From a virus: a DNA stretch of 25,008 nt. A program made the position numbers and the translations under genes. The stretch is taken from the IMG/VR virus record IMGVR_UViG_3300014962_000029, positions 9,366 to 34,373 of that record; one strand, given 5' to 3'. The notes beneath the pieces are model-generated. The model was given only the letters and a program-made list of their open reading frames with translations. It ran no database searches and was not told the origin of the DNA. This document shows, piece by piece, positions 1-25,008 of this stretch (positions within the stretch are counted from its first letter, which is position 1; the number at the start of each line of letters is the position of its first letter).

Positions 1-1
1 G

Positions 2-1399
2 GCGACGACTGGCACGGCGATTCTGGCCGGCAATGGGTCAGGCGGTTTCTCTGACGTAACGGTCGGAACTGGTTTGTCGTACGTCGGCGGCACGTTGTCG
101 GCGCTCGATGCAGGCGGCACGGTCACTTCCGTGACGGCGCAAGGCTCGGCTGACATCTCAGTCACGGGTGGCCCGATTACGACCAGCGGCACGCTATACT
201 TCGCGCTTTCAGACACGACCGTTGCCTCTGGAACCTACGGCAGCGCCACGCAGGTTGCCCAATTCAACGTAGACGCAAAGGGCCGTCTCAGAACTGCTTC
301 AAGCGTCACGATTCAGATCGGCACCAGTCAAGTGACTGGTTTGGGTACTGCTGCAACGCAATCGACTACTTACTTTGCGCCAGCCACAACGGGAACTGCG
401 ATTCTGGCTGGTAATGGATCGGGCGGATTTTCGTCGGTTACGATTGGAACTGGTCTGACTTATTCACTCGGCACGTTATCCGCGTCAGGTGGTGGCGGTG
501 GTGTCTCGATCACTGTTTATACCTCAAGCACGACGTGGACTAAGCCGACCGGAGCGAAGGCGGTTGAAGTAATTTGTATTGGTGGTGGCGGAGGTGGTGG
601 AGGCGGGCGAAAGGGCGCGGCTGGTACTGTGCGCACTGGTGGCGGAGGTGGTGGCGGTGGTGCTTATTCAAGAGCCATTTTTGATGCATCACTTTTGGGT
701 TCAAACGAAACCGTTACAGTTGGAAGCGGTGGAAGTGGTGGAGCCGCTGCAACCACAGACTCCACAAATGGTGGTTTAGGTATTGCGGGTGGAAATTCCA
801 GTTTTGGAAATTGGGTATTTGCAGGTGGAGGAGCTAGAGGAAATGTTGGCTCCAATATTCAAATAACCGGAGGGGGTGGAGGATCAACTGCTAGAACTGG
901 TACTTTTAATGCAAGTGCCGGAAGTTCGGCAATAAGTGGTCAAGGCACTCCAAATTCTGCTTCGCCTGGTAATGCTGAATTCGGAGGGGGTGGTGGCGGT
1001 GGAATGTCCGATCCTAATGGTTTTCTTGCTGCAATTAACGGCGGAAGTTCTATTTTTGGAGGACCGGGAGGTGGTGGCGGAGGGACTATTGATGCAGCCG
1101 ACGCAGTCCTTGGTGGCGCTTCTGGTGGAAATACCGCTTCGTATACTACGGGCGGTGGTGCTAGTGGTGGCAGTAGTGGTGCAGCCGGAAGCAATGGCGC
1201 AACTCCAACGCGATCAATTTGTGGAACTGGAGGAGGTGGTGGTGGGTCATCGGCAACAGGAAATGCTGGGGCGGGTGGTGCGGGTGGAATTGGAGCAGGC
1301 GGAGGTGGTGGTGGCGCTTCAGTTAACGGAGCAAATCGAAATTCTGGAGCTGGCGGTGCCGGTGGCGACGGTCGAGTGATTGTGATTACCTATCTATGA
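2..1399 (+). CDS. Tail fibre protein, C-terminal part, with polyglycine adhesin-like domain (5' truncated)
   Basis: The frame is open from base 2, so the true start lies upstream; the TTG at 74 is only an internal codon. The first 150 or so residues carry phage-fibre repeats: the phrase ATTGTAILAGNGSGGF occurs at bases 2-49 and again near 386-433, and between them lies a segment (SGTYGSATQVAQFNVDAKGR) of a kind common in phage tail fibres. From about base 510 (YTSSTTWTKPTGAKAVEV) the protein turns into a glycine-rich domain with many runs of five to nine Gly, ending in DGRVIVITYL. This matches the Gly_rich_2 style of fibre tip, and polyglycine-II sandwiches form the adhesin of phage S16 gp38. 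Inferred role: receptor binding. Codon use becomes AT-richer from about 660. It overlaps the next gene by ATGA. Confidence 0.85.
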   Translation, partial: ATTGTAILAGNGSGGFSDVTVGTGLSYVGGTLSALDAGGTVTSVTAQGSADISVTGGPITTSGTLYFALSDTTVASGTYGSATQVAQFNVDAKGRLRTASSVTIQIGTSQVTGLGTAATQSTTYFAPATTGTAILAGNGSGGFSSVTIGTGLTYSLGTLSASGGGGGVSITVYTSSTTWTKPTGAKAVEVICIGGGGGGGGGRKGAAGTVRTGGGGGGGGAYSRAIFDASLLGSNETVTVGSGGSGGAAATTDSTNGGLGIAGGNSSFGNWVFAGGGARGNVGSNIQITGGGGGSTARTGTFNASAGSSAISGQGTPNSASPGNAEFGGGGGGGMSDPNGFLAAINGGSSIFGGPGGGGGGTIDAADAVLGGASGGNTASYTTGGGASGGSSGAAGSNGATPTRSICGTGGGGGGSSATGNAGAGGAGGIGAGGGGGGASVNGANRNSGAGGAGGDGRVIVITYL

Positions 1400-1800
1400 G
1401 ACACTATCTGATCTCACCCGACAAAGAAGTGAACGCGATCCTGTGGGATGGCGTATCGCCATACCCAGTTGAATCAGGCTGGCTGCTGCTTACCGAGGCG
1501 CAGTTTGCGGCATGGCGCATTGAGAATCCAGAGCCGCCAAGTCTTGGTCCAGTCCCAGATGCGGTCGGTCCTGCTCAACTTCGCATCGCGCTGCGTCGTC
1601 TGCACAACATCAAGCCAAACGACGTCTCGGCAGTCATTGCAGCAATCGAGGACGAACAGCAGGAAGCCGAGGCCGAGATCCTTTGGGAATACGCTGCCGA
1701 GATTAAACGCACGCATCCGCTCGTTCAGTCCTTTGGCGCTGCGTTTTCGCTCACGTCAGACCAGATTGACGAAGTTTTCCGTACAGCCGCGAGCATTTAG
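1396..1800 (+). CDS. Small fibre-associated phage protein, possible tail fibre assembly factor
   Basis: 134 residues starting at an ATG that overlaps the fibre stop (ATGA), so translation is probably coupled. The N-terminus (MRHYLISPDKEVNAILWDG) reads like small proteins found directly after phage fibre genes. The C-terminal half, with QLRIALRRL, then EILWEYAAEIKRTHPLV and LTSDQIDEVFRTAASI, matches a helical tail that I recognise as recurrent in small phage and prophage proteins of unknown function. Position and overlap suggest a fibre chaperone or a fibre-bound subunit, but nothing in the sequence proves it. No membrane segment or enzyme motif is visible. Confidence 0.7.
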   Translation: MRHYLISPDKEVNAILWDGVSPYPVESGWLLLTEAQFAAWRIENPEPPSLGPVPDAVGPAQLRIALRRLHNIKPNDVSAVIAAIEDEQQEAEAEILWEYAAEIKRTHPLVQSFGAAFSLTSDQIDEVFRTAASI

Positions 1801-1821
1801 TTTAACGCCAGCCGCTTTTAT

Positions 1822-2256
1822 GTGAGCTGGTTTACGGAACTACTTTTTAACGCTGGCAGCGGTGGACTTTTCGGTATGGTCGGCTCGCTGCTGACCACTT
1901 GGATGCGGCTGCGTGAGAAGAAGCTAGATAATCAGTTCCAGTTAGACTTGATGGATAAGCAGTTTGCCAGCGCCGAGGCTGTCGCTGCTTGGTCTGCTTT
2001 CTCCGCGTCTCAGTCCGCATCTGCCTCGGACATGACTGAGAAGGTCGCGCCGTGGGCGGCTAATGTTCGCGCAGTAACCAGACCGGCTCTAACTGCCTTT
2101 CTTGTCGTCGGTGCGTTCATCGCGGTCTTGATTATCGATGATCCGCTGGTGAAAGCGAACGCGCTACAGTCTTTCCAGATGCTGGCCGGAACCTCTGTTG
2201 CATGGTGGTTCGGCTCACGCATGACTGCTCAGATGCACCAACCGACGCGCAAATGA
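1822..2256 (+). CDS. Putative holin, three-helix GTA_holin_3TM-like
   Basis: 144 residues from a GTG start. An ATG two bases earlier is out of frame and stops at once. An N-terminal hydrophobic stretch (LLFNAGSGGLFGMVGSLLTTW) is followed by a charged helix (MRLREKKLDNQFQLDLMDKQ), then WAANVRAVTRPALTAFLVVGAFIAVLIID and a final hydrophobic segment near ALQSFQMLAGTSVAWWFGS. The order of hydrophobic segment, basic/acidic helix, NVRAxxRP motif and two more membrane helices is that of the 3TM holin family first named for gene transfer agent release (PF11351). The expected role is making inner-membrane holes that free the endolysin. The lysozyme-like gene of this window is 18 kb away. Family assignment is by eye. 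Confidence 0.6.
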   Translation: MSWFTELLFNAGSGGLFGMVGSLLTTWMRLREKKLDNQFQLDLMDKQFASAEAVAAWSAFSASQSASASDMTEKVAPWAANVRAVTRPALTAFLVVGAFIAVLIIDDPLVKANALQSFQMLAGTSVAWWFGSRMTAQMHQPTRK

Positions 2257-2450
2257 ACGACCACGCCGGAACTAAACTGCTGTTCGCCAACCTGGGCGCA
2301 TGGCTCGGAACTATTATGAGTCTGCAAAACGTGCAGGTCGTCCTTGCGATTCTGTCCGGAGCTGCGTCGCTCGGAGTATCGGTCCTCTCGATGATCTGGA
2401 TTCACAAGAAGCTAAAGGCTCTTGAGAACGGCGAGAATGACGAACCGTGA
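2253..2450 (+). CDS. Small single-pass membrane protein
   Basis: 65 residues, starting at an ATG that overlaps the stop of the holin candidate (ATGA). The middle (NVQVVLAILSGAASLGVSVLSMIWI) is one membrane segment of about 23 residues, followed by a basic patch (HKKLK) and an acidic end (ENGENDEP). A hydrophobic stretch near residues 8-19 could be a second, shorter helix. Tiny membrane proteins beside a holin are often second holins, antiholins or spanin-like lysis helpers, so a lysis role is a reasonable guess from position only. A GTG or other upstream start in the same frame would overlap the previous gene heavily and is less likely. Confidence 0.6.
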   Translation: MNDHAGTKLLFANLGAWLGTIMSLQNVQVVLAILSGAASLGVSVLSMIWIHKKLKALENGENDEP

Positions 2451-3414
2451 TTTTACGCTTGCGCCAATTGTGATGACTGAAGCTCCTCTCCTGAACTTCG
2501 CTCGCGGTTTCGTCGGTCAGATCGACGAGGCGGCTGGAGTGATTCACGACGTTGCCGTCATCACCGAGGGTCGCGCTCTGGGTCATGGCGTGAATATTGA
2601 CGCGACCACGCTTGAGCAGGTAAAGGCGCAGGCTGAGACGTATAGTGGCGGTCTGAAGGTGAAGATGGATCACGGCGGAGGCGCGGCTGATATCGTCGGC
2701 TACCTGACCGATTTCCGCATTGCTGGCAATAAGCTGATCGCGAACTTCCACGTCCTGCAAAACACACCGCATCGCGCCTACATCTTCGAGATTGCGGACA
2801 AGATTCCCGACACCTTCGGTATGTCGATTGCCTTCTCCGGTCCGACCGAGATGGCTGCGGACAAGAAGACGGTGCTTCAGCGCTGCTCCGAGATCTATTC
2901 TTGCGATCTGGTGAGTGAGCCTGCTGCGAACGCCGACGGTCTTTTTTCTATGAAAAAGCTCCAAGAAGTCGAACAGCCGGAAGGCTCTATCGAAGTAGAA
3001 TTCCCCATGAACGACCAAGCTAAGGCGGCGATTGCTGCCATGATTGAAAGTGCAATGATGGGTATGGGCGAGCGTCTCTCCAAGCTGGAGTCGATGATGC
3101 CTAAACCTCAGGATCAAGCGGTGGCCTGCGCCGCTCGTAACGACGAGATCAAGCTCGCTGCTGAGGCGGCTGGTCTCGCTGCTGTCAAGGAATTCGCCAA
3201 GTCCTTTGGCGCTCCGGTCACGAAGCCCATTGCCTCCGAGGCTCCTGCCGCCACCGCTCCGGTTGCGCAGAAGTTCGAGGAGCTGGTTGCTGCTAAGGCT
3301 TCCGAGCTGAAGGGCGACAAGAGCGCGGCCATCGCGTTCTGCGTGAAGAATCACTCCAACGAATACGCCGCCTTCCGCTCGCGCGTGCAGGCCGGTGAAG
3401 TCATCAAACTCTAA
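2437..3414 (+). CDS. Prohead protease fused to a scaffold-like region
   Basis: 325 residues from ATG 2437; a TTG at 2422 is a possible but weaker start. The N-terminal 150 residues look like a phage head-maturation serine protease: a His in KMDHGG (H79) and a Ser in GMSIAFSG (S130) sit at the usual spacing, with the strand GYLTDFRIAGNKLIANFHV between. The rest, after about residue 175, is Ala/Lys/Glu-rich and helical, and includes a Met-rich helix (IAAMIESAMMGMGERLSKLESMM). That resembles scaffold domains attached to the protease. Expected role: organise capsid subunits in the procapsid, then cleave the scaffold and itself. It sits directly before the decoration and capsid genes, as expected. 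A third catalytic residue was not identified. Confidence 0.75.
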   Translation: MTNRDFTLAPIVMTEAPLLNFARGFVGQIDEAAGVIHDVAVITEGRALGHGVNIDATTLEQVKAQAETYSGGLKVKMDHGGGAADIVGYLTDFRIAGNKLIANFHVLQNTPHRAYIFEIADKIPDTFGMSIAFSGPTEMAADKKTVLQRCSEIYSCDLVSEPAANADGLFSMKKLQEVEQPEGSIEVEFPMNDQAKAAIAAMIESAMMGMGERLSKLESMMPKPQDQAVACAARNDEIKLAAEAAGLAAVKEFAKSFGAPVTKPIASEAPAATAPVAQKFEELVAAKASELKGDKSAAIAFCVKNHSNEYAAFRSRVQAGEVIKL

Positions 3415-3420
3415 TCTACC

Positions 3421-3774
3421 ATGAGCACTCAGTACTTCGGCACGGGATCCTTCCTTGCCAATGCGGCGATCACTGCTTTCCGCGCGGTCGTCATTTCCAC
3501 GAACGGTGGCGTCGGTCTGTCGGCTACGGCTGGCAGCGTTGACGGCATCGCTCAGATCGATGCGGCTTCCGGCGACTATGTCACCGTGAAGTTCCTCAAC
3601 CAAGGCGGCACCCAGAAGGGTACGCTCGTTGGCGGTCCGGTGACCGTTGGCGATACCATCTATGCTGGCGCTTCGGGTCAGGTTGGTCCGACCGGCACCG
3701 TGGTGATCGGCAAGAGCCTCACGACCGCCGATACCGATGGCGCGATCATCGAGTTTATCGCGAAGAACCTCTAA
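3421..3774 (+). CDS. Capsid decoration (cement) protein
   Basis: 117 residues, compact, Gly/Thr/Val-rich and almost free of charged helices, as in beta-rich head decoration proteins of the DUF2190/lambda gpD type. It contains GGVGLSATAGSVDGIAQID, a strand-rich centre (DYVTVKFLNQGG) and VTVGDTIYAGASGQVG with VVIGKSLTTADTDGAIIEF near the end. The position between protease-scaffold and major capsid protein is the classic place for a cement protein that binds the mature shell. The ATG is preceded by TCTACC rather than a purine-rich ribosome-binding site. The exact family is uncertain. Confidence 0.75.
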   Translation: MSTQYFGTGSFLANAAITAFRAVVISTNGGVGLSATAGSVDGIAQIDAASGDYVTVKFLNQGGTQKGTLVGGPVTVGDTIYAGASGQVGPTGTVVIGKSLTTADTDGAIIEFIAKNL

Positions 3775-3786
3775 TAAGCACCTACC

Positions 3787-4752
3787 ATGTATACTAACGC
3801 TGCTGCCATTTTCCGTGGCGATCTCGCTGGCGTTGTCGAGCAGGCTAAGGACTGGGAGTCCAACCTGATCGGCACGCGCGTGATGCCCATCCTCAACGTT
3901 CCTCTCCGCGCTGGTCAGTATCCGTCCTTCAAGCTGAAGGAAGGCCAGCTCCTCAAGAGCGACGTGAAGAACCGGACGCCGTACTCGACGTACGCGCGCG
4001 GCACCCGCTCGTTCACGCAGGAGACGTACACCGCTGCGGAGTACGGCTATGAGGAAGCTGTTGACGATACGGTCGCGCTGGACGTGAGCCGTTTCTTCGA
4101 CGCCGAAGTCGTTGCCGCCAAGCTCTGCTTGCGCAAGCTCCTCCTCGCTCACGAGCTGCGCGTCGCTGCGCAGATCTTCAACGCCTCGACGTTCACCTCG
4201 ACGAACTCCGGCACCGCGTACACGACCGCCAATCTGGCGACGTTCGACGTGGGTCTGGATGTTGAGTCCGCCATCGACCGCATCCTGGCGCTGGGCGAAA
4301 GCCGCGACAACCTTCGCGTTGTCATGAGCAACCCGGTCTGGACGCGCATCAAGGCTTCGACGAAGTTCCAGAACCGCCTCCGCGGCACGGGCCTCTCGAC
4401 CGACACCATCCTCAATGCTTCGCAGCAGGCCGCTGCCGAGGTCTTTGGCGTTGCCGAGGTTCTCATCGGTCGCGCCAGCTATGACAGCGCGAAGGAAGGT
4501 TTGGCCTTCTCCAGCGCGAACGTCTGGTCGAACTCGTACATTTGGGTCGGTGCGGTGACCGATGCTTCCTCCGGTTACTTCGGCGGCGGCACGGGCTTTA
4601 CGCTGAACTGGTCTGAGTACGGTTCTCCGACCGGCGTATTCACCTACCGTGACGAGTCGATCAAGTCGGACATCGTCCGCGCTTCGCACTACGTTGCGGA
4701 GAAGGTTGTGAACAGCAACGCGGCGCAGCTTGTCGCGACGCAGTACGCCTAA
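3787..4752 (+). CDS. Major capsid protein
   Basis: 321 residues. Features typical of HK97-fold capsid proteins of the lambda E-like kind are visible: an N-terminal arm, a central region with ETYTAAEYGYEEAVDDTVALDV, a helix-rich section with LLLAHELRVAAQIFN, then LDVESAIDRILALGESRDNLRVVMSNPVWTRI, and near the end SYIWVGAVTD, FTLNWSEYGSP and FTYRDESIKSDIVRASHYVAEKVV. The motif in which a residue in a strand is followed by asparagine and proline (VMSNPVW) is frequent in this group. It follows the protease and decoration genes and is directly followed by a strong terminator, fitting a gene that must be made in large amounts. No Shine-Dalgarno motif precedes the ATG (CACCTACC). Confidence 0.9.
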   Translation: MYTNAAAIFRGDLAGVVEQAKDWESNLIGTRVMPILNVPLRAGQYPSFKLKEGQLLKSDVKNRTPYSTYARGTRSFTQETYTAAEYGYEEAVDDTVALDVSRFFDAEVVAAKLCLRKLLLAHELRVAAQIFNASTFTSTNSGTAYTTANLATFDVGLDVESAIDRILALGESRDNLRVVMSNPVWTRIKASTKFQNRLRGTGLSTDTILNASQQAAAEVFGVAEVLIGRASYDSAKEGLAFSSANVWSNSYIWVGAVTDASSGYFGGGTGFTLNWSEYGSPTGVFTYRDESIKSDIVRASHYVAEKVVNSNAAQLVATQYA

Positions 4753-4779
4753 TCTCTTGTTGTAGGGTTGTTGTGTTCT

Positions 4780-4817
4780 CCCCTGCTGGCTTCGGCTGGC
4801 AGGGGATTTTCTTTTTT
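4780..4817 (+). terminator. Intrinsic terminator after the capsid gene
   Basis: An 11-base-pair stem (4780-4790 with 4795-4805, two G-U wobbles) is capped by a UUCG tetraloop closed by C-G, the especially stable form. It is followed by TTTT, a C and TTTTTT (4807-4817). It begins 28 bases after the capsid stop. This is a clear rho-independent terminator that would end or attenuate the head transcript before the glycosyltransferase cassette. Confidence 0.92.
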
Positions 4818-4835
4818 GACGGTTCGTGCTACGCC

Positions 4836-6527
4836 ATGCGCGTATCGCTTTGCGTCATCTGCGGGAACGAAGAACACCACATCGAGCGGATGCTGGACTC
4901 ATTCAGTCCGGCGTTCGACGAATTGTCGCTGGTACGAGCTATCGGCGCACGCAAGCCAGACCGGACCTTGTCCATCGCGCGTGACTGGTGCGAGGCGCGC
5001 GGCAAGACATTCCGGTTCCGGGAGCACCTGAACCAGCCTGGCGCAGAGCATTGGGAGCACGTTGACTCCTTCGGTGAAGCACGCAACGAAGCCTTCCGCC
5101 AAGGCACCGGAGACTGGCTGATCTGGTGCGACTGCGACGACCTGCTAGACAACGCTGACCGGCTCAAGGAGGTATTGGCCGATCTGCCTTCGGATGTCTC
5201 AATGGCGCGTTTCATGTACGACGTTCGAGGAACAAATAAGAAGCTGTTCCGCGAGCGAGCGATCCGGCGTTCGGTCTTCGAGGCTGGTCGCAAGTGGCAC
5301 CATGATGTCCACGAGAACCTGCTGCTGCTCGCCGGCGACAAGCACATCGACCTTGAGGATCCTGTCTGGATTCATGCGCCGCTGGAGGTCAAGCGCGAGA
5401 ACCGACACCGCAACCTGCGGATCCTGCGCAACTCAGTACGGGATGCGGCCTCCCAGTACTTCTATATCCACCAAGAGCACTACTGCTCAGGCAATTTCAA
5501 GGCTGCGGAGGAGTTCGGCAAGCTGGCGATCTCGATGCCAAACCTGCAAGACTCGTTTAAGTATGAGGCGCTGCTGAACGTGGCACGGGTCTGCGGAAAT
5601 CAGCGCGAGGCGATCAACTATTGTCTGCAAGCGCATGGCGTCTTTCCGTGGTGTCGCGAGGCGCTGAATGCGCTGATTCTGCTGTACTTTGAAAAGCAAG
5701 ATCGCCAACGCGCCTATTACTGGGCCGAACGCGCGCTAGAGCGTCCAGAACCGCCATTAGAGGATCGACCATGGACGCACGAGGCAAAGCACTATGGCTG
5801 GTACGGAATCGATCTAGCGGCACGCGCGGCACGCTACGCAGGCCACGCCGAGCGAGCGCAGAACCTGCAAGACCACTTCCACGCCGGCAAGGAGCCGACG
5901 ATCTCGCTCATTCACGCCACGCGCGGGCGATCCAGCAAAGCCGTTGCCTGCCGCGAAGCCTTCCTGCAAGCCGCCGCAAATCCGGCCAACGTCGAGCACA
6001 TCTTCTGTGTGGACCTCGACGACGGCGTATCGATGGAAATGGCTCAACAGTTTGTTCACGTTACCAGCAAAGAACAGAGCTGCGTCGCGGCATGGAACCT
6101 CGGCGCACGCAAGGCGCGCGGCGACCTACTGATCCAGCTTTCCGACGATTGGTTGCCGCCGCTGCACTGGGATTTGCAGCTCTTGGAACTAGTTGCTTTG
6201 CGCGATCTCAAGAAGGAGCAACTCGCCATCGCGATCAACGACGGTCATCGCAAGGACGAGCTGATGTGCATGGCGATTATGTCGCGCGCGCGCTGGGAGG
6301 CTCAAGGCGATATGTTATTCGCCGGCTACGAGTCGGTTTTCTCGGACAACGAGTTCAGTCATCGCGCCTGGGCTGACAAGATCGTGATTGATGCACGCGA
6401 CAAGGTGACTTTTGTTCATGCGCATCCGCACTTCGGTCATGGCGAAATGGATCGAACCTACGCGCACAACAATCAGGACGCGCGCTACAAGCGCGGCAAG
6501 GAGCTGTTCGAGGCGCGCAATCCATGA
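4836..6527 (+). CDS. Two-domain GT2-type glycosyltransferase with helical repeat linker
   Basis: 563 residues from ATG 4836, chosen because MRVSLCVICGNEE is the usual first strand of a GT-A fold; the longer reading from 4773 would translate through the terminator. Domain 1 (about 1-200) is GT2-like, with DWLIWCDCDDLLDN giving a DxD metal-site motif at D99/D101. Residues about 205-340 look like TPR-type helical repeats (EAINYCLQAHGVFPWCREALNALI). Domain 2 starts near 353 (TISLIHATRGRS) and has an SDDWLPP motif at about 436-442, resembling a second GT-A domain. Likely role: transfer of sugars from nucleotide-sugar donors to a virion or host target. It heads a four-gene cassette and overlaps the next gene by ATGA. 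Acceptor and sugar are unknown. Confidence 0.8.
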   Translation: MRVSLCVICGNEEHHIERMLDSFSPAFDELSLVRAIGARKPDRTLSIARDWCEARGKTFRFREHLNQPGAEHWEHVDSFGEARNEAFRQGTGDWLIWCDCDDLLDNADRLKEVLADLPSDVSMARFMYDVRGTNKKLFRERAIRRSVFEAGRKWHHDVHENLLLLAGDKHIDLEDPVWIHAPLEVKRENRHRNLRILRNSVRDAASQYFYIHQEHYCSGNFKAAEEFGKLAISMPNLQDSFKYEALLNVARVCGNQREAINYCLQAHGVFPWCREALNALILLYFEKQDRQRAYYWAERALERPEPPLEDRPWTHEAKHYGWYGIDLAARAARYAGHAERAQNLQDHFHAGKEPTISLIHATRGRSSKAVACREAFLQAAANPANVEHIFCVDLDDGVSMEMAQQFVHVTSKEQSCVAAWNLGARKARGDLLIQLSDDWLPPLHWDLQLLELVALRDLKKEQLAIAINDGHRKDELMCMAIMSRARWEAQGDMLFAGYESVFSDNEFSHRAWADKIVIDARDKVTFVHAHPHFGHGEMDRTYAHNNQDARYKRGKELFEARNP

Positions 6528-7072
6528 ACCACTTTTTCCACGAGTCGCGCTTCGGTGAGAACTGGTTCGATTACGCGAACATCTACTCGCGGTTTATCGA
6601 GGAAGCGCCAGTCGGTGCAGCCATCGTTGAGGTCGGTTCGTGGCGTGGTCGGTCGATGGCGTTCCTCGGCGTGGAGGCGCTTAAGAGTCAGAAGCATTTG
6701 CAGCTCTACGCGGTCGATACTTTCAGAGGGAGCATCGAGCACGCAGGCCATCCACAGCTCGTGGGTGGTTCAATGGTCGGCCACTTCCTACAGAACATTA
6801 AGCCGATCTTGCACGCGGTGCATTGCCTGCCGCTGCCATCGACCGAGGCATCAAAGCTGTTCGACGACAAGTCGGTGTTCGCAGTCTTCATCGACGCATC
6901 GCACCAGTATGAGGATGTCCGCGCTGACATCACGCATTGGCGCAACAAGGTGCAGCCTGGGGGATACTTGGCCGGTCACGACTTCAGCGGATACGATGGC
7001 GTGCGACGCGCTGTGGCTGAGACGCTGGGTCGCTATACTGTCATCGGTCAGTCTTGGCTCACGAAATGCTGA
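6524..7072 (+). CDS. Class I SAM-dependent methyltransferase (Methyltransf_24-like)
   Basis: 182 residues starting inside the previous stop (ATGA). Motif I for SAM binding is IVEVGSWRGRS (34-44), followed by an acidic residue after strand 2 in YAVDTF (D65). A second acidic motif FIDASHQYEDVRADI (122-136) and the GGYLAGHDF segment (147-154) match the small methyltransferases of the Methyltransf_24 type, often found in sugar and surface-polysaccharide gene clusters. In this cassette it could methylate a sugar placed by the neighbouring transferases, for example on a hydroxyl group. It could instead methylate a protein or small molecule, and the sequence does not decide this. Confidence 0.8.
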   Translation: MNHFFHESRFGENWFDYANIYSRFIEEAPVGAAIVEVGSWRGRSMAFLGVEALKSQKHLQLYAVDTFRGSIEHAGHPQLVGGSMVGHFLQNIKPILHAVHCLPLPSTEASKLFDDKSVFAVFIDASHQYEDVRADITHWRNKVQPGGYLAGHDFSGYDGVRRAVAETLGRYTVIGQSWLTKC

Positions 7073-7839
7073 CAATCTTCACAATCGTTTTGAACGGGAA
7101 GCCGTTCATCGATAAGCAGTTGCCAATCTTTCAGCAGCTCACGATTCCGTGGCGCTGGCACATTGTGGAGGGCGTCTCGCGTCCGCAAGAATGCACGAGC
7201 TGGTGCGCTGAGGTGCAGGACCGCTGGCACAAGAACTGGCTGTCTATCGACGGAACAACTGAGTACCTCGACAGCATCAAGGATCCGCGCGTCCGCGTAA
7301 CGTGGCGGCTCGGTCCTTGGGCCGGAAAGATCGCGATGGTCAACGCCGCGATGGAGGACGTGACGGATGGCGTGGTGATGCAGATCGACGCTGACGAGTT
7401 CTGGACTGCTGACCAGTTAGAGCGAGTCTATGAGATGTTGCAGGACAAGCAGCCTGGCGACTTCGCGCAGTTTGACTGTTTCTACTTTGTCGGGCCGAAC
7501 AAGGTCGTAACCACGCGGCACGGATTCGGCTCCATGCCTTACGAATGGTTCCGCGCATGGAAGATGGCACCGGGACTGCGGTTCAACAGTCACGAGCCTC
7601 CGGTGCTCAACGCTTGGGCGAGCTACGTTCCGCGCGAGACTACGCGCGCGATGGGTCTCGTGTTCGACCATTATGCCTATTTCACCGAGGAGCAGGTGCA
7701 GTTCAAAGAGGATTTCTACCAGTACGATGGGCTTGTCGATGGCTGGCGACGGCTGCAACAGACCAAGGGCGATGTGCGTCTGTGCGATTACTTCAAGTTT
7801 CTCGACAAGCAACCGTGGGTCATCGCGGGCGACATATGA
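7066..7839 (+). CDS. GT2-type glycosyltransferase
   Basis: 257 residues from ATG 7066, overlapping the methyltransferase end by seven bases; a TTG at 7054 is a weaker alternative. The first strand MLTIFTIVLNG is that of GT-A enzymes. The metal-binding motif is MQIDADEFW (D108, D110), preceded by GKIAMVNAAM, a nucleotide-sugar-side helix common in this group. A later part has HGFGSMPYEWFRAWKM and NSHEPPVLN, similar in style to GT2-like proteins with conserved His/Glu in the acceptor half. Likely transfers a sugar in the same pathway as the gene at 4836. There is no membrane helix, so it should be cytoplasmic. Confidence 0.75.
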   Translation: MLTIFTIVLNGKPFIDKQLPIFQQLTIPWRWHIVEGVSRPQECTSWCAEVQDRWHKNWLSIDGTTEYLDSIKDPRVRVTWRLGPWAGKIAMVNAAMEDVTDGVVMQIDADEFWTADQLERVYEMLQDKQPGDFAQFDCFYFVGPNKVVTTRHGFGSMPYEWFRAWKMAPGLRFNSHEPPVLNAWASYVPRETTRAMGLVFDHYAYFTEEQVQFKEDFYQYDGLVDGWRRLQQTKGDVRLCDYFKFLDKQPWVIAGDI

Positions 7840-8543
7840 AAACCATTGTGCTAGTTTACCACGAGCGGCTTGGTGATGTTCTGCGCTGCTTGCCTATTGC
7901 GCGTCACCTAGCGGCTGAAGGCGTCGAGGTTCTGATTGAGTGTCTTCCGCAGTACCACTCACTCTTTGACGCGGTCAGCTACGCAGCGCCAGTCGAGCCG
8001 CGACACAACGCCAAAGGACGACGCATCAACCTTCAGATCTGGCCGGAGCGATACGCAGACTTTCGAGCCAGCGGCAAATCGTGGGCCGATTACGTTTACG
8101 ATCTTGTTCCTGAGTGCGCCGGCATGGATCGTCGGATCGTCTTTGATAAGCTCGATCCTCGGTCGGCTATGGACGACGCAATCATGGGACCGCAGACGGC
8201 TATCGTGTCGCCGTTTGGCTACTCGCAGACGATCCAATACAACCCAGCGCTGGTCTGCCAGTACGCCTTCGCGCAGTTCAAAGCGCCGATGCGGATCTTG
8301 GCTGATAGCAAGCAGGTTGAGGACTGTGTCTGGCGCGGCTGGTCCGAGTCTCTGTTCATCACCGCTCGCGACATTCCCGAACTAATCCGCATCCTACGCG
8401 ACGCTCGCGAGGTGATGACGATCAACAGCGCACCCGCAATCATTTGCGATGCCGTGCGCGAGCGGTACTACCACATCCCGTCCGGCACGTCGCAGGATGA
8501 CACTATCACCGAAAAGTCAGTCGTTGTGACATTTGGAGCATAG
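7836..8543 (+). CDS. GT9/heptosyltransferase-like protein
   Basis: 235 residues, starting at an ATG overlapping the previous stop (ATGA). The opening VLVYHERLGDVLRCLPIARHLAAEG is the characteristic N-terminus of GT-B enzymes of the ADP-heptose:LPS heptosyltransferase type (GDxLxxLP). Near the end MTINSAPAIICDAV (about 194-207) sits where family 9 enzymes have the donor-site segment (DSGxxHLAxA), although the key Asp and His appear replaced. At 235 residues it is shorter than the usual 320-350, so the acceptor half may be reduced. It could be an active transferase or a sugar-binding helper. It closes the modification cassette, and only two bases separate it from the connector gene. Confidence 0.6.
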   Translation: MKTIVLVYHERLGDVLRCLPIARHLAAEGVEVLIECLPQYHSLFDAVSYAAPVEPRHNAKGRRINLQIWPERYADFRASGKSWADYVYDLVPECAGMDRRIVFDKLDPRSAMDDAIMGPQTAIVSPFGYSQTIQYNPALVCQYAFAQFKAPMRILADSKQVEDCVWRGWSESLFITARDIPELIRILRDAREVMTINSAPAIICDAVRERYYHIPSGTSQDDTITEKSVVVTFGA

Positions 8544-8545
8544 GT

Positions 8546-8863
8546 ATGACTGTCCGCGATTTCGATCCCGCTTTGCTGGAGGCCGACTTCAGCGCCATTC
8601 AGGACCAAGCCGGCATTACGTTCTCGATCTTCGGCGTGACCATCACGGGCGTATGGGCCAACTCGCGAAACGTCTTCCAGTCCTTCGAGGACCAGCGCCG
8701 AGACGAGGGCCGGTACACGGTGTTCTTCTTGGCGTCTCAGGTTGTGACTGCTCCGCAGCTTACGACCAATGTGGTGCGCGCTGGCGTAACCTACTTTATC
8801 GAGAACCTGGAGTTCGATGCTGAAGGCTCAGGCGTGCAGATGGAGGTTAGGAAGTCCATATGA
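8546..8863 (+). CDS. Head-tail connector / stopper-like protein
   Basis: 105 residues, beta-rich: FSIFGVTITGVWAN, GRYTVFFLASQVVT, GVTYFIENLEFDAEGSGVQMEVRKS. Length, fold style and position (first of a run of small proteins between head and tail tube genes) match head-closure or head-tail joining proteins of the lambda gpFII/HK97 kind. The segment YFIENLEFDAEGSGVQMEV resembles the strand pair where such proteins read a field as 'thickness plus derived effect'. A modest ribosome-binding site (GGAG) lies about seven bases ahead of the ATG. Specific family not recognised. Confidence 0.6.
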   Translation: MTVRDFDPALLEADFSAIQDQAGITFSIFGVTITGVWANSRNVFQSFEDQRRDEGRYTVFFLASQVVTAPQLTTNVVRAGVTYFIENLEFDAEGSGVQMEVRKSI

Positions 8864-9651
8864 TCGGAATCGAAGTCAGGACAGCCAAGCTAGAGGTTGC
8901 GCTTTATCGATTGGCGAAGGCTGGTAGAGTAGACTTCGGCAAGGTGATCAAGCAGGAGGCAAGCTACGTTCTTAAAACGATCATCGCGTTTACGCCTCCG
9001 CCTAATAGAGCGACTGGTCAAGCTGATGTCACGCTCGATATGAAGCAGCTTTCAAACCCGCTCTCTTTTGATTACTTCAAATCTCGCGAAACCACGGGTG
9101 GTTTTTATCGATCCATCTCGCGCTACATTCGCAGGCGCAGTACGCAGAAACTGCAACAGCTTTTTCAAAACCAACATCTGACCGGATTCTTCGGTCTCAA
9201 GATGATTGGCTCTACAGAGGAGCTGGCAAAGTACCATCGCGACAGTCGGGACGAGTGGGGAAAGATTCGGTACAAGCGCAAGTTCGCCAGCTACGCGACC
9301 GACTACAAGAGGCTGCAACGCGACGTTTGGAATCGCGTCGGCTGGACCATCAACGGATGGATCCCGGCAGCAAAGGCTAGCGGCGCAAAGTATCCGCGCT
9401 GGGCGGAAAAGCTCAAGCCGATCAAGTACGCAAAGAGCGGCGCATCTGGCACCGCGCGCTACAACTTTGGTCCGAATCCATTCATCACCGCGATCAACTA
9501 CAACATCAAGCTGCCTTTTTATCAGAAGCGAGTGAGAAGCGCGCTGCAATCGCGCATCTACATCACCGAGCGCAAACTTGAGCGCGTGCTTGCCGGCAAG
9601 GCTGTGAATCTTGGATTCGTCCGCGTCAAAGGCGGATCTCCCATCATCTAA
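8860..9651 (+). CDS. Neck / tail-completion protein (gp10-like candidate)
   Basis: 263 residues, strongly basic and rich in Tyr, starting at an ATG overlapping the previous stop (ATGA). The N-terminus (IEVRTAKLEVALYRLAKAGRVDFGKVIKQEASYVLKTIIAFTPP) resembles HK97 gp10-type proteins, which start with a helix and then a TPP/TPVDTG-like loop. It is longer than the usual 110-170 residues: a central insertion (about 70-180) contains many Arg/Lys and aromatic residues (RRSTQKLQQLFQNQ, RYKRKFASYATDYKRLQRD). By position it should join the capsid vertex to the tail. Enzyme motifs are absent. Confidence 0.55.
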   Translation: MIGIEVRTAKLEVALYRLAKAGRVDFGKVIKQEASYVLKTIIAFTPPPNRATGQADVTLDMKQLSNPLSFDYFKSRETTGGFYRSISRYIRRRSTQKLQQLFQNQHLTGFFGLKMIGSTEELAKYHRDSRDEWGKIRYKRKFASYATDYKRLQRDVWNRVGWTINGWIPAAKASGAKYPRWAEKLKPIKYAKSGASGTARYNFGPNPFITAINYNIKLPFYQKRVRSALQSRIYITERKLERVLAGKAVNLGFVRVKGGSPII

Positions 9652-9653
9652 TT

Positions 9654-10088
9654 ATGAGCACAAGAACGCAGATCCGAAACGCAATCGGAGCAAAGCTGAC
9701 GGCTGGAGCCGCAGTTGTGCCGACCGCAAATCTTCTCAAAGGCCGAAATAACACCATCGCGTCTGTTTCGTTTCCGTCTGCTGCCGTCTATGCGGTCGAG
9801 GAACAAATCGACGTGCGCTCGCTAGCGCCAAGCAATCGCGTTCAGTATCGGCAGTTGACGGTTAATGTGGACTACTTCACGGCACAGACCGGCGTGACAT
9901 TCATTGATGACTTGTTCGACACCGGATCGGCTGCGGTCGAGGCTGCTGTCCTTGAGGATGTTACGCTCGGCGGCGTTTGCGACGACCTCCATTTAACGGC
10001 AGTGCAATATGTGATAGAGGACGACGAGGACAAGCGCTGGGGTGTCGCGCGTCACACTTTTAACTGCATCTACTTAACCACCGACTAA
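9654..10088 (+). CDS. Tail terminator / tail-completion protein
   Basis: 144 residues located just before the tail tube gene, the usual place for the protein that ends tail polymerisation (lambda gpU-like). The N-terminal helix (MSTRTQIRNAIGAKLTAGA) is followed by strand-rich sequence with FPSAAVYAVEEQIDVRSL, QYRQLTVNVDYFTAQTG and DDLFDTGSAAVEAAVLEDVTLGG, then RWGVARHTFNCIYLTTD. Terminator proteins share this helix, four strands and a helix before the last strand, with a phrase such as LTVxVxY in the middle. The start has no ribosome-binding site. Role is inferred from fold pattern and order. Confidence 0.65.
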   Translation: MSTRTQIRNAIGAKLTAGAAVVPTANLLKGRNNTIASVSFPSAAVYAVEEQIDVRSLAPSNRVQYRQLTVNVDYFTAQTGVTFIDDLFDTGSAAVEAAVLEDVTLGGVCDDLHLTAVQYVIEDDEDKRWGVARHTFNCIYLTTD

Positions 10089-10089
10089 A

Positions 10090-10476
10090 ATGGCTAACCA
10101 CCTGGGCCGCGAAGGCACCGTCAAGATCAGCTCAACCACCATCGGCGAACTGCGGAACTACAGTTTGGCACATTCCTCAGATGTCGTAGAGGACTCAACT
10201 CTGGGAGACATCTATCGCACGCGCAAGGCGACCATGAAGACCTGGTCGGTTTCAGGCGACCTCTACTGGGACGAGACAGATGCCGGCCAGATCGCTCTCA
10301 CCATCGGCTCGTCGGTGACCGTCAACTTGTATCCTGAAGGCGCTGACTCTGGCGACACCTACTACACCGGCGGTGGCATCGTCACGAAGTTCGACATCAG
10401 CGCTGCGTTTGACGGCATGGTCGAAGGCTCGATTTCTATTGAAGGGAACGGTGCTCTCAGCTCCGTTACTGTCTAA
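10090..10476 (+). CDS. Major tail tube protein
   Basis: 128 residues, nearly all beta: TVKISSTTIGELRNYSLAHSSD, then KATMKTWSVSGDLYWDETDAGQIAL, VTVNLYPEGADSGDTYYTGGGIVTKFDIS and FDGMVEGSISIEGNGALSSVTV. The phrase of a shift in energy such as 'W.VSGDLYWD' followed by a final Gly-rich strand (GxISIEGNG) is typical of siphovirus tube subunits that stack into hexameric rings. It lies between the terminator and the frameshifted tail chaperone, the usual order. Its stop overlaps the chaperone start (TAATG), which suggests coupled translation. Confidence 0.82.
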   Translation: MANHLGREGTVKISSTTIGELRNYSLAHSSDVVEDSTLGDIYRTRKATMKTWSVSGDLYWDETDAGQIALTIGSSVTVNLYPEGADSGDTYYTGGGIVTKFDISAAFDGMVEGSISIEGNGALSSVTV

Positions 10477-10799
10477 TGGATGCTATTGACCTAGTACGCG
10501 AACACTTTGCTGCGCTTGGGACTCGCTCTATCGAGATTCCCGAGTGGAAGCTGACGATCTATTCCACGCCAGTCACGCTGGCTGAGAAGAATCGACTCTA
10601 CCGCAAGGCCAAGGAAAGCGACATGGAACTGCTTGTCGATGTCTTGATTCTCAAGGCGACCGACAAAGACGGCAACAAGCTGTTCAACGCTGATCACAAG
10701 ATGACGCTGCTTCACAAGGCAGACTCAAACTTGATCGCGCGTGCCGCCAACTTCATCCTGTCGGAGGCTGCTCCGTCAGTTGATGACCTAAAAAACTAA
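10476..10799 (+). CDS. Tail assembly chaperone, short (G-like) product
   Basis: 107 residues, starting at the ATG in TAATG that ends the tube gene. The sequence is mostly helical with an N-terminal strand pair (RSIEIPEWKLTIYSTPVTLAE) and later LLVDVLILKATDKDGNKLFNAD, a pattern common to phage tail chaperones. Placement between tail tube and tape measure, and the slippery sequence immediately before its stop codon, identify it as the gpG equivalent. G-like proteins coat the tape measure during tail assembly and are not in the virion. Most ribosomes are expected to stop at TAA 10797-10799 and make this form. Confidence 0.88.
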   Translation: MDAIDLVREHFAALGTRSIEIPEWKLTIYSTPVTLAEKNRLYRKAKESDMELLVDVLILKATDKDGNKLFNADHKMTLLHKADSNLIARAANFILSEAAPSVDDLKN

Positions 10800-10957
10800 C
10801 GCACGGCGGCGAGGCTGCCGATCTCCTCGCCGTCTATGCTCTTGCGGAAAAGCTCGGCAAGTTTGCGCACGAGGTTCTCGCCATGCCGGCAGATGAGCTG
10901 AAAGGCTGGCTTGCGTATCTGCACTACCAACAGCAAGTGACAAAGAAACATGGCTGA
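10476..10957 (+). CDS. Tail assembly chaperone, -1 frameshift fusion (GT-like) product
   Basis: Ribosomes slipping back one base at 10790-10796 continue from CTA (10796) in the -1 frame to TGA at 10955-10957, adding 53 residues and giving about 160 in all. The extension runs LTHGGEAADLLAVYALAEKL and ends QQQVTKKHG; it is helical and open throughout, with an end overlapping the tape measure start at 10950. In lambda and many siphoviruses the T part binds the tail tube and G coats the tape measure, and the G:GT ratio set by slippage is critical. The extension has no good start codon of its own near its beginning, so a frameshift is the natural way to express it. Confidence 0.88.
10790..10796 (+). 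promoter_or_regulatory. -1 ribosomal frameshift slippery heptamer A AAA AAC
   Basis: The codons CTA AAA AAC immediately before the TAA stop of the chaperone place the heptamer AAAAAAC in exactly the X XXY YYZ phase required for tandem -1 slippage. A stable hairpin follows eight bases later. Confidence 0.93.
10805..10834 (+). promoter_or_regulatory. Frameshift-stimulating hairpin
   Basis: CGGCGAGG (10807-10814) is perfectly complementary to CCTCGCCG (10825-10832). A G-U pair (10806-10833) and a G-C pair (10805-10834) extend this to ten pairs, with a ten-base loop. The gap from the slippery site is eight bases, the usual distance for a structure that pauses ribosomes on the heptamer. Confidence 0.85.
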
Positions 10958-12308
10958 AGCCTCATTCACAATTCGCGCGATTGACTCCACTCGCGCTGCG
11001 TTTGCCAGCGTTCAGAACTCGCTGAACAAACTTCAGTCCACCGCGAAGCTGGTTGGAACCTCGATCAAGGGAGCGTTCGGATTTGGCGCACTCTTGATGG
11101 TCGGCTCGAAGCTGAATCAAACCCTTGAGGACGCGGAGAAGAATGCAAAGAGGCTGGGCTTGAGCGCGCAGGAAGTGGATGGACTTACTGTCGCCACTAA
11201 TCTTGCCGATGAAGCTGCAATGGCGCTACAGAGAACCGTTGCATCGGTAGCATCGTTTTTCACTCGTGCGTTTACCAGTGGAGATGTTGCAGCAAAGGCT
11301 TCAGAAATTCGATTTAAGCGTGTGGCTGATCAGCTAGACGAGATCAAGAAGCGCGCTAAGGCTGTCTTTGAAAGTATCTCTGGCATTGATGATAGTGCAT
11401 CAGTCCAATTTGCTCGTCTTGGTGATGAAATTGCAAAAATCAATCGAGAAATTGCGGAAAGCAACAAGTCGGTAGACGCAGTGCAGAATGCGGAGCGACA
11501 GGTCAAGATTGCCGAGAAGCAGTTTGATAGGGCGACAATTGCGAGAAATGCATTCCGAGAGATGGATGAGGCTCTAGGAGCAGCCGCTGCCGCAGAGGAA
11601 GATTACAATATGTCGTTGATGACTGAAGCCGAGCAACAGGCAGTCATCACGCGCAAGTTGGGCGAGAGAATGCGTAGCATGATCGAGATTAAAAGGCTGC
11701 TACCGGAAGGAACCGAGGGCATCGACATTCTCAACGCTACGCCGCGCGACATTGCGCTGATGGAGAAAATGACGAAGGACTCGCAGGAGTACGTCAGGTT
11801 GCTTGGTCAGCGTAAGAAGCTAGAGACTGATCTGGAGCGCATCGCGAAGGATGCTGGAGAAATGATCTCGCAAGGTTTTGAGGACGCCATCTTGTCAGGC
11901 CAGAAACTGAGCGACGTCTTGCGCAACTTGGCACAGGACTTAATTCGTCTTGTCTTTCGCAACGTCATCACTGCACCGCTGGCTGGTGGAATTAGTGACA
12001 TCATCAAGGGAGCCTTTACGTTCCTTGAAAAAGGCGGTCCAGCGCGTGCGGGTATGCCTCACATAGTTGGGGAAGCCGGACCAGAACTCTTTATTCCCGG
12101 CACAAGCGGAACAGTGATTCCTAACGATCGGATGGGTCAAATGGGAGGCGGCATCGGAGGTCCAACCGTCAACATCTCCTATAACATCCAGTCTGGCGTC
12201 TCGCGCGCTGAGTTGCAGCCGATCCTTGAGAACGAGCGCAAGCGGCTGCGTGCCGAGATTCCCGATATGGTTCGTCGCGGTGGTTCGTATCGTGCAGCCT
12301 TTGCGTAA
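10950..12308 (+). CDS. Tape measure protein
   Basis: 452 residues starting at an ATG inside the end of the frameshifted chaperone. The N-terminus MAEASFTIRAIDSTRAAFASVQNSLNKL is a well-known tape measure opening, followed by a hydrophobic segment (IKGAFGFGALLMVGSKL, about 38-55). Long helical, coiled-coil-like stretches follow (about 120-220 and 280-320). The C-terminus has GGPARAGMPHIVGEAGPELF then IPGTSGTVIPN, a very frequent tape measure ending. This protein sets tail length. At the usual 1.5 angstrom per residue it implies a short tail of roughly 65-70 nm, and tape measures are commonly much longer than this one. Bases around 11240-11640 are somewhat AT-richer than the surroundings. Confidence 0.92.
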   Translation: MAEASFTIRAIDSTRAAFASVQNSLNKLQSTAKLVGTSIKGAFGFGALLMVGSKLNQTLEDAEKNAKRLGLSAQEVDGLTVATNLADEAAMALQRTVASVASFFTRAFTSGDVAAKASEIRFKRVADQLDEIKKRAKAVFESISGIDDSASVQFARLGDEIAKINREIAESNKSVDAVQNAERQVKIAEKQFDRATIARNAFREMDEALGAAAAAEEDYNMSLMTEAEQQAVITRKLGERMRSMIEIKRLLPEGTEGIDILNATPRDIALMEKMTKDSQEYVRLLGQRKKLETDLERIAKDAGEMISQGFEDAILSGQKLSDVLRNLAQDLIRLVFRNVITAPLAGGISDIIKGAFTFLEKGGPARAGMPHIVGEAGPELFIPGTSGTVIPNDRMGQMGGGIGGPTVNISYNIQSGVSRAELQPILENERKRLRAEIPDMVRRGGSYRAAFA

Positions 12309-12311
12309 GTC

Positions 12312-12893
12312 ATGGCTATCTCCTATCCACTAACGCCACCTTCGCCGTTTCGTGCGTCGAAGATCAGTTTCACCGGAACGTCCGCAACGTCGCGAAACGT
12401 CTCGCCATTCACGTTCCAGCAGCAGCAGTACAATTGGCCTGGGCAGGCTTGGATTGGATCGGTTGAGTGTCCCCCAATGGTGCGCGCTGATGCAGAAGCT
12501 GTGATTGCCTTCCTGCTCGCTGCGCAGCGCGGCACGTTCTACTTTCAAGACTACGCAAACCCGACCCGACGTGGCACGGTAACAGGAACATTGACCGTCG
12601 CCAGCGCGACCGCCAACAGCACGACGCTCGGCATCTCTGGAGCAACTGGTACCTTCGCGCTGGGCGACTGGTTGCAGATCGGCACGTCGCTTTACAAGGT
12701 CATTCAAGTAAACTCCAGTAGCTCCGTCGATTTGTTTCCTGTTCTCCGCTCAAGCTACGCAGCCGGAACATCAATCGTTTACTCTAATGCCAAGGGATTG
12801 TTTCGACTAGCGAGCAACCAGACCGAATGGTCGATTGAGTTGGCTGGAATTTACGGCGTCGCCTTTTCAATCGTTGAGGAGTTGCCGCAATGA
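12312..12893 (+). CDS. Distal tail / tail-tip protein
   Basis: 193 residues directly after the tape measure. The start of the protein (SYPLTPPSPFRASKISFTG) and the phrase FTFQQQQYNWPGQAWIGSVECPPM followed by ADAEAVIAFLLAAQRGTFYFQDY reads as a phage distal-tail or minor-tail protein: a comparable pattern of W-x-G-Q-x-W, then an Ala-rich helix and a G-x-F-x-F-x-D strand is common in tail-tip proteins that form the ring under the tube. The middle (about 85-150) is a Thr/Ser-rich beta insertion (GTLTVASATANSTTLGISG) with GDWLQIGTSLYKVI, like a small carbohydrate-binding or stabilising loop. It overlaps the next gene by ATGA. Confidence 0.7.
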   Translation: MAISYPLTPPSPFRASKISFTGTSATSRNVSPFTFQQQQYNWPGQAWIGSVECPPMVRADAEAVIAFLLAAQRGTFYFQDYANPTRRGTVTGTLTVASATANSTTLGISGATGTFALGDWLQIGTSLYKVIQVNSSSSVDLFPVLRSSYAAGTSIVYSNAKGLFRLASNQTEWSIELAGIYGVAFSIVEELPQ

Positions 12894-13522
12894 GCATCAC
12901 CGCCGCAGGACGCACAATGACCGCCGGCATGGTGTCGGAGGTCACGACCGCACAGCTTTCGCCTGTGCTACTGGTCGATATGGACTTCACCACTCCAGTC
13001 TACTTGTGGACTGGATACGGCACACTGACCTACGCAGGCAAAGGCTATCTCGGAACCGGAGATCTCGGAACGATTGCGCCAGTTGAGGAGACGACAGACT
13101 TGTCGGCGCGTGGCCTTATGTTTCAGCTTTCAGGCATTCCTACTGCCTTCATCTCGCTGGCGCTAAACGAGAACTATCAAGGCCGTAGCTGCTCCGTCCA
13201 GCTTGGCGCGCTGTCCCCTACCGCTGGGCTGATTGCTTCTCCGGTCACTGTCTTTGTCGGTCGCATGGACGTGATGGCAATCTCGGATGATGGCACCACC
13301 GCTCAAATCACCATGAGCGCTGAGGCTCGCTTGGTTGATTTGCTGCGCGTGAAAGAATCGCGATACACAGACGAAGAACAGCAGACCATCGACCCTACCG
13401 ACAAGGGTCTTGAGTACGTCAACGCGATTCAGGAAAAGACGATCTATTGGGGTGCTCAGAATCCAACTAACCAGACCGACTGGAATGATGACAACGGTCG
13501 AGATGGTCTGCCGGTAATGTAA
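12890..13522 (+). CDS. Tail hub protein, DUF2163-like
   Basis: 210 residues, starting inside the previous stop. The opening (SITAAGRTMTAGMVSEVTTAQLSPVLLVDMDF) followed by VYLWTGYGTLTYAGKGYLGTGDLG and APVEETTDLSARGLMFQLSG resembles the N-terminal hub domain of proteins found between the distal-tail and NlpC/P60-like genes in siphoviruses and gene transfer agents (gp13/DUF2163 style). FVGRMDVMAISDDGTTAQITMSAEARLVDLLR fits the same pattern. It would form part of the tail tip that opens onto the J-like protein. Its acidic end (DEEQQTIDPTDKGLEYVN) is again typical of hub proteins. Confidence 0.7.
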   Translation: MSITAAGRTMTAGMVSEVTTAQLSPVLLVDMDFTTPVYLWTGYGTLTYAGKGYLGTGDLGTIAPVEETTDLSARGLMFQLSGIPTAFISLALNENYQGRSCSVQLGALSPTAGLIASPVTVFVGRMDVMAISDDGTTAQITMSAEARLVDLLRVKESRYTDEEQQTIDPTDKGLEYVNAIQEKTIYWGAQNPTNQTDWNDDNGRDGLPVM

Positions 13523-13524
13523 GA

Positions 13525-13941
13525 ATGAAAGCGGACAACTGGCCTATCCTGCTTGCTCAATTCATCGAGCAAAGACGCCACGTTCCGTTTAGCTGGGGTA
13601 CGAACGATTGCTGCTTGTTCGGTGCTGATTGGGTTTTGCGCGCGACCTCAAAAGACCTGGCGGCTGATCTGCGAGGTAGATACGGCAGCGCACTAGCAGC
13701 CGCTCGCGTTCTGAGTCAATGCGGTGGAGTGCGAGGACTAATCAAAACCAGAGGCGAACAGATCGGCATCAAGTCAATACCGTCGCGCTCAATTCAGCGT
13801 GGCGATTTGGTCGTCGCTGACATGGGTAGAGGGGAAAGCATCGGCATTTCTCTCGGCAACGTCGCCGCCTTTGTTTCTCGCGACGGCTTAATTTTCGCAC
13901 CGTTTGACTTTCAAATCAACGCGCCGTGCTGGCGCTTTTGA
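13525..13941 (+). CDS. DUF6950 / NlpC-P60-like tail-tip protein
   Basis: 138 residues. FSWGTNDCCLFGADWVLRAT (Cys at 29 and 30) followed by DLAADLRGRYGSALAAARVL and then QRGDLVVADMGRGESIGISLGNVAAFVSRDGLIF matches the DUF6950 family that lies before the J-like gene in many phages and gene transfer agents. Its NlpC/P60 relatives are cysteine peptidases that cut peptidoglycan. In this protein the region that holds the catalytic His in ordinary NlpC/P60 enzymes reads ESIGISLGN, without His, so it may be structural or use another residue. Likely part of the tail tip acting at the cell wall during DNA entry. Confidence 0.75.
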   Translation: MKADNWPILLAQFIEQRRHVPFSWGTNDCCLFGADWVLRATSKDLAADLRGRYGSALAAARVLSQCGGVRGLIKTRGEQIGIKSIPSRSIQRGDLVVADMGRGESIGISLGNVAAFVSRDGLIFAPFDFQINAPCWRF

Positions 13942-13944
13942 CCT

Positions 13945-16900
13945 ATGGCTGAGGCAATCGCAACCTGGCTACTCACTACTTTTTTGCCTACGTCCGCTGC
14001 CATCGGCGGCGGGACTGCCGTAGTTGTTGCTGGCACTACTTTGGCAATCACCACAGCGATTGTTAAATACGTCGCAGTCGTCGCCATTTCAATGGCGGCA
14101 TCAAAACTGTTGACGCCGAAGATGCCAAGCCTTGCCGATTCTTTGGGATCGCGTGGGCAAATGGTGCGCTCTCCTATTGCTGCACGTCAGATCATCTACG
14201 GTCGCTGCAAGGTTTCGGGAGCTATTGTCTACCTATCGACGACTGGCGCAAAGAATGAGTATCTGCACGTTGTCATGGCAGTTGCCGGTCATGAAGTCGA
14301 GGAACTGGGTGATGTCTACTTCAATGAAGACTTGGTTCTGAGTGGCGCAAGCGATGGCAGCGCAACAGGCAAATACGCCGGATACGCCAACATTTACAAG
14401 AAGCTAGGCGCCTCTGGTCAGACTGCCTTTTCAACTCTAGTCACTGACACGGCTAGTCTCACAGACGGCAAATGGACCAGCGATCACAAGCTGACCGGCA
14501 TTGCGTGTATGTATGTGCGGCTGAAGTGGAACACTGAGGTTTACATCGGCGGCATTCCTAACATCAGCGTCATCGTTAAGGGTAAGAAGGTCTACGATCC
14601 ACGCACGGCGACCACGGCGTACTCAACAAACTCGGCGCTGTGTCTGCGTGATTACCTTACGTCGTCACTGGGTATGGCGATGACGACGAGCGAGATCGAT
14701 GATACGTCTTGCACTGTCGCTGCTAATGTCTGCGACGAGCAGGTGCAGATCCTGCCGTTGTCACCGACTACTTACGAGAACCGCTACGAGACGAACGGAA
14801 CCATCTCAACCAGCGAGACTCCGAGCGCCGCAATTGCGAAGCTCTTGTCTGCTATGGCTGGCCTGACTGCTTACTCGTCGGGCAAGATGGTGATCTATGC
14901 TGGCACTTACCAAGTGCCGACCATCACGCTTTCTGAAAAGCACTTTGTCGGGCCGATCTCAGTCACGACACGCACAAGCGCTCGTGATCGCGTCAACACC
15001 GTCAAGGGCGTCTATATCTCCGAGGAGAATCAGTGGCAGCCGTCCGACTTTCCGGTCATCACGTCGGCCACTTACGTCACGCAGGACAACTCGATCAAGT
15101 ACACGCGCGACGTGTCGCTGCCGATGACCGTTTCGCCGTCGTGCGCGCAGCGTCTCGCTGTCATCGAATTACGACGTGCGCGTCAGGAGATAGTGCTGAA
15201 TGCGCGCTTCCGCTTGGAAGCTACGCAGATTCGCGCTGGCGAAACGGTGATGATCTCGAATGCCAAGCTCGGCTGGACTAACAAGGTCTTTGAGGTCATG
15301 GAGTGGAAGTTTGTCACTGATGGAACGCCTCCGATTCTGGCAGTTGACATGATGCTCCGCGAGATCGATTCGACCGTCTACTCGTGGACCGTCTCGGATG
15401 AGATTGCCGTTGCCGACGCGCCGAACACGACGCTTCCCAATCCGTTCTCCGTAACTGCTCCGACCTCTTTGACTCTGGTTGCGGATGGAACTACGCAACA
15501 GTACCAAGCTGACGGAACCGCACTGCCGCGAATCAAGGTGTCGTGGTCTCCTCCGTCCGAGGAGTTCGTGCAGTCGGGCGGATTTGTCGGCATTGAGTAC
15601 AAAGAGACGACGGCGACGACGTACTTGACCTGGGGCAGAGTGCCGGGAGATCAGACGCTAGAATACATCAGCTCCGACGTGCGCATCGGGACCGCGTACA
15701 ATGTGCGCATTTACGGCGAGTCGTACTTCAAGGTTTCGTCTAGCTACGTTTCTGGCGTGGTCACGGTGCAAAAGGACACGGTCGCGCCGTCGATTCCAAC
15801 CAGCCTCACTGCTAACATTGGCACGGGTAAAGCGGTGTCGCTTGATTGGGATGACGTAACGGCTGCTGACCTAAGCGAATACGGCGTGTATCGCAACACC
15901 ACCGGCGTGACACCAGCGAGCACGGTCGCAGACAAGATTGCCGAGACGCGCAGCTCGCGATTCTTCGATGCCGAGGTCGCAATCGGCACAACGTACTATT
16001 ACTGGGTCAACGCATTTGACCGTCTGGAAAACGTCTCAGGATTCTCAAATCGCGCTGCCGCACAGCCGCTCGGAATTACGGCATCGCCTGACCTGACGCC
16101 GCCAAGCACGCCGAGCGCTCCGACCTACAAGAGCAACCGGACCTACGAGGCTTCGGACGGAACGATCCTCGCTGCGATTGTCATCACCGTTCCTGCCGTT
16201 CCATCCGGTGGTGTCGCGCTGGACATTCTTTCGCGCGTAACTGGTGCTGATGGCTACAAGCTGGAAGGTCAGATCGACAATGCCGCTGCGTCGGCATTCG
16301 AGATCGATGACCTCACGCCGGGAATCTCCTACGACTTTGTCTGCCGTGGCGTCAACTCGTCGGGCATTTACTCTGCGCTTTCGACCGCGCTCACTAGGAT
16401 TGCACCTAGTGACACAACCGCACCTAATGCACCTACCGGACTAAGTGCCGCTGTCGGAACGGGTCGGGCGGTCTCCCTTTCGTGGGCAGTAGTGACCGCG
16501 ACTGACATCTCGGAATACGGAGTCTATCGCAACACGACCGGCACCACGCCTGCGACCACTGCTACGAACAAGATCGCAGAGGTCGGAGCCAATCGCTTTG
16601 TCGATACGACGGTCGATCTTGGCACGACGTACTACTACAGGGTGAACGCAATCGACAACTCGGAGAATTACTCCGGGTTTTCGTCGTCGGTCAACGCGAC
16701 GCCGGTCGTGGTCACGTCGGGAGCGGTCGATGCTACGGCACCGTCCAACCCTTCGGCGCTTACCAAGATCAGCGAATCGATATACCTCGCTTCCGACGGT
16801 GGTGCTCGCGCCTTTGTCACGGTCACTGTTCCGGCGCTGCCAAGCGGCGCACGCATTCAGAATGTGCTCTACCGCAAGCAAGGAGCTGCAACCGGATACG

Positions 16901-17775
16901 AGATCGCTGGTCAGTTTGCCAACTCGTCTGACATCTCGGCAGTCATTGATGATCTCACGCCTGGCGTTGCCTACGACATTGCCTCTCAGGCTTGGTCGTT
17001 TACCAACATCGCGAGTTCAATTGTCACTGCTGCTTTCTCGCCGTTTACGTCTGGCAATCCTTCTGCTCCGGCTGCTCCGACTGGCGGAAACTTGAGCGGA
17101 AACGGTGTTAAGCCTGCATACTTTCCCGGTACTCAAGAGTTTCTCTTTGGGACGCGAGTTGGTTGGAATCCGAACACTGAGCGCGACTTCGCGTACTACG
17201 AAGTAAAAGCAACGCTGACGGATTCAGACTCCGCCACTAACTACTCGTGGACTCCAAACGACGGAGCGACTAGCTTCATCCAAACCCGAGAGACTGAATG
17301 CTTTCTCTATAACAACTTACTGAGTGCGGGCTATGTTCGTCTGCGTGCGGTGAATAGAGCTGGTGTTTCCAGTTCTTGGGTTGCACTCGGCAACGCAAAC
17401 GGAACCGGCAATTCCTCGAAGGGAACAGGATTGATGGCGGGACAGGAGCCGACCAGCGTTCAAGTTACCGGCGGAACCGTAAGTTCGGTCACGATGAACG
17501 CCGTCAGCATTACGGCGACCAAAGTCAAGGTGCCGATTACTGTCTCTGGCACGCAGTACCGAGGGCTTGAGGCAAACGAGACGACCGCAGTCGATGTCTA
17601 CGCCGTCAATCTGCGCGTCTACGATAACACGACGACACAGAAGATGCGCGTCGATAACGCAACGGGCGAGATCTACGTCCAGTCGTCGAAGGTTTTGTCA
17701 ACTCGGTATGGTACGACTCCGACAACTCTCAACGAAGTCATCTCAGCACTACAGCACCACGGACTCGTCCCATAA
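13945..17775 (+). CDS. Host-specificity tail-tip protein (J-like) with fibronectin-type modules
   Basis: 1276 residues, the longest gene here. A hydrophobic N-terminal stretch (about 9-56, TAVVVAGTTLAITTAIVKYV) is followed by the conserved hub part with SPIAARQIIYGRCKVSGAIVYL (about 74-95), a motif typical of lambda J and gene-transfer-agent 'megatron' proteins. From about residue 510 come Fn3-like beta domains: one at 510-608, then two copies of a two-domain block (611-822 and 823-1033) sharing ISEYGVYRNTTG-like and IDDLTPG sequences. The C-terminal 240 residues hold a beta-rich tip ending with a helix (TTPTLNEVISALQHHG). Expected role: attach the tail end to a surface receptor, with Fn3 units acting as spacers or sugar binders. 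Confidence 0.9.
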   Translation: MAEAIATWLLTTFLPTSAAIGGGTAVVVAGTTLAITTAIVKYVAVVAISMAASKLLTPKMPSLADSLGSRGQMVRSPIAARQIIYGRCKVSGAIVYLSTTGAKNEYLHVVMAVAGHEVEELGDVYFNEDLVLSGASDGSATGKYAGYANIYKKLGASGQTAFSTLVTDTASLTDGKWTSDHKLTGIACMYVRLKWNTEVYIGGIPNISVIVKGKKVYDPRTATTAYSTNSALCLRDYLTSSLGMAMTTSEIDDTSCTVAANVCDEQVQILPLSPTTYENRYETNGTISTSETPSAAIAKLLSAMAGLTAYSSGKMVIYAGTYQVPTITLSEKHFVGPISVTTRTSARDRVNTVKGVYISEENQWQPSDFPVITSATYVTQDNSIKYTRDVSLPMTVSPSCAQRLAVIELRRARQEIVLNARFRLEATQIRAGETVMISNAKLGWTNKVFEVMEWKFVTDGTPPILAVDMMLREIDSTVYSWTVSDEIAVADAPNTTLPNPFSVTAPTSLTLVADGTTQQYQADGTALPRIKVSWSPPSEEFVQSGGFVGIEYKETTATTYLTWGRVPGDQTLEYISSDVRIGTAYNVRIYGESYFKVSSSYVSGVVTVQKDTVAPSIPTSLTANIGTGKAVSLDWDDVTAADLSEYGVYRNTTGVTPASTVADKIAETRSSRFFDAEVAIGTTYYYWVNAFDRLENVSGFSNRAAAQPLGITASPDLTPPSTPSAPTYKSNRTYEASDGTILAAIVITVPAVPSGGVALDILSRVTGADGYKLEGQIDNAAASAFEIDDLTPGISYDFVCRGVNSSGIYSALSTALTRIAPSDTTAPNAPTGLSAAVGTGRAVSLSWAVVTATDISEYGVYRNTTGTTPATTATNKIAEVGANRFVDTTVDLGTTYYYRVNAIDNSENYSGFSSSVNATPVVVTSGAVDATAPSNPSALTKISESIYLASDGGARAFVTVTVPALPSGARIQNVLYRKQGAATGYEIAGQFANSSDISAVIDDLTPGVAYDIASQAWSFTNIASSIVTAAFSPFTSGNPSAPAAPTGGNLSGNGVKPAYFPGTQEFLFGTRVGWNPNTERDFAYYEVKATLTDSDSATNYSWTPNDGATSFIQTRETECFLYNNLLSAGYVRLRAVNRAGVSSSWVALGNANGTGNSSKGTGLMAGQEPTSVQVTGGTVSSVTMNAVSITATKVKVPITVSGTQYRGLEANETTAVDVYAVNLRVYDNTTTQKMRVDNATGEIYVQSSKVLSTRYGTTPTTLNEVISALQHHGLVP
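15775..16410 (+). repeat. First copy of a two-domain Fn3 block in the J-like gene
   Basis: It encodes DTVAPSIPTSLTANIG to SEYGVYRNTTG, then TPPSTPSAPTYKS to IDDLTPGISYDF. The same order of landmarks recurs directly downstream in bases 16411-17046. The nucleotide match is much weaker than the protein match, so the duplication is old. Confidence 0.75.
16411..17046 (+). repeat. Second copy of the two-domain Fn3 block
   Basis: It encodes DTTAPNAPTGLSAAVG to SEYGVYRNTTG, then TAPSNPSALTKIS to IDDLTPGVAYDI, matching the first copy domain for domain at about 640 bases of distance. Confidence 0.75.
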
Positions 17776-17778
17776 GTC

Positions 17779-18123
17779 ATGGCACTCAAACTTAGCATCA
17801 CACTCCCGAACGGCGCGTCTGGCGATTATCTGCGGCTAGTCAACGTCGAGTGGGACCGCAACCTCGAGAGCGCACTGGCGTATCTGGCGCTCTATCTGAA
17901 CAAGGCGCAGGCCGACTCTGCTCCTGCGCATCCTCTAGCGCTGGTTGCGCAACTCAACGTTCGCGGCGTTCCGTTTACCGATCACCTAAGCAACGCAGCG
18001 CTGAAGGCTCCGAACGTGAACTTCTTGTCGCAGCTATACCACATCGCAAAAACAGAACCTTCGTGCGTTAAGATCATCAATGGCGTGAGCGTGCCTGATT
18101 TAGCGCAGGCAGAGGATGTCTAA
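17779..18123 (+). CDS. Unknown small phage protein after the J-like gene
   Basis: 114 residues that I do not recognise. The sequence is soluble, partly helical (VEWDRNLESALAYLALYLNKAQ), with a strand-like start (MALKLSITLPNGASGDYLRLV) that resembles small proteins made with tail tips. No signal peptide, membrane segment or enzyme motif is seen. It follows the J-like gene after three bases and its end overlaps the metallophosphoesterase start. The start context TAAGTCATGGC is identical to that of the gene at 12312. A minor structural protein is the most likely guess. Confidence 0.65.
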   Translation: MALKLSITLPNGASGDYLRLVNVEWDRNLESALAYLALYLNKAQADSAPAHPLALVAQLNVRGVPFTDHLSNAALKAPNVNFLSQLYHIAKTEPSCVKIINGVSVPDLAQAEDV

Positions 18124-18859
18124 GGGACGCCGCTTCGTCGTCGCGTCAGACAACCACGGCGACCAGTACGACGAGGCAACGTTCAAGGCGCTCAAGTCGT
18201 TCCTAGGTGACTTCCGACCCGAGGTTCGCATCCACGCCGGCGACAACTGGGACTTCCGAAACCTACGCAAGGGAGCGTCTGACGATGAGAAAGCGCACAG
18301 CCTCGAAGATGACTGGGAAGCTGGCGTCGAATGGCTCCGCGCGTTCTTCGACGGCGGACGCGAGAATCACTTCTTGCGAGGCAACCACGACGAGCGGCTG
18401 TGGCACTTTTCCCACAACGCCGCAGGTCTGGTCCGCGACTACGCAACCGAAGGCATCAAGCGAGCGGAGCGCGTTGTATCGCAGGCAAAGGCGCGGATGC
18501 TGCCGTATGACTCGCGATTTGGCGTACTCCGTCTGGGACACCTGAGGGTCGTTCACGGTTACTTCGCAGGTCTCGGCGCAGCGCGACGGCACAGCATCGC
18601 GTACGGTAACTGCTTGTTCGGCCACACTCACAGCACCGACTCTGCGCCAGTCGAATCAATTGACGGTCCAGCCGAGGCGCGCGGCATCGGCTGCACCTGC
18701 AAGATCGACATGGCGTACAACCAGCACATGGTCGGGAAGCTGCGGCACGACAACGCCTGGTGCTACGGTGTCCTGTTTGACGACGGGACGTATCAGCTTT
18801 TCCAAGCCAAAAAAATCAACGGAGCATTTTATGCGGCAGAAGGCATTAGGAAGTACTGA
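18116..18859 (+). CDS. Calcineurin-like metallophosphoesterase
   Basis: 247 residues, start overlapping the previous stop. All metal-binding motifs of the family are visible in order: SDNHGD (D12, H14), HAGDNWDF (D43), RGNHDE (N90, H91, D92), VVHG (H147) and GHTH (H170, H172). This predicts an active two-metal phosphoesterase acting on a phosphodiester or phosphomonoester. In phages such enzymes are variously nucleases, phosphatases or RNA 2',3'-cyclic phosphodiesterases, and the substrate cannot be told here. The family usual size is about 200-300 residues. It sits just after the tail genes, with a winged-helix gene overlapping its end. Confidence 0.88.
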   Translation: MSKGRRFVVASDNHGDQYDEATFKALKSFLGDFRPEVRIHAGDNWDFRNLRKGASDDEKAHSLEDDWEAGVEWLRAFFDGGRENHFLRGNHDERLWHFSHNAAGLVRDYATEGIKRAERVVSQAKARMLPYDSRFGVLRLGHLRVVHGYFAGLGAARRHSIAYGNCLFGHTHSTDSAPVESIDGPAEARGIGCTCKIDMAYNQHMVGKLRHDNAWCYGVLFDDGTYQLFQAKKINGAFYAAEGIRKY

Positions 18860-19088
18860 CGACAAATGGGCCGCGCTGCTGAAAGAGGCGCTGCAAAAAA
18901 ATGAGCGCCGACCCGATGGTGATGGCTGGCTTACCGTGCCGGAGTTGGCGATCAAGCTAAAGGTCAGCCTTGATCGCACCTACACGCTCGTCGCGGAGAT
19001 GGTGGCTAAAAAGCGCGTCGAGAAGTTTGTCGGAGCCGTGAAGCTGGACAAAAAGTTGGCGCGGCGCGTCTGGTATCGTCCGCTCTAA
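18831..19088 (+). CDS. Small winged-helix DNA-binding protein
   Basis: 85 residues from ATG 18831, with GGAG six bases upstream; it overlaps the end of the phosphoesterase by 29 bases. After a charged helix (DKWAALLKEALQKNERR) comes DGWLTVPELAIKLKVSLDRTYTLVAEMVAKKRVEKFVG, which reads as helix, turn, recognition helix and wing. The basic C-terminus (KLDKKLARRVWYRP) may contact DNA. It is likely a phage transcription regulator or a DNA-binding accessory protein. An inverted repeat built of GGAACA half-sites lies immediately downstream and could be its operator, but that is only inference. Confidence 0.7.
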   Translation: MRQKALGSTDDKWAALLKEALQKNERRPDGDGWLTVPELAIKLKVSLDRTYTLVAEMVAKKRVEKFVGAVKLDKKLARRVWYRPL

Positions 19089-19140
19089 CTGGAACACAGA
19101 ACCGATTATCTGTTCCATGGATAAACCGCCACAGTTCCAG
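19089..19140 (+). promoter_or_regulatory. Inverted repeats of GGAAC half-sites at a gene start
   Basis: TGGAACA (19090-19096) is the exact reverse complement of TGTTCCA (19111-19117), with 14 bases between, and CTGGAAC (19089-19095) is the reverse complement of GTTCCAG (19134-19140). The second arm touches the ATG at 19117. It could be an operator or an RNA hairpin controlling that start. Confidence 0.45.
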
Positions 19141-19320
19141 TTAGGCGAGCTGGTGCGGTCGCGCATTGACCCGAGCTGCGGCTTTGTCGTTGTCGGTCAC
19201 GTCTACCGGCAGGCAAGTGTTGAATACCTCTTGGCTGACGCCAGCGGTTCCGAGGAGGTTCGAAGCGACCTGGAGATTGAGTCGGGCGAGCGGCAGAAGG
19301 ATCCGGTCACGTCGGATTAA
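19117..19320 (+). CDS. Small hypothetical protein, SH3/KOW-like
   Basis: 67 residues starting with ATG at 19117. FQLGELVRSRIDPSCGFVVVGHVYRQASVEYLLADASG resembles small phage proteins with a 'LGDxVRDxxTGFxG' opening, which usually fold as small beta barrels similar to KOW or SH3 domains. The C-terminus is acidic and polar (EEVRSDLEIESGERQKD). It probably binds protein or nucleic acid, but no function is known to me. The start lies inside one arm of an inverted repeat and has no visible ribosome-binding site. Confidence 0.6.
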   Translation: MDKPPQFQLGELVRSRIDPSCGFVVVGHVYRQASVEYLLADASGSEEVRSDLEIESGERQKDPVTSD

Positions 19321-19435
19321 AACTGCGTAAGTCGTTGCTGTGTCGCAACGTCTGCGCGTGCTGATAAATTCCGCAAATTTCCGCTTGAGTCGGTGGGCTG
19401 GGTCTGCATTGTGGTCGGTACACAACCAACCCGAC
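19321..19435 (+). other. Noncoding gap with a short hairpin
   Basis: The longest untranslated gap of the window, 115 bases. CGTTGC (19333-19338) pairs with GCAACG (19345-19350) over a six-base loop, without a T-run, so it is not a terminator of the usual type. I see no convincing -35/-10 pair. A promoter for the lysis genes could be here but is not demonstrated. Confidence 0.35.
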
Positions 19436-19723
19436 ATGATCACAACGAGTACTATTCCCGCCGCGCTTGAATCTGCTCGCGCCTATGCTGCTTCGCTTGA
19501 CGCTGTTGCGTCTGTTGAAATTTGGGATCCATCAGCCGAAGAAATTTCAGCCTATGCCGCTGATGGGATCATTGCTGGACCGCGTCTTGAAATTACGATT
19601 TGGCGTAGCGAGCGAAACGCGCACGACACAGTTTGTGCCATCGAGGCACTGGGCTTGGAGCGGATTGGAGAGGGTACCGGGCATCTGGGTCAGTGCTACA
19701 GTTTCGTCGTCAAAGCAGCATAA
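19436..19723 (+). CDS. Hypothetical small protein before the lysozyme
   Basis: 95 residues from ATG 19436. A GTG at 19340 would add 32 residues (SQRLRVLINSANFRL and on) that look less like coding sequence, so I prefer the ATG. The protein has a helical start (TIPAALESARAYAASLDAVASVEIWDPSAEE), then strands (GPRLEITIWRSER) and a final strand (CYSFVVKAA). It resembles small alpha/beta proteins of phages, but I cannot assign a family. It ends two bases before the lysozyme-like start, so the two are probably co-transcribed. Confidence 0.6.
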   Translation: MITTSTIPAALESARAYAASLDAVASVEIWDPSAEEISAYAADGIIAGPRLEITIWRSERNAHDTVCAIEALGLERIGEGTGHLGQCYSFVVKAA

Positions 19724-19725
19724 TT

Positions 19726-20109
19726 ATGCGCTTCCTAGTCCTCACCTTGGCGCTTGCGGCCACAGTCCACGCAGCACCTCCCGAATCCTTCTGGCGTGCG
19801 CTGCACGTCGTCGAAAGCAGCGGTCGCCGTGGCGGTCTTATTCTTGGCGACCAAGGTCGCAGCCGTGGTCCGCTTCAGATTATGCGTGGATACCATGCGG
19901 ACAGCCGAGTTGCTGGTGCTTACGAGAACGTAGACGACTTTGCATACTCACGCCGCGTCGTGACTGCCTATCTCAAGCGCTACGCGCCGAAGGCTTGGGC
20001 GGCTGGCGACGTCGAAACATTGGCTCGCGTACACAACGGCGGGCCTCGCGGTGTTAGCAAGCCGCAGACTAAGGCATACGCAGCGCGAGTTCGGAGGGCC
20101 ATGCAATGA
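19726..20109 (+). CDS. Secreted lysozyme-like endolysin (transglycosylase fold)
   Basis: 127 residues from ATG 19726. MRFLVLTLALAATVHA is a clean signal peptide with cleavage after Ala16, or a signal-arrest helix. The mature part has the lysozyme-superfamily pattern: catalytic Glu in LHVVESSG (E30), then GDQGRSRGPLQIM (GPLQI at 48-52, the counterpart of the G-x-x-Q motif), and RVHNGGPRG near the end in place of the xYNG motif. It should cut peptidoglycan glycan strands in the periplasm, either as the endolysin or as a virion lysin. It ends in ATGA with the next gene. At 127 residues it is short but complete. Confidence 0.8.
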   Translation: MRFLVLTLALAATVHAAPPESFWRALHVVESSGRRGGLILGDQGRSRGPLQIMRGYHADSRVAGAYENVDDFAYSRRVVTAYLKRYAPKAWAAGDVETLARVHNGGPRGVSKPQTKAYAARVRRAMQ

Positions 20110-20285
20110 GCCGAACGCCCGCGAAGCCGGGACGTAAGCCGTCGCCGGTCGGCGTCAAGGTGATGATCCCTTGGCGCGTGTCTCCTCGCCTTGTCGAGCG
20201 ACTGCGCTGGCAGGCTGCAAAGCAAGGCGTGCAACCATCTGAACTTCTTTCCCGCATCATTGAACGCAATGCACCTCCCGTCTAA
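20106..20285 (+). CDS. Ribbon-helix-helix protein 1 (very small)
   Basis: 59 residues, starting at an ATG overlapping the lysozyme stop. After a basic, Pro-rich lead (SRTPAKPGRKPSPVG) comes VKVMIPWRVSPRLVERLRWQ followed by AAKQGVQPSELLSRIIERN. A strand, a helix and a second helix beginning with a 'xSELL' turn are the marks of Arc/CopG-type ribbon-helix-helix proteins, which bind operators as dimers. The gene continues into the start of a second such protein (20269), which overlaps it by 17 bases. Probable role: a transcription repressor for the early or lysis region. Confidence 0.6.
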   Translation: MSRTPAKPGRKPSPVGVKVMIPWRVSPRLVERLRWQAAKQGVQPSELLSRIIERNAPPV

Positions 20286-20415
20286 AGCTAAGGTCTCGGT
20301 CGTGCTCACGACTGAGCAAGTCACCGCGCTGCGCGACATTGCAGTCCAGCGCCAACTGAGTCTATCCGACGTTGTCCGCGAGGCGGTACGTCTGATGCTC
20401 GACACGCCTCGGTGA
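20269..20415 (+). CDS. Ribbon-helix-helix protein 2 (very small)
   Basis: 48 residues from ATG 20269, overlapping the previous gene by 17 bases in another frame. KAKVSVVLTTEQVTALRDIA then VQRQLSLSDVVREAVRLMLD reads as strand (KVSVVLT), helix, turn with SLSDVV and second helix, typical of CopG/MetJ-like proteins. Its length is just the bare fold. Two neighbouring RHH genes could make a heterodimer or two repressors for different sites. Its stop overlaps the next start by GTGA. Confidence 0.65.
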   Translation: MHLPSKAKVSVVLTTEQVTALRDIAVQRQLSLSDVVREAVRLMLDTPR

Positions 20416-20774
20416 ATGCGCTGACGATCTGCGCCACGATCCTCGGCGGGCTGAGTCTCGCCGGTTCAGTTGTCGTGCTTCTGCTCGTATATCGCGAGTA
20501 CCGTCGTCGGCGCATTCGTCGCTACTATCTTTTAGGAGATCCAATTCATGTCACTTCACGTCACAGGTCAGGAGGCAACGAGCTGCATTCGCTTTCTCGA
20601 AAAGGCATTCAACAAATGGGAGCGCGATCAAGCAGCTCAGAGTCGGCTTGCCGCAGATCAAACGAAGCAGGCACGACAAGAGCGAAAGGCCAAGGTCAAG
20701 CACCACAAAGCGAACAGCACAATGCAGCGGGTCTGGACAGCAGACGAGGTCGCAGCAATCGAAAGGGCAATTGA
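20412..20774 (+). CDS. Possible small membrane protein with an overlapping tail
   Basis: The GTG start overlaps the RHH stop (GTGA). The first 45 residues look genuine: MNALTICATILGGLSLAGSV then VVLLLVYREYRRRRIRRYYL give one membrane helix with a basic cytoplasmic flank. After about residue 46 the frame overlaps the next gene (start 20548) for 227 bases and the sequence becomes Ser/Arg/Gln-rich without any pattern. Either the true product is longer than needed, or the tail is accidental. A spanin-like role was considered because of overlapping genes near a lysozyme, but the partner frame has no lipoprotein signal. Confidence covers the N-terminal half only. Confidence 0.45.
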   Translation: MNALTICATILGGLSLAGSVVVLLLVYREYRRRRIRRYYLLGDPIHVTSRHRSGGNELHSLSRKGIQQMGARSSSSESACRRSNEAGTTRAKGQGQAPQSEQHNAAGLDSRRGRSNRKGN

Positions 20775-20934
20775 GACCAAGCAGACTACGCGCAGCCTGG
20801 CTGCTCAACTGGGAATTTCTTACGGCGCACTATGGACGAAGCGCACGCAGGTCGAACACTCTTTGAAACTCTCACGCCTGAGAGATGTGACCAGCTCATC
20901 CGAGCCGCGCGTCAGCGTGCCGCATACCGAGTAG
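20548..20934 (+). CDS. Helix-turn-helix DNA-binding protein
   Basis: 128 residues with a strong ribosome-binding site (TTTTAGGAG, nine bases before ATG). The N-terminus is a helix-rich region (ATSCIRFLEKAFNKWERDQA), followed by a basic linker (QERKAKVKHHKANS). The segment MQRVWTADEVAAIERAIETK with QTTRSLAAQLGISYGALWTKRTQ is a helix-turn-helix of the kind found in Myb/homeodomain-like and resolvase-like phage regulators (T-x-x-x-L-A-x-x-L-G-I-S). The last 30 residues look unstructured. It likely controls the early genes that follow. Confidence 0.7.
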   Translation: MSLHVTGQEATSCIRFLEKAFNKWERDQAAQSRLAADQTKQARQERKAKVKHHKANSTMQRVWTADEVAAIERAIETKQTTRSLAAQLGISYGALWTKRTQVEHSLKLSRLRDVTSSSEPRVSVPHTE

Positions 20935-20954
20935 CACGCATCAAACTCTCCGTC

Positions 20955-21257
20955 ATGGAACACAACAACACAACAACCGCAGACGAGGTTCGCGTTCTCC
21001 TCGCTCCGGTCATGAGTCAGCTCAAGAACGCTTTTCCCGGTGCGAGTCATCACTCGGTCACTGTTGCATACTGGGGTGACAGCAAAGTCTTGTTCGGTGT
21101 CGGCATCGCCGTCGGCAAGGAACATCTGGCAAGCACATACTGCGAAACGCCAGCCGAGGCTATCGAACATCTGTCAACGCGGTCGGCTGAGGAGTTGCGC
21201 GAACGGGCCGCAAAGCTAGTTGCGCAAGCTGAGGCGCTGGAAGGCGGTGTACTGTGA
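20955..21257 (+). CDS. Hypothetical early protein
   Basis: 100 residues from ATG 20955 (MEHNNTTTADEVRVLLAPVM). An alternative start at ATG 20832 would add 41 residues, including a believable helix (RCDQLIRAARQRAAYRVARI), but overlaps the HTH gene by 103 bases; neither start has a ribosome-binding site, so the choice is open. The middle (SHHSVTVAYWGDSKVLFGVGIAVG) is strand-rich, and the end (EELRERAAKLVAQAEALEGG) is a coiled helix. Family not recognised. Its stop overlaps the GTG start of the exonuclease, so it may work with recombination. Confidence 0.55.
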   Translation: MEHNNTTTADEVRVLLAPVMSQLKNAFPGASHHSVTVAYWGDSKVLFGVGIAVGKEHLASTYCETPAEAIEHLSTRSAEELRERAAKLVAQAEALEGGVL

Positions 21258-22150
21258 TTACGCTGACAACACCGAGCGCGTGGCAACCACACACAACCTG
21301 TGCGGTAGCTGGAATGACCGATGATCGGTACAGATCGGCACCTGGACTGACGCAGTCAGACCTTAACCGCTTCGCTGAGTCACCTGCGCTCTTTAAGTAC
21401 GTTGAGCGTCAGGACACTGCCGCGATGTCCTTCGGTCGTGCGCTGCATTCGTTGCTGCTGGAAGGTCAGACGCGGTACGTCATTAAGCCTGAGACGTACG
21501 GTCCTGACAAGAAGCCGTGGCATGGCGGCGCTCGCGAGTGCAAGGACTGGATGGTTCAGCACGCCGACAAGACGATCTTTTCAGCCGACGAGGCAGACGC
21601 GCTGGAGTGTGCGGTTCGGCACGCGCTGGCTCACGAGACGGTATCTCACCTGCTGAATGGTGCTCACAAGGAGTTGTCGGTCTTCGGCGCATCGCGAACT
21701 GGCGCAGCTTGGGGCAAGGGTCGCATGGACGCCGTGAACTTCCGAGGCGACCGCGTGCAGGTCATCGATGTGAAGACGACGCAGGACGCAAGGATGTCGG
21801 CATTCTCAAAGACGATTCTGCAACGCGGCTACCACCGGCAGGCGGCATGGTACCGTCGGCTGATCGCTCAGTTCATCGACGAGACGGTCCGCTTCGAGTT
21901 CTGGTTCGTCGCTGTTGAGGTTGATCCGATCCCGCGCGTGAATGTGTGGAAGCTAAACGAGGCCGCGATTGATTACGGCGACGAAGAAATCCACAACCTG
22001 GAGGAGAAGCTGAACGAGTGTAGACAGACTGGACGCTGGCCTGACTACCACGACAAGGACATTGGGCTGATGAATACGATTGACCTGCCGAAGTGGGTCT
22101 ACGGTGACGAGACGCAGCTTGAGGGTTTGACAAAGGGAGGTGCAGCATGA
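21254..22150 (+). CDS. PD-(D/E)XK exonuclease, RecE/DUF3799-like
   Basis: 298 residues from a GTG start overlapping the preceding stop. The opening with GLTQSDLNRFAESPALFKYV and MSFGRALHSLLLEG is characteristic of phage RecE-type (DUF3799, exonuclease VIII C-terminal-like) nucleases. Catalytic residues can be placed as D159 in GRMDAV, D172 and K174 in IDVKT, followed by YHRQAAWYRRL, the usual Q/Y helix. Such enzymes resect double-stranded DNA ends for single-strand annealing. It is close to an SSB-like protein and a RuvC-like resolvase, but no annealing protein of the RecT/Erf type is recognisable in this window. Cas4 and RecB relatives are less likely, since the Cys cluster is missing. Confidence 0.85.
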   Translation: MITLTTPSAWQPHTTCAVAGMTDDRYRSAPGLTQSDLNRFAESPALFKYVERQDTAAMSFGRALHSLLLEGQTRYVIKPETYGPDKKPWHGGARECKDWMVQHADKTIFSADEADALECAVRHALAHETVSHLLNGAHKELSVFGASRTGAAWGKGRMDAVNFRGDRVQVIDVKTTQDARMSAFSKTILQRGYHRQAAWYRRLIAQFIDETVRFEFWFVAVEVDPIPRVNVWKLNEAAIDYGDEEIHNLEEKLNECRQTGRWPDYHDKDIGLMNTIDLPKWVYGDETQLEGLTKGGAA

Positions 22151-22368
22151 GCACATCAAGCGACGGCGGACCGGCGTTTCCGATTTTCTCGGACTACGCG
22201 CAAGCACCCGGCATGACCCTGCGCGACTACTTTGCGGCAGCGGCGTTGGAGGGGATGCTGGCCGATGAATCACGGGCGTTTCCCTGTCACGAGTACGCCG
22301 CCGATGCTTACGCTTTAGCCGACGCGATGCTCAAGCAACGCGCAAAGACCAAGGAGGACCAGCAATGA
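22147..22368 (+). CDS. Conserved small phage protein (GMTLRDYFAA type)
   Basis: 73 residues with a strong ribosome-binding site (AAGGGAGGTG). DGGPAFPIFSDYAQAPGMTL then RDYFAAAALEGMLA and AADAYALADAMLKQR form a pattern that I recognise as widespread in phage and prophage small proteins: GGPAFP, GMTLRDYFAA, and a C-terminal helix ending in ADAML. Their function is unknown, and they usually lie among early recombination and replication genes, as here. It overlaps the exonuclease stop and the next start (ATGA) on both sides. Confidence 0.75.
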   Translation: MSTSSDGGPAFPIFSDYAQAPGMTLRDYFAAAALEGMLADESRAFPCHEYAADAYALADAMLKQRAKTKEDQQ

Positions 22369-22751
22369 ACATCGACGACACACCTGCTCCGAAGCAGGAG
22401 CCGAAGGTTTTCACCGGCCTATCTGGTATGCTGCGTACCTCGCCGTGGCTCGCGTCAGAAGACTTGGTCGGACTCGGTGACGTGCCAGCCGAGATCGAGG
22501 ACGTGCTCCTCTATGACGAGGTTGCCTTCGACAAGGGACGCAAGGAACGCAACGTTCCAGCGCTCAAGTTCAAGGGCAAGGCCAAGCAGCTTGTCCTGCG
22601 CACCTCAGCTAATCGGCGCGCGCTTGTTCGTATGTTCGGCGCGAACACGCAGACTTGGCGTGGTCAGACCATTTATCTTTACCACGATCCCGACGTTCGG
22701 TTCGGCGGCAAAGCAGTCGGCGGCATTCGCATCAAGGAAATCCAATCATGA
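22365..22751 (+). CDS. Conserved phage protein of the recombination region
   Basis: 128 residues, with AAGGAGG nine bases before the ATG. PAEIEDVLLYDEVAFDKGRK then NVPALKFKGKAKQLVLRTSANRRALVRMFG and GQTIYLYHDPDVRFGGKAVGGIRI match a conserved phage protein family often found beside ssb-like and nuclease genes. The strands FKGKAKQLVLRTSANR and TIYLYHDPDV suggest an OB-like or beta-barrel fold. I cannot say whether it binds DNA. The run of Lys/Arg is compatible with that, and position in a RecE-SSB-RuvC cluster supports a role in homologous recombination. Confidence 0.7.
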   Translation: MNIDDTPAPKQEPKVFTGLSGMLRTSPWLASEDLVGLGDVPAEIEDVLLYDEVAFDKGRKERNVPALKFKGKAKQLVLRTSANRRALVRMFGANTQTWRGQTIYLYHDPDVRFGGKAVGGIRIKEIQS

Positions 22752-23038
22752 ACAACCAATTCGACAACGAACTAACGTTTCGCCTTTTCAAAAACGACAA
22801 GGCCGACAATCCAAAACGACCCGACTATAAGGGCGAGATCATGATCGGCGGTGTGCAGTACAAATTGAGCGGCTGGATCTCCGAGGTGAAGAACGGCCAG
22901 AACGCTGGCAGCAAGTACATCCGAGGCAAAGCAGAGCGAAAGGACGCGGCTCCGTCTGCTTCGTTTGCGGCTCCTCCGACACAGCCAAAAGTTGCGCACG
23001 TCGCGCGCTTGGACGACACGGAAGGAGTGCCGTTTTGA
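22748..23038 (+). CDS. SSB-like protein with acidic C-terminal tip
   Basis: 96 residues from ATG 22748, overlapping the previous stop. ELTFRLFKNDKADNPKRPDYKGEIMIGGVQYKLSGWISEV resembles small DUF736/SSB-like phage proteins with an OB fold: Asn/Lys-rich strand, Gly-rich turn and the 'YKLSGWI' strand. After a flexible linker (APSASFAAPPTQPK) the protein ends in LDDTEGVPF, closely like the DDDIPF tip by which bacterial SSB recruits partner proteins. Predicted role: cover single-stranded DNA and recruit the neighbouring nuclease and resolvase. The downstream gene starts in the stop (TGATG). Confidence 0.7.
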   Translation: MNNQFDNELTFRLFKNDKADNPKRPDYKGEIMIGGVQYKLSGWISEVKNGQNAGSKYIRGKAERKDAAPSASFAAPPTQPKVAHVARLDDTEGVPF

Positions 23039-23499
23039 TGAGCACGCGCTACATTGCAATCGATCCTGGCGCTAACGGTGCGCTTGCGTTCCAGCCTGCT
23101 GGATCGCCAGCCGTCGTTGTCCACTTGACCAAGACAACTCCGCCGCTCGATGCGCTGCGTGACGCTATCGCCGGCGCTGAACGTCCGGTGGCGTACATCG
23201 AGCAGGTTGGCGGCTTTATCGGCAAGCCGCAGCCTGGCTCTGCGATGTTTAAGTTCGGGCAAAACTTCGGGTACTGGCTTGGACTCCTTGCGGCTCTTGA
23301 GGTGCGCACTGTGCTGGTGCGTCCGCAGACGTGGCAGAAAGGCTTGGCCGGTTCGTCGCTGAAAGGACCAGAGCGCAAGCGTGCGCTGCGTGACGAGGCC
23401 GCACGGCGCTTTGCTGCCGCTGGCGTGCGCGTGACGCTTGATAACTGTGATGCGCTGTTGCTGCTCGACTACGCGCAGCGGCAAGGAGGTGTATCGTGA
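23038..23499 (+). CDS. RuvC-like Holliday junction resolvase
   Basis: 153 residues from ATG 23038, which overlaps the previous stop. The RNase H-fold metal site is visible: D9 in YIAIDPGANGAL, E55 in YIEQVGG, and D138 (and D144) in NCDALLLLDYA. The phrase VRPQTWQKGLAGSSLKG (94-110) corresponds to the basic loop with a Trp found in phage RuvC-like enzymes. Expected reaction: paired nicking of four-way junctions formed by recombination or replication, so that concatemers can be packaged. It fits the nuclease-SSB cluster upstream. Confidence 0.85.
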   Translation: MSTRYIAIDPGANGALAFQPAGSPAVVVHLTKTTPPLDALRDAIAGAERPVAYIEQVGGFIGKPQPGSAMFKFGQNFGYWLGLLAALEVRTVLVRPQTWQKGLAGSSLKGPERKRALRDEAARRFAAAGVRVTLDNCDALLLLDYAQRQGGVS

Positions 23500-23666
23500 T
23501 TGAGCCGACGAACGACTTTCCGAGTCATTACCGGAAGATCATCGAGCACATGAGGCTCCACAACCTGGCGCTGATCGACTACATCGAGGCGCTTGAGGAA
23601 CAGTGCAGCGTTGCGCAGATCGAGGCTGCGCGAGCGGTGGTGCGAAACAAGGAGGCCAAGCCATGA
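23496..23666 (+). CDS. Tiny helical protein
   Basis: 56 residues from a GTG start that overlaps the resolvase stop (GTGA) and follows a strong ribosome-binding site (GCAAGGAGG). The sequence is helical and charged: FPSHYRKIIEHMRLHNLALI then DYIEALEEQCSVAQIEAARA and NKEAKP. I do not recognise it. Its end (KEAKP) is shared with the next gene, because both genes end with the same 20-base motif that carries the next ribosome-binding site. Confidence 0.6.
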   Translation: MIEPTNDFPSHYRKIIEHMRLHNLALIDYIEALEEQCSVAQIEAARAVVRNKEAKP

Positions 23667-23667
23667 A
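23648..23667 (+). repeat. Ribosome-binding/start repeat, copy 1
   Basis: CAAGGAGGCCAAGCCATGAA, identical to 23884-23903. It encodes the KEAKP ends of the upstream genes and carries the AAGGAGG site and ATGA overlap for the next. Confidence 0.8.
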
Positions 23668-23902
23668 GACCGTTTCTTGGCAGTGGGCTAAAGCCAATCC
23701 CGACGCAGCGGCACGACGCATCCGCAACCTTGAGCGCGAGGTCGCTGCGCTCCGAGAGGATTGGGATAGGTTAAGTTGGCTAGAAGATAAGTGTTCGGAA
23801 GCAACTAAGGAAGAACGGTATCTTCGGTTCTGCGTATCATGGAGACACACTACGATTCGAGCCGCCATTGACGCCGCCCGAGCCAAGGAGGCCAAGCCAT
23901 GA
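23663..23902 (+). CDS. Small coiled-coil protein with a conserved C-terminal phage module
   Basis: 79 residues with a strong AAGGAGG site. MKTVSWQWAKANPDAAARRI then RNLEREVAALREDWDRLSWLED is a helix/coiled coil, followed by RYLRFCVSWRHTTIRAAIDAA, which resembles the 'LRxAIDAA' ending I know from phage small proteins of the early region. Bases 23750-23860 are noticeably AT-richer than both sides. It ends with the same KEAKP and 20-base repeat as the preceding gene. Confidence 0.6.
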   Translation: MKTVSWQWAKANPDAAARRIRNLEREVAALREDWDRLSWLEDKCSEATKEERYLRFCVSWRHTTIRAAIDAARAKEAKP

Positions 23903-23903
23903 A
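23884..23903 (+). repeat. Ribosome-binding/start repeat, copy 2
   Basis: Perfect second copy of the 20-base sequence at 23648-23667, again spanning a KEAKP gene end, the AAGGAGG site and the ATGAA of the next gene. Confidence 0.8.
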
Positions 23904-24162
23904 CCAGCAACTCTACGAAGCGACCAGCGCTGGCGTCTCTCAAGCTGACCGGATCCTTGAGGCTCTGCTGCGCGCCTCGATCGAGTTTCCGCTCGGTCAC
24001 GAGTGGGTCACGCTGCCGCAACTCGTCGCGGTCTCTGGCGGCTACGCGGTACATTCGCGCGTGGCTGATCTGCGGAAACGCGGGTACGACATCGAACAGA
24101 CCAGCGTGCGGCGGGCTGGAAAGGTGCATTCGTTCTATCGGCTGCGGAGGGCGATTGCATGA
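23899..24162 (+). CDS. Winged-helix DNA-binding protein
   Basis: 87 residues starting at the ATG of the second repeat. After an N-terminal helix (SQADRILEALLRASIE) comes HEWVTLPQLVAVSGGYAVHS then RVADLRKRGYDIEQTSVRRAGKVHSFYRL: helix, turn, recognition helix (AVHSRVADLRKRG) and wing ending with a SxYRL strand. This pattern is frequent in phage HTH proteins of the replication region. It may regulate transcription or take part in replication-origin recognition. The stop overlaps the next start by ATGA. Confidence 0.75.
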   Translation: MNQQLYEATSAGVSQADRILEALLRASIEFPLGHEWVTLPQLVAVSGGYAVHSRVADLRKRGYDIEQTSVRRAGKVHSFYRLRRAIA

Positions 24163-24668
24163 ATAGTTTCTATGACCGCAAACCACAAACGCACATCGAC
24201 GGAAGCTTAATCTTTAAGACCGCCGAGGACGACGCAAACGAAGCGTCAATCGCAAAGCTAGTCGAAGCACACTTCAATTGTCAGGCGCATCCGATGGCAC
24301 GCCTGGCTGCGATCGACTGGGTCTTTAATCGAAACGACCGCATCGTGGGCGTAGGCGAACTGAAGATCCATCGAATGCACTCGCAGAAGTTCGACACCGT
24401 TCTTCTGAGTCTTCGGAAGTGGCTCGCGCTGCTTTTAGCGGGCGAGGGCATGGGTGTTCCTCCGATCTACGTTTCACAGTGGTCTGACTGGACCGCTTGG
24501 ATCGATGTTCGAACTGTTGACGCTCACCAAATCCGCATCGGCGGTTGTCAATCGCGCGGCACCGACAGTCGCTCCAATATCGAACCGCTGATCTTGATTC
24601 CGCTGTCCAAGTTCCGCGAGTTAGCTTCGCACGGCTACGAGACAAGCAGACAACCCGAAATCAAATGA
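24159..24668 (+). CDS. Candidate PD-(D/E)XK nuclease
   Basis: 169 residues, start overlapping the preceding stop (ATGA). The residues needed for a PD-(D/E)XK site occur in correct order and spacing: E28 in DDANEASIAKLVEAHFN, D53 in AAIDWVFNRNDRIV, then E67-L-K69 in GVGELKIHR. The core helix after the motif is FDTVLLSLRKWLALL, and a later strand PPIYVSQWSDWTAWIDVR completes the usual fold. It could be a nuclease for recombination, or a non-catalytic relative. It is not related by eye to the RecE-type gene at 21254. No other domain is seen. Confidence 0.6.
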   Translation: MNSFYDRKPQTHIDGSLIFKTAEDDANEASIAKLVEAHFNCQAHPMARLAAIDWVFNRNDRIVGVGELKIHRMHSQKFDTVLLSLRKWLALLLAGEGMGVPPIYVSQWSDWTAWIDVRTVDAHQIRIGGCQSRGTDSRSNIEPLILIPLSKFRELASHGYETSRQPEIK

Positions 24669-25008
24669 ACTGGCTGAATATTTACATTCCGAACATACGC
24701 GCACCTGAATTCTTAGGCTGCGATCCTGTGGCACGGGCGACCTGGTTCTGCGTGCTCGCTTATTGCGCCGATCAGGAAAACGGCGGCACGCTCGCTGGCG
24801 CTAAGGCTTGGAAGGACCGGCAATGGCAGCAGCTCTGCGGCGTGACGCTGGCTGAGGTGAACGGCGCTTCACCGCTGCTTGCTTGGCAAGGCGATGACTT
24901 GGTTGTCTGGTCCTATCCGTCCTCTGCTCAAACTGTGCTTGAAGCTAAACGCAAGGGAGGTCGCAAGGGTGGTTTAAGCTCTGCTAGGTCGAGAGGTGCG
25001 CCGAAGCC
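24665..25008 (+). CDS. Replication-region protein, 3' truncated by the window
   Basis: 114 residues are present, starting at an ATG overlapping the nuclease stop. The sequence MNWLNIYIPNIRAPEFLGCD then PVARATWFCVLAYCADQENGG and DRQWQQLCGVTLAEVNG resembles the N-terminal part of phage replication-initiation or replisome-organiser proteins that I associate with Verrucomicrobiota phages and prophages: W-x-x-I-Y-I, a conserved pair of Trp/Tyr helices and a C-G-V-T motif. The last residues (EAKRKGGRKGGLSSARSRG) are a basic linker typical of the region before the second domain. Function and lineage link are tentative. Confidence 0.55.
   Translation, partial: MNWLNIYIPNIRAPEFLGCDPVARATWFCVLAYCADQENGGTLAGAKAWKDRQWQQLCGVTLAEVNGASPLLAWQGDDLVVWSYPSSAQTVLEAKRKGGRKGGLSSARSRGAPK

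Follow-up and report, generated by a model that had tools for sequence, protein, structure and literature searches.

What might four overlapping genes for putative sugar-modifying enzymes do when they lie behind the major capsid gene of a phage and ahead of its head-tail genes? Demonstrated cases of virion glycosylation come from few phages (mycobacteriophages), and an initial annotation of the window, the whole stretch of 25,008 nucleotides analysed here, had read these genes as a cassette that decorates the virion with a methylated glycan. The phage belongs to a group that is tailed, uncultured and common.

Layout and boundaries of the locus

The four genes, A to D, follow the major capsid gene and precede the head-tail genes (Table 1). 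They overlap by 4 (A/B), 7 (B/C) and 4 bases (C/D) and a 2-base gap separates D from the gene at 8546, which bears out the coordinates, the tight packing and the position immediately before the head-tail genes given in the initial annotation. The genes at 8546 and 8860 gave no match in the family search and are called connectors from their position alone, and the tail terminator and the major tail protein follow further downstream. The cassette had also been placed straight after the capsid gene; the order is right, but the 83 bp between the capsid gene and gene A had been overlooked, and the terminator scan found a strong intrinsic terminator in them. A hairpin followed by a U run was present in 98 of the 109 distinct intergenic regions between the capsid gene and A, against 10 of 545 shuffles. 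Thus, the adjacency does not reflect simple co-transcription of the cassette with the capsid gene, which counts against decoration of the virion. A start of gene A at the upstream GTG (4773) was ruled out, as the relatives align from the methionine at 4836, and the antisense ORFs in the cassette were artefacts of the longest-ORF rule that disappeared under a same-strand gene model.

Table 1. Features of the capsid-proximal locus and its flanks (positions in the window).
Feature	Position	Strand	Details
Cement protein gene	3421-3774
Major capsid protein gene, upstream limit of the locus	3787-4752	+	PHROG_1005 major head protein, 2e-33
Intrinsic terminator between capsid gene and cassette	4779-4816	+	12-bp stem, TTCG loop, T run
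Gene A	4836-6527	+	563 aa
A, GT-A domain 1, putative priming protein glycosyltransferase	4836-5381	+	DCDD (D99-D102) and HHxVHE motifs
A, TPR-like helical domain, putative acceptor-binding part	5382-5879	+	helices 183-348 in the AlphaFold2 model; GmaR domain order alike (PMC9638930)
A, GT-A domain 2	5898-6524	+	PHROG_14945 glycosyltransferase, residues 353-552, 2.2e-17; SDDW at 436
Gene B	6524-7072	+	182 aa
Gene C	7066-7839	+	257 aa
Gene D	7836-8543	+	235 aa
Small conserved gene of head-tail region, downstream limit of the locus	8546-8863	+	syntenic and conserved in relatives
Tail terminator	9654
Major tail protein	10090

Gene A is predicted to be a protein/peptide-type glycosyltransferase

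The AlphaFold2 model of A (pLDDT 87.3, pTM 0.81) has a GT-A domain (residues 1–182), TPR-like helices (183–348) and a second GT-A domain (355–563). The N-terminus matched Pfam Glycos_transf_2 (4.7e-12, 46.6 bits against a cut-off of 23.3), and the PHROG profile search matched A with PHROG_13126 and PHROG_14945. The DxD motif reported earlier (D99/D101) was found as part of DCDD, which together with HHxVHE is present in 107/107 distinct A proteins. The initial annotation was correct in taking A for a GT-A protein as regards the first domain, but had overlooked the second, where the PHROG_14945 match coincides with an acidic motif (SDD at 436). Its SDDW motif is present in all 55 full-length A proteins and in none of the 52 from the clade in which A is followed by GTg3 and this domain is eroded.

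Among proteins of solved structure, the nearest to A by sequence profile was GmaR (HMM, 5.7e-10), with an alignment that takes in the HE motif, and the nearest by fold were SunS (8.5e-15) and ThuS (7.9e-14) in Foldseek. GmaR, the flagellin O-GlcNAc transferase of Listeria, and the glycocin S-glycosyltransferases SunS and ThuS resemble A in that a helical, substrate-binding domain (TPR in GmaR) comes after a GT-A domain of GT2 type, whereas GmaR has linker and antirepressor domains where A has its second GT-A domain. The TPR part of GmaR, which follows its GT domain, was proposed to bind flagellin (PMC9638930), and the TPR domain of FlmG was shown to bind it (PMC7591256). By its resemblance to GmaR, SunS and ThuS, A is predicted to be a protein/peptide-type glycosyltransferase. 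The alignment with SunS (7msp) covered 297 columns with an rmsd of 3.6 and a TM score (target) of 0.64, and identity by structure to SunS and ThuS is ~15%; at this level of likeness, and with the teichoic acid enzyme TarS and the polysaccharide enzyme K4CP also among the fold matches, a glycan acceptor is possible.

Genes B, C and D encode a methyltransferase and two further transferases

B matched the SAM-dependent methyltransferase family Methyltransf_24 (2.4e-16, 61 bits against a cut-off of 26.3) and is also TylF-like (1.8e-5, 24.6 bits against 23), and C matched Glycos_transf_2 (1.5e-7, 32.0 bits against 23.3) and carries a DxD motif at the expected D108/D110 (DAD, 108–110). These Pfam matches, with that of A, agree with the two GT-A-type proteins and the SAM methyltransferase proposed earlier. 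B and C are the variable slots of the locus, and sequence comparison of both with the PDB gave nothing usable.

D is a small GT-B protein with a GT9 (heptosyltransferase) fold (AlphaFold2 pLDDT 90.6, pTM 0.90). Its best Foldseek matches (E 2.5e-6 to 1e-5) were the GT9 structure 3tov (2.5e-6), WaaC (2.8e-6), WaaF (3.0e-6) and TibC (6.9e-6). The suggestion that D is GT9-like therefore stands, and the structure prediction called for in the initial annotation placed both A and D with glycosyltransferase structures. Searches of D against Pfam, PHROG and NCBIfam profiles gave no match and HMM comparison with the PDB gave spurious ones only; because it lacks sequence-profile membership, D is termed a GT9-like fold and not filed as a GT9 member. 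The conserved segments RLGD..R.LPIAR (N-terminal) and NS.P (C-terminal) are shared with WaaC, WaaF and TibC, but D has 235 aa against ~300–400 aa in these heptosyltransferases, with ~10–15% identity in the structure alignment.

TibC is a protein heptosyltransferase; D is also near the LPS heptosyltransferases WaaC and WaaF, which counts against decoration of the virion. The cassette might instead change the LPS core or O-chain on the surface of the host, perhaps blocking the adsorption of competitors or the re-adsorption of progeny to debris. Modification of the O-chain is the role proposed for glycosyltransferases of aquatic myophages (PMC7029224), and the modular variation described below recalls O-antigen loci. 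We consider this explanation unlikely, as the genes lie among head-tail genes with four-base overlaps and not in an early or lysogeny region, the cassette has neither a membrane flippase nor a membrane-associated GtrAB-like gene, and its constant enzyme A is most like protein/peptide transferases.

The possibility that the enzymes glycosylate the bases of phage DNA as an anti-restriction measure was also weighed, since phages are known to encode DNA glycosyltransferases (cited in PMC12619734) and this phage has a DNA methyltransferase elsewhere (PHROG_757, positions 1396–2151 of locus L002). It is graded as very unlikely: A and D are like protein and LPS enzymes and not DNA transferases, and the thymidylate synthase/hydroxymethylase family (PF00303) was found in 0 of 15 group records of 33–48 kb, which may be incomplete, the control genomes being positive. 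No member was noticed among the scanned genes of the present record.

Genes 3′ of A are exchanged at a fixed site

No cultured relative emerged from tblastn with the capsid protein, which gave no match among 50,697 phage records, but IMG/VR contained hundreds of relatives. A was found at the same site in 246/246 capsid loci with enough downstream sequence (134 distinct) and was absent elsewhere among the loci fetched, and D was never seen without A. The genes 3′ of A are swapped as modules: their place may be taken by different methyltransferases, by transferases of other types or by DUF5672, or may be empty. Some natural phages that are nearly identical differ in this module alone. This modular variation, which makes the locus interesting, had been missed in the initial annotation. 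The commonest architecture is A followed by GTg3 and has no methyltransferase; in this large clade, both the second GT domain of A and the D gene are lost and GTg3, a different stand-alone putative transferase, is present instead. Derivation of GTg3 from the lost domain was unsupported by profile-profile comparison (E 0.18), and the same was true of GTg7.

The recurrence of the arrangement in every one of these capsid loci and the strong purifying selection on all four genes (dN/dS 0.03–0.09 among the closest relatives) indicate that it is not due to chance. The genes 3′ of A come and go and HNH endonuclease genes are inserted beside A, as might be expected of passing morons without a joint function. 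That explanation is hardly credible given the invariant presence and position of A, the selection on each gene and the gene junctions, which are mostly exact 4-base overlaps (144/~170).

The fold evidence on A indicates a protein-type acceptor and not which protein it is, and the cassette could thus glycosylate a protein of the host, or one of the phage outside the virion, for host takeover or regulation, GmaR being an enzyme that combines transfer with regulation. We regard this as rather improbable, because every relative has the genes within its structural cluster and because module exchange is less readily expected of a fixed regulatory mark than of a glycan exposed at a surface.

The terminase is only ~22% identical to that of Verrucomicrobia phage P8625, in which no transferase is annotated from the coat gene to the connectors. 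The sole genome-contig match, in a Betaproteobacteria MAG, equals an IMG/VR virus record in size (27,992 bp) and match, and so leaves Betaproteobacteria as candidate hosts at most.

A probable pathway for glycosylation of the virion

Decoration of virion protein is the best supported reading, since A is like GmaR, SunS and ThuS, the fold relatives of D include TibC and a search of 15 relatives gave no base-modification gene of thymidylate-synthase type. To this extent the initial proposal holds; the methylated nature of the glycan is not a defining feature, as the commonest architecture shows. We think it probable that the locus encodes a pathway which glycosylates the virion in the cytoplasm, has been placed among the structural genes and varies by module exchange. 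The observed base of this model is the enzyme classes, the invariance of A, the swapping 3′ of it, the purifying selection and the terminator. The TPR-like part of A would, judging from fold and domain order, bind a virion protein, most likely the neighbouring capsid protein, which is a plausible glycan acceptor, and the N-terminal GT-A domain would attach the first sugar, as GmaR does on flagellin and SunS and ThuS on peptides. The next sugar would be added by the second GT-A domain or, in the clade where this is eroded, by the unrelated stand-alone putative transferase, and the genes of the exchangeable set (C, D and B in this phage) may then extend, cap and O-methylate the glycan.

More tentatively, the locus may be a glycan-serotype locus, in which A stays constant and fixed behind the capsid gene throughout the lineage and the finishing enzymes are swapped among near-identical phages by recombination between A and D, changing the sugar coat of the particle while the capsid protein remains the same. 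These findings together suggest that the particles of these viruses bear a sugar coat which the viruses themselves make and alter. In this environmental lineage, which counts its metagenomic relatives in hundreds, each locus checked has a putative priming transferase at the same fixed place while the enzymes behind it are exchanged. This offers a testable case of phage particles with variable glycan serotypes, which would affect how particles adsorb, how stable they are and how other organisms recognize them, and the locus offers compact sets of soluble candidate protein-glycosylating enzymes.

Comparison with known systems

In the mycobacteriophages Che8, Corndog and Myrna, transferases encoded by the phage add glycans to the capsid and tail tube proteins (Freeman et al. 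2023, as cited in PMC12363180 and PMC11256854). Virion glycosylation being already known there, the present locus would be a variation on it. It differs in its enzymes, with a GT-TPR-GT protein, one of GT9 fold and a methyltransferase/GT module that can be exchanged, in belonging to phages with no cultured relative by capsid protein, and in its fixed place between capsid and connector genes, whereas the transferases of Maravista (F1, a relative of Che8) lie close to the 3′ end of its genome. In Streptomyces phages such as Coruscant, one transferase of a tandem pair matches the C-terminal GT domain of A (29%), but the pair lies beside sugar-nucleotide and accessory genes and not by capsid genes. 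A functional analogy may be drawn with A064R of chlorovirus PBCV-1, whose two GT domains and methyltransferase act one after another, in the cytoplasm, on the glycan of the capsid (PMC7019647), although this is a eukaryotic virus and its methyltransferase is fused to the GT domains. The glycan variants of PBCV-1 define antigenic classes (PMC7019647).

Organization of the cassette and domains of its proteins

The window covers positions 9366-34373 of a linear IMG/VR virus record of 34,373 bp. The genes A to D between the major capsid gene and the head-tail genes were found where the initial annotation had placed them, with short overlaps of 4, 7 and 4 bases. A and C pass the curated Pfam cut-off for GT2, and B passes that for methyltransferase. 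A goes beyond the GT-A type protein described earlier, since a second family of glycosyltransferases matches at residues 353-552. The AlphaFold2 model of A (pLDDT 87.3) consists of an alpha/beta domain, paired helices (183-348) and a second alpha/beta domain. D gave no sequence-family match; GT9 structures ranked first in a search with its model (pLDDT 90.6, pTM 0.90), which confirmed a GT9-like fold.

Coordinates of the cassette and other features (unprefixed, window; L, loci and G, whole records of relatives)
Feature	Position	Remarks
Small terminase subunit, DNA methyltransferase, GpA-type large terminase, lambda-type portal		Upstream of window, same record
Very long Ser/Thr/Gly-rich repetitive protein	L002:6497-9424 (genome) to ~window 1399	Upstream of capsid genes
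Capsid gene (PHROG_1005), tail terminator, major tail protein		Within window, continuing structural cluster
Strong intrinsic terminator	4779-4816	Capsid gene-A spacer
Genes A-D	4836-8543 (+)
Second gene after cassette	8860-9651	263 aa, no family match
DUF6950 / NlpC-P60-like peptidase gene	13525-13941	Tail-tip region; Pfam DUF6950 5e-30
HNH-type (homing) endonuclease gene	e.g. L094:7480-8163, L151:3446-4129	Between capsid gene and A; absent from window
Weak extra GT2 matches	G013:C1:34030-34176, G011:C1:25680-26027	Beyond cassette in two relatives (records of L181, L204)

The 83-bp spacer between the capsid gene and A carries a terminator with a 12-bp stem, and a hairpin with a U run was present in 98/109 distinct spacers as compared to 10/545 shuffles. 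Thus, the cassette heads a segment running into the head-tail genes and is not a simple extension of the capsid transcript; no promoter was found. Such a lineage-wide terminator right behind the capsid gene is like a device setting the capsid-to-connector expression ratio.

The product of the second gene after the cassette is only ~50% identical in relatives that share 90-100% identity in the genes beside it, with synonymous sites saturated or near-saturated. Deeply diverged alleles of a neck or tail-completion protein seem to have been exchanged here.

Conservation of A and exchange of the genes following it

Scans of viral contigs, three of them with different capsid proteins from the group and others with A and D, yielded 324 loci; loci of one contig can overlap, and counts are therefore also given as distinct sequences. 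A was present in all 246 capsid loci having >2.5 kb downstream (134 distinct sequences), and neither A at any other site nor D without A was found among these loci. The DCDD and HHxVHE motifs were invariant across 107 distinct A proteins. In comparisons with four close relatives, dN/dS of A (0.04-0.07), B (0.05-0.09), C (0.03-0.05) and D (0.06-0.08) resembled that of the capsid gene (0.05-0.10). A 27,992-bp contig of a Betaproteobacteria MAG (L154, VGHX01000030.1) belongs to this lineage, with A 93% identical; it is either a host hint or misbinning.

Gene orders in 130 distinct capsid-connector intervals (GTg and MTg, groups of putative transferases and methyltransferases)
Order	Intervals
A-GTg3	66
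A-MTg2-D	32
A-DUF5672-D	6
A-GTg7	6
A-B-C-D (window)	5
A-MTg2-C-D	3
A-D	1
A-MTg9-GTg10-C-D	1

The architecture changed at least nine times on the capsid and tail terminator tree, and is thus mostly clade-bound with repeated exchange. The clearest exchange is L022, where A (96-97%) and D (95-97%) match phages with a middle DUF5672, which is replaced by B and C 88% and 92% identical to those of the window. The pairs L036/L037 (A 96%, D 95%) and L283/L286 (A 96%, D 97%) differ in the presence of C, and L046/L053 in the absence of the methyltransferase. The HNH-type gene occupied 7/79 distinct intervals in the first set and 10/130 in the final set, these ten adding to the orders tabulated above.

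In the A-GTg3 clade, A is ~461 residues long versus ~563-571 elsewhere, and its SDDW motif was lost in 52/52 members and kept in 55/55 others. There, A is followed by GTg3, a gene of its own whose NDD motif never varies. GTg3 showed neither a family match nor profile similarity to the lost second domain of A, and is therefore only a putative transferase.

Possible acceptor of the glycan

The only PDB match of A by sequence profile at the default threshold was GmaR, a flagellin GlcNAc transferase. Its TPR domain, C-terminal of the GT domain, has been suggested to recognise flagellin (PMC9638930), and binding of flagellin by the TPR domain has been shown for a further flagellin transferase, FlmG (PMC7591256). 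By fold, SunS and ThuS ranked first, and among viral proteins, GT2 proteins of similar fold are frequent in giant viruses and uncultured phages. These matches favour protein as the acceptor rather than DNA or lipid. Because A has this protein-type likeness and thymidylate-synthase-type base-modification genes were absent from 15 records of the group, we favour virion-protein glycosylation, in which A would prime the glycan and the variable genes would finish it. The main rival is modification of the host surface, as D has the LPS-heptosyltransferase fold and transferases of aquatic phages have been interpreted so (PMC7029224).

Glycosylation of capsid and tail-tube proteins by phage-encoded transferases is established in mycobacteriophages Che8, Corndog and Myrna (PMC12363180, PMC11256854). 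New features here are the fixed location, a primer of GT-TPR-GT build and a module whose genes can be swapped. No description of the locus was found in the open literature searched, which was covered incompletely. The closest functional analogue is A064R of PBCV-1, whose two GT domains and methyltransferase work on the capsid glycan (PMC7019647).

By position only, the neighbouring capsid protein would be the likeliest acceptor of virion-protein glycosylation. The Ser/Thr/Gly-rich protein, with repeats such as TAGTGISISGGPITTSG and a few undetermined bases in the assembly, could be an alternative acceptor.
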